From Neptunicoccus cionae (GTDB taxonomy: Bacteria > Pseudomonadota > Alphaproteobacteria > Rhodobacterales > Rhodobacteraceae), in contig NZ_BMKA01000001.1 in the NCBI RefSeq assembly GCF_014643735.1, positions 434,001 to 498,000 of the forward strand: a DNA stretch of 64,000 nt, read 5' to 3'. The position numbers and the translations under genes were made by a program. Shown one piece after another: positions 1 to 64,000 of the stretch (within the stretch, counting starts at the first letter, position 1; every line of letters begins with the position of its first letter). Below the pieces are notes generated by a model that was not told where the DNA came from, did not search any database, and was given only the letters and a program-made list of their open reading frames with translations.

Positions 1-161
1 CAAATGTTTTCTCGCGGGAAGAAGGCGAGCCAGAATACTGTGGCCACAGGCAGTATGACGAGCAGGGCAATGCACAGCCCCAGCAGCGTCCAGCCGTCCA
101 GACCGTATCGTCTGCGCCGTGGCGCAGAAGTGACAGGCGCTATATCTGATGTTTCAACCAT
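1..161 (-). CDS. Iron-type ABC transporter permease, N-terminal fragment
   Basis: Reading the minus strand from an ATG at 161 to the window edge gives 53 residues, open at the 3' side. After a short basic cytoplasmic leader (PRRRRYGLDGW) comes one hydrophobic segment (about residues 24-44), then WLAFFPRENI. This layout, especially the W-LAFFP-ENIW end of the first membrane helix, resembles the beginning of ferric-iron ABC permeases of the FbpB/AfuB type, which form the membrane channel fed by a periplasmic iron-binding protein. The upstream in-frame ATG at 180 is closed by a stop two codons later, so 161 is the likely start. It is divergent from the sulfotransferase-like gene with 55 bp between starts. 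The family call rests on a short stretch and is only moderately secure. Confidence 0.6.
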   Translation of the reverse strand, partial: MVETSDIAPVTSAPRRRRYGLDGWTLLGLCIALLVILPVATVFWLAFFPRENI

Positions 162-216
162 TGATCCGCGCTTAAACCATAGCTATTTCGGTGTCTACAC
201 GTGTAACAGGCAGTCA

Positions 217-1107
217 ATGGATTTCAGGCTTCACATCGGCGTGCATCGGAGCGCGACGCAACACCTCCGTAGGGTGCTCTGGCAGAACCGTGACTTGTTG
301 CAGTCCGAGGGAATTTGTGTGCCATTGGCCGATCAGGCCGAGCGGGCGTTCTCACGGGCCATCAAGCAAATCAGCACCGGGGTTCCTTCGGCTGAAGTGA
401 AGGGCGCACTGATTTCCGCGTTGACCAAAGATCAAAAGTATCGCCGTGTTGTGATGATAGATCCGAGTATTTCGGGAACATTGATGCGGCCAGTCGGGAA
501 AGAATATTTCTATCCGCGGATTGCCACAACCATGTCGCGGATTTTAAATGTGCTGGACGGGGCGCCGTTAAGGATTTTCGTCGGTTTGCGTAATCCGGCG
601 AGCTTTATTCCATCTTGTTACTGCGCCGGTATTCGGCACACTCCGGCCCTATCCTTCGAGGAATTTGTCGCGGATGCGAACCTGCAGGGGCTGCGATGGT
701 CAGATTTCCTGCACCGCGCACAGATGAAAAAGGCCGATCTGCCGATCACCGCTTGGCGGTTTGAAGATTACCCCTTCATGTGGCGCGATGTGGCACAGGC
801 CCTGACGGGGATCAAAAACCGCGAACTTCTGGTGAGCACCAGCACGCCGGTAAACAGCGGTTTGTCCTTGCGCGGAGCGATACTGATGCACTCCTATCTT
901 AAGGAGCATCCCGTAGAGACACGGGCGGAGTTCGAGAAGTTGAACCGTGCGTTTGATAAGAAATTCCCGAGCACGCAGGGCTTCAATGATGAGCTGCACT
1001 GGCCTGAAGAATTGACCGAGGGTATGACTGAAAACTACGAAGATGATCTCTACTATATTGAGCGGATGGACAACGTCACGATGCTCTCACCGGAGCGCTA
1101 CGACTGA
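217..1107 (+). CDS. Sulfotransferase-like protein
   Basis: The 296-residue product starts at MDFRLHIGVHRSATQ. The segment HIGVHRSAT sits where sulfotransferases carry the 5'-phosphosulfate loop (usually HIG-K-G-T), and RIFVGLRNPASFIPS (about 128-142) matches the 3'-phosphate-binding strand with its R-NP motif. Such enzymes move sulfate from PAPS to an acceptor; the acceptor cannot be read here. The loop is degenerate (HRSAT instead of KTGT), so activity is not assured. The reading frame is open back to 4, but the upstream part overlaps the divergent permease start on the other strand, so the ATG at 217 is preferred. It stands alone, followed by a convergent histidine kinase. Confidence 0.65.
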   Translation: MDFRLHIGVHRSATQHLRRVLWQNRDLLQSEGICVPLADQAERAFSRAIKQISTGVPSAEVKGALISALTKDQKYRRVVMIDPSISGTLMRPVGKEYFYPRIATTMSRILNVLDGAPLRIFVGLRNPASFIPSCYCAGIRHTPALSFEEFVADANLQGLRWSDFLHRAQMKKADLPITAWRFEDYPFMWRDVAQALTGIKNRELLVSTSTPVNSGLSLRGAILMHSYLKEHPVETRAEFEKLNRAFDKKFPSTQGFNDELHWPEELTEGMTENYEDDLYYIERMDNVTMLSPERYD

Positions 1108-1150
1108 GCCCGCGATGATTGCGCAAGGCATTCACCTCTTGTTGTTCCCA

Positions 1151-3589
1151 TTATGAAGCCGCACGCAGCTGATCAATATTTTCGGTCTCTGTTTCGTCAA
1201 AGTTCTTATCAGTGTCATCTGCAAGCGGGCAGGTGAACCAGAATATGGTCTTCTGATCCGGAATGCTTTTGAAGCCGATAGTGCCGCCCATTGATTCCAC
1301 CAGATGGCGAGAGATATTCAGCCCAAGCCCAGTGCCCACCTTCTTTTTGTTTGCCTTCGTGTCGGCCTGCGCAAAGGGTTGGAAGATACGGGGGTGGAAT
1401 TCTTCGGGGATGCCTGGCCCGTGGTTCGTGACCGCAATCCGGACTTCACCAGACAAAAGCTGTGCGCTTAGGCGGACCCGTGTGCCCTGATCCGAGAACT
1501 TACAGGCGTTGGACAGCAGATTGGTCAGGACCTGAATAATCCGTTTCTGGTCAGTCCAAATGCGATAGTTGCCTTTGGGGATCGACACGTCCAGCCCGAC
1601 ACCGCATTGGGCTGCATAGGGCGCGATTTGGTCGGAAACCAGCACCAGCAGTTTGCTCAGACATTCGGCCTTTGCATCAATCTGCATCTGGCCGGCGTTC
1701 ATTTTCTCCATGTCCAGAATATCGTTCACCAGAGTATAAAGCCGTTCGGAATTTGATTGTGCGATGTCTACAAGTCTCTTGGCCACCGGAAGGTTGGCTT
1801 CTGCCAGTTGGGATTCCAACAGGCCGAGCGATCCTTTGATGGACGTAAGAGGGGTGCGCAGTTCATGGCTTACGGTGGCAACAAAATCCTGTTTCATCCG
1901 CTCCACCCTGATGCGGTCGGTGATGTCCACTTGAGTACCGATCATGCGCAGCGCGGTGCCTTCTTCGTCCCATTCCACCACAATCGCATCGGATTGAATC
2001 CAGCGCCAGTCCGAGCCGCTGTCAGAAACGCGGAAGCGGGCTTCAGCCCGTTCGCAGCCCCCAACGATGCAGGCGCGATGGGCTTTGGTTAGATTTTCAC
2101 GGTCATCGGGGTGGATGCGGTCGAGCAAATCCTTGAACGGATCGGCAGGGTCTATCGAACTGGTGATATTCATCATCATGCGCCACATTTTTGAAACGAC
2201 GGACGTATTTTTCTCAAAATCGATATCGAATACGCCGATTTGGGCACCAATCAGCGCCAGATCCCAGCGCTCTTCCATTTTGGCAATCTGGCGCGCCTGA
2301 CGTTCCCGTTTGGTGATGTCGCGCATCAGAAGGGTCACGCGGATTTCGCCGTCAGAGGTTAACCATGTGTTTTTCTCAACCTCCAGAATGGTCTCGCCAT
2401 GGCTGTATTCTGTGGCAGGTAGGGTAAGTTTGAAACGGGAATCCGGTTCGCTCGGGTCCAGACCAGGCAGCACTTCGACAATGTTGCGGCTTTCCAGTCC
2501 AATGGTTTTGGGCGTCAGCAGAAGCGACTGTGCTGCGCCGTTAACCTGAAGGATCTGTCCGTTCGCATCTGTCGATACAATCGCGAGCATGGCGTTTTCG
2601 ATGATAGAGCGCCGTTCGGTTTCCCGTGTCACCAGCTCGTTTGATTTTTCTTCCACGAGCCGTGTGATCGTACGTTCCCGCCGGTTCATAAAGCGCAGCA
2701 TCGTAACAATGAGGGCTGTCAGTGCGAGGCACAGTGCCAGCATCACCCAAGGCGCGCGGAAGGGCTGGATAAGATCGAACTTGTTCGAACCTGTCCACAA
2801 CAGACGGAGGGGGCGGCCAAAGCTCTCGACGTGCATATCCCGCACGAATTTCGGGTTCTGATTTGCATCTGCGGCAGGGATATTCTGGAATAGAGGGGGT
2901 GTCGCGGGCGTGCCTTCGGCAAACCATGCGCGCAGCTCTACAAGTTCGTTTTGTGCAGGAGACAACGTGGCAAAAGCCCTATTCATGTCAAGGATCGCAA
3001 AGACATAGCCAAGGAATTCGGCAGGACGTAGAGACCCGTCCGATGTGATGCGTTCGATCCGTGTTACCGGTCGCAACAGGATGCCCTTGCTGAGCAATTC
3101 GCCGTTGATGGGAAGCTTAATGTCAGGAACCAGTGCAAGCGTTCCGGTTTCTCGGGCTGTTTTTGCGGCTTTGACGATCTCGGGGTAGAGATTGAAGTCT
3201 GTGCCAATCACGGATTCACCGGGGGTGCGGGGTCTGATGCGACGTACAATCAAACTGTCCGGATCGGCCTCTCCATGAGACGCAAAGCCGATGGCATTGA
3301 TGCCGGATTGGTTGCCGTGGATGTTAATGGCACGGGCGTAATCGTCCATTTCGACAAAGCTGATGTCTTGGGACGCAATGAACAAACCGGCGAGCCCGCC
3401 AAGGGTGCGTTCGTAAATCTCGGCGGTACGGCTGAGAGAGGTGACCGCTTGTTCGACAATAACCGAAAAATTGTCTTCCGATTTATGGTCGGCAATCCGT
3501 TTGACTGCAATTGTAGCCAGAATGGAAGCCGTCAGGCAGAACCCGATCACCAACCATTGTAACCAAAACGAACTTCGTTTTGAATTCAT
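1151..3589 (-). CDS. CHASE-PAS sensor histidine kinase
   Basis: About 812 residues from ATG 3589 (MNSKR); in-frame alternatives are ATG 3604 and GTG 3652, none with a strong ribosome site. Order of parts: N-terminal membrane helix (about 7-29), periplasmic CHASE-type domain (about 60-270), second helix (FRAPWVMLALCLALTALIV), a PAS domain, a second PAS domain with PAC end (IHPDDRENL), HisKA with the phospho-acceptor His near 575 in SHELRTPL, and a HATPase with N box (NLLSNACKFS), G1 (NHGPGIPEE) and G2 (GTGLGLNISR). It should sense an extracytoplasmic ligand and autophosphorylate. There is no receiver domain, and no response regulator gene lies beside it, so its partner is unknown. It is convergent with the sulfotransferase-like gene. 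Confidence 0.9.
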   Translation of the reverse strand: MNSKRSSFWLQWLVIGFCLTASILATIAVKRIADHKSEDNFSVIVEQAVTSLSRTAEIYERTLGGLAGLFIASQDISFVEMDDYARAINIHGNQSGINAIGFASHGEADPDSLIVRRIRPRTPGESVIGTDFNLYPEIVKAAKTARETGTLALVPDIKLPINGELLSKGILLRPVTRIERITSDGSLRPAEFLGYVFAILDMNRAFATLSPAQNELVELRAWFAEGTPATPPLFQNIPAADANQNPKFVRDMHVESFGRPLRLLWTGSNKFDLIQPFRAPWVMLALCLALTALIVTMLRFMNRRERTITRLVEEKSNELVTRETERRSIIENAMLAIVSTDANGQILQVNGAAQSLLLTPKTIGLESRNIVEVLPGLDPSEPDSRFKLTLPATEYSHGETILEVEKNTWLTSDGEIRVTLLMRDITKRERQARQIAKMEERWDLALIGAQIGVFDIDFEKNTSVVSKMWRMMMNITSSIDPADPFKDLLDRIHPDDRENLTKAHRACIVGGCERAEARFRVSDSGSDWRWIQSDAIVVEWDEEGTALRMIGTQVDITDRIRVERMKQDFVATVSHELRTPLTSIKGSLGLLESQLAEANLPVAKRLVDIAQSNSERLYTLVNDILDMEKMNAGQMQIDAKAECLSKLLVLVSDQIAPYAAQCGVGLDVSIPKGNYRIWTDQKRIIQVLTNLLSNACKFSDQGTRVRLSAQLLSGEVRIAVTNHGPGIPEEFHPRIFQPFAQADTKANKKKVGTGLGLNISRHLVESMGGTIGFKSIPDQKTIFWFTCPLADDTDKNFDETETENIDQLRAAS

Positions 3590-3808
3590 ACCCGATCTGC
3601 CCATCGTTCCGGTGTCGTTACTGTGCTTTTCTATAATCGGCCAGCCGTACACGCATTTTATCTGAGTGGACTGTAAGCGGTTTTCAGCTGGTCGCGCAGC
3701 CTAAAATGCACCACCAAAGCGAGATTGCGTCTACCAAGGGGCTTGAATGTCACACCGTCGCGGGAAATCGGCCGTGGATGTGTGGCCTGAAGTGAGTGTT
3801 CCGATGGG

Positions 3809-5065
3809 CTATCCAATACCCGAGGCAATTTGCGTGACCCTATCCAGATCTTCTTGAATTGGCAGCTCGCGCTTTGCCCGTTCCAGTGCCAGTTTGGAAT
3901 GCCGGCGGGCTTCCACGGACATACCAGGATAGTCCAGTGCCTGTATCGAGCCGAACGCTTTTTGCAGCCGAATGCCAACTTCCACGGTGCCAGCCCCGTC
4001 CCGAGCGAGCGGGGTGAAGGCATCGTCAAAAAGTTCGGATAGTTCAAGTGCAGGAACGATGATCCGGTTATAGACGACCTCCGGTTCACCTTGTTGCGCG
4101 GCGACTTCGGCCCAGTTTGCAAACAGGCGCACGAAGCTGCCGATTATAACAATCGCCGTTCCGGGATCATTCACAGCGGGGGACAGCGCGCGGGCTGCGA
4201 TTTCGGCGAGAACGACCAGTCCGAAGCGGGGGTCTTCGTCAAAGGTGCGGTTAACGCCCATGACAAAGGCCTCTTGAATTTCGGTAATCACTTCGGGCTC
4301 GGGGTCTTCCAATGTGTCAAGAATGACAATCGGCTGATCAGGTGCCAGAAACTGTCCGGCCGGGGCGGCAATCATCATGCGCAGGTTGTGTTCCGCTGCA
4401 AGCTCCTGCAATGCGTTCATATTGACGTATTGCACATATCCAATTTCGTCACAGTAAATTTCCACCCCGTGCAGCGTATTCTTGACCGTTTGCTGCACGC
4501 CACCCATGAACGGGGCTTTCTGATGTTTCTCCATACATCTTTGCGCCGCGCTCTCGGCTTTGTTGATGGTGCTGCCCAACCGGCCCAATCGTGCGATGTT
4601 ATCGACCCAGCGCACAAAGGTAAGAATGACCCAAGCGAATATTGCGAGGGTTAGCATGAACAGCACGAACAATCCGCCGCGTCCGTAAAAGCCTGTTTTC
4701 AGTGCTACGATAGATACGATGCTGAAGATGAAAGCGCCGATAAAGCTCGACAATGCGGTTTTGGAAACATCGTCTTCCAGCACCAATGTGAAAGCGCGCG
4801 GCGTGGCAGACTGGCTGGCGGAGGTGTAAGATGACAGCATCGATCCGACCGCGAAAGTTGCAACGGCGAGCATTGACGATGATATGATCGTTAACAGGGT
4901 TTCGATCGTGCCCGAAGTGATCTCGGGGAGTTGTTGGCTAAAGGGCAGGCTATCGGCGAATTGGGCAAACAGGGCGGTTGAAACCGCAATCAGGCAATAG
5001 ACCAAAGGCTTGAACCAAAGCCGTTTACGCAGTTGCAAAACGGAATGGATAAATCGGGTTTTCAT
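3809..5065 (-). CDS. DUF2254 family membrane protein
   Basis: The 418-residue protein starts at ATG 5065 with a basic leader (MKTRFIHSVLQLRKRLW) and has four hydrophobic segments in its first 170 residues (about 18-36, 58-80, 105-125, 130-152), including SSSMLAVATFAVGSMLSSYTS, typical of DUF2254. The rest is soluble and includes ARALSPAVNDPGTA, the most conserved patch of the family. Function is unknown. It shares orientation with the CHASE kinase, 219 bp upstream of it; that gap holds no convincing gene, only an unstarted minus-strand frame ending at 3658. It is divergent from the triple-PAS hybrid kinase. Whether it works with either kinase cannot be told. Confidence 0.85.
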   Translation of the reverse strand: MKTRFIHSVLQLRKRLWFKPLVYCLIAVSTALFAQFADSLPFSQQLPEITSGTIETLLTIISSSMLAVATFAVGSMLSSYTSASQSATPRAFTLVLEDDVSKTALSSFIGAFIFSIVSIVALKTGFYGRGGLFVLFMLTLAIFAWVILTFVRWVDNIARLGRLGSTINKAESAAQRCMEKHQKAPFMGGVQQTVKNTLHGVEIYCDEIGYVQYVNMNALQELAAEHNLRMMIAAPAGQFLAPDQPIVILDTLEDPEPEVITEIQEAFVMGVNRTFDEDPRFGLVVLAEIAARALSPAVNDPGTAIVIIGSFVRLFANWAEVAAQQGEPEVVYNRIIVPALELSELFDDAFTPLARDGAGTVEVGIRLQKAFGSIQALDYPGMSVEARRHSKLALERAKRELPIQEDLDRVTQIASGIG

Positions 5066-5362
5066 TGTTTTACCATCTTTGAATTAAGCCTTAACACCAC
5101 ATGGCGGGCTTGCCGGTCCACGCCCTAAGCCGTCCCGTGAAAATATTGATATTTAATGAAGTTAGCGGGGTTGAAGGGGAGGGCAAACATAAACATCCGC
5201 AGGGGTGCACACAGAATTTGAAATGGTGCAAAAATGATCTAGGTTTTAAAAAAGTTTCGTGTGTTTTTTGGTATCTTTATCAGTCTCTCACTCTTTACTT
5301 AAGAGACTGATAAGACGATATTATCAGGCCCGAATATTTTTTGGACTGACGGAGTTGTCGGA
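5066..5362. other. Intergenic region between DUF2254 gene and hybrid kinase
   Basis: This 297-bp stretch separates two divergent genes and must hold both promoters. It is AT-rich compared with the genes around it. The only clear structure is the set of inverted repeats at 5277-5327. A reading frame at 5101-5310 has no ribosome site and no protein-like composition, and I do not call it. Confidence 0.6.
5277..5327 (+). promoter_or_regulatory. Overlapping inverted repeats upstream of hybrid kinase
   Basis: A 12-bp perfect arm TTATCAGTCTCT (5277-5288) pairs with AGAGACTGATAA (5302-5313) across a 13-nt loop. The inner heptamer CTGATAA (5307-5313) can also pair with a third copy, TTATCAG (5321-5327), across 7 nt. 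The two hairpins exclude each other. They end 35 bp before the ATG at 5363. They could be operator half-sites for a dimeric regulator or alternative RNA hairpins in the leader; the sequence does not decide which. Confidence 0.5.
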
Positions 5363-8266
5363 ATGCAAATTAATCTGGACGCAATTTTTGCATCCGCCTT
5401 ATCACCTTATGTTCTGCTCGACACAGATTTACGCATGGTTTGGGCAAATGAGGCTTATCTGAAAGTGACCGGACGCACCCGCGAGCGGTTGATCGGTCGC
5501 TTGATGACGGAAGAATTTCCCGCGCCGCCCGACTCTGTGTCAGACAAAATGCTGAAAGGGTCCTTTCGCAAGGTTATCGAAACGGGGAGGGCGGATCATC
5601 TGCCACTTATCCCGTATCCTATTGAAACTGAAGATGGAACAGTCGAGGATCGCTTCTGGAGCGCGACCCACACGCCGATCCTGCGGGACGATGGCAGCGT
5701 CGAGTTTATCCTGCAGAACACGATGGATGTAACGAATTTATACCGCGGCCGCGATGGTGGCGGGCTCGATCACCTGCCAGAACAGGTCGCGATGGTCCAG
5801 CGGGCAGAGGCGGTGGCAAACCAGAACCTCGCACTGGAAGCCATGACCGATTTTTTCAAGTCGGCATTTGATCAGGCTCCCAGCTTTATGGCGGTTTTGG
5901 ACGGGCCGGATCATGTTTTCAAAATAGCGAACCGGACCTATATCGACCTTATCGGAAAACGGGACATTATGGGCCTGACCGTGCGGGAGGCATTGCCCGA
6001 TCTTGAGGGACAAGGTTTCTTTGATCTGCTGGATCAGGTGTATTCTTCGGGGGAGCCTGTCTCCTTCAAGGGGATGCCAGCCACGCTTCAGGCGACACCC
6101 GAAGCGGAACCCGAGAAGTTCTACGTTGATTTCATGTTCCACCCGCTGAGGGATGTTGATGGTGGGGTCAATGGCATTTTTGTGCAAGGCCATGACGTGA
6201 CCGGGCAAAAGACAGCCGAGGCAAATCTGGCGGCCACCCGTGAGAAATTCCGCACAATGGCGCAGTCCATGCCAAACCACGTGTGGACAGCCGATCGCGA
6301 TGGCGGGTTGAACTGGTTGAATGACCGTATCTACGGGTACACAGGCGCTCCGGAGGGTTCACTATACGGGCCAGACTGGGTTAACGTTCTGCATCCGGAC
6401 GATGTGGATGGTGCGGTTGCAGACTGGACCGACGCTATTCAGAACGAGGTGAATTACGAATCTGAATTTCGTATCCGCGCGGCGGATGGCAGTTATCGCT
6501 GGCACATCGTGCGTGCATCTCCTTTGCGGTCGGATGATGGCGCTTTAAGCGGCTGGGTCGGCACCAATACCGACATCGAAGAACGCAAAACTTCAGAAGA
6601 GCAAATAGAGCGGCTGAACGCCACTTTGGAAACCCGTGTATCACGGCGTAACCGCGAACTGGAAGAACTGCATGCCACCCTGCGCCAAAGCCAGAAGATG
6701 GAAGCCATCGGCGGGCTGGCTGGGGGAATCGCCCATGATTTCAACAACCTGCTTCAGGTAATTACAGGTAACTTGCAATTGGTGGCCCGCGAAATTGGGC
6801 CAGATTCTCCGGTGCAAGAGCGTCTGGAGCAAGCCACTAAAAGCGTTTCGCGCGGGGCGATGCTGGCGTCGCAGTTGCTGTCCTTTGCTCGCAAACAGCC
6901 CTTGTCACCGGTGCCTCTCAATCTGGGGGAGCTTCTGGCAGAAAATACTGATATTCTCGGCAGTGCCGTCGGGGAAGGGGTGGAAATTGAAACCTCGGTT
7001 GCGGACGGTTTGTGGAACACCAACGTCGACCCCAACAATATGGAAAACGCCCTGCTGAACCTTGCGATTAACGCACGGGATGCGATGAACGGGCAGGGCT
7101 GTCTGACGATCGAGCTTGGTAATGCGGAATTTGACGATGCCTATGCAGCGTCTCATCCGGTCGTGGATGCGGGGCAATACGTGGTGATCTCGGTGCGCGA
7201 TACCGGTTGTGGTATGCCACCGGAAATCATCGAAAAAATCTTCGAGCCGTTTTTCACAACCAAAGAAGACGGACACGGCACCGGTTTGGGCCTGTCGATG
7301 GTATACGGCTTTGCGAAACAATCGGGTGGCCACATCACAATCACAAGCGCTGTCGGTAGCGGCACAGTGATCAACATCTATCTGCCGCGCACGCTGAAGG
7401 CGGTTGAAAGCGGCAGCACTGTGAACACCCAAGGGGTGATGTACGGCACCGAGACCATTCTGATGGTCGAGGATGACGACGAAGTGCGCGAAACAGCCCG
7501 CCTGATGCTAGAGGATCTCGGCTACGGGGTATTGCCAGCGGCGGATGCGGATGAGGCGCTGACCATTCTGGACCGGATTCACAATATTGATCTGCTGTTC
7601 ACTGATGTGGTGATGCCGGGGAAAACCAACGGGCAGGAACTTGCCAAGCAGATACAGGAAATTCGCCCTGATCTGCCGGTTCTGTTCACCTCTGGTTATG
7701 TGCAGGATGCGATTGTGCATGACGGGCGTCTTGATGAAGGGGTGCAACTGTTAAGCAAACCCTACACGCAGTCCGAACTGCAACGAAAAATCCGACAGGT
7801 ATTGGACACGGCCAGTGTAAGCGATGTGAGACAGCCCGAAGCCGGTGCACAGGGGGCCGTGGCCCAGTGCTCTTCTCAGGACACGGATGAGGGCGCGTCT
7901 CGCGGTCTGACGGTTCTCGTTTGCGAAGACGATTTCCTGATCCTTACCGACATCGCAGAAGGCCTGCGCGAGGCAGGATATACCGTGTTTGAGGCCACCA
8001 ACGGTCCTGACGCGCTGAAAGTGTTGAACGCACAGGATGTCGGTGCGTTGATCACCGATGTGGGGCTGCCGGGGCAATCGGGCGAAGAGCTCGCCACGGA
8101 AGCACGGGCGACCTTTCCCGGCTTACCCATCGTTTTTGCCACTGGTGGCATAGAAGTACGGGCAGCCGAGGTTCTTGGGAATTGTGCGGTGCTGACAAAA
8201 CCGTTTCAGGAAACCCAGTTGCGCGACGCCCTTGACCGTTTGGTAAGCAAGGCCGCAGCGGAATAG
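5363..8266 (+). CDS. PAS hybrid histidine kinase with two receiver domains
   Basis: The 967-residue cytoplasmic protein has no membrane helix. Parts in order: PAS 1 (about 8-125), PAS 2 (165-282), PAS 3 with PAC end (290-408, HPDDVDGAV), a coiled coil, HisKA of the AGGIAHDFNN type with His458, HATPase (N box NALLNLAINARDAM near 562, G1 DTGCGMPPE near 613, G2 GTGLGLSMVYGF near 639), receiver 1 (acceptor Asp748 in LLFTDVVMPG) and receiver 2 (Asp899 in ALITDVGLPG). Receivers of this sort often feed a histidine phosphotransferase or modulate the kinase itself. SD-like CGGAG precedes the start. It is monocistronic, divergent from the DUF2254 gene and convergent with the FAD gene; inverted repeats lie in its leader. 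Confidence 0.9.
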   Translation: MQINLDAIFASALSPYVLLDTDLRMVWANEAYLKVTGRTRERLIGRLMTEEFPAPPDSVSDKMLKGSFRKVIETGRADHLPLIPYPIETEDGTVEDRFWSATHTPILRDDGSVEFILQNTMDVTNLYRGRDGGGLDHLPEQVAMVQRAEAVANQNLALEAMTDFFKSAFDQAPSFMAVLDGPDHVFKIANRTYIDLIGKRDIMGLTVREALPDLEGQGFFDLLDQVYSSGEPVSFKGMPATLQATPEAEPEKFYVDFMFHPLRDVDGGVNGIFVQGHDVTGQKTAEANLAATREKFRTMAQSMPNHVWTADRDGGLNWLNDRIYGYTGAPEGSLYGPDWVNVLHPDDVDGAVADWTDAIQNEVNYESEFRIRAADGSYRWHIVRASPLRSDDGALSGWVGTNTDIEERKTSEEQIERLNATLETRVSRRNRELEELHATLRQSQKMEAIGGLAGGIAHDFNNLLQVITGNLQLVAREIGPDSPVQERLEQATKSVSRGAMLASQLLSFARKQPLSPVPLNLGELLAENTDILGSAVGEGVEIETSVADGLWNTNVDPNNMENALLNLAINARDAMNGQGCLTIELGNAEFDDAYAASHPVVDAGQYVVISVRDTGCGMPPEIIEKIFEPFFTTKEDGHGTGLGLSMVYGFAKQSGGHITITSAVGSGTVINIYLPRTLKAVESGSTVNTQGVMYGTETILMVEDDDEVRETARLMLEDLGYGVLPAADADEALTILDRIHNIDLLFTDVVMPGKTNGQELAKQIQEIRPDLPVLFTSGYVQDAIVHDGRLDEGVQLLSKPYTQSELQRKIRQVLDTASVSDVRQPEAGAQGAVAQCSSQDTDEGASRGLTVLVCEDDFLILTDIAEGLREAGYTVFEATNGPDALKVLNAQDVGALITDVGLPGQSGEELATEARATFPGLPIVFATGGIEVRAAEVLGNCAVLTKPFQETQLRDALDRLVSKAAAE

Positions 8267-8267
8267 A

Positions 8268-8322
8268 ACTGGTCGCGCGGGGGGCCTAGGGCTGTGTCGC
8301 CTCTTGCCCCGCGCGGTCCAGT
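8268..8322. terminator. Inverted repeat at convergent gene ends
   Basis: ACTGGTCGCGCGGGG (8268-8282) pairs with CCCCGCGCGGTCCAGT (8307-8322), about 15 bp of stem with one bulged base, spanning the end of the hybrid kinase gene and the last codons of the convergent FAD gene. There is no T tract on either side, so it may be a weak or two-way terminator. Confidence 0.45.
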
Positions 8323-9947
8323 ACACCATCGGCCCAGCGTTCCGAGGACGCGCCAAAGCAATCGTGGATGGAATCGGCTGCGATCACGCTGCCAAGCGCT
8401 AACCGGCCGAGCATGGACAGCCCGTTACGGGGTGTTCCATCCTTGCCGACAACCTGCCCGTCAGGGGCCGTCACCGCGCCGGAGCTTTCATAGCGGGACT
8501 GTAGTGTGCCTTCGGATTTTAACTGCTCGAACAGTTCGTCTGACACGGCGTCAAGTGACGGGGGCGGCAAAACGGCGTCGATCATGACAGAGACATTTGC
8601 CTCTGCATCGTGTTCTTCCAGATGCCAACCGCCGTCAATCAATTGGATGTCGGGATCGTCGACCACTCGAAGGCTGACGAGTCCACAATCCAACAGCGCC
8701 AGCAGTTCTTTTGAGGACCGCAGCGGCGGGCCATAGGAATAACGTTTCAACCCTTCGTCAAAGCCGACAATCTTTTGGGCGGTTTCGGCTTCCATCCGCG
8801 CCGAATTAAAGTTCGCGCGCAATTCGTTCTGCATTTTGCGCCAGACCTGCCCGACGCAATAACCCACCGTCGGAGGGGTACTGCCTTGGGCCATCGCAAT
8901 GCCATGTTCCAAGGTTTCCTGCGGCCCCTCACTTTCCTGATCTCCCGGAGCGTCGCGTTCGGTCCGGAGCCATTCCTTTACATCTGCTGCGTCAAAATCC
9001 GCCCCCATCGACGCGCCGATCCGCGCCACTGGGGGGACCAACGCCTCGCATATCGGGGAGAGCGCACGGTCTGGTCCTTGGGACACTGCCTCTTGGACTG
9101 CGATTTCAAACTGCTCTACCTCTTGCGCGGTTGGGTCGAACTTGCGGTCTAGCGAATTGTCCACGGGTTTGGGGAAGGGGGGCTGTCCGTTCAGCGAAAA
9201 CGCATAGATCATCGCGGGTTCCTTGCCTGACGGGTGGTAGGCGCCATCCTCAAACCGCCCCCCGAGCCCTACGGTCAGAAACCGCATCACATCGCAAGTG
9301 GAGAGGCCCAAACCGCGAATGCCGACCCTGCGATCCGACCAATCCTGCGCCGCCGCCAGCAGTTGGCGGTCGGGGTAGGCGTTGATTACGCAGGCACCGG
9401 TATTTTCGGCATGATCCATCCAGTCCGCCCATTGCGGGTCCGGCGGGGTGCGCGGCTGTCCCGGAATAAGAAGGACCTCGTGGAAGGGGCCGAAATCCTG
9501 ACCCTGCGCATTGATGTGCCAGCCTGCATCCGTTTGATCCAACCGCGAGGCTTTGGCCTTAAGGGCTGTCAGTTTGATGTCGACACCATCAAAGCGCGTC
9601 AGCTCGCGAAATCGTGCCATCAGATAGGCGCCAAGCTCTGCGCGGGGTGGGAACCTTTCGCTATCACCATGTCCGCGTTGGGACTGCCATTCAGCGAAAT
9701 CACCGCAGGGCAGGGGCAGCGCAGGCGGGATATCAACCTCGCGCAGGGGGATGTTTAGAATGCTGTGGGGCGTTTGGGCTGGGTCGAAATTCGGACCCGC
9801 GCCGGGCAATTGCAAATCGTCAAACACCGTGAGGTCAAGCGCGGTGCCGCTGTCCTTCAGCCGTGTTACCAACGCTTCGAGCGCGCCAAGGCCACGCGGG
9901 CCGGCCCCAATCAGGGCGATACGAATATTGTCAGTCTCGCGTGTCAT
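8286..9947 (-). CDS. FAD/NAD(P)-binding protein
   Basis: Starting from ATG 9947, preceded by AAGGAAG, the product has 553 residues. The N-terminal Rossmann motif IALIGAGPRGLGALEAL (about 9-25), followed by GAGPNFDP and SILNIPLREVDIP, marks the FAD-NAD(P)-binding family with the NAD_binding_9 domain. A second glycine-rich patch (VGIRGLGLSTCDVMR) suggests a second dinucleotide site. Members are soluble flavoproteins of largely unknown substrate; some relatives hydroxylate amines, but nothing here fixes that. The frame is open to 10166, yet that extension runs through the operator region and is not protein-like. It is divergent from the CxxC carboxymuconolactone-like gene and shares two palindromic operators with it, which suggests common control in a redox response. 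Confidence 0.8.
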   Translation of the reverse strand: MTRETDNIRIALIGAGPRGLGALEALVTRLKDSGTALDLTVFDDLQLPGAGPNFDPAQTPHSILNIPLREVDIPPALPLPCGDFAEWQSQRGHGDSERFPPRAELGAYLMARFRELTRFDGVDIKLTALKAKASRLDQTDAGWHINAQGQDFGPFHEVLLIPGQPRTPPDPQWADWMDHAENTGACVINAYPDRQLLAAAQDWSDRRVGIRGLGLSTCDVMRFLTVGLGGRFEDGAYHPSGKEPAMIYAFSLNGQPPFPKPVDNSLDRKFDPTAQEVEQFEIAVQEAVSQGPDRALSPICEALVPPVARIGASMGADFDAADVKEWLRTERDAPGDQESEGPQETLEHGIAMAQGSTPPTVGYCVGQVWRKMQNELRANFNSARMEAETAQKIVGFDEGLKRYSYGPPLRSSKELLALLDCGLVSLRVVDDPDIQLIDGGWHLEEHDAEANVSVMIDAVLPPPSLDAVSDELFEQLKSEGTLQSRYESSGAVTAPDGQVVGKDGTPRNGLSMLGRLALGSVIAADSIHDCFGASSERWADGVLDRAGQEATQP

Positions 9948-10057
9948 AAAAACTTCCTTGGTTCGACGGTCCAGCATCCGTTTGGGAGGTATCCGCACAG
10001 ATTGGAACAGAATGTGGCGTGTCACAGGGGTTTGTCCAGCACAGGGCAGAAACTCAC

Positions 10058-10102
10058 ATTTGAGTGACTGCTCAAATTTAAGCATTGAGTGATCGCTCAA
10101 AT
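10058..10102. promoter_or_regulatory. Two tandem palindromic operators, TetR type
   Basis: Site 1 is ATTTGAGTGACTGCTCAAAT (10058-10077) and site 2 is TTGAGTGATCGCTCAA (10085-10100). Both fit TTGAGYGA-TCRCTCAA closely and their centres are 25 bp apart. They lie between the divergent FAD gene (start 9947) and the CMD-like gene (start 10188). Size and symmetry suit a TetR dimer; the nearest candidate is the TetR gene ending the CMD operon at 12162. Binding by that protein is inferred. Confidence 0.65.
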
Positions 10103-10187
10103 ACTCTAAGTAGGGCCCAATCCCGAAGCGGGGGACGGCAAACCTGCACTTTGACAGGAAAATCAAAAACTACGAGAGGAACGCCCT

Positions 10188-10754
10188 ATGGCTGAATTTA
10201 AAATTCACACAATCGAATCCGCACCCGAAGCAGCAAAATCCCTGCTGGAAAAATCCTATAAAGCGAATGGCCGGATCCCGGGTCTGCACGGCACAATGGC
10301 CGATGCGCCACAACTGCTTGAGGCTTATCAGGTGACCCACGCGCAGTTCATGGCGACAAGCCTGACTGACGAAGAAAAAACTGTTGTCTGGCAAACCATC
10401 AACGTAGAGCACGAATGTCACTATTGTGTGCCGGCCCACACTGGTATCGCCAAGATGATGAAGGTGGATGACGCCATCACCGAAGCCCTGCGCAATGAAA
10501 CTCCGCTGCCAACAGCCAAACTGGAAGCGCTACGCACTTTCACCTTGCTGGTAATCCGCAACCGCGGTTTTGTGGATGATGCTGACACCCAAACCTTCCT
10601 TGATGCAGGCTTTACCACGACCAACATTCTTGAGGTTATTCTGGGCGCTTCTCAGAAGCTGATGTCGAACTATGTGAACCACTTCGCCAAAACACCTGTA
10701 GATGAAGTGTTCCGCAAATTTGAATGGTCCCGCAACAAAGTTGCTGCGGAATAA
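10188..10754 (+). CDS. Carboxymuconolactone decarboxylase-family peroxidase-like protein
   Basis: The 188-residue product has the AhpD/CMD signature E-x-x-C-x-x-C-x-x-x-H as EHECHYCVPAHTG, with Cys77, Cys80 and His84. In AhpD-type proteins this dithiol reduces peroxides or passes electrons in peroxiredoxin systems. The remainder is helical, as expected for the family, and no signal peptide is present. Purine-rich GAGAGG precedes the ATG. It is the first gene of a row with the DsbA-like oxidoreductase (156 bp downstream, a weak hairpin between them) and the TetR gene. The palindromic operators at 10058-10102 lie about 90 bp upstream. I infer a thiol-based detoxification role; the true substrate is unknown. 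Confidence 0.85.
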   Translation: MAEFKIHTIESAPEAAKSLLEKSYKANGRIPGLHGTMADAPQLLEAYQVTHAQFMATSLTDEEKTVVWQTINVEHECHYCVPAHTGIAKMMKVDDAITEALRNETPLPTAKLEALRTFTLLVIRNRGFVDDADTQTFLDAGFTTTNILEVILGASQKLMSNYVNHFAKTPVDEVFRKFEWSRNKVAAE

Positions 10755-10761
10755 TCCGGTT

Positions 10762-10800
10762 CAACCCTGCGGCGTTCCTCCCGCGTTGCAGGGTTGATTT
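10762..10800 (+). terminator. Hairpin after CMD-like gene
   Basis: CAACCCTGC (10762-10770) pairs with GCAGGGTTG (10788-10796) and is followed by ATTTTG. The short T run suggests a leaky terminator that may let transcription continue into the DsbA-TetR pair. Confidence 0.5.
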
Positions 10801-10910
10801 TGACAGCGGCGTTCGTTCCGCTATCTATGTAGCTAAACAGGGCGGCAGCATTGCCGCCTTTCCCGGACTCGCCCTGACGGGACCGGACCAACGATTTGAA
10901 AGGCCATACT

Positions 10911-11555
10911 ATGACTGTTCCGCTCCGTATCGACATTATCTCTGACGTGATGTGCCCTTGGTGCATCATTGGCTATCGCCAGTTGGCACAGGCGCTGGAA
11001 GACACTGGTGTTGCACATGAAATTCACTGGCACCCGTTCGAATTGAACCCCGAAATGCCCGCAGAAGGGCAAAATATGCGCGAGCATATCGCCGAGAAAT
11101 ATGGTTCCACCCCCGAGCAATCGGAACAGAGCCGTCAGCAGATGACGAAACTTGGCGAGGATCTGGGGTTCACGTTCAATTTTGCCGAAGACATGCGGAT
11201 GCATAACACGTTTAATACCCACCAACTGCTGCATTGGGCCGAAACCCAAGGCCGCAAGCATGATCTGAAAATGGCGCTGTTCGATGCCCATTTCACCCAC
11301 CGCCGCAATCTGTCTGATTACAATGTGCTGGCTGATGTGGCGGGCGAGATCGGGTTAGACCGGTCCGAAGCAGCAGAGGTTCTGGCCGACCAGCGTTTCG
11401 CCGCAACCGTGCGAGAGTTGGAAGGTTTCTGGACCCAGCAAGGCATTCGCGGCGTTCCGGCGATGGTGTTCAATCGCAAGCATCTGGTGACGGGTGCGCA
11501 GGGTGTAGAGAATTATACCAACGTGCTGCGCCAGTTGACCGGCGAGACTGTCTGA
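10911..11555 (+). CDS. DsbA/FrnE-like oxidoreductase
   Basis: The 214-residue protein from ATG 10911 (GAAAGG upstream) begins IDIISDVMCPWCIIG, the thioredoxin-fold strand and active site CPWC (CxxC) of the cytoplasmic DsbA/FrnE branch (PF01323). C-terminal GIRGVPAMVFN carries the cis-proline (VPA) of the fold. No signal peptide is seen, so it should act in the cytoplasm as a protein disulfide or small-molecule thiol oxidoreductase; relatives are induced by oxidative or disulfide stress. It is followed after one base by the TetR start at 11557, so the two are surely co-expressed. A 2-hydroxychromene-2-carboxylate isomerase role is less likely because both cysteines are present. Confidence 0.85.
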   Translation: MTVPLRIDIISDVMCPWCIIGYRQLAQALEDTGVAHEIHWHPFELNPEMPAEGQNMREHIAEKYGSTPEQSEQSRQQMTKLGEDLGFTFNFAEDMRMHNTFNTHQLLHWAETQGRKHDLKMALFDAHFTHRRNLSDYNVLADVAGEIGLDRSEAAEVLADQRFAATVRELEGFWTQQGIRGVPAMVFNRKHLVTGAQGVENYTNVLRQLTGETV

Positions 11556-11556
11556 C

Positions 11557-12162
11557 GTGGCCCGCGCGGCCCCTTACGATCGTGAAACAGCGCTGGAGTC
11601 CGCTCTGGCGCTGTTTTGGGACAAAGGGTTTCACGCCACTTCTCTGAAGGATCTGGAAAAGACCCTGATGATGAAGCCTGGAAGTATTTATGCGGCTTTT
11701 TCATCAAAAGAGAACCTATATCTGTTGGCGTTGGAACGGTATTTTAACGCTTCCCGTGCACGGTTGCAGGATCAGGTGAAAAACGCGAATTCCCCCCTTG
11801 CCGCGCTGGCGGATTATCTGCGTTCCTTTGCTCGGCTGGCACCGGATGATCGGGCGCGGCAGGCCTGTATGCTGACCAAAACGCTGGTGGATACCCGCAG
11901 CACCGAACCGTCTATCGCCGTGGCAACGCAGAGGTATCTGTCTGAAATCCAAGATGAATTTTCTGCGGTTTTCAGGATGTCCCAATCCTGTGCGGAATTG
12001 TCTGACCAACTGGACGCCAACCGGTTGGCACGTCGGTTTCAGGCCAACGTAACAGCCCTGCGGTTGGCCCTGCATCAGGGGATGGAACCTGCGGCCTTCG
12101 CGGAATTGGCCGAAGATATGGCCCGCGAAATCGAAGATATGCGCCTGCCACAAAACGGTTAA
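11557..12162 (+). CDS. TetR/AcrR family transcriptional regulator
   Basis: The 201-residue product starts at GTG 11557, one base after the stop of the DsbA-like gene. The N-terminal helix-turn-helix reads ALALFWDKGFHATSLKDLEK and then MMKPGSIYAAFSSKENLY, a clear TetR DNA-binding domain of the YxaF/NemR-like kind. The ligand domain contains ACMLTKTLVD (Cys near 107); in NemR a cysteine at a comparable place senses electrophiles, but equivalence here is only inferred. Because it closes the redox operon and two TetR-type palindromes lie before it, it probably represses this operon and the divergent FAD gene. It is convergent with the second TetR gene, only 3 bp apart. Confidence 0.88.
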   Translation: MARAAPYDRETALESALALFWDKGFHATSLKDLEKTLMMKPGSIYAAFSSKENLYLLALERYFNASRARLQDQVKNANSPLAALADYLRSFARLAPDDRARQACMLTKTLVDTRSTEPSIAVATQRYLSEIQDEFSAVFRMSQSCAELSDQLDANRLARRFQANVTALRLALHQGMEPAAFAELAEDMAREIEDMRLPQNG

Positions 12163-12165
12163 GGT

Positions 12166-12780
12166 TCAGACCAGTTTAGACAGCAGCGCGACGGTTTGCT
12201 TTTCAAATTTCTCGGGGGCATTGTGATCGCCGCACAGATACTTCTGCAAATGAAAGCGGAAGGTCGCGTCAAGCACAAGGTAAAGCGGTTCTGCCTGTTC
12301 CACCGGAATGTTCAGGCGCTTCAACAAATCTGCCACAAGCTTTGTTAAATCGCTCTCGATGCTGTCCACCACTTTCTTAAACACGGGATCAAACATCGCC
12401 TGTGAACGGATGTCATACCACAGCCGATGGGTTTCTGCCTCTTGCCGGATCGACAGGGCCAGCCCGCGGATAAAATGATCGACAAGCTTGTCCACGTCCA
12501 CATCCGCAAAAAGGATGCTGTTCATATCGGTAATGAAATCAGCTTTGTAGCGGCGTACGCAATAGCTGATCAGATCGGTGCGATCTTCAAAGTAGTAATG
12601 CAATGTGCCAACCGCAACGCCGGAAGCTTCGGCAATATCGCGCAGGCTGGTGCGAGCGTAGCCAAGCCTCTTCAAAGTAGTGATGCCGTAATCGGCAAGC
12701 TGGTCTTTTTTGCGCGCCCTGCGGCAGGATTTGGCTTCGGCCTTTTCGGCAAGTCGGTTCATCTTGGTCAAATGGATCAT
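12166..12780 (-). CDS. BetI-like TetR family regulator
   Basis: The 204-residue protein starts at ATG 12780, one base after the stop of the GMC oxidoreductase gene, with GAGAAGGG as ribosome site inside that gene's end. The helix-turn-helix GYARTSLRDIAEASGVAVGTLHYYFEDRTDL (about residues 40-70) is a textbook TetR domain, and the C-terminal half resembles the BetI-type ligand domain. Co-translation with the GMC gene and a perfect palindrome upstream of that gene point to autoregulation of this two-gene unit. BetI itself controls choline oxidation, but no betaine aldehyde dehydrogenase lies here, so the ligand is open. Confidence 0.85.
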   Translation of the reverse strand: MIHLTKMNRLAEKAEAKSCRRARKKDQLADYGITTLKRLGYARTSLRDIAEASGVAVGTLHYYFEDRTDLISYCVRRYKADFITDMNSILFADVDVDKLVDHFIRGLALSIRQEAETHRLWYDIRSQAMFDPVFKKVVDSIESDLTKLVADLLKRLNIPVEQAEPLYLVLDATFRFHLQKYLCGDHNAPEKFEKQTVALLSKLV

Positions 12781-12781
12781 G

Positions 12782-14431
12782 TTAGTTGCACCCTTCTCTG
12801 TTGGCGGTGCCTGTCCCGCAGATCATATCAGCGGCCCGTTCAGCAATCATAATAGTGGGCGCGTTGGTGTTGCCCCCGATAAGCGTCGGCATGACGGAGG
12901 CATCCACCACCCGCAGACCCTCCATCCCGTGAACCCTTAGCTGCGCGTCCACCACCGCCATATCGTCCACACCCATCTTGCAAGTGCCAATAGGGTGGTA
13001 GATCGTGTCGGCGCGCGCGCGGATATGGCTTTCCCATTCGGCGTCAGTCATGTTGTCGGTCACGCCGAACAATTCCTTGTCGCGGTAGGGGGTCAGGGCA
13101 GGGGCCTGCAAAATATTGCGGGCCATTCTCGCCCCTTTGATCGTCGTCTCAAGATCACGCGGGTCGCTGAGGTAGCGGGGATCGATTCCCGGCGGGGCAC
13201 GCGGATCGGCGCTTTGCAAAAAGACCTCGCCACGGCTGTAAGGACGCATCGCACAGATGTGACAGGAAAATCCGTGGCCCCAATGCAGCTTGCGGGCGTG
13301 ATCATCGACTATTGAAATCACAAAATGCAGCTGGATGTCCGGACGTGACAGCCCCGGATCGGTTTTGAGAAAGCCTGCACCTTCGGCAAAGGGGCTGGCG
13401 ATCATCGAATTCCCATCTCTACGCCACTTAAAGATATGTTTGGTCAAATTAATCGATGCGGTCAGACCTATGCCAAAATTATCTGAATCTTTAGATTTAT
13501 GGGCGAGAATGAAATCCAGATGGTCCTGAAGGTTTTTGCCAACACCGGGCAAGTCGTGCACAACTTCGATGCCTTGGCGCTGTATTTCGTCCGCGGCCCC
13601 TATCCCCGAAAGTTGAAGCAGCTGCGGGGAATTAAAGGCACCGCCCGATAGAATAACTTCTCGCCGTGCCTTAACGTGATGGACTGCGCGCCCTTTGTGA
13701 TAGGCCACACCTGTGGCGCGTTTGCCTTCGGTCAGAATTTTACTGGCGTGGGCGCGGGTGATAATAGTCAGATTATCGCGGGTTTTTCGTATCGGGTGCA
13801 GATAGGCCGCCGCCGCCGAGCAGCGTTCGCCGTTGCGGGCTTTGTCGTGGAATTGCGTCACTTGGTAAAGCCCGACACCTTCGTTGTCGCCTTTGTTGAA
13901 ATCATCGACTTCTCGGTGCTGGCATTGCGTTGCAGCCTGCACAAAGGCATGGCTAATCGGGCGCGGTGCTTTTTGGTTTGAAACCTGAAGCGGCCCGCTG
14001 TTCCCGTGCAGCGCGTCCCCGCCGCGTTCGTTGTTTTCGGATTTTCTGAAATAGGGCAGGCAGTCGTCCCATGACCAGCCCTCGCAGCCCAGATCAGCCC
14101 AGCCGTCGTAATCGGATTTATCGCCACGGATGTAGAGCATCGCATTGATCGCGCTCGACCCGCCCAACGTCTTGCCGCGCGGCTGATATCCTTTCCGCCC
14201 GTTCAGTCCGGACTGTGGCACCGTAGTGTAGGCCCAGTTGGACAGTTTGCCGTACCCGGGCAACATCGCCACAGCCCCGGTGGGTGCGCGGATCAGCAGG
14301 TGGTCCCCGTTGCCCCCGGCCTCTAGCAGGCAGACAGTGACAGAGGCATCCTCGCTCAACCGCGCGGCTAGCGTGGAACCGGCCGAGCCGCCGCCAATGA
14401 CGACGTAATCAAATTCCTCTGCTGTTGGCAT
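12782..14431 (-). CDS. GMC family oxidoreductase (choline/alcohol dehydrogenase-like)
   Basis: The 549-residue flavoenzyme starts at ATG 14431 with a strong GGAGGGG site; a longer frame to 14521 would run over the operator. The FAD-binding motif DYVVIGGGSAGSTLAARLSE is at residues 8-27, the GMC signature GGSSAINAMLYIRG near 88, and the C terminus carries the catalytic His in YHPIGTCKMG and Asn in NTNAPTIM. It oxidises an alcohol with FAD as hydride acceptor. Resemblance is to choline and long-chain alcohol dehydrogenases, but substrate cannot be read from the sequence. It is translationally linked to a BetI-like TetR gene and preceded by a perfect palindromic operator. Confidence 0.88.
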   Translation of the reverse strand: MPTAEEFDYVVIGGGSAGSTLAARLSEDASVTVCLLEAGGNGDHLLIRAPTGAVAMLPGYGKLSNWAYTTVPQSGLNGRKGYQPRGKTLGGSSAINAMLYIRGDKSDYDGWADLGCEGWSWDDCLPYFRKSENNERGGDALHGNSGPLQVSNQKAPRPISHAFVQAATQCQHREVDDFNKGDNEGVGLYQVTQFHDKARNGERCSAAAAYLHPIRKTRDNLTIITRAHASKILTEGKRATGVAYHKGRAVHHVKARREVILSGGAFNSPQLLQLSGIGAADEIQRQGIEVVHDLPGVGKNLQDHLDFILAHKSKDSDNFGIGLTASINLTKHIFKWRRDGNSMIASPFAEGAGFLKTDPGLSRPDIQLHFVISIVDDHARKLHWGHGFSCHICAMRPYSRGEVFLQSADPRAPPGIDPRYLSDPRDLETTIKGARMARNILQAPALTPYRDKELFGVTDNMTDAEWESHIRARADTIYHPIGTCKMGVDDMAVVDAQLRVHGMEGLRVVDASVMPTLIGGNTNAPTIMIAERAADMICGTGTANREGCN

Positions 14432-14484
14432 GCTGTCCCCTCCCGAGCGGAGCCTCTGGTTTCTGTCTGATCTGACCACTGTTT

Positions 14485-14500
14485 CTGGACACCTGTCCAG
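14485..14500. promoter_or_regulatory. Perfect palindromic operator before GMC/BetI unit
   Basis: CTGGACACCTGTCCAG has perfect 7-bp arms around two central bases and lies 54 bp upstream of the GMC start on the minus strand. It is the kind of site a TetR dimer uses, and the BetI-like regulator encoded behind the GMC gene is the obvious candidate. Confidence 0.6.
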
Positions 14501-14757
14501 TAAAATGGCAGAATTTTGCACGTTAAAATTGAAAGTTATTTATTAATAATATGTTGAGTGAGTTTTTAGGGGGGTGATTTTCTCTGAAATGCACCCCGAT
14601 TTTCCTCCCCATACAACGGGGAGTTACCGATAAACCACACTGCCACTCCGATCCGGCGCGCCCGTGAGGCGTTGGCGTTTGGCGAAAATTCCCTTGGTTA
14701 ACCAGCTGTCACAACGTTAGACTATCGGGACGATTGATCCGTTAAAGGAGTAGTCTC
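14501..14757. other. Intergenic region between GMC and GST genes
   Basis: AT-rich at 14521-14560, then a hairpin GGGGTGATTT (14571-14580) / AAAT-G-CACCCC (14587-14597) followed by GATTTTCC, and TTGGTT (14694) with TTAGACTAT (14717) as a possible promoter for the GST gene. No coding potential is visible. The roles of hairpin and promoter are guesses. Confidence 0.35.
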
Positions 14758-15558
14758 ATGACTGATAAACACATTGTATATCACATTCCGGTCTGCCCGT
14801 TTTCCCAACGTCTGGAGATTTTGCTGGCGCTTCGGGGGCAGGAAGACGCGGTGGAATTCTGCGTTGTGGATATCACCAAGCCCCGCGACCCTGCGCTTTT
14901 GAAAAAGACACGCGGCACGACGGCGCTGCCGGTGCTTGAAACACCGCAGGGTGCGATCGTGAAAGAAAGCCTCGTCATTCTACGGTATCTGGACGAGGTG
15001 ATCAAAGGCGCGCCCTTGCGGCGCAGTGATCCCACAGAACATGCAGTGGAATCCATGCTGGTTGCCCAAGAAGGTCCGTTTACGATGGCGGGTTATATGT
15101 TTGTGATGAACCGCGACCCTGAACAACGAAACGCCCATCTGGAAAAACTGCTCGGTCTGTACCGGACAATGGATGATTTCCTGCAGGCCCATAGCCCCGA
15201 AGGTCCGTTCCTGTTCGACAGTTTCGGGCTGGCCGAAGCGGTGTTCACACCGATGTTCAAACGGTTCTGGTTTCTCGACTATTACGAGGATTTCGAATTG
15301 CCCGATGCGCCGGAATACGCGCGGGTGCGCAGATGGAAAGAGGCCTGCATGGCCCATGATTCAACCAACCAGGTGAGCAAGGAAGAAATCGTAAAGCTGT
15401 ACTACGATTACGCGCTGGGTGCCGGAAACGGGGCGCTGGTTGGGGGGCGCAAAGTGTCCAGCTTTGCGTTCGACCCGTCTTGGCAGACGCGCCCTTGGCC
15501 TCCGGCAGATAAATACACCACATCTGCCAGCGATGCGGAATTGGGGCTGGTTGGCTGA
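14758..15558 (+). CDS. Glutathione S-transferase family protein
   Basis: The 266-residue protein opens with a thioredoxin-like GST N-terminal domain: HIPVCPFSQRLEILLAL with a CPFS motif (Cys13), TALPVLETPQG with the cis-proline, and the glutathione-contacting ES pair in KESLVILRYLDE. A helical C-terminal domain follows. CPFS recalls Omega/Beta-like GSTs in which a cysteine does the chemistry, so thiol transfer or dehalogenation is more likely than classic conjugation; this is inference. It is longer than usual (about 200-230) because of a C-terminal tail rich in W and P (DPSWQTRPWPPADKY). GGAG in AAAGGAG precedes the ATG. It is followed by the VIT-type gene after 76 bp. Confidence 0.85.
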   Translation: MTDKHIVYHIPVCPFSQRLEILLALRGQEDAVEFCVVDITKPRDPALLKKTRGTTALPVLETPQGAIVKESLVILRYLDEVIKGAPLRRSDPTEHAVESMLVAQEGPFTMAGYMFVMNRDPEQRNAHLEKLLGLYRTMDDFLQAHSPEGPFLFDSFGLAEAVFTPMFKRFWFLDYYEDFELPDAPEYARVRRWKEACMAHDSTNQVSKEEIVKLYYDYALGAGNGALVGGRKVSSFAFDPSWQTRPWPPADKYTTSASDAELGLVG

Positions 15559-15634
15559 ATGTGCGCAAGCAACCCGTCGGCGACCGGCACGAAAGGCGGC
15601 TTTGGCATGGAAACTTGAGCCAAAGGAGAGGCGA

Positions 15635-16345
15635 ATGGCAGACCACAGCCACACAACAGAAGCCATTGCAGCACGGATCGGCGCACCACCGGGGCGGGGC
15701 GTGTTGCGGGATGCTGTTTACGGCGCAATTGACGGCGCAGTCACCACTTTTGCCATTGTTGCAGGCGTAGCAGGAGCCGGTCTTTCACCCTTCGTCATTA
15801 TCGCGCTGGGCATCGCGAATGTTCTGGCTGACGGGTTTTCTATGGCAGCGGCGAATTATTCCGGCACCAAGGCCGAGCTTGACGATATGCGCCGCCTTCG
15901 CAGTATCGAAGAAAGCCACATAGAGCGGTTCCCCGAAGGCGAGCTGCTGGAAGTGCGCGCTATACTGGCACAAAAAGGCCTGTCAGGTGATGTGCTTGAT
16001 CAGGCGGCGCTACAGATTACTGGAAACCGTGAAAACTGGATCGCGTTAATGATGGAGGGGGAATACGGGCTAAGCAGCATTGACCCTCATCCTTTGAAGT
16101 CCGCCGCCACCACGTTTTTGGCCTTCCTGCTTGCTGGAATTGTTCCGCTGTTCCCGTTCATTCTGGGTTGGAATAATGCCTTCGCAATCTCTGCCGTGAT
16201 GACGATGTTAACCTTCCTGTTCATCGGCGCGCTGAAAAGCCACTGGTCGCTCAGCCCGTGGTGGCGCTCTGGGTTGGAGACTTTGCTTATCGGCGGTGCG
16301 GCAGCAACGATCGCCTACTACGTGGGCACGCTTTTTCATGCTTGA
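15635..16345 (+). CDS. VIT1/CCC1-type transporter
   Basis: The 236-residue membrane protein starts at ATG 15635 behind AAAGGAGAGG. It has the VIT signature: helix 1 DAVYGAIDGAVTTFAIVAGV, helix 2 ADGFSMAAANYSGTKAE, a charged central loop (about 75-150) and three C-terminal helices (AATTFLAFLLAGIVPLFPF, FAISAVMTMLTFLFIGAL, ETLLIGGAAATIAYYVG). VIT/CCC1 proteins export Fe(II) or Mn(II) from the cytoplasm or into a compartment; in bacteria they lower free metal. The central loop with E and H residues (EESHIERFPEGE) fits the metal-binding domain of the family. It follows the GST gene in the same direction, probably sharing its transcript. Confidence 0.85.
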   Translation: MADHSHTTEAIAARIGAPPGRGVLRDAVYGAIDGAVTTFAIVAGVAGAGLSPFVIIALGIANVLADGFSMAAANYSGTKAELDDMRRLRSIEESHIERFPEGELLEVRAILAQKGLSGDVLDQAALQITGNRENWIALMMEGEYGLSSIDPHPLKSAATTFLAFLLAGIVPLFPFILGWNNAFAISAVMTMLTFLFIGALKSHWSLSPWWRSGLETLLIGGAAATIAYYVGTLFHA

Positions 16346-16433
16346 CGCAGGGGCGGTCTTAAGGTGGGAACAGTCGCGCTTAAGCGAGGCTAAATCAGCG
16401 CGCGTCAGTTGGTAAGCCGATCAAGCGCGTGCA

Positions 16434-16469
16434 GATCACCCAACCGCCGAAACGCTTCGGCGGGTGATC
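16434..16469. terminator. Long hairpin between VIT gene and tRNA-Met
   Basis: CCGCCGAA (16445-16452, approximately) pairs with TTCGGCGG, and an outer GATCAC pairs with GTGATC after a small bulge, giving about 14 paired positions. It lies downstream of both the VIT gene (plus) and the tRNA gene (minus). Neither side has a marked T tract, so termination strength is uncertain. Confidence 0.5.
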
Positions 16470-16490
16470 AGTTTAACTGTCTGAAAGTTT

Positions 16491-16567
16491 TGGTAGCGGG
16501 AGAGGGACTTGAACCCCCGACACGCGGATTATGATTCCGCTGCTCTAACCACCTGAGCTACCCCGCC
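16491..16567 (-). tRNA. tRNA-Met (CAT), elongator
   Basis: The minus strand folds into a complete 77-nt cloverleaf: acceptor GGCGGGG paired with TCCCGCT, D arm AGCTCAGGTGGTTAGAGC (18 nt), anticodon stem GCGGA/TCCGC around loop ATCATAA with anticodon CAT, T arm GGGGGTTCAAGTCCCTC and an encoded CCA end. The normal G1-U72 closing pair and the AGCTCAG-type D arm are those of elongator Met tRNA in alphaproteobacteria; initiator tRNA would have an unpaired C1-A72 and the GGG/CCC anticodon stem. A lysidine-modified Ile2 tRNA is the less likely alternative. Confidence 0.95.
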
Positions 16568-16751
16568 GTACCGTGGCGCTGTTTAGGCAAAGGAACGGCA
16601 GGCGTCAAGCGGGGAATTGGCGGTTATTTGCGCTCTTTTGCACTTTCTTTTGTCCGGCGCTGGGAAGGGGCTTAAAAACAAGGGGATCGGCGTTGTGGCG
16701 CGCGTTTAAGACAACTTGACCGCGCAGGGGCGGTGCCGCTAGGGCTTGAGT

Positions 16752-17084
16752 ATGGCTTCAACTTCGCTCGATCTTGTCTTCTCTGCTTTGTCCGATCCGA
16801 CCCGTCGGGCGATTCTCAGCCTGTTGCTGGAGGATGATATGGCGGTGACGGATGTGGCGGAGCCGTTCGAGATGTCTCTGGCGGCGATTTCCAAGCATTT
16901 GCAGATTTTGACCCGTGCGGGGCTGATCGAACAGGAACGGCGCGGGCGGGTAAAGTGGTGCAAGCTGGTGCCCGAAGCGCTGCGGGAGGCTTCGGTCTGG
17001 ATGGAAGGCTTTGGCCAGTTCGAGGCGGTTAACCTTGACCAGTTCGAGCGGTTTCTGGCCGCAGAGGTTAACGCGCCGGAGTAA
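16752..17084 (+). CDS. ArsR-family winged-helix regulator
   Basis: The 110-residue protein from ATG 16752 carries the winged helix of the ArsR/SmtB class: VFSALSDPTRRAILSLLLE (about 8-26), recognition helix SLAAISKHLQILTRAGLIEQ (20 residues, about 42-61), wing ERRGRVKWCKLV. No metal-binding Cys or His cluster (ELCVCDL type) is present, so it belongs to the non-metal branch often found beside START-domain or transport genes. It is followed after 6 bp by the convergent EamA gene and preceded by the tRNA. Its target is not evident. Confidence 0.85.
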   Translation: MASTSLDLVFSALSDPTRRAILSLLLEDDMAVTDVAEPFEMSLAAISKHLQILTRAGLIEQERRGRVKWCKLVPEALREASVWMEGFGQFEAVNLDQFERFLAAEVNAPE

Positions 17085-17090
17085 ACGGTT

Positions 17091-17993
17091 TCAGCGCTCC
17101 TGTAGCAGCATAACCAAGGCCAGTATGGTTGCCGCGATGCCGATCAGGATCACCGCAGATGGTACGCTGCCCCCTAGGGCCAGTTCCCAGACGATCACCC
17201 AGCTTGGGGTAAGATATGTGTAGGCCATGACTTTGGCCGAAGGCAGGGACAGTGTAGCGTATTGCACCAGAAAGAAGGTGATCGCGGTGGAGCTGATCGA
17301 CAGATAGGCCAATCCGATCCAGAAGATCGGGGGCAGGGCGGACCAGTCAATTGCTGCAAGGTCGCGGAACGACAGGGCCAACAGGATAATGCCCCCTGCG
17401 ATCAATGTGCCAAGCGTAAAGACGGCAGGGTGTTCCCCCCGGTTCAGGCGGCGCACCAATGGTGTGTAAAACGCATGGGCAAAACAAGCGATAAAGAAGA
17501 TGACCTCGCCGCGTCCCACGTCAAAGCGCAGCAGGGCGTTCAGATCGCCGCGAAAGATCACCCAAACCGCGCCGCTGCCCCCGACCGCCAGCGCCAGTGC
17601 CATCCAGCGAGTCGTTATCTGGCGCAACAGCATGTAACCGAACACGGCGGACATGATTGGCGTGAGTGTAAAAATGGCGGCGGTTGAAACAGAGGAGGCA
17701 GTTTTCAGCGCCTCGAACATCAGCACGAAATAGATCGAGAACACACCGCCAAGCAGCAGATACCGCCACGGCGCCTTGAAGTCGGATCGTTTGATCCCCG
17801 GACCAAGCCCCGCAAATACCCCCACCACAACCGAAGCCAGCACAAAGCGCAGGGCGGTCAGGGGCAGCGGGTCAACCAGATGGGCGATCCGCACGCCAAG
17901 GGGAAATGATCCTGCCACAAGGACGGAAAATACCAGCATGGCCAGATGGCCGCGCCCTTGGCCTGTTTGTGCGGGGGAACTTGCGATTGTCAT
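17091..17993 (-). CDS. EamA/DMT family transporter
   Basis: The 300-residue membrane protein from ATG 17993 has ten hydrophobic segments in two homologous halves, as in the drug/metabolite transporter superfamily. The first EamA half includes PLGVRIAHLVDPLPLTALRF and ALKTASSVSTAAIFTLTPI, the second TPLVRRLNRGEHPAVFTLGT and SISSTAITFFLVQYATLSLP; both end with the conserved AALLFYLTPV-like helix. Substrate is unknown (amino acids, purines and drugs are all known for the family). It is divergent from the azoreductase gene, with 157 bp between the starts; that gap contains TTGCA-N5-TGCAA as a weak possible operator. Confidence 0.85.
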   Translation of the reverse strand: MTIASSPAQTGQGRGHLAMLVFSVLVAGSFPLGVRIAHLVDPLPLTALRFVLASVVVGVFAGLGPGIKRSDFKAPWRYLLLGGVFSIYFVLMFEALKTASSVSTAAIFTLTPIMSAVFGYMLLRQITTRWMALALAVGGSGAVWVIFRGDLNALLRFDVGRGEVIFFIACFAHAFYTPLVRRLNRGEHPAVFTLGTLIAGGIILLALSFRDLAAIDWSALPPIFWIGLAYLSISSTAITFFLVQYATLSLPSAKVMAYTYLTPSWVIVWELALGGSVPSAVILIGIAATILALVMLLQER

Positions 17994-18150
17994 AACTCTT
18001 TTTATCCCATCAATGCTGCTTGGCAATCGTCTGTTGCACGGGCGGTGGGGGTGGTGTTGCAAAACATGCAACAGTGCTTTGCACCGCTTCGGGGTTATCG
18101 CGGGCCGCGTTGGGGGCTAACTGTCGGGTAACAGAATTTGGAGAATTACC

Positions 18151-18738
18151 ATGACACATACCATCCTTAAAATGAACGCATCCGCCCGAATCGCTGACAG
18201 TGCTTCCCGTCCCCTTGTGGAGCGTGCAGTTGCCAAACTGTCCAAGTCCGGTTCCCGCGTAATTGAACGGGATCTGGCAGCGCCTCTGCCTGCCGTGAAC
18301 GAGCAGTGGTTGAACGCCAACTGGACCCCGGCAGAAAGCCGCACGGCTGAACAGTCCGCCGTGCTGGAGCTGTCCGATGCCCTGATTGCCGAGCTGAAAG
18401 AAGCTGACACGATCGTGCTCGGCCTGCCCATGTATAATTTCGGTGTTCCGGCCAGTTTTAAAGCGTGGGTGGACCTTATTGCCCGCAACGGCGAGACTTT
18501 TGCCTATACCGACGAAGGCCCAAAAGGTCTGCTGGAGGGCAAACGCGCGGTTGTTATCGTCGCAACAGGCGGTGTTCCCATTGGCAGCGCAGCTGATCAC
18601 GCCACACCGTTTGTGACCACCGTACTTGGCTTTGTCGGGATCACTGATATCACCTTCGTTGACGCGGCAAATCTGGTGGCCAACTCGGACACCGTTGTAC
18701 CCAAAGCCGAGGCTACAATCGACGCTTTGGCAGCATAA
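18151..18738 (+). CDS. azoR: FMN-dependent NADH-azoreductase
   Basis: The 195-residue flavodoxin-like protein matches AzoR/AcpD: N-terminal phosphate-binding MNASARIADSASRPL, then VLGLPMYNFGVPASFKAWVD (about 90-109), which contacts FMN, and the ATGG loop near 139 (VIVATGGVPIG). It reduces quinones and azo compounds with NADH through FMN in the cytoplasm and helps in thiol and quinone stress. GGAG in TTGGAG precedes ATG 18151. It is monocistronic, divergent from an EamA transporter, and closed by the hairpin at 18747. The family length (about 200) is normal. Confidence 0.92.
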   Translation: MTHTILKMNASARIADSASRPLVERAVAKLSKSGSRVIERDLAAPLPAVNEQWLNANWTPAESRTAEQSAVLELSDALIAELKEADTIVLGLPMYNFGVPASFKAWVDLIARNGETFAYTDEGPKGLLEGKRAVVIVATGGVPIGSAADHATPFVTTVLGFVGITDITFVDAANLVANSDTVVPKAEATIDALAA

Positions 18739-18746
18739 CTTGACAA

Positions 18747-18762
18747 GGGGGCTTCGGCCCCC
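18747..18762 (+). terminator. Terminator hairpin after azoR
   Basis: GGGGGC-TTCG-GCCCCC is a 6-bp GC stem with a stable TTCG tetraloop, 8 bp after the azoR stop. The following bases (TAAACGC) lack a T tract, so termination may be partial. Confidence 0.6.
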
Positions 18763-18938
18763 TAAACGCTGCTTTATCCATTGGAAGCACCAGCCTTCCG
18801 GTCTCAGGATCGCCACCCGTCAGCGAGTTTCGCCCACGGGTGATTTTGTCGTATGGGCAATTGCATCTTGGGGCTGGGAATGCCGGGCGGGCTGCTTACA
18901 TAGACTGCAACCGCGTTAACTGAAAGGACGCCAAGGCC

Positions 18939-20453
18939 ATGTTCGAAAGTCTCTCCGACCGCCTCTCTGGCGTTTTAGACAAGCTGACCAAACAGGGTGC
19001 GCTGTCTGACGCTGATGTGTCCACCGCCCTGCGCGAAGTCCGCGTGGCCTTGCTGGAAGCAGACGTTTCCCTGCCGGTGGCCCGTGATTTCATCAAGGCA
19101 GTGCAGGAAAAGGCGACCGGCCAGAATGTTACCAAATCGGTGACGCCGGGCCAGCAGGTCGTCAAGATCGTGCACGACGAGATGGTGCATTTCCTTGCCG
19201 GTGACGATGCCAACGCGGGTCAGCTGAAAATCGACAACGCCCCTGCACCGATCCTGATGGTCGGTTTGCAAGGTTCCGGTAAGACCACAACGACAGCCAA
19301 GCTTGCCAAACGTCTGGCAGAGCGGGACAAAAAGCGGGTGCTGATGGCCTCGCTTGACACAAACCGTCCGGCGGCGATGGAACAATTGGCGATTCTCGGG
19401 ACGCAGATCGGCGTGGACACGCTGCCGATCATCAAGGGGGAAACCCCTGTGCAGATCGCCAAACGGGCCAAGCAACAGGCCACGTTGGGCGGTTACGATG
19501 TTTATATGCTCGACACTGCGGGTCGTTTGCACATCGATCAGGAACTGATCCAGCAAGCCGCAGATGTGCGCGATGTGACTAAGCCACGCGAAACCCTGTT
19601 GGTGGTCGATGGCCTGACAGGTCAGGACGCGGTGAACGTTGCTACGGAATTTGACGACAAGATCGGCGTCTCCGGCGTCGTTCTGACCCGTATGGACGGC
19701 GACGGGCGCGGTGGTGCGGCCCTGTCCATGAAAGCCGTGACTGGCAAGCCGATCAAATTCGTCGGTCTGGGCGAAAAGATGGACGCGCTTGAGGAATTCC
19801 ACCCCGAGCGTATCGCGGGCCGTATCCTTGGCATGGGCGACATCGTCAGCCTTGTGGAAAAGGCGCAGGAAACCATCGAGGCCGAACAGGCCGAAAAGAT
19901 GATGAAACGGTTTGTCAAAGGGCAGTTCAATATGAACGACCTTAAGGGCCAGCTGGAGCAGATGCAGAAAATGGGCGGTATGGAAGGCATCATGGGAATG
20001 ATGCCGGGCATGAAGAAGATGGCCAAACAAGTGGAAGACGCCGGTTTTGATGATTCCGTGCTGAAACGTCAGGTGGCCCTGATCCAGTCCATGACCAAGA
20101 AAGAACGCGCCAACCCGGCGATCCTGCAAGCCAGTCGCAAAAAGCGGATTGCGCGCGGGGCAGGGATGGAAGTGTCCGATCTGAACAAGCTTATCAAAAT
20201 GCACCGGCAGATGGCCGACATGATGAAAAAGATGGGTAAGATGGGCAAAGGCGGCATGATGAAACAGGCCATGAAGGGCATGATGGGCAAGGGCGGCGGT
20301 CTGCCTGCTGGTATGCCTGCAGATATGGACCCTAAACAGCTTGAAGCGACAGCGAAGAAGCTGGGCGGCAAAATGCCCGGTGGTTTGCCCGGTCTGGGCG
20401 GCGGCGGTTTGCAACTGCCCCCCGGTCTGTCCGGTTTCGGGAAGAAGAAATGA
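18939..20453 (+). CDS. ffh: Signal recognition particle protein Ffh
   Basis: The 504-residue protein has the N-terminal four-helix bundle (LSDRLSGVLDKLTKQGALSD), the NG GTPase with P loop GLQGSGKTTTTAKLAKRL (about 108), DTAGRLHID, GxD motif TRMDGDGRGGAALS and the closing GLGEKMDALEEFHPERIAGRILGMGD region (quoted in part), then a methionine-rich M domain (about 330-450) that holds signal peptides and the 4.5S RNA, and a Gly/Pro/Met tail. It targets membrane proteins to FtsY and SecYEG. It heads a tight row: its stop overlaps the GNAT start by 4 bp. The 4.5S RNA gene is not in the window. Confidence 0.98.
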   Translation: MFESLSDRLSGVLDKLTKQGALSDADVSTALREVRVALLEADVSLPVARDFIKAVQEKATGQNVTKSVTPGQQVVKIVHDEMVHFLAGDDANAGQLKIDNAPAPILMVGLQGSGKTTTTAKLAKRLAERDKKRVLMASLDTNRPAAMEQLAILGTQIGVDTLPIIKGETPVQIAKRAKQQATLGGYDVYMLDTAGRLHIDQELIQQAADVRDVTKPRETLLVVDGLTGQDAVNVATEFDDKIGVSGVVLTRMDGDGRGGAALSMKAVTGKPIKFVGLGEKMDALEEFHPERIAGRILGMGDIVSLVEKAQETIEAEQAEKMMKRFVKGQFNMNDLKGQLEQMQKMGGMEGIMGMMPGMKKMAKQVEDAGFDDSVLKRQVALIQSMTKKERANPAILQASRKKRIARGAGMEVSDLNKLIKMHRQMADMMKKMGKMGKGGMMKQAMKGMMGKGGGLPAGMPADMDPKQLEATAKKLGGKMPGGLPGLGGGGLQLPPGLSGFGKKK

Positions 20454-20974
20454 GCCTGACGAACGCCCCCACACTGGAAACAGAACGGCTGGTGCTGCGC
20501 GGTCCGCAAGTTGCGGATTTTGAGCCGCTGGCCGCGTTTTATGCATCCGATCACTGTGTCGGTTTCGGTGGGCGTCTGGAACGGGACGAGGCATGGCGCT
20601 GGTTTGCGTCCAACGTGGGTCACTGGCACATTCACGGATACGGCTATTTTTCCATCGTGGAAAAAGCCAGCGGTGATGTTGCCGGACTGACCGGCATCTG
20701 GAACCCCGAAGGCTGGCCCGAACCCGAACTGGGCTATGCCCTGTTTGAGGCGTTTGAAGGCCATGGCATTGCCGGTGAAGGCGCAGAGCGCGCACGGCAA
20801 TGGGCGTTTGAAGATCTGGGTTTCAAAACTCTGTCGTCCCATATCATACCGGGCAATGCACGTTCTATCGCACTGGCGGAACGGATGGGCGGCACCTTCG
20901 AGCGGGCCTATCAAAACCCGCATATGGGCGAAGACCATATCTACCGTTACCCCACACCGGAGCACGCCCAATGA
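20450..20974 (+). CDS. GNAT acetyltransferase (RimJ/RimL type)
   Basis: The 174-residue protein starts at ATG 20450 within the ffh stop (ATGA overlap) and ends with another ATGA overlap with the chorismate mutase gene. It shows the RimJ/RimL layout: LETERLVLRGPQVADFEPL at the start, GLTGIWNPEGWPEPELGYALF in the middle and the acetyl-CoA loop EGHGIAGEGAERARQW with R/Q-x-x-G-x-G/A spacing, then NARSIALAERMGGTF. Such enzymes acetylate N termini or small molecules. The position between ffh and rpsP is a habit of Rhodobacteraceae, and a translation-related target is plausible but unproven. Confidence 0.9.
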   Translation: MSLTNAPTLETERLVLRGPQVADFEPLAAFYASDHCVGFGGRLERDEAWRWFASNVGHWHIHGYGYFSIVEKASGDVAGLTGIWNPEGWPEPELGYALFEAFEGHGIAGEGAERARQWAFEDLGFKTLSSHIIPGNARSIALAERMGGTFERAYQNPHMGEDHIYRYPTPEHAQ

Positions 20975-21279
20975 GCAGCGCAACCGATAATGCCGTGACC
21001 AAAGCTGCCGAGGTGCTGAAAGAGCATCGCAACAGCATCGACCGTCTCGACGCGATCCTTGTCTATACTCTGGGCGAGCGGTTCAAACACACACAGGCCG
21101 TGGGCAAGCTGAAAGCGACCCATGACCTCCCGCCATCTGATCCAACCCGTGAAGCCAGCCAGATAGACCGTCTGGAACGTCTGGCCCGCGAGGCGGATCT
21201 TGATCCCGAATTCGCCAAGAAGTTCCTGAACTTCATCATCAGCGAAGTCATCCAGCACCACAAACAACATCAATCCTAA
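20971..21279 (+). CDS. Chorismate mutase, AroQ type
   Basis: The 102-residue all-helical protein matches AroQ chorismate mutases: [20 protein letters not shown] (20 residues, helix 1 with the catalytic Arg and the ID-LD pattern), TQAVGKLKA (Lys in helix 1-2) and the C-terminal helix [17 protein letters not shown]. It converts chorismate to prephenate for Phe and Tyr synthesis in the cytoplasm. It is cotranslated with the GNAT gene (ATGA overlap) and followed by rpsP after 59 bp. The monofunctional small form is normal for this group. Confidence 0.9.
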
Positions 21280-21338
21280 TTCCCGAATGTAGGGTGGGGT
21301 GCGCCCCCCCGACCAAGCCATCTAAAGGAGATACACCC

Positions 21339-21737
21339 ATGGCAATGAAGATCAGACTGGCCCGCGGCGGTTCCAAGAAACGCCCTTTCTACCGCGTTGT
21401 TGCAGCCGACTCCCGCATGCCGCGCGACGGCCGCTATGTTGAAAAACTCGGTACATACAACCCGCTGCTGGCCAAAGACGACGAAAACCGTGTTCAACTG
21501 AACATGGAACGCGTTCAATACTGGCTCGGTGAAGGCGCACAGCCATCCGACCGCGTTTCCCGTTTTCTGGAAGCTGCCGGCGTTGTTGAGAAAAAAGAAC
21601 GTGCGAACATGAAGAAAGCCGAGCCTGGCAAGAAAGCTGTAGAGCGCTCCGAAGAAAAAGCTGCTAAAGTTGCTGCTGCAAAAGAAGCTGCTGCTGCACC
21701 TGCTGAAGAAGCCAGCGAAGAAGCTGCTGCTGAATAA
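21339..21737 (+). CDS. rpsP: 30S ribosomal protein S16
   Basis: The 132-residue product begins [20 protein letters not shown], followed by [19 protein letters not shown], both invariant S16 patches, with ribosome site AAAGGAG before ATG 21339. S16 binds 16S rRNA early in 30S assembly. The body ends near residue 85; the extra tail (about 45 residues, Ala/Glu/Lys-rich, [20 protein letters not shown]) is characteristic of alphaproteobacterial S16 and likely disordered. Normally rimM and trmD follow closely; here bluB, two ABC genes and a kinase come between. Confidence 0.98.
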
Positions 21738-21758
21738 GACAACGGAGATCGGAACAAC

Positions 21759-22388
21759 ATGCATAAATTTACCGCTGAGTTCCGATCCGAGTTTGTAAAT
21801 TTGTTGAAGTGGCGCCGCGATGTGCGCCACTTCAAAACCACACCGGTTCCCCAAGACAGCCTTGCCGAATGTCTGGACGCGTTTCGCCTGTCCCCTTCTG
21901 TTGGCCTGTCCGAACCCTGGCGCATTGTCAGCCTTGATACTGACGCTGCACGGGCCAAAGCCTATGACAACTTTCAAATCCAGAACGATGCGGCCCTTGC
22001 GGGATATTCCGGCGATAAGGCGAAAACCTATGCCAGCCTGAAGCTTGCCGGTATGAAGGAAGCCCCCGTCCAATTCGCGATTTTCTGTGATGAGGAAACG
22101 GAAAAAGGGTCCGGTCTTGGGGCGGCTACTATGGCGGAAACCCGTCGCTATTCTGTGGTGTCAGCAATCATGTCTTTCTGGCTGGTCGCGCGGGCCTATG
22201 GTCTGGGGGTCGGCTGGGTGTCCATTCTGGACGCAGACCAGTTGCGCGCGGATCTTGGCGTGCCGGAAAGCTGGTCTTTGGTGGCCTATCTTTGTGTTGG
22301 CTATCCGACAGAGGAAAGTCTGCAACCGGAGTTGGAAGCTAAGGGTTGGGAAGAGCGGGCGGAAACCGTCGACGTGATGTCCCGCTAA
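21759..22388 (+). CDS. bluB: 5,6-dimethylbenzimidazole synthase BluB
   Basis: The 209-residue nitroreductase-fold protein has the BluB signatures WRRDVRHF (about 18-25, FMN-phosphate arginines), FRLSPSVGLSEPWR (about 43-56, with SP-VG-S-PWR) and AAPVQFAIFCDE-like strand followed by the ETRRYSVVSAIMSFWLVARA helix, then GLGVGWVSIL. BluB breaks reduced FMN with O2 to make the lower ligand base of vitamin B12. It starts 21 bp after rpsP with GGAG upstream, so it may be read through from the ribosomal transcript. No other cobalamin gene or B12 riboswitch is visible in the window. Confidence 0.93.
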   Translation: MHKFTAEFRSEFVNLLKWRRDVRHFKTTPVPQDSLAECLDAFRLSPSVGLSEPWRIVSLDTDAARAKAYDNFQIQNDAALAGYSGDKAKTYASLKLAGMKEAPVQFAIFCDEETEKGSGLGAATMAETRRYSVVSAIMSFWLVARAYGLGVGWVSILDADQLRADLGVPESWSLVAYLCVGYPTEESLQPELEAKGWEERAETVDVMSR

Positions 22389-22400
22389 GGCCGCAGGATT

Positions 22401-22415
22401 AGGGGCGCTGCCCCT
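22401..22415 (+). terminator. Short hairpin after bluB
   Basis: AGGGGC-GCT-GCCCCT, a 6-bp stem between bluB and the convergent ABC gene. There is no adjacent T tract, so it is only a possible terminator. Confidence 0.35.
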
Positions 22416-22457
22416 GAAACCCCGGGATATTTCCCCCAAAAAGAGCTGTGACGCGGG

Positions 22458-24272
22458 TCAGGCGGCGAAACCGTCGGTCTGTCTTGCCCAGAAACCGGCG
22501 TAAGGGCCGTTCAGATCCAGCAGTTCTTCGTGGGTTCCAGTTTCAACGATCCGGCCTGCATCAAGCACGACAATCCGGTCCATCCGCGCGATTGTGGACA
22601 GACGGTGTGCAATGGCGAGAACGGTTTTGCCTTCTACCACCTGATCAAGCGCGGTTTGAATGGCGGCTTCCACTTCGGAATCAAGCGCGGAGGTGGCCTC
22701 GTCCAGCACCAGAATCGGCGCGTCCTTCAGGATTGCACGGGCAAGGGCAATCCGTTGGCGCTGGCCGCCGGAGAGTTTGACACCGCGCTCTCCCAAATGG
22801 GCATCATAGCCACGGCGGCCTTTGTGGTCTTCCAGTCCAAGGATGAAGTCATGGGCCTCGGCGCGTTTTGCAGCGGCGATCAGGTCGTCTTCTGTGGCAT
22901 CGGGGCGACCATAAAGGATGTTATCGCGGGAGGAGCGGTTGAACATGGCGGTGTCTTGCGTGACCATACCGATCTGGCGGCGCAAGTCTTCCTCGCTTGC
23001 CTCACGGATATCTTGGCCACCGATGCGGATTGCGCCTTTTTCGACGTCATAGAGCCGCAACAGCAGGGCAACGAGGGTGGACTTGCCAGCACCGGACGCG
23101 CCGACGATGCCGATTTTCTCGCCCGGTTTGATCGTCAGGTTAATGTCTTCGATGCCGTTGCCGTCGCGGCCATAGCCAAAGCTGACGTGGTCAAAAGCGA
23201 TGTCCTTGCGCCCGTCCAATCCTTTGGGGGCGTTAGGCTGGTCCAGACGGTGGCGCGGAGTGAGGGTGCGCATGCCGTCCTCGACCTCTCCGATATTGGC
23301 CCAGATCGCCATCAAGGTGAAGCTGACCCAGCCGGTCATCTGTGCGATGCGGATGGAGATCGTACCTGCAGCAGCGATGTCACCGGGGGAAGCCAGTCCA
23401 CGGGACCAGAGCCAGAGCGTGCCGCCAATCAGGGCAACCGGCAGCAATCCGGCGACTGTCATCAGCGTCAGGCGGAAACCGGCAGAAAGCAGGCCGAAAT
23501 CAAGCGCGCGGTCGCGAAACTCCGAGATTGCCCCGATCGCGGCGCGGTCTTCGTGTTCGGCATGGGCGAAGAGTTTGACGGTTTTGATGTTGGTGATTGT
23601 GTCCACCACTTGGCCGGACACCATCGCCCGTGTGCCTGCCCGCGCCTTGGAACGTTCGCGGATGCGGGGCATGAACCAGCGGATCAACAGCAGATACACC
23701 ACCAGCCATACCGCCAGTGCCACAGCAATCGACCCGTTAATTGAGGTCAGAAGTAACACCGACCCAACCAGCGAGGCGAGCGCGAAGAACACCACGTTGA
23801 TGACTTCGACTGCCACATCTGTCATGGCGCGGGCCGCCTGCATTTGTTTTTGGGCGATACGGCCTGCGAAATCATCGTCAAAAAAGCTGACAGTCTGCCC
23901 CAGTGTCCAGCGGTGTAGACGGGTCAGCACCAGCGGATTCACGTTGGGCGCGACCAGCACGGAATTGGCGGTGGACGACGCGCCGAACGCCAGTGGACGC
24001 AGGATCAGGAAGAAACCGGCGGCGAGTATCAGGAGCATCAGGTTCTGATCCCAGAACACCTCCGGCCCGCTGGCCAGTGCGGCGTCAATCACCTTGCCAA
24101 GCAGGATCGCGGTCACAACTTCCAGAGTGCCAACCAACGCCGAGAGCAGAGCCGCCACGGAGAGCCAGCGGAATGCACCGCTCAGCGCCCAGCGGAAGAA
24201 CGCGCCGAGGGTTTGGGGCGGTGGTCCTTCGGCCCGTGCGAACGCGTCTATCAGCCCTGCAAATCGTCTCAT
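22458..24272 (-). CDS. ABC exporter half-transporter, second gene
   Basis: The 604-residue protein has an N-terminal ABC_membrane domain of six helices (about 35-330) and a C-terminal ATPase: Walker A GASGAGKST (near 385), Q loop VTQDTAMFN, signature LSGGQRQRIALARAI, Walker B ILVLDEATSALDSE and H loop AIAHRLST, all intact. It is of the MsbA/lipid-and-drug exporter class. ATG 24272 overlaps the stop of the upstream half-transporter gene by 4 bp, and the two proteins share N-terminal style (PP-x-AFFRW/PPRNIWAF), so a heterodimeric exporter is likely. Substrate is unknown. Confidence 0.9.
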   Translation of the reverse strand: MRRFAGLIDAFARAEGPPPQTLGAFFRWALSGAFRWLSVAALLSALVGTLEVVTAILLGKVIDAALASGPEVFWDQNLMLLILAAGFFLILRPLAFGASSTANSVLVAPNVNPLVLTRLHRWTLGQTVSFFDDDFAGRIAQKQMQAARAMTDVAVEVINVVFFALASLVGSVLLLTSINGSIAVALAVWLVVYLLLIRWFMPRIRERSKARAGTRAMVSGQVVDTITNIKTVKLFAHAEHEDRAAIGAISEFRDRALDFGLLSAGFRLTLMTVAGLLPVALIGGTLWLWSRGLASPGDIAAAGTISIRIAQMTGWVSFTLMAIWANIGEVEDGMRTLTPRHRLDQPNAPKGLDGRKDIAFDHVSFGYGRDGNGIEDINLTIKPGEKIGIVGASGAGKSTLVALLLRLYDVEKGAIRIGGQDIREASEEDLRRQIGMVTQDTAMFNRSSRDNILYGRPDATEDDLIAAAKRAEAHDFILGLEDHKGRRGYDAHLGERGVKLSGGQRQRIALARAILKDAPILVLDEATSALDSEVEAAIQTALDQVVEGKTVLAIAHRLSTIARMDRIVVLDAGRIVETGTHEELLDLNGPYAGFWARQTDGFAA

Positions 24273-26104
24273 TCTGTGTCCAGTCCCAACATTTCACCCG
24301 ATTGGCGTGACCAGAAGCCGGCATAAAGCCCACCTTTGGCCAACAGTTCGGTGTGCGTTCCGATCTCGGCAATTTGTCCGTCATCCAGCACCACAATTCT
24401 GTCCATCCGCGCGATGGTGGACAGGCGATGGGCAATAGCGATGACGGTTTTGCCTTCCATCACACCGGAGAGGGCGTTCTGGATCACGGCTTCGCTTTCA
24501 CTATCTAGCGCGCTTGTGGCTTCGTCCAAGACCAGTATCGGCGCATCTTTCAATACAACACGGGCGAGTGCAATGCGCTGGCGTTGACCCCCCGACAGTT
24601 TCACGCCCCGTTCGCCAACAAAGGCCTTCATCCCGCGCCGTCCCTTGGGGTCTTCAAGGTCAGGGATGAAATGAGCCGCATCCGCTCGGGTGATGGCGCG
24701 TTCGATGTCTGCGTCGCTGGCATCCGGCGCCCCGAGCACGATGTTGTCGCGCACAGAGCGGTGCATCAGACCGGGTTCCTGTGTGACCATGCCAATGGCG
24801 CTGCGCAGGCTTTCCTGCTGCACCACAGAAATATCCTGCCCGTCGATTTCAATGCGCCCCGTTTCAGGGTCCATAAACCGCAACAGCAGGTTCACAAGTG
24901 TGGTTTTCCCCGCACCGGACCGCCCGACCAACCCAACCTTTTCGCCCGCGGCAATGGTCAGGTTGATGCCGTTCAAACCGCCCTGATCCTTGCCGTAATG
25001 ATGTGCGACATCGACCAGTTTGATTTCTCCGGCTGTGACGCTCAGTTCAGGGGCGGTGTCTGCATCGGTGACAGTGTGATCCTTGGCGATGGATTCCATA
25101 CTTTCATGGATTTTACCTGCGTTTTCAAACAACAACGTAGAGACCCACATGATCCACGCTGTCATAGCAGACAGCCGCATTACCAGCGCAGTCACGGCGC
25201 TGATCTCTCCGACGGTAACGCGGCCCATGCTCCAATAGTAGAGGGACAGACCGACCACACCCACAATAAGGACACCCGTCAGAAGCCCCAGATCAAGCCT
25301 GATCCGTGTCCAAAGCCGCATGAAAACCATGAACCGCTCGCGGTCCTGTTGGGCGGCTTGCAGTGCGAAGTCCTTTTCGCGGCTGTCACCGGAGAAAAGC
25401 TTCACGCTTTCGATGTTGGTATAAGCATCGACCACCCGCGCTGTCACCATCGAACGGGTCTGGGACATTTCCTCGGACGCTTTGGAAATCCTGCGTCCCA
25501 TGTGCAGGATATACAGCACAAACGCGCAGAGCCAGAGCAGCATCGGAAAGGCAAGGGCCGGTGTCACCGAGGACATGATCCACAGTGCGCTGATGAAGTA
25601 GATGGATACGAACCAGACTGCCTCAAAAAAGGTATAGACGTTATCTTCAACAGCAGGGCCGATCTGCATCACGCGATTGGCCAGTCGGCCAGCGAAATCA
25701 TTGTGAAAGAACTCGCGGCTTTGCCCGAGCATATGGGTGTGGGCCCGCCAGCGCACCTGATCGCGCATCGCGCTCGACAGGGCCTGATGTTGTAATAAAC
25801 CATTTAGAAAAAAGGCGAGCGGTCGTCCAAACAGCAACAGCGCCGCCACAGCTAGCAGTTCCAGTCCATGGCGCCCCCAAAGGGCATCGCCATCGGACTG
25901 GTTCACATAGTCGATGATCTGCCCGCTATAGCTGATCAGCCATGTTTCCAGCAGGGCAACCACAAGACCACCGATCAGCAACCACGGCAAAAGCCTTTTG
26001 AAGGGGCGGAGTTCACTTCGGATGAAGGCCCAGATATTGCGGGGCGGGGTGCCGAGATCCCGTTTGGCAAAAGGATCGACGATAGATTCAAAAAGACGGT
26101 ACAT
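24269..26104 (-). CDS. ABC exporter half-transporter, first gene
   Basis: The 611-residue protein has a six-helix membrane domain (about 35-325, e.g. LLPWLLIGGLVVALLETWLI) and an ATPase with Walker A GRSGAGKTT (near 386), Q loop VTQEPGLMH, LSGGQRQRIALARVV, Walker B ILVLDEATSALDSE and H loop AIAHRLST. Both ATP sites of the proposed pair therefore look competent, unlike asymmetric exporters with one dead site. It starts at ATG 26104 and is translationally coupled to the second half-transporter. The pair lies within the rpsP-rimM interval that is usually short, on the opposite strand to the ribosomal genes. Confidence 0.9.
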   Translation of the reverse strand: MYRLFESIVDPFAKRDLGTPPRNIWAFIRSELRPFKRLLPWLLIGGLVVALLETWLISYSGQIIDYVNQSDGDALWGRHGLELLAVAALLLFGRPLAFFLNGLLQHQALSSAMRDQVRWRAHTHMLGQSREFFHNDFAGRLANRVMQIGPAVEDNVYTFFEAVWFVSIYFISALWIMSSVTPALAFPMLLWLCAFVLYILHMGRRISKASEEMSQTRSMVTARVVDAYTNIESVKLFSGDSREKDFALQAAQQDRERFMVFMRLWTRIRLDLGLLTGVLIVGVVGLSLYYWSMGRVTVGEISAVTALVMRLSAMTAWIMWVSTLLFENAGKIHESMESIAKDHTVTDADTAPELSVTAGEIKLVDVAHHYGKDQGGLNGINLTIAAGEKVGLVGRSGAGKTTLVNLLLRFMDPETGRIEIDGQDISVVQQESLRSAIGMVTQEPGLMHRSVRDNIVLGAPDASDADIERAITRADAAHFIPDLEDPKGRRGMKAFVGERGVKLSGGQRQRIALARVVLKDAPILVLDEATSALDSESEAVIQNALSGVMEGKTVIAIAHRLSTIARMDRIVVLDDGQIAEIGTHTELLAKGGLYAGFWSRQSGEMLGLDTE

Positions 26105-26365
26105 AATAGTATTCCAACGGACAAAGAGAATTGCGCCACGGGCAGATATAGACAGGGAATGTCAGGATATGGCCGCTGGGGCCAAGGCAACAACGTGGCT
26201 GATTGAGGGCAGACGGAAAAACGCCCGCATCAAGGGGCTATAGGGTCTTCCCGGCCTTCTTGATTTTCCAGCAATTCATGCAGCACCTCTAGGTTAATGA
26301 AAAAGATGTAGCACCGCGCGGATAGGCTGTCACCTTTTTCTTTAATTGGGGCCGTGCAAGCGCCC

Positions 26366-27556
26366 TTAGGGTTGGGGCATGCGGAATGTGAAGGTAGTGC
26401 CATCATTGTCAGAGTGGACTTCAAGCGTGCCGCCGTGGGCTTCAGCGATACCAGAAGCAATGCTCAGCCCCAGCCCGAGGCCGGTGCGTTTGCTGCTGCT
26501 TCCCCCTTGGTGGAACGGCAAGAAAAGGGTCGCGATCTGGTCTTTGGGGATGGGATCGCCTTCGTTTTTGACTGACAGAGTAAATTCATTGTTTTCAGTT
26601 TTGGCGCTGACCTGAATGATCTTGCCTTGCGAACCGTGCGTGATCGCATTCCCCAACAGATTGGACAACATTTGCGCGATACGCTCGCGATCACAGTCCA
26701 CGTTCTCTGGCAGGTCAATCTCGCATTCGATTTGGTGGGCCGGAGAGACCGACTCTATTTCTGCTACGATCTGCTGGATCACCGGTTTTAGGGGGCCGTC
26801 TGCATCGCGTTCGATGATGATGCCGCCATCCTGCCGTTGCCGTGCGCGGTCCATCAGGTTCTCAATCAGATTGCCCATGCGTTTAAGCGAGGTTTTCATC
26901 AGCGCCACGACATGTTCGCTCTGTGCATCCATCTGTTTGCGCCCGAGCGTGCGGAGTCCGGCCTCTAGCGCGCCGACGGGGTTGCGCAGGTCATGGGCGA
27001 GGATCGCGATAAACTGCTGTTGAAGTTCCGAAATCTGACGCTCCTGCGCAACTTCATTTTCGCTGTCTTGGAGACGTGCCGCGGTTTCCAGACTGTCCCC
27101 GATCATCCTTGCAAACAGGCGGAACATGCCCAGCACCTGTTCGTCTTTTATCTTATGGGGGGCGGGGTCAATGGCGCAAAGGGTGCCAAAGAACGACCCG
27201 TCCTTTTTGTGGATCGGGACCGAGATGTAGCTTTGTATATTGTAAATCTCCGGTGTGTGATGATGGCAGTACAAAGCATCGTTCTGAACGTCTTCAATCA
27301 CGATTTCAGCATCTGCCATGCGAACCTCATGGCAAAGCGTAGTCTCTACATCCAACTCGTCTCCGGGCGTCAGTCCAAAGGCAATCTTGTCTACCGTCTT
27401 GCATGTCACCCAGCGGGTATCTGTCACCCGTGCAACCGCCGCAAACCCCATGCCCGTTACCAGTGTAATCGTTTCCAGAAGATTCGGAACGATCGCACTC
27501 CGCCCGATTTCGTCGATGTCATCTTGGAAGTCATGATTTGAAGTCTGTATTGTCAA
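26366..27556 (-). CDS. GAF-domain sensor histidine kinase
   Basis: The 396-residue soluble protein begins at TTG 27556 (no in-frame ATG before residue 36). The GAF domain (about 25-165) includes CHEVRMADAEIVIEDV and SYISVPIHKKDGSFFGTLCA (20 residues). HisKA follows with His near 188 in AILAHDLRNPVGAL, then a HATPase with MLSNLLGNAITHG, KNEGDPIP and GLGLGLSIASGIAEAHGG. The HDLRNP type resembles kinases of the bacteriophytochrome-like and general stress groups. It has no receiver domain and no neighbouring regulator. It lies 261 bp upstream of the ABC pair in the same orientation; that gap shows nothing recognisable, so co-transcription is uncertain. Confidence 0.88.
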   Translation of the reverse strand: MTIQTSNHDFQDDIDEIGRSAIVPNLLETITLVTGMGFAAVARVTDTRWVTCKTVDKIAFGLTPGDELDVETTLCHEVRMADAEIVIEDVQNDALYCHHHTPEIYNIQSYISVPIHKKDGSFFGTLCAIDPAPHKIKDEQVLGMFRLFARMIGDSLETAARLQDSENEVAQERQISELQQQFIAILAHDLRNPVGALEAGLRTLGRKQMDAQSEHVVALMKTSLKRMGNLIENLMDRARQRQDGGIIIERDADGPLKPVIQQIVAEIESVSPAHQIECEIDLPENVDCDRERIAQMLSNLLGNAITHGSQGKIIQVSAKTENNEFTLSVKNEGDPIPKDQIATLFLPFHQGGSSSKRTGLGLGLSIASGIAEAHGGTLEVHSDNDGTTFTFRMPQP

Positions 27557-27887
27557 AACGGGTTATTCGCTCCGGTTGGTAAGTTGCGACAACGATCGCA
27601 CGTTGATATTTATTTGATGTTTAATATTCAGCTTGAGCAGCCTGAAAAGAGCATCAGAACTGCATCGCTTAGTCAATATATTGCACAACTGCTGAAGGGC
27701 AATATTTGGCAATGTCTGGCAATTTTGCGCAGAGTTCTTGACCTTTGTGCTATAATTCTTGCCGTTGGTGGTTAAGGGAACACGCGGAACATCTTTTCAT
27801 TGGCGCGGCGGCGGGGTACTTGGGACAGGTGCATGCGGGTTGTGTTGGCCAGCATGGTTGAACTGACGGATAAATTGGGGCCGGAAC
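27557..27887. other. Intergenic region before rimM
   Basis: The 331 bp separate the divergent GAF kinase and rimM. The only element I can point to is TGCTATAAT (27748-27756), an extended -10 box on the plus strand 131 bp upstream of rimM; no good -35 box stands at 17 bp. A frame at 27584-27775 has no ribosome site and is not called. Confidence 0.45.
27748..27756 (+). promoter_or_regulatory. Possible extended -10 promoter for rimM-trmD
   Basis: TGCTATAAT matches the consensus -10 with the TGn extension. TTGACC stands only 7 bp before TATAAT, too near to be its -35. Because rpsP lies 6 kb away, the rimM row needs its own promoter, which supports this reading. Confidence 0.4.
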
Positions 27888-28403
27888 TTGGCAAAAAACG
27901 ATACCATCTGCGTAGCGGCGATTATGGGGGCTTTCGGGGTTAAGGGCGAAGTGCGGATCAAGTCTTTCTGCGCCCAACCCGAGGACGTGGGCAGTTACGG
28001 CCCGCTCAGCTCTGAGGACGGTAGCCAGAACTATGAGCTTACCGTGACCCGTCCGGTCAAAGGCGGCTTTGCGGCGCGGATCAAGGGTGTGCGTTTCAAG
28101 GATGAAGCGGACGCCCTGCGTGGTGTCCGCCTGTTCGTGCCGCGCAGTGCGCTGCCCACTCTGCCCGATGACGAATATTACTATTCAGACCTGATTGGCA
28201 TGGTTGTTGTGGATACTGGTGGTGAAACGCTCGGCAAGGTCCGTGCTGTGCACGACCACGGTGCAGGGGACATCCTTGAGGTGCGCCTTGCGACAGGGGG
28301 CGATGCCTTGCTGCCTTTCACCCACGAAATTGTACCAACTGTGGATATGACCTCGGGCCGGATCGTGGTTGATCCCCCCGAAGGCGCCATAGATGGCGGC
28401 TGA
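27888..28403 (+). CDS. rimM: Ribosome maturation factor RimM
   Basis: The 171-residue protein has the N-terminal RimM barrel ([20 protein letters not shown], 20 residues) and the C-terminal PRC-barrel domain ([20 protein letters not shown], then [15 protein letters not shown]). It binds S19 and helps 16S maturation of the 30S head. No ATG or GTG is available in frame: the first conserved residues need the TTG at 27888, preceded by GGGGCCGGAA. A TTG start implies low translation. The end overlaps the kinase-like gene by 11 bp. It is separated from rpsP by bluB, the ABC pair and the GAF kinase. Confidence 0.93.
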
Positions 28404-29352
28404 CCCCGCTTTATCGGATGCTCTGACCCGCCGGATGCAAAAATATGCGCGGGAGTCGGCAGCTTTCGCCGAATTTGACGCAGTGGTGCAGAGTATTCCG
28501 GCCCTAAGCAGTCTGGTTTTAGACGATTGCCTGCGCCTTGCAGAGGACCGTGCGGTGTTTTCTGCGCGATTGAACGACGAACCCGTCGTCGTCAAACATT
28601 TCACCGGCTTGGATGGGATCGAACGGGCTGCGCGGGTACATGCGGAGCTAACCTCCCGTCACAAACATATGGGGCAGGGGCCGCTGCGGGTGTGCGCCCC
28701 CAAGCTGTTTATACCGGATGCCCCGCTGACCCTGCGCAGCTTTCAAGGTGGAGCGCGGCTCGATAAAGTTTTGGCACAGGCTGATCCGGCGACACGGTTG
28801 CAAAAACTGCGTCAGGCTGGTCAGTGGCTTGACCTTTACACCAGCGACAGACGCAGTGCGGCAGGTTTTGGGCCTTGGAAGTGGATCAAACGCCTGAACG
28901 CGCCGCCCGAAAGCCCCTTTGCGCCGCTGATCGGCCAGCTAAAGGCGCAGTTGCGGGCACAGGCCCCTGACCTGACGGGCAAGCCTGTGCAAATGGCGCG
29001 CACCCATGGGGATTTCGCGGCGTTGAATTTGATTTCTAAGGGCAGCGACCTGATCGGCATCGACATCGAAAACAGTCACGTGCTTGCCGTTACAAAGGAT
29101 CTTGCACGGTTTCTGGCACAAGCCCAAAGCGAGCGGCAACCGGACGGCAACTGGGTGCCGGTGGCAGAACGGGACGCCTTGCTGGACGGCTTTTCTTACC
29201 TGACGCCATTTGATCGCGGTCCGGTGATGCGTTTTTTCTACGGGGTAGAACTGGGCAAGCGTCTGTTAGGCAGCGGTGCAACGGCGGCACAAACTGCCAA
29301 TCTGGCCGCCGCCCTGCAGGCCTATCTATCGTACGGCGCGCAGAGCCAATAG
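28393..29352 (+). CDS. Phosphotransferase of the APH/kinase-like fold
   Basis: The 319-residue protein starts inside the end of rimM (11-bp overlap). N-terminal [19 protein letters not shown] carries a Lys as in the ATP-binding lobe, and [20 protein letters not shown] with GIDIEN gives the HGDxxxxN catalytic loop and metal Asp of aminoglycoside phosphotransferase/choline kinase folds. Substrate is unknown. Placement between rimM and trmD, cotranslated with a ribosome maturation factor, invites the idea that it acts on a translation-related target, but that is inference. It is not a classic resistance gene: nothing else in the area suggests transfer. Confidence 0.75.
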
Positions 29353-29384
29353 ACAAAAGCGCAAGAACGGATTAATCCGCCCCC

Positions 29385-30227
29385 ATGTCCGATGAAAAAA
29401 AGCCCCTGTCCCACGGGATGAAAACACGCAGCCTGACCCGTTCCCACGGGCGTCTGGCGGTGCGTCCCTCTCTCAAACCGCGCGAGTTGATGTCTGACAC
29501 GCCCGATATCGCAGGGGCTTGGCGGGCCAAAGTGATCACCCTGTTCCCCGATGCCTTTCCCGGGGTTCTGGGTCAGTCCTTGACCGGAAAAGCCTTGCAA
29601 GAAGGCAAATGGGCGCTTGAGCCGATTGACCTGCGACAGTTTGGTACCGGCAAGCACAAAGACGTAGATGATACCCCCGCAGGGGGCGGAGCGGGTATGG
29701 TTCTTAAGGCGGATGTGGTCGGGCAGGCCTTTGATGCAGCACGCCCCGGAACGCCGATGGATCAGAGCCGCTGGCCTGTCATCTATCTTTCGCCGCGCGG
29801 CAAACCCTTTACTCAGGCGATGGCGCAGCAGTTCTCTAAGGCCGAAGGTATGACCCTTCTGTGTGGTCGCTTTGAAGGCGTCGATGAACGGGTGCTGGAG
29901 GAATACAACGTGCAAGAGGTCTCGCTCGGGGATTTTGTACTGACCGGCGGTGAAATCGCTGCGCAGGCCCTGATAGACGCCACTGTGCGCTTGTTGCCCG
30001 AAGTGCTCGGCAATGCGGCCTCCACCGAAGAAGAAAGCCATTCCAATGGCCTGCTCGAACATCCCCAGTACACCCGTCCGGCAGAATGGAAAGGGCGCGG
30101 CATACCCGCAGTTCTGACATCGGGCCACCACGGAAATGTGGAAAAATGGCGCCGCGAACAGTCCGAACAGATCACGAAAGAGCGCCGCCCCGACATGTGG
30201 GCAGAGTATACCTCGGGAAAGGACTAG
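29385..30227 (+). CDS. trmD: tRNA (guanosine(37)-N1)-methyltransferase TrmD
   Basis: The 280-residue protein has the SPOUT knot of TrmD: KVITLFPDAFPGVLGQSLTG, DDTPAGGGAGMVL, LLCGRFEGVDERV and the GDFVLTGGE AdoMet loop, then LLEHPQYTRPAEW. It methylates G37 of tRNAs with G36 to prevent frameshifts. An N-terminal extension of about 35 residues (SHGRLAVRPSLKPREL) precedes the usual start; a second ATG at 29490 would remove it, but similar extensions are common in Rhodobacteraceae, so 29385 is kept. It lies 32 bp after the kinase-like gene in the rimM row. Confidence 0.95.
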   Translation: MSDEKKPLSHGMKTRSLTRSHGRLAVRPSLKPRELMSDTPDIAGAWRAKVITLFPDAFPGVLGQSLTGKALQEGKWALEPIDLRQFGTGKHKDVDDTPAGGGAGMVLKADVVGQAFDAARPGTPMDQSRWPVIYLSPRGKPFTQAMAQQFSKAEGMTLLCGRFEGVDERVLEEYNVQEVSLGDFVLTGGEIAAQALIDATVRLLPEVLGNAASTEEESHSNGLLEHPQYTRPAEWKGRGIPAVLTSGHHGNVEKWRREQSEQITKERRPDMWAEYTSGKD

Positions 30228-30554
30228 CCCGCCCGGATCACAGCCTTACCACAGTGTGGTTTCAATGTTCCAAAAATACTCAAATCCCGAACCCGCGCAG
30301 CCCCGCAAAACCCTTGCATCATTGCCCCAAGCGCCCTATACGACCCCGTGCTCTGCCCCGTTTTGAGTCGCGTTGCCCCTTGTGGTTCTTCCCACAAGCC
30401 GGACCGCCGCTTACAAAAATCGGTAAGGACCATACAAATAAGGAACGTCACTCCTATCTCTGGCGGGCACTGCGGTGGACCCGGACGAAGACCAAGAGCA
30501 ATGGGACCGGCATCAAACTTCGCCAGACAATGGCGGGCATAAAGGATCATTACG
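30228..30554 (+). other. Leader/intergenic region before rplS
   Basis: These 327 bp between trmD and rplS are longer than usual for the operon. They contain an inverted repeat CTTGTGG (30379-30385) / CCACAAG (30392-30398) with a 6-nt loop, and AAAGGATC as ribosome site before rplS. No gene is convincing. The region could hold an rplS promoter or a regulatory leader; nothing decides it. Confidence 0.45.
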
Positions 30555-30938
30555 ATGAACATCATCGAACAGCTCGAAGCTGAACAAATTGCCGAGCTCG
30601 GCAAAGACATCCCTGACTTCAAAGCAGGTGACACCATTCGCGTAGGCTACAAAGTGACCGAGGGCACACGCTCCCGTGTACAGAACTACGAAGGTGTCTG
30701 CATCGCACGCAAAGGCGGTTCCGGTATCGCTGCTGCTTTCACAGTGCGCAAAATCTCTTTCGGTGAAGGCGTAGAACGTGTGTTCCCGCTGCACTCCACC
30801 AACATCGACAGCATCACAGTTGTCCGTCGTGGCCGTGTGCGTCGCGCGAAACTTTACTACCTGCGCGCCCGTCGCGGTAAATCCGCACGTATCGCGGAAA
30901 AAACAAACTACCGCCCGCTGGGTGGTGCAAAAGCGTAA
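30555..30938 (+). CDS. rplS: 50S ribosomal protein L19
   Basis: The 127-residue protein starts [14 protein letters not shown], with [33 protein letters not shown] and [20 protein letters not shown] (20 residues), then [21 protein letters not shown] (quoted in part). These are the invariant L19 patches; the protein sits at the 30S-50S interface. It is the last gene of the rimM row and is closed by a strong terminator at 30960. Confidence 0.98.
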
Positions 30939-30959
30939 AACCGCTTTTACCCGAGTATC

Positions 30960-30992
30960 AGAGCGGCCCTTGTGGCCGCTCTTTTCGTTTTC
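30960..30992 (+). terminator. Intrinsic terminator after rplS
   Basis: AGAGCGGCC pairs with GGCCGCTCT (9-bp stem, CTTGT loop) followed by TTTCGTTTTC. It lies 22 bp after the rplS stop and ends the rimM-trmD-rplS transcript. Confidence 0.88.
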
Positions 30993-31120
30993 AGGCACTG
31001 AAATCCGGTTGGTGTTCGACCTGCTACAGATTTCCCCAAAGTCGCGCCGATGTGTCCAAAATCCCGCCATATTCCTGTGCCACTTAGGACAGGTAGTTTC
31101 GGTATTTTTGGATAAACGGT

Positions 31121-32074
31121 ATGCTTTCCTTTCTTATGCGCACCTTTGCACTGTCCCTGTCGATCTTCTGGCGGGCCTTGCCCTGCTGGGCGCTGCTGGC
31201 GGCGATCCTTTATGCGGTGTTCAGCTTTTTCGCCGAAAGTCCGATTATCTTCCTGATCCTTCTGGGGTTTGGCGCAGGTACGCTGATGGTGTTTATGCTG
31301 TTCGTCAACGTGCGCTCTGGCCTGATCGTTGCGGATGAGGTCACTCCCACCGATCTGGGCAAGCTGTTCCTGCGATCGTTCAAATTCTTTAGGTTTTTCG
31401 CAATCTTTAACGCTCTGATGGGCGGTCTTTCCCTTGGGGCGTTTTATATCGCTTCGCAAATGGGGATATTCGACTTTGACATGGCGGTTGATGCCGTGAC
31501 CACTGGCGATCCCGATGCTTTAGCCGAGCTTTACAGCACCCTGTCGCGCCCGTCGGTTTATGCCTATACCACTGTCACACAAATCCTGTCGCAGATTGCC
31601 TATGCCTCGCTGGCGGTGCCAATGGCGGCGAATGCGGCGGCTTGCAGTCCTAAGGCCCGCAACTACGAGATTTTCTGGGGGTTCGGGGCAGGGGCGCTGC
31701 GTATGTTCCTGCTGATGCTGGTGGCTGGTACGATCATCACCGGAATGGTGCTGGTCTACGGATTTGTCCTGCTGACCATGCCGGTGTTTGACGGGCTGTC
31801 GCTGATGCAGGTCACCACTGTGGAAGAGCTGACAGCGCCAAGCACGCTGACGTCTTATCTGATGATCGCGGTGCTGGTCCTGTTCCCGATTGCCGGTTTC
31901 GTCTGGTTCATCAGCCTGTGGTGCGCAGGCGCGACGCTGTGTTTTATCGCCCATCGGGACAAATCACAGGAGGAGAAGGATTTTGAGATTTCCCGCGTGT
32001 TAGAGCGCCCTCACTCCACCGAAGATCTGCGGGCTTTGCGCATGTCGCGGATGCGTGGAACAGCGGATGGATAA
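31121..32074 (+). CDS. Six-helix membrane protein of unknown function
   Basis: The 317-residue protein from ATG 31121 shows six hydrophobic segments: about 8-30, 36-62, 88-110, 150-170, 190-218 and 243-270 (for example [20 protein letters not shown]). The C-terminal 35 residues are charged and probably cytoplasmic ([20 protein letters not shown]). I do not recognise a named family. It lies between rplS and rpmE in the same direction, behind the rplS terminator, so it should have its own promoter. Its place beside ribosomal genes seems a matter of neighbourhood and gives no clear role. Confidence 0.75.
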
Positions 32075-32114
32075 ACCGTCACGGCCCGTTCCCTAAACGG
32101 GGTGAGATAACCGC

Positions 32115-32143
32115 TTGCCGGATTGGGTTTTCTGGTCTATACG
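32115..32143 (+). promoter_or_regulatory. Candidate promoter for rpmE
   Basis: TTGCCG (32115-32120) and TATACG (32138-32143) are 17 bp apart, 102 bp before rpmE. Spacing is ideal and both boxes match at four or more positions. Confidence 0.45.
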
Positions 32144-32244
32144 CCGATTTCTGTAATTCACGCAGGGCGACCGTTTACCGGCGCCTCTGGCCAAGCCTGA
32201 TTGGTGGCCGCAATCGGATCAGTCCTGCACTCTGGAGCTTAGAT

Positions 32245-32466
32245 ATGAAAAAAGACCTGCACCCCGAATACCACATGATCGAGGTCAAACTGACCGACGG
32301 CACAACATACAAAACCCGTTCCACCTATGGTGAAGAAGGGTCCACACTGGTTCTGGATATTGATCCGTCCGTACACCCTGCATGGACAGGCGGAAACCAG
32401 AAACTGATGGATGCTGGCGGTCGCGTATCCAAGTTCAAAAAGAAATACGAAGGTTTGGGCTTCTAA
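32245..32466 (+). CDS. rpmE: 50S ribosomal protein L31, zinc-free type
   Basis: The 73-residue protein [20 protein letters not shown] (first 20) continues with [21 protein letters not shown], quoted in part, the L31 hallmark. It has no cysteine, so it lacks the CxxC zinc ribbon of the C+ form, as is normal in alphaproteobacteria. L31 bridges the subunits. It is a single gene with its own promoter candidate and a strong terminator. Confidence 0.97.
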
Positions 32467-32487
32467 TCCATTCCGGTTCTATTTTCG

Positions 32488-32520
32488 AAAACGCCGCTCC
32501 GCTTGGGGCGGCGTTTTTGA
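32488..32520 (+). terminator. Intrinsic terminator after rpmE
   Basis: AAAACGCCGCTCC pairs with GGGGCGGCGTTTT (13 positions, GCTT loop, one G-T pair) and runs into a T tract. It follows the rpmE stop by 21 bp. Confidence 0.9.
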
Positions 32521-32690
32521 TTCCGCTGATTGGTTGACGGCTGGTTGGAGGTGTTGCCGGCAGAGCATTTCGGCAACAGACCTGTGTTACCGTATTGGAA
32601 ACAATATTGTATTCGAATAATCCATGCTCCATAGTGCGCTCCAAGCCCACACAACATTACTCTCTACAATAATCAGGGCAGGGGACACCA

Positions 32691-33500
32691 ATGGCGTATA
32701 TCATCGTCTTCGGAAACGAAAAAGGCGGCTCTGGCAAATCGACCACAGCCATGCATGTTCTAACTGCCTTGTTGCGCAGTGGCTTTAAAGTCGGGGTTGT
32801 CGATCTGGACCTACGCCAGCGCACTCTTGGACATTACGTGGAAAACCGCCGCGATTATGTGAAGAAGAACGAAATTCCGTTGCCATTGCCGCAACTGGGC
32901 GAAATGAAAACGGCTGAGGAACTGGGGTTGGAACCTGGCGATGAAGCCAACCTGGTAGCATTCCAGAAGGCGATTCTTCTGCTCGATGAAGACAACGATT
33001 TTATCGTGGTGGATTGCGCAGGCTCCCATTCCGCACTGGCGGAACTGGCCCATGCGATGGCAGATACGCTGGTCACGCCGATGAATGACAGTTTCATTGA
33101 TTTTGATCTGCTGGCGCGGATTGATCCTGAAACTAACGCCGTTACCGGCCCGAGTGTTTATTCCGAAATGGTATGGGAGGCGCGCAAGGCCCGTGCAGAA
33201 ACCGGCGCGAAGCCGATTGACTGGATTGTCACCCGCAACCGTGTCGGCGCACAGAATATGCACAACAAACGCAAAGTGGGCGCAGCGCTGAAGGATTTGT
33301 CGCGCCGCATCGGGTTTCGCTTGGCACCGGGCTTCTCGGACCGTGTTGTGTTCCGTGAATTGTTCCCCCACGGGCTGACGCTGCTTGATATCAAAGATGT
33401 GGGCGGCGGTTCGCTGAATATCTCAAACGTGGCCGCCCGTCAGGAAGTCCGCGATCTGGTGGCAGAGCTTAAACTTCCCGATGTCGAGGTGGATTTTTAA
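32691..33500 (+). CDS. mipZ: Division-plane positioning ATPase MipZ
   Basis: The 269-residue ParA-like ATPase has the deviant Walker A NEKGGSGKSTTAMHVL (about 9-24), switch region VVDLDLRQRTLGHYVENR and FIVVDCAGSHSALAEL as Walker B. The patches DLRQRTLGHY and TPMNDSFIDFDLLARID set MipZ apart from ParA and Soj. In alphaproteobacteria MipZ forms a gradient from ParB at the poles and blocks FtsZ assembly away from midcell. Upstream stand two small palindromes, ACAATATTGT (32601-32610) and TATTCGAATA (32610-32619), of unknown meaning. Its stop overlaps the convergent EamA stop. Confidence 0.93.
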   Translation: MAYIIVFGNEKGGSGKSTTAMHVLTALLRSGFKVGVVDLDLRQRTLGHYVENRRDYVKKNEIPLPLPQLGEMKTAEELGLEPGDEANLVAFQKAILLLDEDNDFIVVDCAGSHSALAELAHAMADTLVTPMNDSFIDFDLLARIDPETNAVTGPSVYSEMVWEARKARAETGAKPIDWIVTRNRVGAQNMHNKRKVGAALKDLSRRIGFRLAPGFSDRVVFRELFPHGLTLLDIKDVGGGSLNISNVAARQEVRDLVAELKLPDVEVDF

Positions 33501-34426
33501 GGCGCTGGTCGCCTTCTGAACCGCTCGGACACTGTGAAGACCCGACCGTCAATCGCGGCCAGTCCGGCCCCGATGACCGCCATTCCTGCAATGTGATTCC
33601 ACCCAAGGGATTCGTTCAGCACCAGCACACCCAGCAGAATCGCGCTTGGCGGGATCAGGAAGGTGACAAGCGCAAGGTTGGTTGCCCCCGCGGTGGAAAG
33701 GATTCGGAAGTAAAGGAAATACCCCACCGCGGTTGAGAGCACCACAAGTCCGGCCAAAGCCCATATCACGCCGCCAGAGGGCCAACCATAGGTCCAAGGT
33801 TGATCCACGACCAGCACCACAGGCAATAACACCAGGCTTGAGGCGCAAACCTGTCCCGTGGCCGTGGCCATGGGCGGCACGCCAAGCCGACCGAACCGTT
33901 TGCCAAAGATCGATGCCAACGCATAAGACACACCCGCGCCAAGCACTGCGATTTGGGGCAGGATCGCCCCCCCTTCGCCACGACTACCCCCCATCAGGAT
34001 GAACACCCCTGAAAAGCCAAACAGGACACCAATGATCCGCCCGCCAGACAGGTGTTCATCATCGGTCAGAAAATGGGCTGCAATCACGGTGAATATCGGC
34101 GTCATCGCGTTCAGAATAGAGGCGACACCGCTGGCCAGCTCAGTCTGCGCCCAGAAGATCAGGCTGAAGGGGATGGCGTTGTTCATCAGCCCCATGCCAA
34201 GAAAGGCGAGCCAGACTGTCCTGCTGCGAGGCAACCTGATCCCAAGCAATCGCAGGGCCAGCAGAAGGATCACGGCACCGCCGCAGACGCGGATGAAGGC
34301 GATGGTCATGGCCGGAAGCTCGGCTATGGCGACGGCCGCGAAGAAGAAAGAGCCGCCCCAAACGAGCGAGAGTCCCGTCAGAAGGGACCATTCCAGCAGG
34401 GTCATACGATGTGCAATCTGTTTCAT
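33497..34426 (-). CDS. EamA/DMT family transporter
   Basis: The 309-residue protein has ten membrane helices in two EamA repeats, with the family's first-helix pattern LVWGGSFFFAAVAIAELPAM (20 residues), and AQTELASGVASILNAMTPIF (20) before the fourth to fifth helix of the first half. The C terminus is basic (SERFRRRPAP). The substrate is unknown. The start at ATG 34426 has a weak ribosome site; ATG 34405 (MTLLEW) is an alternative. Its stop and that of mipZ overlap on opposite strands (TTAA), with no terminator between them. It is divergent from the AsmA gene by 150 bp. Confidence 0.85.
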   Translation of the reverse strand: MKQIAHRMTLLEWSLLTGLSLVWGGSFFFAAVAIAELPAMTIAFIRVCGGAVILLLALRLLGIRLPRSRTVWLAFLGMGLMNNAIPFSLIFWAQTELASGVASILNAMTPIFTVIAAHFLTDDEHLSGGRIIGVLFGFSGVFILMGGSRGEGGAILPQIAVLGAGVSYALASIFGKRFGRLGVPPMATATGQVCASSLVLLPVVLVVDQPWTYGWPSGGVIWALAGLVVLSTAVGYFLYFRILSTAGATNLALVTFLIPPSAILLGVLVLNESLGWNHIAGMAVIGAGLAAIDGRVFTVSERFRRRPAP

Positions 34427-34576
34427 AGTGTTTCTATGGCGCAGTTACCCCATGGACGCGACCCGTTTCTTGTGCATCTGTCGTGCTGGATGCAAATGGT
34501 GTCAGAACGCAGTGTCTGCACCTTGCCAAGGCTGCTAAACAAGCGCCATATTGATTAAGACTTTACGGGGGTTGTG

Positions 34577-36913
34577 ATGCGTTGGTTGTTCCGGATTGCT
34601 GTGGCGCTGGTCGCATGTGTTATCGTTGCAGTGGGGCTGTTGTTCCTGTTGCCCACAGACAGGATCGGACAGCTGGCCTCTGACCAGTTGGAACGCCAGA
34701 CAGGGCGGAAGCTGACCCTGTCGGGTGATTTCAGCCCGACGCTGTTCCCGACCCTTGGCGTGAAGACAGGCGCGATCACAGTCTCAAATGCTGACTGGGC
34801 GAGCGAGCCGCTGATGATTGCAGCCAAGGGGGCCACCGTGGGGGTGAACCTGTCAGCGCTGATTGGGGGCAGTGTGGAGGTGGAAACCTTCGAGCTTCTT
34901 TCCCCTGTTGTGTATCTGGAACGGGATGAAACGGGCCGTGCTAACTGGGAACTGACAGGTGCCTTGACGGAGGAAACCGCTGGCACCCCGCAAGAGCAAT
35001 CGGCCAGCGCGCAACCTTCGTTGGAGTTGGGGCGGATCGTGGACGGTGACGTTCATTTCCGCGACCACAGCACTGGGAGCAGTCATGCGCTCAGCGGGAT
35101 CAACGGCACTGTGTCTTTGCCCAAAGGAACGACCACGGCGCAGATTGAACTTTCGGGTGATCTAAACGGCTTTGAGGGCGCTGTGCAGGCGGTGCTCGGG
35201 GATTGGCCTGCCTTGCTGGATAACGGTATCTCGACGGTTTCGGGTTCGCTGAAACTGGGCGGCGACACGCTCGGGTTTGATGGAAACGCGGGTCTTGGCG
35301 ACGGATTTCCGACGGTGGATGCAGCGCTTTCTGCCAATGTCAGTGATCCGGCGGGCACGGCTGTCCGCTTTGGTCTGGATGCGCCGGATCAGCTGGTGGC
35401 GCTGTCCGATCTGGCGCTTGAGGGTAAGCTGTTGCTGTCGAGCGCTGGCGTGTTCACGCAAGCCAGCCTGAAGGGGGTGTACGGTAAAACTCCGATGACA
35501 GGCCGGTTGAGCGTGACGGGCGATGACAGCTGGCTTGAGACGCCGGAGTTTGAGGTGGAGAGCTTCGTGTCATTGCAAGGTATGGGCGATGTGGATTTCA
35601 AAGGACGGGCAGGGCAGGCAAGACCGAACCTGTTGTCAGGACAGATGCTGGCGCGTTTTTCGGACCTGCGCGGCACTTTGCGTCTGGCGGGGATTGAAAC
35701 CGGCACGCCGAAAGGAACCTTCCAAACCGCCAAACTGGACGGAAATCTGCGGATTGCGGCCTCTGGTAAGGCGCGTTTGAAGAACGTCGAGATCACGCTG
35801 GACCAGAATGTTGTTTCCGGTGAAATCGCCTTCCGTCCCCAAGATCCCCCCTATGTGGAAGCCACGCTGAATGCGGGCAAGCTGGATCTGTCGGACTATA
35901 TCGCGGACAACGCCTCTGTTGGGGCAGACGGTGCAGGCACCGATGCCAGCGCGGGCTCGGGCTGGTCGAAGGAGCCGATCCGCCTTCAAGGGTTGGATGC
36001 GATTGACGCGGATGTAGCGCTGAGTGCAACCAGCGTTGATCTCGGGGTCAGTCAGTTGGGGAAAACCCTGATAAACGCGCGGTTGCGCGATGGGCTGCTT
36101 GCGCTTGATTTGCGAGACGTGCGGATATTTCAGGGAGCTATAACGGGCAGTGTTACCCTGCGCGGCGGTTCCTCGGTTGCATTTGAAACAGATGTAATCG
36201 CGCGGGATGTGGAACTGGAACCGCTTTTGTCGCAACTGCTGGATATGGATCGGCTGCGCGGGACCGGCACGACAAAACTGTCGCTGCGCGCGCAAGGGGG
36301 CAGTGTGCATGAGATCATGACATCGCTGTCGGGCAACGGGTCCGTCAAATTTGGCAACGGTGCGATACGGGGCATCGATTTGGCGGCGATGATGCGCAAC
36401 CTCAAATCGGCCTTCGGCGGGTTTGAAGGCGCGACGGAGTTCACCAGTCTGGATGGCACGTTCTCGATGGAAAAAGGCGTTTTGCAGAATGTGGATCTGT
36501 CGCTGGTCAGCCCGCTGTTTCGTGCTGCGGGGAAAGGCTCGGTCGATATTGGCGGGCAAGCGATGAATTATGTGGTGACGCCGACACGACTGTCTGAAGG
36601 CGCGGAGTTCTCGGTTCCGGTGATGATAACAGGGCCCTGGCAGAACCTGAAGTTCCGTCCCGATCTGGACAAGCTGTTGAACCTGTTGCTTGACGGCAAG
36701 CTGAAGGACAACGCCGATGTTCAGCGGGCGCAGGAAAAGCTGAAGGAAGTGAAGGAAAAGCTGAAAGATCCCGAGGCCGCGTTAAAGGCAAAGCTGCGCA
36801 AGGAGCTGGAACGGCGTAACGCTGAGGACGATGCAGCCAAATCGCTGGAAGAGCAGGCTAAGGAGAAGCTGGAAGACGAGGTTGGCAACGCGCTGCGCAA
36901 GCTGTTTGATTAA
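34577..36913 (+). CDS. AsmA family protein
   Basis: The 778-residue protein has an N-terminal membrane anchor (LFRIAVALVACVIVAVGLLF, 20 residues) and the AsmA start ASDQLERQTGRKLTLSGDFS (20 residues) followed by P-LFPTLGVKTG. A long beta-rich periplasmic body follows, with AsmA_2-type C-terminal repeats (IHEIMTSLSGNGSVKFGNGA-like, ending near 690), then a charged coiled-coil tail (about 705-778, KLKEVKEKLKDPEAALKAKL). AsmA-like proteins are inner-membrane anchored and take part in outer-membrane assembly or lipid transport between membranes. GTG at 34574 is an alternative start one codon earlier. It ends just before the palindromic island. Confidence 0.88.
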   Translation: MRWLFRIAVALVACVIVAVGLLFLLPTDRIGQLASDQLERQTGRKLTLSGDFSPTLFPTLGVKTGAITVSNADWASEPLMIAAKGATVGVNLSALIGGSVEVETFELLSPVVYLERDETGRANWELTGALTEETAGTPQEQSASAQPSLELGRIVDGDVHFRDHSTGSSHALSGINGTVSLPKGTTTAQIELSGDLNGFEGAVQAVLGDWPALLDNGISTVSGSLKLGGDTLGFDGNAGLGDGFPTVDAALSANVSDPAGTAVRFGLDAPDQLVALSDLALEGKLLLSSAGVFTQASLKGVYGKTPMTGRLSVTGDDSWLETPEFEVESFVSLQGMGDVDFKGRAGQARPNLLSGQMLARFSDLRGTLRLAGIETGTPKGTFQTAKLDGNLRIAASGKARLKNVEITLDQNVVSGEIAFRPQDPPYVEATLNAGKLDLSDYIADNASVGADGAGTDASAGSGWSKEPIRLQGLDAIDADVALSATSVDLGVSQLGKTLINARLRDGLLALDLRDVRIFQGAITGSVTLRGGSSVAFETDVIARDVELEPLLSQLLDMDRLRGTGTTKLSLRAQGGSVHEIMTSLSGNGSVKFGNGAIRGIDLAAMMRNLKSAFGGFEGATEFTSLDGTFSMEKGVLQNVDLSLVSPLFRAAGKGSVDIGGQAMNYVVTPTRLSEGAEFSVPVMITGPWQNLKFRPDLDKLLNLLLDGKLKDNADVQRAQEKLKEVKEKLKDPEAALKAKLRKELERRNAEDDAAKSLEEQAKEKLEDEVGNALRKLFD

Positions 36914-36963
36914 TGCGGTGGGGCGGGGACTGTGCTTTTGCGTGGTGATGACCCTGCAATTTT

Positions 36964-37034
36964 GAAGCGTCATATATGAAGCTTCATATATGACGCGTGA
37001 TATAAGACGCGTCTTGTAAGACGCTTCATATATG
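36964..37034. repeat. Palindromic island between AsmA and crotonase genes
   Basis: The core is a 30-bp perfect palindrome (36967-36996) centred on AAGCTT, with arms rich in CATATATG. It is followed by AAGACGCGTCTT (37004-37015), by the inverted repeat GCGTCTT-GT-AAGACGC (37009-37024), and by a second copy of GCTTCATATATG (37023-37034; first copy 36981-36992). GAAGCGTC (36964-36971) is repeated inverted as GACGCTTC (37020-37027). Many alternative hairpins or cruciforms are possible. It may act as a two-way terminator between convergent genes, but neither flank has a T tract. Confidence 0.75.
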
Positions 37035-37080
37035 CAGGGTGATCAGGGGACCGTCTCGCCCCCTGATCCGCGCACGGTTG

Positions 37081-37875
37081 TTATTTGTAGACGGGCGCGC
37101 GCTTTTGCATCTGCGCCATCACGGTTTCCATCTGGTTCGGATAGCCGATGATTTTTGCCTGCAACGCCCCTTCCAGCGCCAGACCTTCACGTCCTGCAGA
37201 CCAGACCTGATCCACCAGCGCCTTGCTGCCCTGCACCGCCTCGGGGGAGCGTGCCGCCAAATCTGCCGCCATCGCACGCGCCTGTTCTAATGGATCATCC
37301 GCCAGCCACGTCGCCAGACCCAGCGATAATGCCTCATCCGCCCCGAACACGCGCCCCGTCATAATCAGTTCTTTCGCCTGATCCGCCCGCATCAACTGAG
37401 GCAGGGACTGGGTGATGCCCATATCCGGAATAATCCCCCACTTTGCCTCCATGATCGACATTTTCGCATCCGGCGCCATAAAGCGGAAATCCGCAGCCAG
37501 TGCCAGTTGGATGCCACCGCCAAAAGCGACCCCTTCAACAGCCGCGATCACCGGCACTTTCAGTTCCTGCCACGCCACCGTCGGGCGCTGGAAACGGTTG
37601 CCGCGTCCGTGCTCCGGCGGTGTGGCCAGCATTTCGCGGATTTCGTTGATGTTCGCGGAAAACTCCATCAGCGCGCTGGTGTCGATACCGGCGCAAAAAC
37701 ACCCGCCCGCCCCATAAAGCACCACCGCTCGCACATCCGCGTTGCCTTGCAACTCCTCTCCCGCGGCGGCGAGTTCATCGAAAAACTGCGTATCCAACGC
37801 GTTTTTCTTCTCGGGCCGGTTCAGCATGACCTCGGCCACGTGATCCTTGATGGTAATTTCCAAACGCTCGTACAT
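37081..37875 (-). CDS. Crotonase-family enoyl-CoA hydratase/isomerase
   Basis: The 264-residue protein has the crotonase fold: LNRPEKKNALDTQFFDEL, oxyanion-hole strand GCFCAGIDTSAL, and EGVAFGGGIQLALAADFRF. Where enoyl-CoA hydratases have two glutamates, the first (GGG-x-E) is replaced by Gln here (GGGIQ), and MEAKWGIIPDMG has Glu and Asp eight residues apart, like the E/D pair of delta3,5-delta2,4-dienoyl-CoA isomerase. I therefore infer an isomerase-like rather than hydratase activity. AGGAGAACC precedes ATG 37875. It is divergent from the hydantoinase gene and convergent with AsmA. Confidence 0.85.
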   Translation of the reverse strand: MYERLEITIKDHVAEVMLNRPEKKNALDTQFFDELAAAGEELQGNADVRAVVLYGAGGCFCAGIDTSALMEFSANINEIREMLATPPEHGRGNRFQRPTVAWQELKVPVIAAVEGVAFGGGIQLALAADFRFMAPDAKMSIMEAKWGIIPDMGITQSLPQLMRADQAKELIMTGRVFGADEALSLGLATWLADDPLEQARAMAADLAARSPEAVQGSKALVDQVWSAGREGLALEGALQAKIIGYPNQMETVMAQMQKRAPVYK

Positions 37876-38059
37876 GGCGGTTCTCCTATGGAATTTTGCA
37901 CAGTTTGCGACAAATTCCGCCCCCAGAGAAGCCCCGCTGCCTGTGACGTGGCGTAGGCCGCGTTACGGTGCCGCAAACCTGCAAGCCGCGTCGCTTTTTG
38001 TCCTGACGCGGCGGTAACTTCGGGCTAGAACCCTTGGCAGAATAACAAAGGCGGACAGG

Positions 38060-40069
38060 ATGGCACTTCTTCTCGGAGTAGACACAGGCGGGACCTATAC
38101 AGACGCGGTTCTGATCCGTGGTGAGGACGAGGTGATCGCCTCTGCCAAATCCCTGACCACCCGTCACGACCTGTCCGAGGGCGTGGGCAAGGCGGTGCAG
38201 GCGGTTCTGGATGCGGCCTCAGTTGCACCGGACCAGATTGCGCTGTCGTCCCTGTCCACTACGCTGGCCACAAACGCACTGGTCGAAGGACAGGGCGCAC
38301 GGGTCGCGCTGGTGTTTATCGGGTTTGATGAAAAAGACATCGCCCGTCAGGGGCTGGAAGATGCGCTGCGCGGTGATCCGGTGATCCGTGTCAGCGGCGG
38401 GCACAGTCATTCAGGCAGCGAAGCCGCCGCCTTTGATGCAGACGCATTGCAACAGGCGCTGGACGGGCTGGATGGGGCGGTCACAGGCTTTGCCATTGCC
38501 AGCCAGTTTGCCACCCGCAATCCTGCCCATGAAATCGCCGCGCGGGATTTGATCCGCGCGCGCACCGGTCTGCCTGTGACCTGTTCCCATGAACTTTCGG
38601 CCAAACTGGGCGGGCCAAAGCGGGCGATGACGGCTGTGTTGAACGCCCGGCTGATCGGGATGATCGACCATCTGATCGGGGCCACGCAGGACTATCTGCA
38701 CCGGATCGGAGTGACAGCACCGATGATGGTGGTGCGGGGCGACGGTGCGTTGATCTCGGCAGATATGGCGCGGGAGCGGCCGATTGAAACCATCCTGTCC
38801 GGTCCGGCGGCGAGCATCGTTGGCGCGCGCTGGTTGACCGGAGAATCCGATGCGCTGGTCAGTGACATCGGCGGCACCACCACAGATGTAGCAGTCCTGC
38901 GGGACGGGCGTCCGATGATTGATCCGCACGGGGCAAGGGTGGGCGGTTTGCGCACTATGGTCGAGGCCGTTGCCATGCGCACCACAGGACTTGGCGGGGA
39001 CAGCGAGGTGCATTTGCAGCGGGACGGACTGTCGGGCGGCTTGCGGCTTGGCCCGCGCCGCGTGCTGCCGCTGTCTCTGGCGGCGTTGCAATATCCAGAT
39101 GTGATACCAGCCGCGCTGGAGCGCCAATGCAGCAAGGACCGCGTTGGCGAATACGATGGTCGCTTCGTGGTTCCGGTGCGCCTGTCAGGGCAGGTGCCTG
39201 CGGGACTGGACGCGCGGGAAACCCGTCTGTTGGAACGGATCGGCTCGCAGGCGTGGGAGTTGGGCAGCCTGCTGTCAAACCGGCTTGACGGTTCGGCGCT
39301 GGACCGGCTGGTGGCGCGGGGGCTGGTGATGATTGCCGCGATTACCCCGTCCGATGCGGCCCATGTGAGCGGCATTCTGGACAGCTGGAACAAGGACGCC
39401 GCCGATTTCGGGCTGGAGCTGTTCTCGCGCCAGCGCAACGGGGCAGGGCAGCGCATTGCGCCGGATGGTTCCACGCTTGCCACACGGATTATTGACCAGT
39501 TGACCCAACAGACCTGCGACACGCTGCTAGAGACAGCCTTCGCCGAGGACGATGCGGATTTCGGTTTGCCAGAGGACCAGTTGGCCCGCCATGTGCTGAC
39601 GCGGTTTGGCACGCAACAGCATCGCGGGTTGGTGGCGCTGAACGTGGGGCTGAACCTGCCGGTGATCGGGCTTGGTGCTTCGGCGCACAGTTATTATGGC
39701 GCTGTTGGAAAGCGGCTTTCGACCCCTGTGATCCTGCCCGAACACGCCGGTGTCGCCAATGCAATCGGCGCGGTGGTAGGGCAAATCTCTATGCGCAAAT
39801 CCGGTCTGATCACCAGCATCGGTGAAAGCCGTTATCGTGTGCATTTCATCGAAGGACCAAAGGATTTTAACGATCTCGATCTGGCCCTCACCACGCTGGA
39901 AAACCGCCTTCGCGAAGACGTGATGTCAGCTGCGCGCGACTCCGGCGCACATGGCATTCGCCTTCAAGTGGAAACAGATCTGCGCAACGCGGTGATTGAC
40001 GGACGGGACGTATTCGTTGAGGCGGAGCTGACCGCCGTAGCCTCGGGCCGTCCGCGCATCGCAACCTAG
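38060..40069 (+). CDS. Hydantoinase/oxoprolinase family protein, HyuA-like
   Basis: The 669-residue protein begins with the ASKHA-type phosphate loop LLGVDTGGTYTDAVLIRGED (20 residues), has the second ATP motif VSDIGGTTTDVAVLRDG (near 274) and the GLGGDSEVH metal/active region (near 312). HyuA proteins are ATP-dependent subunits that open N-methylhydantoin or oxoproline-like rings, usually with a HyuB partner. No hyuB is adjacent, which is unusual but known for this shorter Rhodobacteraceae form. The stop overlaps the convergent Kef antiporter stop (CTAG). The real substrate is unknown. Confidence 0.87.
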   Translation: MALLLGVDTGGTYTDAVLIRGEDEVIASAKSLTTRHDLSEGVGKAVQAVLDAASVAPDQIALSSLSTTLATNALVEGQGARVALVFIGFDEKDIARQGLEDALRGDPVIRVSGGHSHSGSEAAAFDADALQQALDGLDGAVTGFAIASQFATRNPAHEIAARDLIRARTGLPVTCSHELSAKLGGPKRAMTAVLNARLIGMIDHLIGATQDYLHRIGVTAPMMVVRGDGALISADMARERPIETILSGPAASIVGARWLTGESDALVSDIGGTTTDVAVLRDGRPMIDPHGARVGGLRTMVEAVAMRTTGLGGDSEVHLQRDGLSGGLRLGPRRVLPLSLAALQYPDVIPAALERQCSKDRVGEYDGRFVVPVRLSGQVPAGLDARETRLLERIGSQAWELGSLLSNRLDGSALDRLVARGLVMIAAITPSDAAHVSGILDSWNKDAADFGLELFSRQRNGAGQRIAPDGSTLATRIIDQLTQQTCDTLLETAFAEDDADFGLPEDQLARHVLTRFGTQQHRGLVALNVGLNLPVIGLGASAHSYYGAVGKRLSTPVILPEHAGVANAIGAVVGQISMRKSGLITSIGESRYRVHFIEGPKDFNDLDLALTTLENRLREDVMSAARDSGAHGIRLQVETDLRNAVIDGRDVFVEAELTAVASGRPRIAT

Positions 40070-41982
40070 GTATCAGGGTCTTCTGCGCGGGCGATCAGGT
40101 CGGCGGATTCATTGGTGGGTGGGAACTCGATCTCCTCGTCGTTTTCCACAATCTTCGTCAGGTTTGACAAAAAGCTGGTGTAGAGGTCCGAATTTACCTC
40201 CCGCGCACGGGCAACGTATTTGTCGTTCTTTTCGTTCGGGATGTTTGGATCCCAAAGTTCCGCAAGTTCAGCCAGCGCGTGGCGGTCGGCTTCAAAGAAC
40301 TGGTCGTGCGCGCGCTCGGCTTCATACTCTGGCCAGCCCATGCCCTGCAGCATCTTTTTGCCCGCGCGCATGGCGCTGTCAAAGGTCTCGCGGATGATTT
40401 CATCAGCACCGGCGCGATAAAGATGGTAAACGTGGTCGCGGTCATAGGCACGGGCGATAATGTAGAGATCGGGCCGTTCCTTGCGGGCGTGATCCACCAG
40501 TTTGACAGCCGCCGCCTTGTCATCCACTGCAACCACCAGAATTTTCGCGTTCATCAGACCGGCGGCATGCATCATGTCTGGGCGGGTCGGATCCCCGAAA
40601 TACCCCTTCACCCCAAAGCGCCGCATTGCGTCGATCTGGTCGATCTTGTGGTCGATCACCACGGTCTTAATCCCTGTCGCCAGCGCCAGCCGGTTCACGA
40701 TCTGACCAAAGCGCCCGATGCCCACAATAATCACCGTGCCTTCTTCGTCGATCGTGTCTTCTTCATGGTGCTGTGTGTCATCCGCCATGCGGCTGGACAG
40801 GCGGTCATAGACAATGAACAACAGGGGCGTCAGCAGCATCGACAAGGCGATGATTAGCAAAAGCTGTTGGGACAGCGCATAGGGGATCACGCTGGTCTGC
40901 ACGGTGGTAGAGAGCATGACAAAGCCGAACTCCCCCGCTTGGGCAAGCGAAAGGATAAAAAGCCACTGGTCACGCCCCTTCAGTTTGAACAACAGGCTAA
41001 GCCCCGCAAGCACCAGCCCTTTGATAAGCATCATAATCAGCGTCATGCCGAGTATATAGGCAAGGTGCTCCCAGAGGACTGCGAAGTTGATGCCTGCCCC
41101 AACAGTAATAAAAAACAGCCCCAGCAGCAGGCCTTTGAAGGGCTGGATATCCGTTTCCAATTCGTGCCGGTATTCCGAGTTGGCAAGTACAACCCCCGCA
41201 AGGAAAGTCCCGAGCGCGGGGGACAGGCCTACCAGCGTCATCAGAAGAGCAATGCCCACAACCAGCAACAGTGCCACGGCGGTGAAGATCTCGGGCAGGC
41301 GGGCCTTTGCGATGAAGTGAAAGATCGGGCGGGTGCAATAAATCCCGAACAGGATCACCGCCCCGACCGCGCCGAGTGTAACCAGCGTTACTCCCCAACC
41401 CGGAAGTCCTGCGATGAGGGACATATCAGAATGTTCCTCGGCCCCTTGGCTGGCGAAATTGCTAAAGTCCCCCACTGCCAGCAGCGGGATCAGGGCCAGC
41501 ATCGGGATCACGGCAATATCTTGCGTCAACAGCACAGAAAAAGCAGAGCGCCCGCCGTGGGTTTGCATCAGGCGTTTTTCGTTTAGCGTCTGCACAACGA
41601 TCGCGGTGGAGGACAGGGCAAATATCAGGCCGATCGCCACCGAAATATGCCAAGGCTGTCCGAAGGAAAAGAAGGCCGCGCTAACCGCGAGGGTGGTCAG
41701 AACGACTTGTAATCCGCCCAACCCGATCAGCCGGTGACGCATATCCCACAGGGCCTTGGGCTCCAGTTCCAGTCCGACGATGAACAGCATCATCACCACA
41801 CCAAATTCCGCGAAATGTTGCAGGTCTTTGGTCTCGCTCCCCACCAGTCCGAAGACCGGCCCGATCAGCACACCGGCGACCAGATAGCCAAGAATAGAGC
41901 CAAGTCCGGCCCGTTTTGCCACTGGCACCGCGATGACGGCTGCAGCCAGATAGATTGATGCCTGAAGGAGAAAACTTTCCAT
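40066..41982 (-). CDS. Kef-type cation:proton antiporter with RCK domain
   Basis: The 638-residue protein from ATG 41982 (AGGAA upstream) has an N-terminal Na/H exchanger domain of about 12 helices (LGYLVAGVLIGPVFGLVGSE, 20 residues) and a TrkA-N domain starting GTVIIVGIGRFGQIVNRLAL (20 residues, near 418), an intact NAD(H)-type Rossmann motif. Kef systems export K+ in exchange for H+, gated by glutathione adducts in KefC; the pattern here lies nearer to KefB/YbaL-type proteins. No KefF/KefG flavoprotein is beside it. It is divergent from the DegT gene and overlaps the hyuA-like gene's stop by 4 bp. Confidence 0.9.
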   Translation of the reverse strand: MESFLLQASIYLAAAVIAVPVAKRAGLGSILGYLVAGVLIGPVFGLVGSETKDLQHFAEFGVVMMLFIVGLELEPKALWDMRHRLIGLGGLQVVLTTLAVSAAFFSFGQPWHISVAIGLIFALSSTAIVVQTLNEKRLMQTHGGRSAFSVLLTQDIAVIPMLALIPLLAVGDFSNFASQGAEEHSDMSLIAGLPGWGVTLVTLGAVGAVILFGIYCTRPIFHFIAKARLPEIFTAVALLLVVGIALLMTLVGLSPALGTFLAGVVLANSEYRHELETDIQPFKGLLLGLFFITVGAGINFAVLWEHLAYILGMTLIMMLIKGLVLAGLSLLFKLKGRDQWLFILSLAQAGEFGFVMLSTTVQTSVIPYALSQQLLLIIALSMLLTPLLFIVYDRLSSRMADDTQHHEEDTIDEEGTVIIVGIGRFGQIVNRLALATGIKTVVIDHKIDQIDAMRRFGVKGYFGDPTRPDMMHAAGLMNAKILVVAVDDKAAAVKLVDHARKERPDLYIIARAYDRDHVYHLYRAGADEIIRETFDSAMRAGKKMLQGMGWPEYEAERAHDQFFEADRHALAELAELWDPNIPNEKNDKYVARAREVNSDLYTSFLSNLTKIVENDEEIEFPPTNESADLIARAEDPDT

Positions 41983-42195
41983 AAAATTCCTGTGGGTTAT
42001 GGGTATTCTTCTAGGGTATGCGGTTTGCATGTTCTGACAAGTGTTAAAGCCGCTAATAGTTCATCAGTATGCCGGTTTTGTGTGTCTCTGCCTGCGAGTT
42101 CCGGCAGATGTCAGCTGGTTTTCAAACAAACGTCTTGGGTTTGTGACAAAGTTTCTTTATTTAAACCGAAAGTTACCTTCAGGAAATCGGAACCT

Positions 42196-43386
42196 ATGAC
42201 CCTTCCCAATATGCATGACGCCGAGTCCATTCCCGCCGCTGCCAAAGCCGAAATCGAACGGATTTTGCAAAGCGGCGATTTGTTCCGCTACACCGCCGCG
42301 CAAGACGCACCTGTGACGTTGCTGGAACAGGAATTCGCCGCCGAGATGGGGACGAAATACGCGCTGGCAGTGTCAAGTTGCTCTGCTGCGCTGTTCCTTA
42401 GCCTTAAGGCACTGGACCTGCCTCGGGATGCGCGGGTTCTGATACCGGGCTTTACCTTCGCGGCTGTTCCGTCTGCTGTGATCCATGCGGATTGTGTGCC
42501 GGTTCTGTGTGAAGTCGGGCAGAATTACCGCATTGATCTGACAGATTTCGAGTCGCGTCTGGACGACAATATCTCTGCCGTGATCGTCAGCCATATGCGG
42601 GGCCATACGTCTGATATGGACGGGATCATGGCGCTGTGTGATGCGCGGGATATTCCGGTGGTCGAGGATGCGGCTCATTCCCTTGGCACCACATGGAAGG
42701 GGCAGAACATCGGGACCATTGGGCGCGTGGGGTGTTTTTCCTTCCAAAGCTACAAGCTGATCAACGCTGGCGAGGGCGGCATCCTTGTCACAGATGATGC
42801 CGAACTGGTGGCTCGCGCCGTTATCATGTCTGGCGCATATGAACACAACTGGAAGAAACACGGGCATCTGACCAATCAGTTTGCCCGCTGGCAGAACAAA
42901 CTGCCGCTTTATAACCTGCGGCTGTCCAATCTTTCGGCCGCGATCATCCGCCCGCAAATTGCTGAAATTCCGCGGCGTGTGGCAGACGGACGGCGCAATC
43001 ACGACAGGCTGGCGGCGGCGTTGAACCAAACCCCTTGGTTGCAGGTGCCAGACGCGCTGAACGGTGAGGAACGTGCCCCCGACAGCATCCAGTTCAACCT
43101 GTGCGATGTGACGGATGCGCAGGCGCAGGCCTTTGTGGCTGAAGCGGCGCAGCTTGGCGTGACGGTGCAATTGTTTGGCATGTCCAAAGACAATGCGCGG
43201 GCCTTCTGGAACTGGGAGTTCCTGCCAGAACAGCGCGAACTGCCTGCCACCCGTGCCATGTTGATGCGGGCTTGTGATGTGCGTCTGCCTGCACGCCTGA
43301 GCGAAGCCGAAGTGGACGCGGTTGCACAGGCGTTGGTGCTGGCTGCTGAAAATACCTTGCCAGAGCGCCGCGCCTTTGGAACCTGA
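42196..43386 (+). CDS. DegT/DnrJ/EryC1/StrS family aminotransferase
   Basis: The 396-residue PLP enzyme from ATG 42196 (AGGAAATCGGAA upstream) has the family pattern: ALAVSSCSAALFLSLKALDL (20 residues), PGFTFAAVPSAVIHADCVPV (20), VVEDAAHSLGT with the PLP-ring Asp, and the Schiff-base Lys in CFSFQSYKLINAGEGG. Such enzymes aminate nucleotide-linked keto-sugars or related compounds (a few are dehydratases). There are no sugar-nucleotide genes around, so its substrate is open. It is followed after 82 bp by an MFS gene in the same direction and may share its transcript; a route making and exporting an amino compound would fit but is speculation. Confidence 0.88.
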   Translation: MTLPNMHDAESIPAAAKAEIERILQSGDLFRYTAAQDAPVTLLEQEFAAEMGTKYALAVSSCSAALFLSLKALDLPRDARVLIPGFTFAAVPSAVIHADCVPVLCEVGQNYRIDLTDFESRLDDNISAVIVSHMRGHTSDMDGIMALCDARDIPVVEDAAHSLGTTWKGQNIGTIGRVGCFSFQSYKLINAGEGGILVTDDAELVARAVIMSGAYEHNWKKHGHLTNQFARWQNKLPLYNLRLSNLSAAIIRPQIAEIPRRVADGRRNHDRLAAALNQTPWLQVPDALNGEERAPDSIQFNLCDVTDAQAQAFVAEAAQLGVTVQLFGMSKDNARAFWNWEFLPEQRELPATRAMLMRACDVRLPARLSEAEVDAVAQALVLAAENTLPERRAFGT

Positions 43387-43468
43387 ACGCAGCACGTCGT
43401 AAGAACAGGGCAGGCGGGGGCGCGTTTCCCGCTTGCGCTCCCCGTGTCGCGGCGTCAGAAACGGCGCC

Positions 43469-44647
43469 ATGACTGACGCGCAAAAATCCGTTCTAACCGT
43501 TTTCCTTCTGTGGTTCGCAGGATTGGGCGCGGCCACGCAGTTTGCCAAATTCTCTTTGATTTTTACTGATCTTTCAGCCCATTACGCGGACAGCGGTGCC
43601 GGTCCTTTGCTGGGGTTTCTGGTGTCGGGCATCAGCCTTTTGGGGATCGTTTTCGGTCTGACAGCAGGCGTTTTGGTGGGTCGCTTCGGGGTGCGGCGCT
43701 TGTTGATCGCGGGGATGGTGCTTGGCGCGGTGGCGTCTTTGATTGAAGGGGCTTTGCCGCCCCTTGGGGTGATGCTTGGGGTGCGGCTGATCGAAGGTCT
43801 GTCCCATCTGGTGGTGGTTGTCGCGGCCCCGACGCTGATTTCGCAGATCTCCCAGCCCCGTTTCCAACCCCTCGCGATGAGCCTGTGGTCCACGTTTTTT
43901 GGTGTGGCCTATGCCCTGACAGCGTGGTTTGGCACACCGCTGGTGGCGGCCTTCGGCTTGTCGAGCCTGTTCTACGTGCATGCGGTGTGGATGTTTGGAA
44001 TGGCAGCAGCGCTTTGGGCTGTTTTGCCCAAAGACAGCGCCGGTGCGCCGGTGAAATCCCTTGGCATTCTGCGCCAGCATATTGAAATATACACCGATCC
44101 GGCCCGCGCTGCGCCGGGGTTGGCGTGGCTGTGTTACACGCTGACCTTTGTGGCGATCCTGACAGTCATCCCGCCATTTCTGCCTGACGACAGCCGCGCG
44201 ACAGTGCTCGGGATCATGCCGCTGGCAGGGATCTGTGTGTCGATGACGCTGGGCGTGCTGTTGCAACGCTGGTTCGCGCCGGTTCTGGTGGTTGTGTTCG
44301 GGTTTACCTGCGCGGGGCTTGCCACTCTCGGCTTTGCGCTTTCTGCGGGAAATCCGCTGTTTGCAGTGCTGATGTTTGCCGCGCTTGGCTTTGTTCAGGG
44401 GGCGAACTTTTCCGCAGTTCCGGCGTTGAACCCCACCGCCGAGGCCCGCGCCCACGCACAAGGGGCGGTGGCGCAGATGGGGAACCTTGGCAATGCGCTC
44501 GGTACGCCGGTGGTTCTGGTCATGATTGGGCTGTTCGGCTTTTCCGGCCTGATCGCCTTCGCCCTGATCGCCTTTGGCGCCGGTATTGCGGTGCATCTTG
44601 GGCTGGCGCGCAAACGGGCGGTACTGGCACGGCGCACTGCTATCTGA
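43469..44647 (+). CDS. MFS transporter
   Basis: The 392-residue protein from ATG 43469 has twelve hydrophobic segments and the MFS loop 2-3 motif GVLVGRFGVRRLLIAG. The N half covers about 8-195 (LTVFLLWFAGLGAATQFAKF, 20 residues, is helix 1) and the C half 215-385. It is closest in style to small-molecule exporters of the DHA type, but substrate is not readable. It lies downstream of the DegT gene on the same strand. Its last 8 bases overlap the end of the convergent Lrp gene, so the two mRNAs would overlap at their 3' ends. Confidence 0.85.
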   Translation: MTDAQKSVLTVFLLWFAGLGAATQFAKFSLIFTDLSAHYADSGAGPLLGFLVSGISLLGIVFGLTAGVLVGRFGVRRLLIAGMVLGAVASLIEGALPPLGVMLGVRLIEGLSHLVVVVAAPTLISQISQPRFQPLAMSLWSTFFGVAYALTAWFGTPLVAAFGLSSLFYVHAVWMFGMAAALWAVLPKDSAGAPVKSLGILRQHIEIYTDPARAAPGLAWLCYTLTFVAILTVIPPFLPDDSRATVLGIMPLAGICVSMTLGVLLQRWFAPVLVVVFGFTCAGLATLGFALSAGNPLFAVLMFAALGFVQGANFSAVPALNPTAEARAHAQGAVAQMGNLGNALGTPVVLVMIGLFGFSGLIAFALIAFGAGIAVHLGLARKRAVLARRTAI

Positions 44648-45119
44648 CCCGCTGTGCCCCTGACGAAACAGGCAGGCCTGCGTCCTTTTTCAGCTGCTCC
44701 ATCACAATCTTTGTCTGCACGCGGGCAACGGCCTCATGGGGTAGGAACACGTCATGGACCAGCGCATTTAGCGCCGCAAGCGAGGGGCAATAGACCCGCA
44801 GCATGTAATCCGCCTCTCCGGTGAGGGTCCAGAGGCTGACAACCTCCGGACGGTCCTGCGCCAGTTTCTGAAAGACCTGCGCATTGGCAGGGGTGTGGCC
44901 GGACATGGAGACCTGCACAAAGGCCTGCACCGACAGCCCCAGTGCCGCCGCATCAAGTGAAGCGTGATAACCGGTGATGTAACCTTCCGCCTCCAGCCGT
45001 TGACGCCGTCGCCCGATCTGGCTGGCGGACATGTTCAGACGTTCGGACAGCTCTTGTGCTGTGGCTGTGGCGTTGTCCTGCAACGCACGCAACAGCCTTT
45101 CGTCGGTGGAATCGAGCAT
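44640..45119 (-). CDS. Lrp/AsnC family transcriptional regulator
   Basis: The 159-residue protein has the N-terminal Lrp helix-turn-helix LDSTDERLLRALQDNATATA (20 residues) and SERLNMSASQIGRRRQRLEA (20), followed by GYITGY and the RAM ligand domain (VQAFVQVSMSGHT, VVSLWTLTGEADYMLRVYCP). It belongs to the branch that reacts to amino acids. It is divergent from hppD (154 bp between starts), so control of tyrosine breakdown, in answer to tyrosine or phenylalanine, is the likely job; this is inferred from position and from similar pairs in other Rhodobacteraceae. The stop overlaps the MFS gene by 8 bp. Confidence 0.9.
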   Translation of the reverse strand: MLDSTDERLLRALQDNATATAQELSERLNMSASQIGRRRQRLEAEGYITGYHASLDAAALGLSVQAFVQVSMSGHTPANAQVFQKLAQDRPEVVSLWTLTGEADYMLRVYCPSLAALNALVHDVFLPHEAVARVQTKIVMEQLKKDAGLPVSSGAQRVR

Positions 45120-45273
45120 CGTTCTAGCTCTTGATGAAGGTTAATTGCATTGAATCTACAATTTTCGCTATATCACGTCAATGTTTCTGCGAAACGGGGG
45201 TGATTTTGCGCACCTATTGCATCAGGCGTTTCTTAAGATGCGCACAACTTGCAACACCAACCGGAGGTTTTCC

Positions 45274-46374
45274 ATGGGCCCGTTTCCACATGATGCACCA
45301 AAATCCACCATTTCCGAGATGAACCCGGCAGGCACAGACGGTTTTGAATTCGTCGAATTTGCCCATCGCGACCCTGACGAACTGCGTAAGCTGTTCACCA
45401 AAATGGGGTACGAACACACCGCGACCCACAAAACCAAAGCGATCGAGTTGTGGCAGCAGGGCGATATCACATATGTGCTGAACGCCGAGCCCGGTTCTTT
45501 CGGGATGCGTTTCGTAGATGATCACGGTCCCTGCGCACCGTCGATGGCATGGCGCGTTGTAGATGCGCAGCATGCCCACGATCACGCGGTGAAACTGGGT
45601 GCGGAATCCTACACTGGCGACGACAAATGTCTCGATGTGCCTGCTGTGATCGGCATCGGCGGCTCGCTTCTGTATTTCGTGGACACCTACGGCGAAGGCG
45701 AAAATGCCTATGCCGAGGAATATGATTTCCACATCACCGAAAAACCTGAAGGCGTTGGGTTCTACTATCTGGATCACCTGACCCATAACGTGATCCGCGG
45801 CAACATGGACACCTGGTATAAATTCTATCGTGACACGTTCAACTTCCGCGAAATCCGCTTCTTCGATATTGCGGGTAAAGTAACGGGCCTGACCTCCCGT
45901 GCGCTGACATCGCCTTGCGGACGTATCCGTATTCCGATCAACGAAAGTGCGGATGACAAATCCCAGATCGAAGAATACCTGCGTGAATACAAAGGCGAAG
46001 GCATCCAGCACATCGCGGTTGCGGCCAAGGATATCTACACTGCCACGGATGAAATCAACGACCGTGGACTGGAGTTCATGCCACCGCCACCACCAATGTA
46101 TTACAAAATGTCCACCAAGCGCGTCGCCGGCCATGAAGAGCCGATTGAGCGGATGGAAAAGCACGGCATTCTGATTGACGGCGAAGGTGTTGTAGACGGC
46201 GGTGAGACCCGCATCCTCCTGCAAATCTTCTCCAAGACCGTGATCGGGCCGATCTTCTTTGAATTCATCCAGCGTAAGGGCGACGACGGCTTTGGCGAAG
46301 GCAACTTCAAAGCGCTGTTCGAAAGCATCGAAGCCGACCAGATCGAACGCGGCGTGATCGAAGCAGCCGAGTAA
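45274..46374 (+). CDS. hppD: 4-hydroxyphenylpyruvate dioxygenase
   Basis: The 366-residue enzyme from ATG 45274 (CGGAGG upstream) has two glyoxalase-like domains. The Fe(II) ligands are all present: His168 in YYLDHLTHN, His246 in GIQHIAV and Glu330 in IFFEFIQRKGDDGFGEGNF, with the C-terminal helix that closes the site. It turns 4-hydroxyphenylpyruvate into homogentisate, second step of tyrosine breakdown. It is followed 6 bp later by a small Rieske protein gene; homogentisate dioxygenase is not in the window. The divergent Lrp gene is the likely regulator. TTGCAT and TATATC 18 bp apart (near 45146) could be its promoter. Confidence 0.96.
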   Translation: MGPFPHDAPKSTISEMNPAGTDGFEFVEFAHRDPDELRKLFTKMGYEHTATHKTKAIELWQQGDITYVLNAEPGSFGMRFVDDHGPCAPSMAWRVVDAQHAHDHAVKLGAESYTGDDKCLDVPAVIGIGGSLLYFVDTYGEGENAYAEEYDFHITEKPEGVGFYYLDHLTHNVIRGNMDTWYKFYRDTFNFREIRFFDIAGKVTGLTSRALTSPCGRIRIPINESADDKSQIEEYLREYKGEGIQHIAVAAKDIYTATDEINDRGLEFMPPPPPMYYKMSTKRVAGHEEPIERMEKHGILIDGEGVVDGGETRILLQIFSKTVIGPIFFEFIQRKGDDGFGEGNFKALFESIEADQIERGVIEAAE

Positions 46375-46380
46375 GGAGCG

Positions 46381-46734
46381 ATGACACTGGACTGGACAGA
46401 TTTCCCCGACGCGCCTGCGTCCGGCACCCCCCTTTGCGACGACACCGCGCTGGGGCTGGGGGTGACGGCGCTTACGCTGGGGGAGTTTCCGGTCCTTGTT
46501 GTCAAAGACGGTGGGGGCACGCGCGCATTTGTGAATGCGTGCCCCCATCAGTTTCTGCCGTTAGACAGCCGCGGCGATGTGCTTGGTGCGGATGGGACAC
46601 GCCTGATTTGCACCAACCATGACGCGGTCTTTGATGCGCGTACAGGACAGGGCGTGGCCGGTTTTGGACTGAATTGTGCCTTGTCGCCTGTTCCGATCCG
46701 GCTCTCTGGCCAGCAGTGGGTCGTTGGCGAGTAA
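46381..46734 (+). CDS. Small Rieske [2Fe-2S] protein
   Basis: The 117-residue soluble protein has a complete Rieske cluster site: Cys54-Pro-His56 (ACPHQFLPL) and Cys77-Thr-Asn-His80 (CTNHDAVFD), with the usual turn G-x-G-V-G-F near 94. It has no oxygenase or reductase domain, so it would be a Rieske-type ferredoxin. Its start is 6 bp after the hppD stop with AAGGAG at the junction, hence the same transcript. HPPD needs no external electron donor, so the protein may serve a further aromatic-ring enzyme of tyrosine breakdown or another oxygenase; the partner is unknown. Confidence 0.9.
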   Translation: MTLDWTDFPDAPASGTPLCDDTALGLGVTALTLGEFPVLVVKDGGGTRAFVNACPHQFLPLDSRGDVLGADGTRLICTNHDAVFDARTGQGVAGFGLNCALSPVPIRLSGQQWVVGE

Positions 46735-46917
46735 CGTCCCGCTCTGCCAATTTTCTTTGTTCTTCTGTGAAGACGCAGTACTGTTTTCCTAATAGCCTAA
46801 AAAGATCGCCTGAGTTGGCCAGACTGTACTTTAGTATAGGTTTACACTTTTTGGTTGCAATTGATCTAAGTCACTATATGCGGAGGTGGAACAAGCACGG
46901 TGGCGTGGGCATAAAAA

Positions 46918-47316
46918 ATGGACGGGACAGGGACACTGGCGCAAGCATTTTCTCAACAGACCACATCGCCACTTGTTGGCATGCAGATTATTACTGCCAC
47001 CGGCGAGATTTTTAATCACGTCGATGGTAATGAGCCGATGTGGGCTGAAGAAGGTGATCGCGCTGTGAAAATTAAAGTGGCGTTTGCCGCTCCGTTCCAG
47101 CGTCCACCTCATGTTACAATCGGCATATCGGGGATTGATGCGTCACGGGCGCAGAACCTGCGCTTCAACATCACCGCAGAGGATGTCACCCGCGAAGGAT
47201 TTGTGCTGAGCTTTGTGACATGGGACGACACAAAAATCGCCCGCGCCTCTGCCAGTTGGTCCGCGATTGGTGCGGCTGTCCCTGTCAGCGCCTTGCGGCG
47301 CGGCGTCGGGAGCTGA
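46918..47316 (+). CDS. H-type lectin domain protein
   Basis: The 132-residue protein carries a full H-type lectin domain (PF09458, about 55-125): VKIKVAFAAPFQRPPHVTIG (20 residues), ISGIDASRAQNLRFNITAED (20) and FVLSFVTWDDTKIARASASW (20). The pattern F-x-x-PF-x-x-PP-V-x-x-x-I-x-x-I-D, then F-x-TW-x-DT, is that of snail and slime-mould GalNAc-binding lectins. There is no signal peptide or membrane segment, so if it acts outside the cell another export route is needed. Start ATG 46918 has a poor ribosome site; ATG 46981 (MQIITATGE) is an alternative. It stands alone 183 bp after the Rieske gene; this gap is AT-rich and otherwise blank. Confidence 0.8.
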   Translation: MDGTGTLAQAFSQQTTSPLVGMQIITATGEIFNHVDGNEPMWAEEGDRAVKIKVAFAAPFQRPPHVTIGISGIDASRAQNLRFNITAEDVTREGFVLSFVTWDDTKIARASASWSAIGAAVPVSALRRGVGS

Positions 47317-47363
47317 CGGGAAGACCCGCGCGCCCTAACGCTTGTGCGATACCTAAAAGATGA

Positions 47364-47669
47364 TCAGCCGCAGGTTTTATGGGCCAGTGCGCCAAAGGCT
47401 TTGTAGCGCAGCCAGAAGCTTTCCTTACGTTTGTCGTCAGACTGTCGGGTTTCCTGTGCCAGATCGGGATCTTTAAAGAATTTCGCGGCAAGGCGTTGGT
47501 CGGAACTGGAAAGTTTCACATTAGCGACTTGCTGGATGCAGGAACATAGGCTGGCAGAGGCTGGGCGGTCTGATGATTTACACGCCCGTTCGATCTTTTT
47601 AGAAGCATAGGCCGGCGCTGATGCTGTCAGCAGGGCAACAGTCAATGTAGCTACGATTGTCTTTTTCAT
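47364..47669 (-). CDS. Small secreted protein with four cysteines, unknown function
   Basis: The 101-residue product from ATG 47669 (AGAGGA upstream) has a clear Sec signal peptide ([21 protein letters not shown], quoted in full at 21 would exceed the limit: core [16 protein letters not shown]) with cleavage after AYA. The mature part is about 79 residues, helical and basic, with cysteines in [17 protein letters not shown] and the C-terminal KTCG, enough for two disulfides. I recognise the type as a small periplasmic protein seen in Rhodobacteraceae, but know no function. It is convergent with the lectin gene (47 bp) and divergent from lepA. Confidence 0.8.
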
Positions 47670-47880
47670 TGTGTCCTCTGAATTACCTCTGTCCGGCGTC
47701 TGGATGCGCCGATTTTGCCGAGCTTTCTGCCACAAAACGGGCGAAGACGCAATCAAAACGCCAGCGCCATCGGGGCAGATCAGGCAGACGCGCGCCACAG
47801 CGCCGCAAATGTGGCGAAAACCCAGTGCCCGCGCTCAATCCCCATTGACCAAATGCCGCTTTCCATCCATATCCAGAGCC

Positions 47881-49680
47881 ATGACAGACCTATCAAAAAT
47901 CCGCAATTTTTCCATTGTAGCCCACATCGACCACGGCAAATCGACGCTGGCGGACCGGCTCATTCAATCCACCGGCACAGTGGCCGATCGGGACATGAAA
48001 GAGCAGATGCTCGACGCGATGGATATCGAACGGGAACGGGGTATCACCATCAAGGCGAACTCCGTGCGGATCGAGTATCGTGCGCTCGACGGGGAGGATT
48101 ATGTCCTCAACCTGATCGACACCCCCGGCCACGTGGATTTTGCCTATGAGGTCTCCCGCTCCATGCGTGCGGTTGAAGGCTCTTTGCTGGTCGTGGACAG
48201 CACCCAAGGCGTTGAAGCCCAGACATTGGCCAACGTCTATCAGGCGATTGATGCGGACCACGATATTGTGCCTGTCCTGAATAAAATCGACCTTCCCGCG
48301 TCTGAACCTGAACGGGTTTGCGAGCAGATCGAAGATGTGATCGGCATTGATGCTTCGGATGCGATTATGGTGTCTGCTAAAACCGGTATCGGTATCCCCG
48401 ATGTGCTGGAAGCCATCGTGACGCGTCTGCCCGCCCCGACCGGTAATGCGGATGCGCCGCTGAAGGCGATGCTGGTGGACAGCTGGTATGATGCCTATCT
48501 CGGCGTTGTGGTTCTGGTGCGGGTGATTGACGGCCATCTGCGCAAAGGCGATCGTATCCGCATGATGGCAACCAATGCCGTCTATCCGGTGGACCGCGTT
48601 GGCGTGTTTCGTCCGCAGATGGACAATATCGACGTACTTGGCCCTGGTGAAATGGGCTTCATGACGGCTTCCATCAAACAGGTGCGCGATACCAAGGTGG
48701 GGGATACCATCACCAGTGAAAAGAAGGGCTGCGAAACGCCGCTGCCCGGTTTCGCACCCAGCCAGCCTGTGGTGTTCTGCGGCCTGTTCCCCGTGGACAA
48801 CGCCGAGTTTGAAGACCTCCGTGAGGCGATTTCCAAACTGTCCCTGAACGATGCGTCTTTCAGCACCGAAATGGAAACCTCTGCCGCGCTTGGCTTCGGA
48901 TTCCGTTGCGGTTTCCTTGGCTTGCTGCACCTAGAGGTGATCCGCGACCGTCTGGAACGGGAATACGATATTGAGCTGATCACAACCGCGCCAAGCGTCA
49001 TCTACCACATCCACATGCGCGATGGGAGCATGCAAGAGCTGCACAACCCCGCCGATATGCCAGATCTGACCCACGTGGACCACATCGAGGAACCCCGTAT
49101 CAAGGCGACGATCCTTGTGCCGGATGAATACCTCGGCGATGTGCTGAAACTCTGTCAGGACCGGCGCGGTATCCAGCTTGACCTGACCTATGCGGGCACG
49201 CGGGCGATGGTGGTGTATGACCTGCCGTTGAACGAAGTGGTGTTCGACTTTTACGACCGTCTGAAATCCGTAACCAAAGGCTACGCCAGCTTTGATTACC
49301 AGATGGAAGGCTACCGGCAGGACAAGCTGGTCAAAATGCAAATCCTTGTCAACGAAGAGCCTGTCGACGCGCTGTCCACAATGGTGCACGCCGACCGTGC
49401 GGAGGCCCGTGGCCGCGCGATGGTTGAAAAGCTGAAGGACCTGATCCCCCAGCATATGTTCAAAATTCCGATTCAGGCCGCTATTGGCGGGCGCATTATT
49501 GCCCGCGAAACCCTATCCGCGCTGCGCAAGGACGTGACTGCGAAATGTTACGGCGGTGACGTCAGCCGGAAGCGCAAACTGCTGGACAAGCAAAAGGCCG
49601 GTAAGAAGAAGATGCGCCAGTTCGGCAAGGTAGATATCCCGCAGGAAGCCTTCATCAGTGCATTGAAGATGGACAGCTAA
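47881..49680 (+). CDS. lepA: Elongation factor 4 (LepA)
   Basis: The 599-residue GTPase from ATG 47881 (MTDLSKIRN) has G1 [17 protein letters not shown]3 [11 protein letters not shown]4 NKIDLP and G5 SAKTGIGI, then domain II, and the LepA-only C-terminal domain ending [20 protein letters not shown] (20 residues). Length and order are normal. EF4 binds the ribosome and affects elongation or assembly under ionic stress. The frame stays open upstream to 47671, overlapping the divergent gene's start; conserved sequence begins only at 47881. A strong terminator follows at 49711. Confidence 0.97.
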
Positions 49681-49710
49681 GGGTGTAACGCATCCGCGCT
49701 CAAGACACCT

Positions 49711-49748
49711 AAACGCCAGTCGCATGATCCAGTGTGGCTGGCGTTTTT
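49711..49748 (+). terminator. Intrinsic terminator between lepA and exoD-like gene
   Basis: AAACGCCAG (49711-49719) pairs with CTGGCGTTT (49738-49746), followed by TTC. The stem has A tract on one side and T tract on the other, so it can end both convergent transcripts. Confidence 0.85.
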
Positions 49749-49761
49749 CGTTGCGGGCGCT

Positions 49762-50346
49762 CTAAAACCCGATCTGCCAGATGGCGAGGGGAACGGCGAG
49801 CAGTGCGACGAGGGATACAATCACCAGCGCCCCGTCCCGTGTTAGCAGGCCAGCGGCGAAAAGAGCGATCACTATCGATGCGATAGAGCCCGAACCTGGA
49901 ATGAATTCCAGAAACGGCATGCAGAGCGTCAGCGCCATAATCAGCAGCAATGGGAGCCAGATGTAGGGGCGGTGGAATAGGAAGGTCAGCCGCGACTTGA
50001 GGAAACGTTCCACAGAGCGCACGGGCTTGCGCAGCCATGTGATCGCCTTGCGCAGCTTTTCGGTGGATATGGTGCGGCGGGTGATAAACTGTGGCAACCA
50101 AAGAGAGTTTCGCCCTGCGAGCATCTGGATAACGATGAAGAAAATCACGGTCCCAACGAATGCCGTCATGCCCGGAATGGCACTGACCGGAGAGGAAGAG
50201 ACCAGAGAGAAGATCAGCATGATAGACGCAAAAGAGCGCCGTCCCATGGCATCAATAACTTCCGAGACCGCAGTGGTGTCGCCCGTGGCCGAGTTTTCAA
50301 GTTCGTCCAAGACTTCGCTCAACGCGTGAGATTTGACCTGTGCCAT
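49762..50346 (-). CDS. ExoD family membrane protein
   Basis: The 194-residue protein matches the ExoD family (PF06055): N-terminal LSEVLDELENSATGDTTAVS (20 residues) and DAMGRRSFASIMLIFSLVSS (20), GMTAFVGTVIFFIVIQMLAGR hydrophobic helix (quoted less one: VGTVIFFIVIQMLAG) and WLPQFITRR, then two to three further helices (ASIVIALFAAGLLTRDGALV, 20). ExoD was named for a defect in exopolysaccharide and alkali tolerance in rhizobia; its molecular role remains unknown. It is a single gene, convergent with lepA, and starts at ATG 50346. Confidence 0.88.
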   Translation of the reverse strand: MAQVKSHALSEVLDELENSATGDTTAVSEVIDAMGRRSFASIMLIFSLVSSSPVSAIPGMTAFVGTVIFFIVIQMLAGRNSLWLPQFITRRTISTEKLRKAITWLRKPVRSVERFLKSRLTFLFHRPYIWLPLLLIMALTLCMPFLEFIPGSGSIASIVIALFAAGLLTRDGALVIVSLVALLAVPLAIWQIGF

Positions 50347-50444
50347 TTTGACCGTGTTTTTATTGGTTACAATGTCCCCTGACGGATTAACCGGTCAGCG
50401 GGCATTTGGTTCCGTCTCTTACGCCAGCCGTTTGGAAAAGGTAA

Positions 50445-50469
50445 GGGGCCGCGGGTTTCCCGTGGCCCC
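50445..50469 (-). terminator. Intrinsic terminator after RTX gene
   Basis: On the minus strand GGGGCC-A-CGGG pairs with CCCG-C-GGCCCC (11 positions with one wobble, AAA loop), followed by TTACCTTTTCC. It lies 40 bp behind the stop of the RTX gene. Confidence 0.6.
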
Positions 50470-50508
50470 ATCGTGGTTAAGTTGTGGTGATTTTAGGTGA
50501 GGCGGGGG

Positions 50509-51447
50509 TCAGATGAAGTTGTCGTCGTCCATCATCTCGGCGCGGGTGACGTTTTCCACCAGTACCTTGATGTCGTCGTATCGCAACAACACGTCGTCGC
50601 CCTTTTTGATGAAGCTGATGTCATCCACCGAAGCGCCGGCCAAATCAATTTCATCCTGACCTACGTTAAAGTCTTTGATAACGTCGCGGTCATCACCGGA
50701 TTTGAAGATGAAGTCATCGGCGCCCCGATTGCCCCAGAGTTTGTCGTTTCCGGCGCCACCAATGATCTTGTCCTTGCCGCCGCCCCCTTTCAGCACATCC
50801 GCCCCGCCGCCGCCTTTCAGCGTGTCGTTGCCAGAACCGCCTTGGAGGTTGTCTTTCCCATTGCCGCCCTCCAGCTTGTCCTTGCCAGCACCGCCGCGCA
50901 ATTTATCGCTACCACCGCCGCCGAACAGGTCGTCCTTTCCGCCAAGGCCAAGCAGCTTGTCGTTGCCACCTGCGCCGGACAGATAATCGTCCGAAGCGGT
51001 GCCGGTAAATTCGTCCTTGCCGCCATCCCCGTCAAGCCGGATGCCGCCGCTGATTGGCCCACCGGCCAGAGCTTCGATCAGGTCGTCGCCCGGGGCGTAC
51101 CCTGCAAGGGCTTCGCGCACTGTGTCGAAACCTTCGGTGATAAGAGACAGATCACCTGAGATGAAATCTTCCAGAAACCCGATTGCCGCGTCAATCTCGC
51201 TTGCGCCCAATCCGGCGGCGGACAACTGGGTGCGAATTGTAGGCAGAAGGCTGGCGTAAAAGGACCAATCAAAGGCCTCCAGCGCGGTTTCGACGGTGTC
51301 GAGCAGGTCCAGATAGGTTCCCACAGTCATTTTGCTGATGCTGGACCAGTCGAAACCTTTGGTCAAATCAGGGCTTCCGGTAATGGCAACTAGGCTGCTG
51401 ATATAATCGGCCCAGCTTTCAAGATCTGTGGTGTCAGTAAGTAACAT
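50509..51447 (-). CDS. RTX calcium-binding secreted protein
   Basis: The 312-residue acidic protein has two parts. The first 140 residues are helical with no hit I recognise (WADYISSLVAITGSPDLTKG, 20). From about 140 to 245 come nine to ten GGxGxDxLx nonapeptides (GGNDKLLGLGGKDDLFGGGG, 20 of them quoted), the calcium-binding beta-roll. The C terminus has the acidic, hydrophobic-ended style of type I secretion substrates (VTRAEMMDDDNFI). There is no N-terminal signal peptide. No HlyB/HlyD pair is nearby; the adjacent genes are unrelated, so an exporter elsewhere would be needed. Function of the N-terminal part is unknown. Confidence 0.88.
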   Translation of the reverse strand: MLLTDTTDLESWADYISSLVAITGSPDLTKGFDWSSISKMTVGTYLDLLDTVETALEAFDWSFYASLLPTIRTQLSAAGLGASEIDAAIGFLEDFISGDLSLITEGFDTVREALAGYAPGDDLIEALAGGPISGGIRLDGDGGKDEFTGTASDDYLSGAGGNDKLLGLGGKDDLFGGGGSDKLRGGAGKDKLEGGNGKDNLQGGSGNDTLKGGGGADVLKGGGGKDKIIGGAGNDKLWGNRGADDFIFKSGDDRDVIKDFNVGQDEIDLAGASVDDISFIKKGDDVLLRYDDIKVLVENVTRAEMMDDDNFI

Positions 51448-51648
51448 TGCAATAGTCCCTCTCTAAATACGGTGTTCAATGGGCGGTATCATTGGCGCAG
51501 CCACGTGACTTCGCAAGTGATTTTTATCAACATTTTGCAGTATCAACCTGTGGTAGGGGGTGTGTGGCCTGCTGTGGAGGCGATTGGGCTGTTGCTCGCC
51601 TTCGGGCTTTGCTATGGCGAAGCTATCCCAAGATGAAAGAACCTGCCG

Positions 51649-52161
51649 ATGCTCTGTGCCTTATGTCAATCCGATCAAGCTGTAACGCCGTTTGATGTGC
51701 CTCGTGATGGTGTGGCCTATAGCGTCGATCTTTGCGCTGTTTGCACGGATCAACAAAGTGCTGCGCCGGATGCAAGCCACTGGCGTTGCCTGTCGTCTTC
51801 CATGTGGTCGGAAGACCCCGCGACGCAGGTTCTCGCCTACCGGATGCTTGCGCGGTTGGAGGAGGAGAGCTGGGCGCGCGACCTCATGGATATGTTATAC
51901 CTAGACGAGGAAACGCTGGCTTGGGCCGAGGCAGGCATCCAGAAGGCGACTGGTCATCGTGATAGTAACGGGGTGCCGCTTGTCACGGGGGATAATGTAG
52001 TTCTGATCAAAGATCTACCGGTGAAAGGCGCTGGATTTACCGCCAAGCGAGGCACCGCGGTGCGGGGAATTTCCATCGTGCCGGACAATCCGGCTCATAT
52101 CGAAGGTCGGGTGGAAGGCCAGCGGATTGTTATTCTGACCGAATTTGTTAAAAAGAAATAG
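51649..52161 (+). CDS. PhnA-domain protein
   Basis: The 170-residue protein starts with a zinc-ribbon-like pair of motifs CALCQSD and LCAVCTDQQ (CxxC, CxxC; about residues 3-6 and 28-31), and its C-terminal 65 residues form the PhnA (YjdM) domain: GDNVVLIKDLPVKGAGFTAK (20) and KRGTAVRGISIVPDNPAHIE (20), GQRIVILTEFVKKK. Despite its name, YjdM/PhnA is not needed for phosphonate use and its role is unsettled. A helical linker with acidic residues joins the two parts. It is divergent from the RTX gene over 201 bp with no visible structure. Confidence 0.85.
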   Translation: MLCALCQSDQAVTPFDVPRDGVAYSVDLCAVCTDQQSAAPDASHWRCLSSSMWSEDPATQVLAYRMLARLEEESWARDLMDMLYLDEETLAWAEAGIQKATGHRDSNGVPLVTGDNVVLIKDLPVKGAGFTAKRGTAVRGISIVPDNPAHIEGRVEGQRIVILTEFVKKK

Positions 52162-52388
52162 CCTCCAGCGCGACGAAGGGCAGGGGCCGAGACAACTTCC
52201 CGGCCCGTTGGCTCTTACCCCAAAATGGACGGTTTTCTGGTGCGCAACATGGAACGAATAACCCTGTCGCACGTTATCCCCGTGAGAAGTTCGTAAAAGA
52301 GCGGTTTAGGTCGAACCACCGCCAGCGACTCATTGATCGGGGCCGGAACGGCTTGTAATGTGAACCTATCCTTTGGGGGGATATTTTA

Positions 52389-52760
52389 ATGAGTGATAAT
52401 GTAATTGATGCGGCGGAAGCCGAGATAGACACGCTGGTTTCCGGCACTTACCGAATTCATCGTGGATCGCTAAGGAACAAACTGCGCCGTGTCGGGCGAC
52501 GCTTGCCGCGCAGTGTGGCCGAGGATGTTGCCTACCTTGATGAAGCGCGCCGCCGTACAGCTCATCCCCGTCGTCGCGGGCAGATTGATGCCAAGCGGGT
52601 TGATGCGATTGTGCACAACCAGCGTAAGGCGTTGGGACGGGTGGATGTTGCACGGGACAAGGCGCGCGAACGGATCAACTGGCTGGGCGTTCTGGTAATG
52701 AACCTGATGCTGTTTGGCGTGGTTTACTATGCGCTTCTCAAATGGCTGGGTGCTATCTGA
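52389..52760 (+). CDS. Small tail-anchored protein of unknown function
   Basis: The 123-residue protein starts at ATG 52389 behind GGGGGGATATTTTA. The first 95 residues are very basic and helical (NKLRRVGRRLPRSVAEDVAY, 20 residues; ARRRTAHPRRRGQIDAKRVD, 20), and one membrane helix forms the C terminus (LGVLVMNLMLFGVVYYALLK, 20), giving a tail-anchored layout with a cytoplasmic basic domain that could touch nucleic acid or phospholipid. I do not recognise the family. It lies alone between the PhnA-like gene (227 bp upstream, blank) and the convergent pirin gene. Confidence 0.75.
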   Translation: MSDNVIDAAEAEIDTLVSGTYRIHRGSLRNKLRRVGRRLPRSVAEDVAYLDEARRRTAHPRRRGQIDAKRVDAIVHNQRKALGRVDVARDKARERINWLGVLVMNLMLFGVVYYALLKWLGAI

Positions 52761-52841
52761 TCCATCAGTGTGGATGGCCGTTCAAAACGGATCATCCCCG
52801 CCACCTTAGGGTGACAGGGCTTTTGTATTTTCTGTGCCGCG

Positions 52842-53753
52842 TTAGTGGGCGGGGCGGATAAACGTGCCGTTGCGCAGTTCTTTGAAGGCCTGTTGCAGCT
52901 CTTCCTGCGTATTCATGACGACTGGACCGTGCCACGCCACTGGCTCTTCAATAGGTTTGCCTGAAATCAGCAAAAAGCGGACCCCTTCTTCGCCGGCTTG
53001 CACAGTGATGCTGTCGCCTGTGTCAAAGCGAACCAAAGTGCGGTTCCCTGACATATCGCGGATATTGACCTCTTCGCCCATCACTTCCTTTTCCAACAGA
53101 ACGCCGGTCGGATCTGATGCGCCCGCAAAGGCACCCGCGCCTTCAAACACGTAAGCAAATGCGCGGCGATAGGTGTCGACGGGCAAGGTCTTCTTCACAC
53201 CGGCAGGCACATAAACGTCGAGATACTGCGGATCGGCGGCGATACCGTCAACCGGTCCGGTTTGACCCCAAAAACTGCCGACGATGACTTTGACACGAGT
53301 GCCGTCATCCTCTTCAATCAGAGGAATCTCTTTGGCTTCAACGTCCTGATAGCGTGGATCGGTCATCTTAAGATCCCGCGGCAGGTTGGCCCAAAGTTGG
53401 AAGCCGTGCATTTGACCGCTAGCGTTCCCCTTGGGCATTTCCTGATGCAAAATTCCGCGCCCTGACGTCATCCATTGCACGTCACCGGCACGCAATTTGC
53501 CCTGATTGCCAAGGCTGTCTGCATGGTCGACCTCACCCGACAATACATAGGTGATCGTTTCAATTCCGCGGTGGGGGTGCCAGGGGAAACCGTTGGCATA
53601 CTTCGACGGGTCCTCGTTGCGGAAATCATCGAGCAGAAGAAACGGATCAAGCTCTGTCGGGTCGGCAAACCCGAAGGCGCGGTGCAGGTGCACGCCAGCA
53701 CCCTCCATTGTGGGTTGGGCCTGACTGGTGGATTTTACGGGACGGATGGACAT
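52842..53753 (-). CDS. Pirin family protein
   Basis: The 303-residue bicupin has the pirin metal site His59, His61 (WHPHRGIET), His103 and Glu105 (ILHQEMP), all present. The N-terminal cupin covers about 15-125 and the C-terminal cupin about 170-290. Bacterial pirins include quercetinases and regulators of pyruvate metabolism, and are often induced by stress; activity here is not readable. AAAGGAGG precedes ATG 53753. It is divergent from the dehydrogenase gene at 53984, and a cluster of repeats with a palindrome lies just upstream (53803-53855), which fits control by an unseen repressor or activator. Confidence 0.9.
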   Translation of the reverse strand: MSIRPVKSTSQAQPTMEGAGVHLHRAFGFADPTELDPFLLLDDFRNEDPSKYANGFPWHPHRGIETITYVLSGEVDHADSLGNQGKLRAGDVQWMTSGRGILHQEMPKGNASGQMHGFQLWANLPRDLKMTDPRYQDVEAKEIPLIEEDDGTRVKVIVGSFWGQTGPVDGIAADPQYLDVYVPAGVKKTLPVDTYRRAFAYVFEGAGAFAGASDPTGVLLEKEVMGEEVNIRDMSGNRTLVRFDTGDSITVQAGEEGVRFLLISGKPIEEPVAWHGPVVMNTQEELQQAFKELRNGTFIRPAH

Positions 53754-53802
53754 GGTGGTGCCTCCTTTTTAATCGAGTGTTGTCTCCAATCTAGGTACCG
53801 GC

Positions 53803-53855
53803 GCAGTGTTCGCCAAGATGGCAGGGACGAATGCAGTGTTCGCAACCGGCGAACA
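53803..53855. promoter_or_regulatory. Direct repeats and palindrome upstream of pirin gene
   Basis: GCAGTGTTCGC occurs at 53803-53813 and again at 53833-53843, exactly 30 bp apart (about three helical turns). The second copy is half of TGTTCGC-AACCG-GCGAACA (53837-53855), a perfect 7-bp inverted repeat. This lies 50 to 100 bp upstream of the pirin start. Such an arrangement resembles LysR- or TetR-type sites; no regulator gene is adjacent. Confidence 0.5.
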
Positions 53856-53983
53856 GTTAGAGCCTGCGTAAGTCGGGAAATCCGGGATATGGTCTGTTTG
53901 CGCCGTGCAATGTCGGGGAAGTACATTTTTTGCGCCTGTTAAAGCGTTTGACTGAGACTTTAGGTTAGAAAAGGGCAGGGCAT

Positions 53984-54943
53984 ATGAAAATCGGATTTAT
54001 CGGACTGGGCAATGTGGGTCATAAACTTGCAGGAAGTCTGCTACGCAATGGCGTTGACCTCAGTGTTCTGGACCTCAACCCCGAATTTGTGGCGGCGATG
54101 GTCGATAAGGGCGCGCGTGCTGTGTCTTCGGCTGCCGAGATGATGCAGAATTGTGACGTGGTGATCACCTGCCTGCCGTCGCCTGCGGCCTGCAATTTGG
54201 TCGTGACAGAGATGCTGCCCTATGTGACGCCGGGTAAAATCTGGTTGGAAATGTCCACCACAGATCAGGCCGAAGTCGAACGTTTGGGCGCTCTGGTGCT
54301 TGAAGCCGGAGGCGCGGCGGCGGACTGTCCGGTTTCTGGAGGCTGTCACCGCGCTGACACCGGCAATATTGCGATCTTCGCGGGCTGTGATCGTCAAACC
54401 TTTGAAACGGTACTGCCTGTGCTGACCATCATGGGGCGACGCATTTTGCACACGGGGCCGCTTGGGTCCGCATCAATGCTTAAGGTGCTGACAAACTATC
54501 TGGCCACAGTGCATCTGGTGGCCAATGCCGAAGCGCTGGTCACGGCCAAAGCGGCGGGAATGGATCTCAACACAACGTTTGAGGCGATCCGCATCAGTTC
54601 CGGTAACTCCTTCTCTCATGAAACCGAAAGTCAGGTGATCCTGAACGGTTCGCGGGATATATCCTTTACGATGGACCTTGTAAAAAAGGACATCGGCCTG
54701 TTTCAGGAAATCGCAGAGCGCAATAATGTGCCGCTGGAAATTTCGCCGTTGTTGGGTCGGATCTTTGACGACGGGATCGCCCGTTACGGGATGCGAGAGC
54801 TGTCCCCGAATATCATCAAACGTCTGGAAGAGGCCACGGGGCTTGATATTCGCGCCCCCGGCTTCCCCCCTGAAATGGCCGATGACGAACCCGAAGAGCG
54901 GGGCTATGAAGTGGTCCCGACCGGGCGTGACAGTGTGTTTTAG
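53984..54943 (+). CDS. NAD(P)-dependent oxidoreductase, 3-hydroxyisobutyrate dehydrogenase family
   Basis: The 319-residue protein has the beta-hydroxyacid dehydrogenase layout: dinucleotide motif KIGFIGLGNVGHKLAGSLLR (20 residues), substrate patch DCPVSGGCHRADTGNIAIFA (20, with DCPVSGG), the catalytic Lys in MLKVLTNYLATVHLVANAEA (20) and a helical C-terminal domain. The family oxidises 3-hydroxyisobutyrate, tartronate semialdehyde or similar short acids with NAD(P). The C-terminal tail (EMADDEPEERGYEVVPTGRD, 20) is longer than usual. No valine-degradation genes are beside it. It is divergent from pirin and is followed by a small membrane protein gene. Confidence 0.88.
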   Translation: MKIGFIGLGNVGHKLAGSLLRNGVDLSVLDLNPEFVAAMVDKGARAVSSAAEMMQNCDVVITCLPSPAACNLVVTEMLPYVTPGKIWLEMSTTDQAEVERLGALVLEAGGAAADCPVSGGCHRADTGNIAIFAGCDRQTFETVLPVLTIMGRRILHTGPLGSASMLKVLTNYLATVHLVANAEALVTAKAAGMDLNTTFEAIRISSGNSFSHETESQVILNGSRDISFTMDLVKKDIGLFQEIAERNNVPLEISPLLGRIFDDGIARYGMRELSPNIIKRLEEATGLDIRAPGFPPEMADDEPEERGYEVVPTGRDSVF

Positions 54944-54991
54944 TCCCAACTTCGTGCTGGCCAGCGGGCAGGCTTCGGCGTAAAATGGGCT

Positions 54992-55486
54992 ATGGAAAAC
55001 GAAGACGTAATTGCAACGCTGAAACCTTCCCTCGGACGTCGATGGTTCGGGGCGCTTTCGCTTGGGGCGCTCGGTTTGGTGCTGATACTGGCGGTGTTTT
55101 ACAAGCCGCCGGAAGTCTTTGCATTGCGTATCATCATGCCGCTGCTCGGGGCACTGTTTATCTGGCAGGCCCAGTGGAACCTGCGCGTTACATCCAACGC
55201 GCTTCACCTGACGCGTCAGGGGTTGTTTGACAATGAAGGCAACCAGATTTGCGCGCTTTACAACATGCGCGAAGTGGATCGCGGCGTGTTTGCGTTCAAG
55301 CCGTCCAACGGGTTTCTGGTACGTCTGGTAGAGCCTGAGCCCAAAGGCTGGGCGCCCGGCCTGTATTGGCGCTTGGGCAAGCGGCTTGGAATTGGGGGAG
55401 CGACCAATCCGGCGCAAAACAAGGCAATGGCCGAAGCGATTGAGATGTTGATAATGGAACGTGTGCTTGGGCCGGAACTGGCCTGA
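54992..55486 (+). CDS. Small membrane protein of unknown function
   Basis: The 164-residue protein starts at ATG 54992, 48 bp after the dehydrogenase. Two hydrophobic segments close together (about 22-37 and 44-58) form a hairpin, then a beta-rich cytoplasmic part follows (LRVTSNALHLTRQGLFDNEG, 20 residues; KPSNGFLVRLVEPEPKGWAP, 20). The layout resembles small PH-like-domain membrane proteins (YcxB/YdbT style), but I cannot name it with confidence. It is closed by a strong terminator shared with the convergent glutamate dehydrogenase gene. Confidence 0.75.
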   Translation: MENEDVIATLKPSLGRRWFGALSLGALGLVLILAVFYKPPEVFALRIIMPLLGALFIWQAQWNLRVTSNALHLTRQGLFDNEGNQICALYNMREVDRGVFAFKPSNGFLVRLVEPEPKGWAPGLYWRLGKRLGIGGATNPAQNKAMAEAIEMLIMERVLGPELA

Positions 55487-55515
55487 GATACCGTCTTATC
55501 AGACGGACAACCAAG

Positions 55516-55552
55516 AAAAGGGGCTGCGCAAGGTGATTGCGCAGCCCCTTTT
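55516..55552. terminator. Bidirectional terminator, 16-bp perfect stem
   Basis: AAAAGGGGCTGCGCAA (55516-55531) pairs perfectly with TTGCGCAGCCCCTTTT (55537-55552) across GGTGA. T tracts appear on both strands, so it ends both the membrane protein gene and the glutamate dehydrogenase gene. Confidence 0.93.
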
Positions 55553-55569
55553 GGTTCGTTTTCAGGCGC

Positions 55570-56985
55570 TTAAAGTCCTTTGGCGCGGTAGCTTCCGGCG
55601 ACCTTGCCAATGGACACCAGATAGGCAGCAGTGCGCAGGTCAGAGACATCAGCACGGTCGTGCCAAACCTCACGCATGGCTTGATAGGCCACCCGCATGG
55701 TGTCTTCCAGACCGGAGCGCACCAGTTCCAACTCTCCAGCGCCATGAAGGTAACGCTGCTTGAAGGTTTCGGACAATTGGTGGCCGGTAACGGATTCCAA
55801 TTCATTGATAAGCAGGCGGTGGCGGTCTTCTTCCTGACGGCGCTGCATCCGACCGAACCGGATATGGCTGAGGTTCTTGACCCATTCGAAATAGGACACC
55901 GTCACACCACCGGCGTTGGCGTACATGTCGGGAATGATCACACAGCCCTTGTCCCGCAGGATCTTGTCAGCACCCGAGGTCACAGGCCCGTTCGCTGCTT
56001 CGATGATAAGCGGGGTTTTGATCCGCTTGGCGTTGGACAGGTTAATCACGCCCTCCATTGCAGCAGGGATCAGAATATCCGCAGCCTTCTCCATAACCGG
56101 TGCATCCGGTTCGTGCCAGTCGCCGCCGGAGTACCCCTTGGTCGATCCGGTTTTCATCATGTGCTGTTTGAGGTCTTCGACGTTGATGCCGTTGTCATTG
56201 GTAATGCAGCCGTCAAATTCCAGCACGCCGGTGATCTTGGCGCCATCTTCTTCGGACAGGAACTTGGCGGCGTGATAACCCACGTTGCCCAACCCCTGAA
56301 CGATGATCCGTTTCCCATCAAGAGAGCCTTCCAGTCCGGCGGCTTTGATGTCTTCAGGGTGGCGGAAGAATTCCTGCAAGGCGTATTGCACGCCGCGCCC
56401 TGTGGCCTCGGTCCGGCCCTGAATGCCGCCGCCGCTGATCGGTTTGCCGGTCACACAGGCCCGCGCATTGATGTCAGTGGTGTTCATGCGGGCGTATTGA
56501 TCCGCGATCCACGCCATCTCCCGCTCTCCCGTGCCCATATCAGGGGCAGGGACGTTCTGGGACGGGTGGATCAAGTCACGCTTTGCCAGCTCATAGGCGA
56601 AGCGACGGGTGATGCGTTCCAGCTCGTCCTCGTCCCATTCTTTCGGATCGATACACAAACCACCCTTGGAGCCGCCAAACGGGGCATCCACCAGCGCGCA
56701 TTTATAGGTCATCAGTGCCGCGAGGGCTTCGACCTCGTCCTGATTGACCGACATGGCAAAGCGGATGCCACCTTTGACTGGTTCCATATGTTCGGAATGA
56801 ACTGAACGGTAGCCGGTAAAAGTCTGGATGTCACCGCGCAAACGCACGCCGAAACGCACGGTGTAAGTGGCGTTGCAAACCTTAATCTTCTCGACAAGTC
56901 CCGGTGGCAGATCCATCAACCGCACCGCGCGGTTAAACATGATGTTGGTGGATTCGCGGAAACTCGGCTCGGCTTTGCGTGTCAT
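55570..56985 (-). CDS. Glu/Leu/Phe/Val dehydrogenase (glutamate dehydrogenase type)
   Basis: The 471-residue protein has the GDH signature VDAPFGGSKGGLCIDP with the catalytic Lys, VPAPDMGTGEREMAWIAD with the Asp, and the NAD(P) motif VQGLGNVGYHAAKFL (about 235), then PAAMEGVINLSNA and VISYFEW-like GGVTVSYFEWVKN. This is the GdhA-like class of about 470 residues found in Rhodobacteraceae. It interconverts glutamate and 2-oxoglutarate; nucleotide choice is not certain. It starts at ATG 56985 and has an inverted repeat TGTAACC-N15-GGTTACA about 35 to 60 bp upstream, a possible operator. It is closed by the 16-bp stem terminator. Confidence 0.93.
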   Translation of the reverse strand: MTRKAEPSFRESTNIMFNRAVRLMDLPPGLVEKIKVCNATYTVRFGVRLRGDIQTFTGYRSVHSEHMEPVKGGIRFAMSVNQDEVEALAALMTYKCALVDAPFGGSKGGLCIDPKEWDEDELERITRRFAYELAKRDLIHPSQNVPAPDMGTGEREMAWIADQYARMNTTDINARACVTGKPISGGGIQGRTEATGRGVQYALQEFFRHPEDIKAAGLEGSLDGKRIIVQGLGNVGYHAAKFLSEEDGAKITGVLEFDGCITNDNGINVEDLKQHMMKTGSTKGYSGGDWHEPDAPVMEKAADILIPAAMEGVINLSNAKRIKTPLIIEAANGPVTSGADKILRDKGCVIIPDMYANAGGVTVSYFEWVKNLSHIRFGRMQRRQEEDRHRLLINELESVTGHQLSETFKQRYLHGAGELELVRSGLEDTMRVAYQAMREVWHDRADVSDLRTAAYLVSIGKVAGSYRAKGL

Positions 56986-57018
56986 GTGCGCCTCTGTATT
57001 TAATTGCGACAGGTTCGG

Positions 57019-57047
57019 TGTAACCGGATTGGTGACGTTAGGTTACA
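57019..57047. promoter_or_regulatory. Inverted repeat upstream of glutamate dehydrogenase gene
   Basis: TGTAACC (57019-57025) and GGTTACA (57041-57047) form perfect 7-bp arms 15 bp apart. The site is 34-62 bp before the ATG, near the expected promoter. It could be an operator for a dimeric regulator. Confidence 0.35.
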
Positions 57048-57160
57048 TGTGCCATAAGGGCAGAATGTCGAACAAAGGGCAACTGCTATGTGCTGAAATT
57101 TTAGGCATTTTTGGAATGCCTTTGTATACCGTTCTTCCTTGCCCCTTACACACTGGGCAC

Positions 57161-57191
57161 AAACGAAAAAGAGGCGGGAAACCCCGCCTCT
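57161..57191 (-). terminator. Intrinsic terminator after typA
   Basis: On the minus strand AGAGGCGGG pairs with CCCGCCTCT (9 bp, short GTTT loop), followed by TTTTTCGTTT. It lies 28 bp behind the typA stop. Confidence 0.88.
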
Positions 57192-57218
57192 GAAATGATT
57201 TAACTGTATCCGGAGGGA

Positions 57219-59042
57219 TCAGTTGTCTTTGGACTTCGCCGCGCGTTTCCGTTCGTGCGGATCCAGATGGATCTTGCGCAGGCGGATGGCATTTGGTGTC
57301 ACTTCGACCAATTCGTCAGTGTCGATGTAGGCGATCGCCTGCTCCAAGGACAGGGTGACAGGCGTGGTCAGACGCACCGCTTCGTCCGTACCGGAGGCAC
57401 GTACGTTGGTCAGCTGTTTCCCTTTCAAAGGGTTCACTTCCAGATCGTTCTCACGGGAGTGTTCGCCGATGATCATGCCGGTATAAACCGCTTCCTGCGC
57501 ACCGATGAAGAACTTGCCGCGGTCTTCCAGTTTCCACAGTGCGAAGGACACAGAGGTACCGTTTTCCATAGAGATCAGAACACCAGCGCGACGACCCGGG
57601 ATCGGGCCTTTGTGCGGTGCCCATTCGTGGAACACGCGGTTCAGAACGCCTGTGCCGCGGGTATCTGTCAGGAATTCGCCGTGATAACCGATCAGGCCAC
57701 GGGATGGAACATGGGCGATAATGCGGGTCTTGCCGCCACCGGTCTGTTTCATCTCTGCCAGATCACCTTTGCGGGCGCCCGTTAGCTTTTCGATCACAGC
57801 GCCGGAGTATTCGTCGTCCACATCAATGGTGACTTCTTCGATAGGCTCGCAGCGTACGCCGTCGATTTCCTGAAACAGAACTTTCGGGCGGGAGATCGAC
57901 AGTTCGAACCCTTCGCGACGCATGTTTTCGATCAGCACACCCATTTGCAGTTCGCCGCGACCGGCAACATCAAAGGCTTCACCACCCGGAGTGTCGGTCA
58001 CTTTGATCGCTACGTTGACTTCTGCTTCTTTCATCAGACGGTCACGGATCACACGAGATTGCACTTTTTTACCATCGCGACCGGCCAGAGGGCTGTCATT
58101 AATGCCAAAAGTTACAGAAATCGTGGGTGGATCAATAGGTTGGGCTTCGATGGCTTCGTCCACGGACGGGTGACACAAAGTATCCGCAACAGTTGCGTTC
58201 GTCATACCTGCGATGGTTACGATGTCTCCGGCTTCGGCCATGTCGATAGGCTGTTGTGCCAGACCACGGAAGGCGAGGATCTTTGTCGCGCGGAAGTTTT
58301 CTACCAGTGTACCGTCGCGGCTCAGCGCTTTGAGGGTCTCGCCGGTTTTCAATGTGCCGCTTTCAACGCGACCTGTCAGGATGCGCCCGATGAACGGGTC
58401 GGCGCCAAGGGTCACGGCCAGCATTTTGAACGGCTCGTCTTTTTTGGCGAGCTGTTTTGGTGCAGGGACGTGTTTCACGATCAAATCGAACAGCGCCGAG
58501 AGATCCTGACGCGGTCCTTCCAGTTCCATATCAGCCCAGCCAGAGCGGCCAGACGCATACATGGACGGGAAGTCAAGCTGTTCGTCATCCGCGCCCAAGT
58601 TGGCGAAAAGGTCGAAACATTCATCCAGCGCACGATCCGGTTCCGCATCGGGCTTGTCGACTTTGTTCAGAACCACAATCGGACGCAGACCAAGGGCCAG
58701 CGCCTTGGAGGTCACGAATTTGGTTTGGGGCATCGGGCCTTCAGCCGCGTCTACCAGCAGTACAACGCCGTCTACCATAGAGAGGATGCGCTCCACCTCG
58801 CCGCCGAAATCGGCGTGACCGGGAGTGTCAACGATGTTGATCCGCGTGTCATTCCATTCCACCGAAGTGGCTTTCGCCAAAATCGTGATGCCGCGTTCGC
58901 GTTCCAGATCGTTGCTGTCCATCGCCCGTTCGGCAACAGCCTGGTTTGCGCGGAAGGCGCCGGACTGTTTGAGCAGCTCGTCGACCAGTGTGGTTTTGCC
59001 ATGGTCAACGTGTGCGATGATGGCGATATTTCTGAGTTCCAT
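57219..59042 (-). CDS. typA: GTPase TypA/BipA
   Basis: The 607-residue protein has G1 [17 protein letters not shown]3 [17 protein letters not shown]4 NKVDKP and then domains II, III, V and the BipA-specific C-terminal domain ([20 protein letters not shown], 20 residues; [20 protein letters not shown], 20). TypA binds the ribosome like EF-G and helps 50S assembly and stress or cold growth. It starts at ATG 59042, has a strong terminator, and is divergent from kynA, with a 231-bp gap in which I see no clear element. Confidence 0.97.
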
Positions 59043-59273
59043 AAAGAAGTGCCTGTGTCGGAAAATAAGGGGTTTGGCGCGGCCATACAGGGTTTGTGTG
59101 CAGTTGGCTAGGTTTAACTTGCGTTTTTAGCCGGCAATGGGGGGTGCTGCCTGCCAAAGCGGCAGACTCCGGCCTGTTGCGCGGCTCCGTCAGGCGGCGC
59201 ATGGGGTGTCTACCTGTTGCAAAGCAGGGTCGAGCGGATACAAACGATCTTAGAAAAATTTTAAGGTGTTAAC

Positions 59274-60110
59274 ATGGCAAATGGCGTGAAAAATCCCGCA
59301 GACGAAGCGACGCTCTCTTTTAAGGATAAGATGTCTTACACGGATTATCTTGGGCTGGACGCGATCCTGACGGCGCAGCATCCGTTGTCTGATGCCCATG
59401 ACGAAATGCTGTTCATCGTGCAGCACCAAGCCTCTGAAGTGTGGTTGCGGCTGGCGATATATGAACTGAACGCTGCGCGGGATTTGATCGCACAGAATGA
59501 AACACGGCCCGCATTTAAGATGCTGACACGGGTGGCGCGGATATTCGAGCAGCTCAACTCCGCATGGGACGTGCTGCGCACCATGACCCCGTCTGAATAC
59601 ACCCAGTTCCGCGATGCGCTTGGCCATTCATCGGGTTTCCAGTCCCATCAATACCGTCTGGTCGAATACCTTGTGGGCAACCGTAACCACACTATGCTGA
59701 AACCCCACGAACATCGCGGCGATTTGCATCAGGCGCTGGTTGAAGAGCTTGCCAAGCCGAGCCTCTATGACGTGGTCCTGCGCCATCTGGCACAACAGGG
59801 GTTTGCTGTCCCGTCAGAGGTTCTGGAGCGGGACGTTTCGGTGAAACTGCCTCATAATGACGGGGTTCAGGGGGTTTGGAAGCAGATTTATCAGGACCCG
59901 CAGGAACATTGGCTGGCTTATGAACTGGCCGAAAAGCTGGTGGATTTTGAGGACTACTTCCGTCGCTGGCGCTTTAACCATGTCACCACTGTGGAGCGGA
60001 TTATCGGCAACAAGAAGGGAACCGGCGGTACGGGCGGCGTGAGCTATCTGCAAAGCATGCTGAAAGTAGAGCTGTTCCCCGAACTTTGGTCTGTCAGAAC
60101 AGTCCTTTAA
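59274..60110 (+). CDS. kynA: Tryptophan 2,3-dioxygenase
   Basis: The 278-residue haem enzyme has the TDO pattern MSYTDYLGLDAILTAQHPLS (20 residues), HDEMLFIVQHQASEVWLRL (19, with the substrate-contacting H and R), SGFQSHQYRLVEYLVGNRN (19) and haem ligand His236 in NHVTTVERIIGNKKGTGGT (19), followed by GVSYL. It opens the indole ring of tryptophan to N-formylkynurenine, first step of the kynurenine route. Kynureninase and formamidase genes are not in the window. It starts at ATG 59274 and is monocistronic; typA lies divergent. Confidence 0.96.
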   Translation: MANGVKNPADEATLSFKDKMSYTDYLGLDAILTAQHPLSDAHDEMLFIVQHQASEVWLRLAIYELNAARDLIAQNETRPAFKMLTRVARIFEQLNSAWDVLRTMTPSEYTQFRDALGHSSGFQSHQYRLVEYLVGNRNHTMLKPHEHRGDLHQALVEELAKPSLYDVVLRHLAQQGFAVPSEVLERDVSVKLPHNDGVQGVWKQIYQDPQEHWLAYELAEKLVDFEDYFRRWRFNHVTTVERIIGNKKGTGGTGGVSYLQSMLKVELFPELWSVRTVL

Positions 60111-60259
60111 GGGCGAGTGCGCCAATCTTTGGAAGCAAATGCGCCACCGGTTGCCTTAGTTTTGCCCCAATCTGCCCAAATTATACCGTAGTGTTCGGAT
60201 AGAGGGGGGATAGGTCCGGGATTGGGACGAGCTTTCCTGGGCAAGTTTGAGAGGCAAAA

Positions 60260-60487
60260 ATGACAAACCGTTACATAACCTGCGCCCGCTTTGCCGGTGC
60301 GCAGTTCAAAGGCCGCGCCCGCCGGTGGGGGCAGTCCGAAGACGGTGCTGTCACCGTTGACTGGGTCGTGCTGACCGCAACGATGACCGTAATCGGCGGT
60401 GTTATCGTGTCACTGACGGTGGATGGAACCACTGATGTTGGCAACCAGATCGGGACGGTTCTGACAGAGAAAACTGTTTCGGAATAG
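60260..60487 (+). CDS. Small Flp-pilin-like protein
   Basis: The 75-residue protein has a basic N-terminal part (about 1-26), then EDGAVTVDWVVLTATMTVIG (20 residues), a single hydrophobic helix preceded by G and E/D as in Flp/TadE-type class III signal sequences, and a short polar tail. This GAVTVDWVVLTA pattern recurs in Rhodobacteraceae, often in multiple stand-alone copies. It may be processed by a prepilin peptidase and enter a pilus-like fibre, but there is no tad/cpa cluster in the window. AGAGGC precedes the ATG. It is monocistronic with 149 bp upstream and 186 bp downstream, both blank. Confidence 0.75.
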   Translation: MTNRYITCARFAGAQFKGRARRWGQSEDGAVTVDWVVLTATMTVIGGVIVSLTVDGTTDVGNQIGTVLTEKTVSE

Positions 60488-60673
60488 GCCCTTCGGACGG
60501 GGCAATTCTTCTGATCAAACGAATATCTCTGGTCGAGGTCAGGTGCCTCCGGCGGGGATATTTAAAGAAAATGGAGCCACAACGACCCGTTGCCTTTTGC
60601 CGGGCGGCGGTTTTTTTGTTGTGTGCTTGACTTTACCCCGATAGGCGCTGATGTCAGTCTGGCGTTATAGGGC

Positions 60674-61852
60674 ATGACAGGCAGGGCAATCGTGACAGAA
60701 CACACTCCGGATCCACAACTGCGCGAGGCTTTTCTGGGCGGAATGTCCCATGCAGCCTGTACGGTGAATATCGTGACCACTGACGGTGTTGCGGGGCGGG
60801 GCGGCGTGACGGTTTCGGCCATGACCTCTGTTTCGGCGGATTCTCCCAAGCCGACCCTGCTGGTCTGTGTTCACCACGAGGCGAGCGCTGCGCCGTTGAT
60901 CCTTGAAAATGGCAATTTCTGTGTGAACCTGCTGCGGGACGACCAGTCGTTCATCTCGGATACTTTCGCGGGACGGTTTAAAGAGGAATTTGCCGATAAG
61001 TTTGATTGTGCCGAATGGGCGCCGATGGCGACCGGTGCGCCCCGTGTGGTCGATCCGCTGGTGGCTTTTGATTGCAAACTGGTCAGCGCAGAACGGATTG
61101 GCACCCATCATGTTTTCGTGGGGGAGGTGCAGGATATTTTCACGGCCAATCGCGGCACGCCCCTGATATATGCCAACCGCGCTTACGGGCGCACGGTGCG
61201 GATTGATCCGGTCACGACCTTTGCAACATCCCAGTCGGATACGGCCCTGCGTGTCGGGTGTTTCCACACCATCGGCCCGTTTGTGGTGCCCCGTATTATC
61301 GGCGAGTTTACCAAGAATGACAGCACCGATCTGCGGCTGATGGACGGGGATCACCGCCGCCTGATCGAAGGCCTGCGGGCGGGTGATGTGGATCTGGCAC
61401 TGATGTTCGATCTCGATCTGCCGGATGATATTGAAACCGTGCAGCTGGCTGATTTGTCGCCCTATATCCTGCTGGCCGAGGATCATCCACTGGCGGCAGA
61501 ACCAAACCTCACTTTGGAAACGCTCACGCAGCATCCGATGGTCTTGCTGGATTCCCAACCTTCGGCGGATTACGCCCTGTCGATCTTTGCTGCAGAGCAT
61601 CTTACGCCGCAGGTCAAATACCACTGCCCGTCCTACGAGATGGTACGCGCGATGGTGGGGGAGGGGCTTGGCTATTCCATACTGGCGAGCAAACCGGCCA
61701 GCAATCTAAGCTATGATGGGCATTCGCTGGTCAGGCGGCCCTTGCCAAGCGACACGCGGCAGTGTCCTACGGTTATGGCCTACCGGCAGGGCGCAAAGCT
61801 GCCCCCTGCGGCGGAACCGTTTATGGAACTCTGCAAGGACCTGTTCAAATAG
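60674..61852 (+). CDS. Flavin reductase fused to LysR-type effector-binding domain
   Basis: The 392-residue protein has two parts. Residues about 10-173 are a flavin reductase-like FMN-binding domain: FLGGMSHAACTVNIVTTDG, GVTVSAMTSVSADSPKPTLL (20), FCVNLLRDDQSFISDTFAGR (20) and the C-terminal AYGRTVRIDP. Residues about 180-392 are a LysR substrate-binding domain: ALRVGCFHTIGPFVVPRIIG (20), LIEGLRAGDVDLALMFDLDL (20), LLAEDHPLAAEPNLTLETL and MVRAMVGEGLGYSILASKPA (20). No helix-turn-helix is present. I infer a flavin reductase whose activity is set by a small aromatic or acid effector, but the partner oxygenase is unknown. It is convergent with argE (9 bp apart). Confidence 0.88.
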   Translation: MTGRAIVTEHTPDPQLREAFLGGMSHAACTVNIVTTDGVAGRGGVTVSAMTSVSADSPKPTLLVCVHHEASAAPLILENGNFCVNLLRDDQSFISDTFAGRFKEEFADKFDCAEWAPMATGAPRVVDPLVAFDCKLVSAERIGTHHVFVGEVQDIFTANRGTPLIYANRAYGRTVRIDPVTTFATSQSDTALRVGCFHTIGPFVVPRIIGEFTKNDSTDLRLMDGDHRRLIEGLRAGDVDLALMFDLDLPDDIETVQLADLSPYILLAEDHPLAAEPNLTLETLTQHPMVLLDSQPSADYALSIFAAEHLTPQVKYHCPSYEMVRAMVGEGLGYSILASKPASNLSYDGHSLVRRPLPSDTRQCPTVMAYRQGAKLPPAAEPFMELCKDLFK

Positions 61853-61861
61853 GCAGCTTCC

Positions 61862-63025
61862 CTAAAGGGGGAGCCCTTCGACCAGCCGTTCGCTTAAAGC
61901 GGCAAGCATCCGGTCGCATTTCTCAAGTTGGTCGGCGCTGACAAATTCATCCGGTTTATGCCCCTGCGCCATGCTGCCGGGTCCACATACGACTGTCGGG
62001 ATGCCGACGCGACTGGAGAACAGCCCGCCTTCGGTGCCAAAGGCAACTTTCATCGTGTCATTCGCCCCGAGCAGGGATTTCACAAAAGCCACAACCGCGC
62101 CGTCTTCGGGGGTGGCAAGGCCGGGATAGGTGTTGGCGGTCATCTCGATGTCAATCGCAGCTTCGGGGGCAATGACGCGGGCGCGTTCTGCGATCTCTTC
62201 GGCGCGATCTTTGATCTCTTGCATCAACACAGTGGGATCATTTTCCGCCAGATTGCGGATTTCAAAGGTCACTTCACAGCGATTTGGCACAATGTTCAGC
62301 GCCACGCCCGCGTTGATCAGGCCCACATGCAGCGTGGTATAGGCCACGTCGTAATCAAAATCCCGCGCCCCCGTAGCGGCGAGCCGTTCCTGAATGCGGC
62401 GGATTTCACCAATCAGATCGGTCGCCAGATAAATCGCGTTCACGGCTTGGGGGGCAAGTGCGGAGTGCCCTTCGCGCCCGATACAGGTGGCTTTGGCGGC
62501 GGTCTTGCCTTTGTGACCCACAGCAACCTGCATCGAAGTCGGCTCCCCCACAATACACATGGCAGGTTTGAACGGGGCAGCTTCCAGCATGTCGATCAGG
62601 CTGCGCACGCCGATGCAGCCGATTTCCTCGTCATAGGAAAAGGCAAGGTGCAGCGGGGTTTGCAGGTCTTTGGTGCTGGCCTTCAAAGCCGCTGCAAGCG
62701 CGCTGGCCACGAATCCTTTCATGTCACAGGTGCCACGCCCGTAATAAAGCCCGTCTTCAAAGGTCAGTTGAAACGGTGGTTTCGTCCAGTTCTGGCCCGT
62801 CACAGGAACAACGTCTGTGTGGCCGGACAACAGCACACCGGGCCGGTCCGTTGGTCCTACGGTCGCGAAAAGGTTCGCCTTTTTACCCGTTTCATCGGGC
62901 AGCAACGTGACCTCGGCACCGGCATCCCGCAACAGACCTGCGCACCATTCGATCAGGTCCAAATTGGGATTGGCCGAGGTGGTGTCAAAAGCGATCAGTT
63001 TTTCAAGAATGTCTGCGGTTTGCAT
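61862..63025 (-). CDS. argE: Acetylornithine deacetylase
   Basis: The 387-residue M20 peptidase-family enzyme carries all metal ligands: His in LSGHTDVVPV, Asp in GRGTCDMKGF, Glu in FSYDEEIGC, Glu in CIVGEPTSMQ and His in AQGHKPDEF. The dimerisation domain is at about 180-295 (GREGHSALAPQAVNAIYLAT, 20). It matches the ArgE branch, which removes acetate from N-acetylornithine in arginine synthesis; some Rhodobacteraceae paralogues act on other acyl amino acids. It is divergent from the aldolase gene (141 bp) and not linked to other arg genes. Confidence 0.88.
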   Translation of the reverse strand: MQTADILEKLIAFDTTSANPNLDLIEWCAGLLRDAGAEVTLLPDETGKKANLFATVGPTDRPGVLLSGHTDVVPVTGQNWTKPPFQLTFEDGLYYGRGTCDMKGFVASALAAALKASTKDLQTPLHLAFSYDEEIGCIGVRSLIDMLEAAPFKPAMCIVGEPTSMQVAVGHKGKTAAKATCIGREGHSALAPQAVNAIYLATDLIGEIRRIQERLAATGARDFDYDVAYTTLHVGLINAGVALNIVPNRCEVTFEIRNLAENDPTVLMQEIKDRAEEIAERARVIAPEAAIDIEMTANTYPGLATPEDGAVVAFVKSLLGANDTMKVAFGTEGGLFSSRVGIPTVVCGPGSMAQGHKPDEFVSADQLEKCDRMLAALSERLVEGLPL

Positions 63026-63166
63026 GGGCGTGTCCTGCTAAAGAAGTTTTGAGATGTTCCTAACCGAAGCGCACGGAGATTGGAAATAGCCTTCCCGTCA
63101 GAGTGGTGTTTTGTCAGGGGATATGGTTTCTGGCTGTTATCGTCACATTAGCGGGAGGGAAAGATT

Positions 63167-63934
63167 ATGGCAGCGCCGGTAAACACACTGAAGGAAAAAC
63201 TTGCAGCGGGGCAGTTGCAGACAGGATGCTGGCTGACGCTCGCGCAGCCCTACGCAAGCGAGATTGCAGGGACTGCCGGATTTGACTGGGTGCTTATCGA
63301 CGGGGAACATGCGCCAAACGGGATTGGCCAGATTTCCAGCCAGATCGGCGCGTTGCAAGGATCGAAGTCAGCAATCGCGGTGCGGGTGCCTGTTGGGGAG
63401 GACTGGATCATCAAACAGGTGCTTGATGCGGGGGCGCAGACTGTTATGGTTCCAATGGTTGAAACCGGCGCACAGGCGCGCGCGATGGTGCGCGCGACGC
63501 GGTACGCGCCGGATGGCGTGCGCGGTGTCGGGGCTTCGGTGGGGCGGGCGTCCCATTGGACTGGTATTGCCGATTATTCCACCACGGCAAATGCGCAGAT
63601 GTGCCTGATCGTACAGGTGGAGGCCCAGCGGGGCTTGGAAAATCTTGATGACATCCTCGCTGTAGAGGGCGTGGATGCGGTGTTCATCGGACCTGCGGAT
63701 CTTGCGGCGGACATGGGCTATCTCGGGGAATTGGACGCGCCTGAGGTAATGGCCGCGATGGAAGATGCTGTGCTGCGTATCCGTGCGGCGGGTAAAGCGG
63801 CGGGGATCATGTGTACCGACCCCGATTTTGCACAACAAGCGATTAGCTGGGGCGTGAATTTTGCTGCTGTCGCTGTGGATGCGATCACTTTGACCACCGG
63901 ATTGCGCAGGGCTGCGTCAGCGTTCAAGGACTAA
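63167..63934 (+). CDS. HpcH/HpaI-type class II aldolase
   Basis: The 255-residue barrel enzyme has the HpaI signatures GFDWVLIDGEHAPNG with the catalytic His, VRVPVGEDWIIKQVLDAGAQ (20) with the Arg, TVMVPMVETGAQARAMVRAT (20), metal ligands Glu in IVQVEAQRGLENLDDI and Asp in FIGPADLAADMG. It cleaves or forms 4-hydroxy-2-keto acids such as 4-hydroxy-2-oxoheptane-1,7-dioate with pyruvate as a partner, using Mn or Mg. No homoprotocatechuate genes are nearby. GGAGGG precedes ATG 63167. The remaining 66 bp of the window after the stop hold nothing I can assign. Confidence 0.9.
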   Translation: MAAPVNTLKEKLAAGQLQTGCWLTLAQPYASEIAGTAGFDWVLIDGEHAPNGIGQISSQIGALQGSKSAIAVRVPVGEDWIIKQVLDAGAQTVMVPMVETGAQARAMVRATRYAPDGVRGVGASVGRASHWTGIADYSTTANAQMCLIVQVEAQRGLENLDDILAVEGVDAVFIGPADLAADMGYLGELDAPEVMAAMEDAVLRIRAAGKAAGIMCTDPDFAQQAISWGVNFAAVAVDAITLTTGLRRAASAFKD

Positions 63935-64000
63935 GAGAGACCTTGTTTATCGCGGCCATTTGGGGTTGGATCAAAGCAGAGTAATTTTCAACCTGCCGAT

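Follow-up and report, generated by a model that had tools for sequence, protein, structure and literature searches.

A flavin reductase fused to a LysR-type effector-binding domain, a candidate effector-gated enzyme found beside HpaB, Rieske and IacA-like oxygenase genes

LysR effector-binding domains, the sensing half of a very large family of regulators, are known mainly within transcription factors. Regulators of the HinK type (PDB 3fzv, 6m5f), whose effector is reportedly histamine or imidazole-4-acetate, carry a helix-turn-helix (HTH) and a linker helix, whereas the protein described here has an enzyme in that place. Its closest parallel is C1, the reductase of p-hydroxyphenylacetate 3-hydroxylase (HPAH) of Acinetobacter baumannii (PDB 5zc2, 5zyr), in which the same reductase fold is likewise followed by a C-terminal domain of regulatory type; this domain is MarR-like in C1 and of the LysR effector type in the fusion. 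Titles cited in PMC6165268 indicate that C1 needs substrate and that its C-terminal domain is autoinhibitory; for the fusion, regulation by this domain is proposed here. The same reductase domain (PF01613) is present in HpaC, RutF, TftC and CobR; the models of RutF and HpaC, 156 and 154 positions long, leave no room for a sensor, whereas the fusion has one.

In the window, that is, the whole 64-kb stretch of DNA analysed, the fusion is encoded by one open reading frame (Table 1). Flavin_Reduct (PF01613) was matched with 112.8 bits against a cut-off of 27, over profile positions 1-151 of 153, and LysR_substrate (PF03466) with 130.2 bits, over positions 5-208 of 209; no third Pfam family was detected in the protein at an E-value of 0.001, hence no HTH. 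ORF call and Pfam agree on what the sequence-only reading had described, a complete flavin reductase and a complete LysR effector domain in one frame without an HTH. Judging by its predicted domains, the protein is not an HTH-bearing LysR regulator and is most likely an NAD(P)H:flavin reductase. The NCBIfam models closest to the N-terminal half are RutF (133.9 bits) and HpaC (111.6 bits), and neither equivalog cut-off (254.75 and 205.95, respectively) was reached. With the C1 model NF045919, 46.8 bits were reached (cut-off 340), and only residues 20-175, i.e., the reductase part, were covered. With a C-terminal domain predicted to differ, the fusion falls outside the C1 family; the comparison with HPAH C1 made in the sequence-only reading is nevertheless fair, the reductase fold being the same and the sensor of C1 being of another kind.

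Structure comparison (VIA-align) indicated a complete fold of the modelled LysR effector domain; at the level of the fold, the collapsed effector pocket that would speak against a sensor was not seen. The nearest solved regulators, 3fzv, 6m5f and 2ql3, can be aligned only from their residues 94, 92 and 101 onward. Confidence of the model is moderate (pLDDT 73, pTM 0.48), domain packing not being readable from it, and pLDDT falls below 50 at residues 166-187, in the linker; columns 176-190, also in the linker, are the most variable of the fusion alignment.

Table 1. Features of the fusion gene and its surroundings (positions in the window)
Feature	Positions	Strand	Remarks
Tryptophan 2,3-dioxygenase	59274..60110	+	Upstream neighbour kept in L001, L002, L003, L005 and L062; putative link to the fusion
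Terminator-like hairpin and T run	60587..60610	+	Between the tryptophan dioxygenase and fusion genes; consensus scan
Fusion ORF, flavin reductase and LysR effector-binding domain, 392 aa	60674..61852	+	Open from ATG to stop; ORF call, Pfam, relatives, dN/dS
FMN-type flavin reductase domain, residues 24-173	60743..61192	+	Pfam
Variable linker, residues 174-188	61193..61237	+	Occupies the place of the LysR HTH and linker helix; low pLDDT, variable columns
LysR effector-binding domain, residues 189-391	61238..61846	+	Pfam
M20 deacylase, annotated as acetylornithine deacetylase	61862..63025	-	Convergent neighbour; 56% identical to M20 in the HpaB operon of Paracoccus (L039)

When one genome was scanned for each species, full-length relatives with the same domain order in one frame were found at 16 of 18 loci (45-96% identity); the remaining two are a reductase part only, on a 3.5-kb contig (L017), and a weak match (L018). 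The three closest relatives are 94-96% identical over the full length; identity is 96% for the protein of Amylibacter cionae (L002) and 50% for that of Paracoccus versutus (L041). The fusion was found in at least 9 of 390 genomes of the order of Amylibacter cionae G001 (taken as Rhodobacterales), in at least 3 of 385 genomes of the class of Erythrobacter G005, where 3 more genomes were matched via the reductase part only, in 1 of 12 genomes of the family of G003, with 3 more matched via the reductase part, and on 6 plasmids among 72,556; the search for the same order in other genomes, proposed in the sequence-only reading, was thus successful. In the scans of 390 and 385 genomes, scoring was limited to four candidates from each genome, so these counts may be low, and the searches for relatives overlap partly, G005 and G003 being the centres of their own searches. 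Few whole genomes carry the fusion, and its distribution among them is patchy. Together with the window, 31 fused loci were assembled; L041, L044 and L058 are identical in both reductase and sensor, which leaves 29 distinct proteins. A sequencing or assembly join, or chance, was ruled out by the single frame in each of the 31 loci, and no free HTH-less effector gene stands beside a separate reductase in the compared loci, as would be expected had a sequencing error joined two genes here. In the plasmid records, the product is mostly named 'LysR substrate-binding domain-containing protein', and once 'hypothetical protein'; the enzyme half is hidden because the name mentions only the LysR domain. 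A full-text search of open-licence literature returned no description of the fusion or of its gene set, and no other case of a LysR-type sensor domain in an enzyme is known to us.

Gene neighbourhoods were compared across the 31 fused loci, in fetched flanks whose length varies by locus. A candidate partner oxygenase is encoded close by in 23 of them: HpaB in 15, the Rieske alpha subunit RieskeA without HpaB in 6, and an enzyme of the acyl-CoA-dehydrogenase fold in 2, namely, L016 (with its extension L118) and L042. A candidate partner of the HpaB or acyl-CoA-dehydrogenase-fold type is accordingly linked in 17 loci; RieskeA is present in 9, including 3 with HpaB, and lies directly upstream of the fusion in 7. 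None of the three kinds was found in the window, L001, L002, L003, L006 (a short contig), L007, L008 and L055. Oxygenase genes thus do sit beside homologues, and the proposal of an unlinked partner does not hold for most relatives; it stands for the window lineage only, where the partner is unlinked or none was found. Genes of RidA were identified in 17 loci, of DUF1028 in 18, of M20 deacylase in 17 (not counting L007, where the match is 26%) and of a LysR related to the L039 regulator in 15. On the Paracoccus plasmids, the order is amino-acid-type ABC transporter, HpaB, RidA, DUF1028, M20, LysR and the fusion, followed by HutD on the opposite strand. The loci L054, L056 and L059, which have no HpaB, show the order RieskeA, fusion, RidA and DUF1028, while L062 (G327), L004 and L005 contain Fe-ADH, RieskeA, fusion, GNAT, RieskeB and M20 together.

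The sensor was compared with the other LysR proteins of the same genomes, which contain 23-74 LysR effector domains each, the fusion counted (E 1e-8). With the window sensor as query, another LysR was found at E 1e-10 in 8 of 13 fused-gene genomes; the best such protein stands with cluster genes in 7 of the 8 and on another contig in G126, and the top three matches of G276 are all cluster-linked. The regulators nearest to the sensor in the tree, those of L014, L071, L109 and L070, are each divergent from the gene of HpaB, of RieskeA, or of a reductase preceding HpaB. The background in this tree is small (the 4 next-best LysR of the same genomes), and the argument for kinship is therefore carried by the genome-wide ranking. 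By these comparisons, the sensor is placed in a wider subfamily of the pathway's own LysR regulators. The regulator adjoining the fusion has only 27-36% identity to the sensor, and its rank in the 13 loci compared lies between 4 and 29 of 32 (L044 and L058, copies of L041, left out), so that copying of each sensor from the neighbouring regulator was rejected. One group of the sensor tree (86/95, branch not starred) takes in all fused rows but Aminobacter L042, 30 of 31; a single clade of all fused rows was not rejected (p-AU 0.51, without L044, L058 and the long-branched L063 regulator), though this is no proof of a common origin. Among the reductases, the tree has long branches and requires 3 changes of the fused state. 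Fused and unfused reductase copies of G567 (L061:4053-4553, L060:10599-11096) are sisters in it (99/94), which indicates that the sensor can be lost or gained.

The best explanation, which appears somewhat more probable than all else taken together, is that the fusion is an effector-tuned or effector-gated flavin reductase. It draws on the candidate partner oxygenases nearby and on the kinship of the sensor with their divergent LysR regulators, and its logic, control of flavin supply by a small molecule, matches HPAH C1; the functional part of the sequence-only reading is plausible by this analogy. The N-terminal domain would reduce FMN or FAD at the expense of NAD(P)H and so supply an oxygenase of a pathway for aromatic or N-heterocyclic/N-methyl compounds with reduced flavin. 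The C-terminal domain corresponds to the sensing part of a LysR regulator, with the reductase in place of the DNA-binding part, and would bind a substrate or intermediate of the pathway; closing around the ligand would probably raise or unlock flavin reduction or transfer, and NADH would be spent and H2O2 made only with substrate present. Against this explanation count the 8 of 31 loci, among them the window, in which no partner oxygenase of these kinds was found, the nine fused-gene genomes in which HpaB stays below the cut-off, the unfused sister reductases beside HpaB genes, the moderate confidence of the model, the co-occurrence of fusion and HpaB in only 2 of 390 genomes (G276 and G366; L012-type HpaB is present in 9 genomes, as is the fusion in at least 9), and the fact that the adjacent LysR is not the closest to the sensor. 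The LysR effector domain seems to be used here as an allosteric part of an enzyme. A sensor-gated flavin reductase is itself already known from HPAH C1, and the apparent novelty lies in the LysR-type sensor. If the explanation is true, NADH oxidation would be a direct in vitro read-out of what a LysR-type domain senses, and the fusion would show, besides HPAH C1, another way in which nature avoids wasteful reduction of flavin.

A broader scenario is tentative, its chance being a little under even: a flavin reductase may have acquired a LysR effector domain, perhaps on a single occasion, which would now gate an enzyme instead of a promoter, the compound being sensed twice per pathway, by the LysR for expression and by its fused cousin for reduced flavin; the module may have been passed between unrelated HpaB, Rieske and IacA-like oxygenases, including direct supply of the Rieske type.

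Kinship with the regulators, together with the L039-related LysR in 15 of 31 fused loci, would also suit a redox-linked modulator of transcription, in which the HTH-less domain enters mixed oligomers with the pathway LysR and adjusts it by the flavin/NADH state. This is quite improbable, since G327, G040, G187, G567 and G005 have no other LysR at E 1e-10 with the window sensor as query, two sensors of one locus are only 27-36% identical, and the reductase half is the more conserved one.

Both halves of the fusion are maintained by purifying selection. When the window is compared with the three relatives closest to it, dS is 0.67-0.99, and dN/dS is 0.010-0.018 for the reductase domain and 0.035-0.076 for the sensor domain (NG86, same pairs). 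Across the alignment, the sensor evolves faster (mean column entropy 1.32 vs 0.74 for the reductase). Its low-entropy sites include C196-T199, E322, R325, V328 and G331-G333, and T199 shares an alignment column with a threonine of CysB, which we take to be a sulphate ligand. The sensor is also dispensable, to judge from the unfused sister reductases that adjoin HpaB genes in L043, L068 and L071. Faster evolution, a linker disordered in the model and unfused sisters beside the same kinds of oxygenase would all fit a docking or oligomerisation module that brings dimers of the reductase together in pairs, or tethers the enzyme to its oxygenase, and binds no effector. This role is unlikely in view of the conserved sensor sites, including the one in the column of the CysB threonine, and of the kinship with pathway regulators, which would be superfluous in a pure tether.

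The clearest partner assignment is the IacA-like enzyme of Erythrobacter G005, as far as gene content can indicate. The fusion is located there in a same-strand run (L118:1-6365, L016:1-9067) matching much of the iac set, in which iac-like indoleacetate genes are joined to those of catechol ortho-cleavage. The first part encodes an amidase, an enzyme of the acyl-CoA-dehydrogenase fold, SnoaL, Rieske alpha and beta subunits, an SDR and a Fer2 reductase; then follow an enzyme of the muconate cycloisomerase type, muconolactone isomerase, catechol dioxygenase and further genes, with the fusion and a sodium:solute symporter after them. According to excerpts of the literature, IacA is a group D flavin oxygenase requiring the flavin reductase IacG (PMC7225977), and IacG of the indole-3-acetate iac operon of P. 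xenovorans is a stand-alone reductase of 183 aa (PMC11676955). A tblastn search with the reductase half of the fusion detected no second flavin reductase in 29 kb of the G005 run; since IacA needs IacG and the fusion is the sole flavin reductase found, it would fill the place of IacG.

Another fused form, a related reductase with C-terminal RidA instead of the sensor, is encoded in G420, G774 and G775, of the family of G003, Rhodovibrionaceae (L064:9819-10817, L066:10541-11536, L067:9791-10798). RidA (Ribonuc_L-PSP) was identified by Pfam in L064 and L066, and by eye in L067. These genes adjoin HpaB, DUF1028 and LysR, and their reductase is 57-60% identical to that of the fusion, which links the reductase to an HpaB-RidA step by a route that does not involve the sensor. 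The Aminobacter plasmid pAA02 carries a distant fused form (L042:9004-10182, 44% identity), with neighbouring genes of glutamine synthetase, APC permease, FAD oxidoreductase and aminomethyltransferase and a separate second flavin reductase about 6 kb away.

RieskeA was found at E 1e-140 in 77 of the 390 genomes, including 7 of the 9 fused-gene genomes; as it is so common, its linkage to the fusion is weaker as evidence. Among the 30 best-matching RieskeA loci (L087-L116), 21 have RidA or DUF1028 in the 1.5-kb flanks, and 19 of these lack the fusion, which therefore looks like an accessory gene added to an existing pathway. RieskeA stands beside both RidA and DUF1028 within L088-L115 (e.g., L089, L091, L092 and L103), a substrate-orphan pathway; no paper on DUF1028 was found in the open-licence literature searched. 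If the effector-gated explanation is true, the fusion would offer a handle on this uncharacterised Rieske/HpaB-RidA-DUF1028 pathway, whose Rieske type occurs in about one-fifth of the genomes sampled in one order (77/390). Homarine was considered as the substrate because of the Rieske and OYE-type genes; the literature passages gave no gene list. The remaining leads are imidazole-acetate, through the effector reported for HinK, and indole-acetate, through iac.

In none of nine fused-gene genomes, among them those of Amylibacter cionae (G001) and Neptunicoccus sediminis (G002), does HpaB exceed the cut-off, with weaker matches below it in G001 and G005; seven of these nine contain RieskeA. In G001 and G002, the pathway-type genes are split over three loci, the first with the fusion and M20, the second with RidA, DUF1028, LysR and an OYE-type enzyme, and the third with RieskeA. 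A Rieske oxygenase is the most likely client in the window lineage, perhaps via reduced flavin, because kin genomes hold RieskeA and relatives cluster it, although its base rate calls for caution. In loci of the Rieske type, the fusion may itself be the direct electron donor of the oxygenase, replacing the usual ferredoxin-type reductase, which is compatible with effector gating. In keeping with such a role, RieskeA lies directly upstream in 7 of 31 loci and occurs in those seven HpaB-less genomes, and one PaaE query detected no Fer2-type reductase near those loci. PrnD, presumably a Rieske enzyme, would provide a precedent both for direct donation and for supply by reduced flavin. An excerpt of PMC11112847 describes an interaction of PrnF with PrnD. 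Direct donation is still doubtful, as 70 of the 77 RieskeA genomes have no fusion, and the fusion-less RieskeA loci searched also lack a Fer2 reductase in their 1.5-kb flanks, so that another donor must exist.

No HpaB, RieskeA or IacA-like gene was found in the 64-kb window by tblastn, and the gap at 60111-60673 contains no Rieske or Fe-ADH remnant matching the cluster reference proteins. With no partner of the known kinds close by, and without the adjacent Fe-ADH, Rieske and GNAT genes of L062 (G327), L004 and L005 in the window and L001-L003, the fusion of this lineage could be a functionless relic of a lost pathway. This is scarcely credible: a relic is largely rejected by dN/dS (0.010-0.076 across both domains at the dS given above), and two kin genomes carry genes of RieskeA, RidA, DUF1028 and LysR at other loci. 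The order tryptophan 2,3-dioxygenase, fusion, M20 deacylase and HpcH aldolase (window 59274-63934) is kept in L001-L003. The M20 deacylase of the window perhaps belongs, by its similarity, to the same pathway as the L039 HpaB operon. The hairpin upstream of the fusion weakly suggests transcription separate from the tryptophan dioxygenase gene, the scan having given 4 sites in the region vs a mean of 2.1 in shuffles. The window's own 0.56-kb gap between these genes has no match to a LysR HTH; such a match (36% over 85 aa) was observed in the corresponding 2-kb gap of Neptunicoccus (L003:4953-5201, minus strand). Further upstream in the window, two ORFs were putatively recognised by eye, one of an elongation-factor-like GTPase and the other resembling glutamate dehydrogenase.
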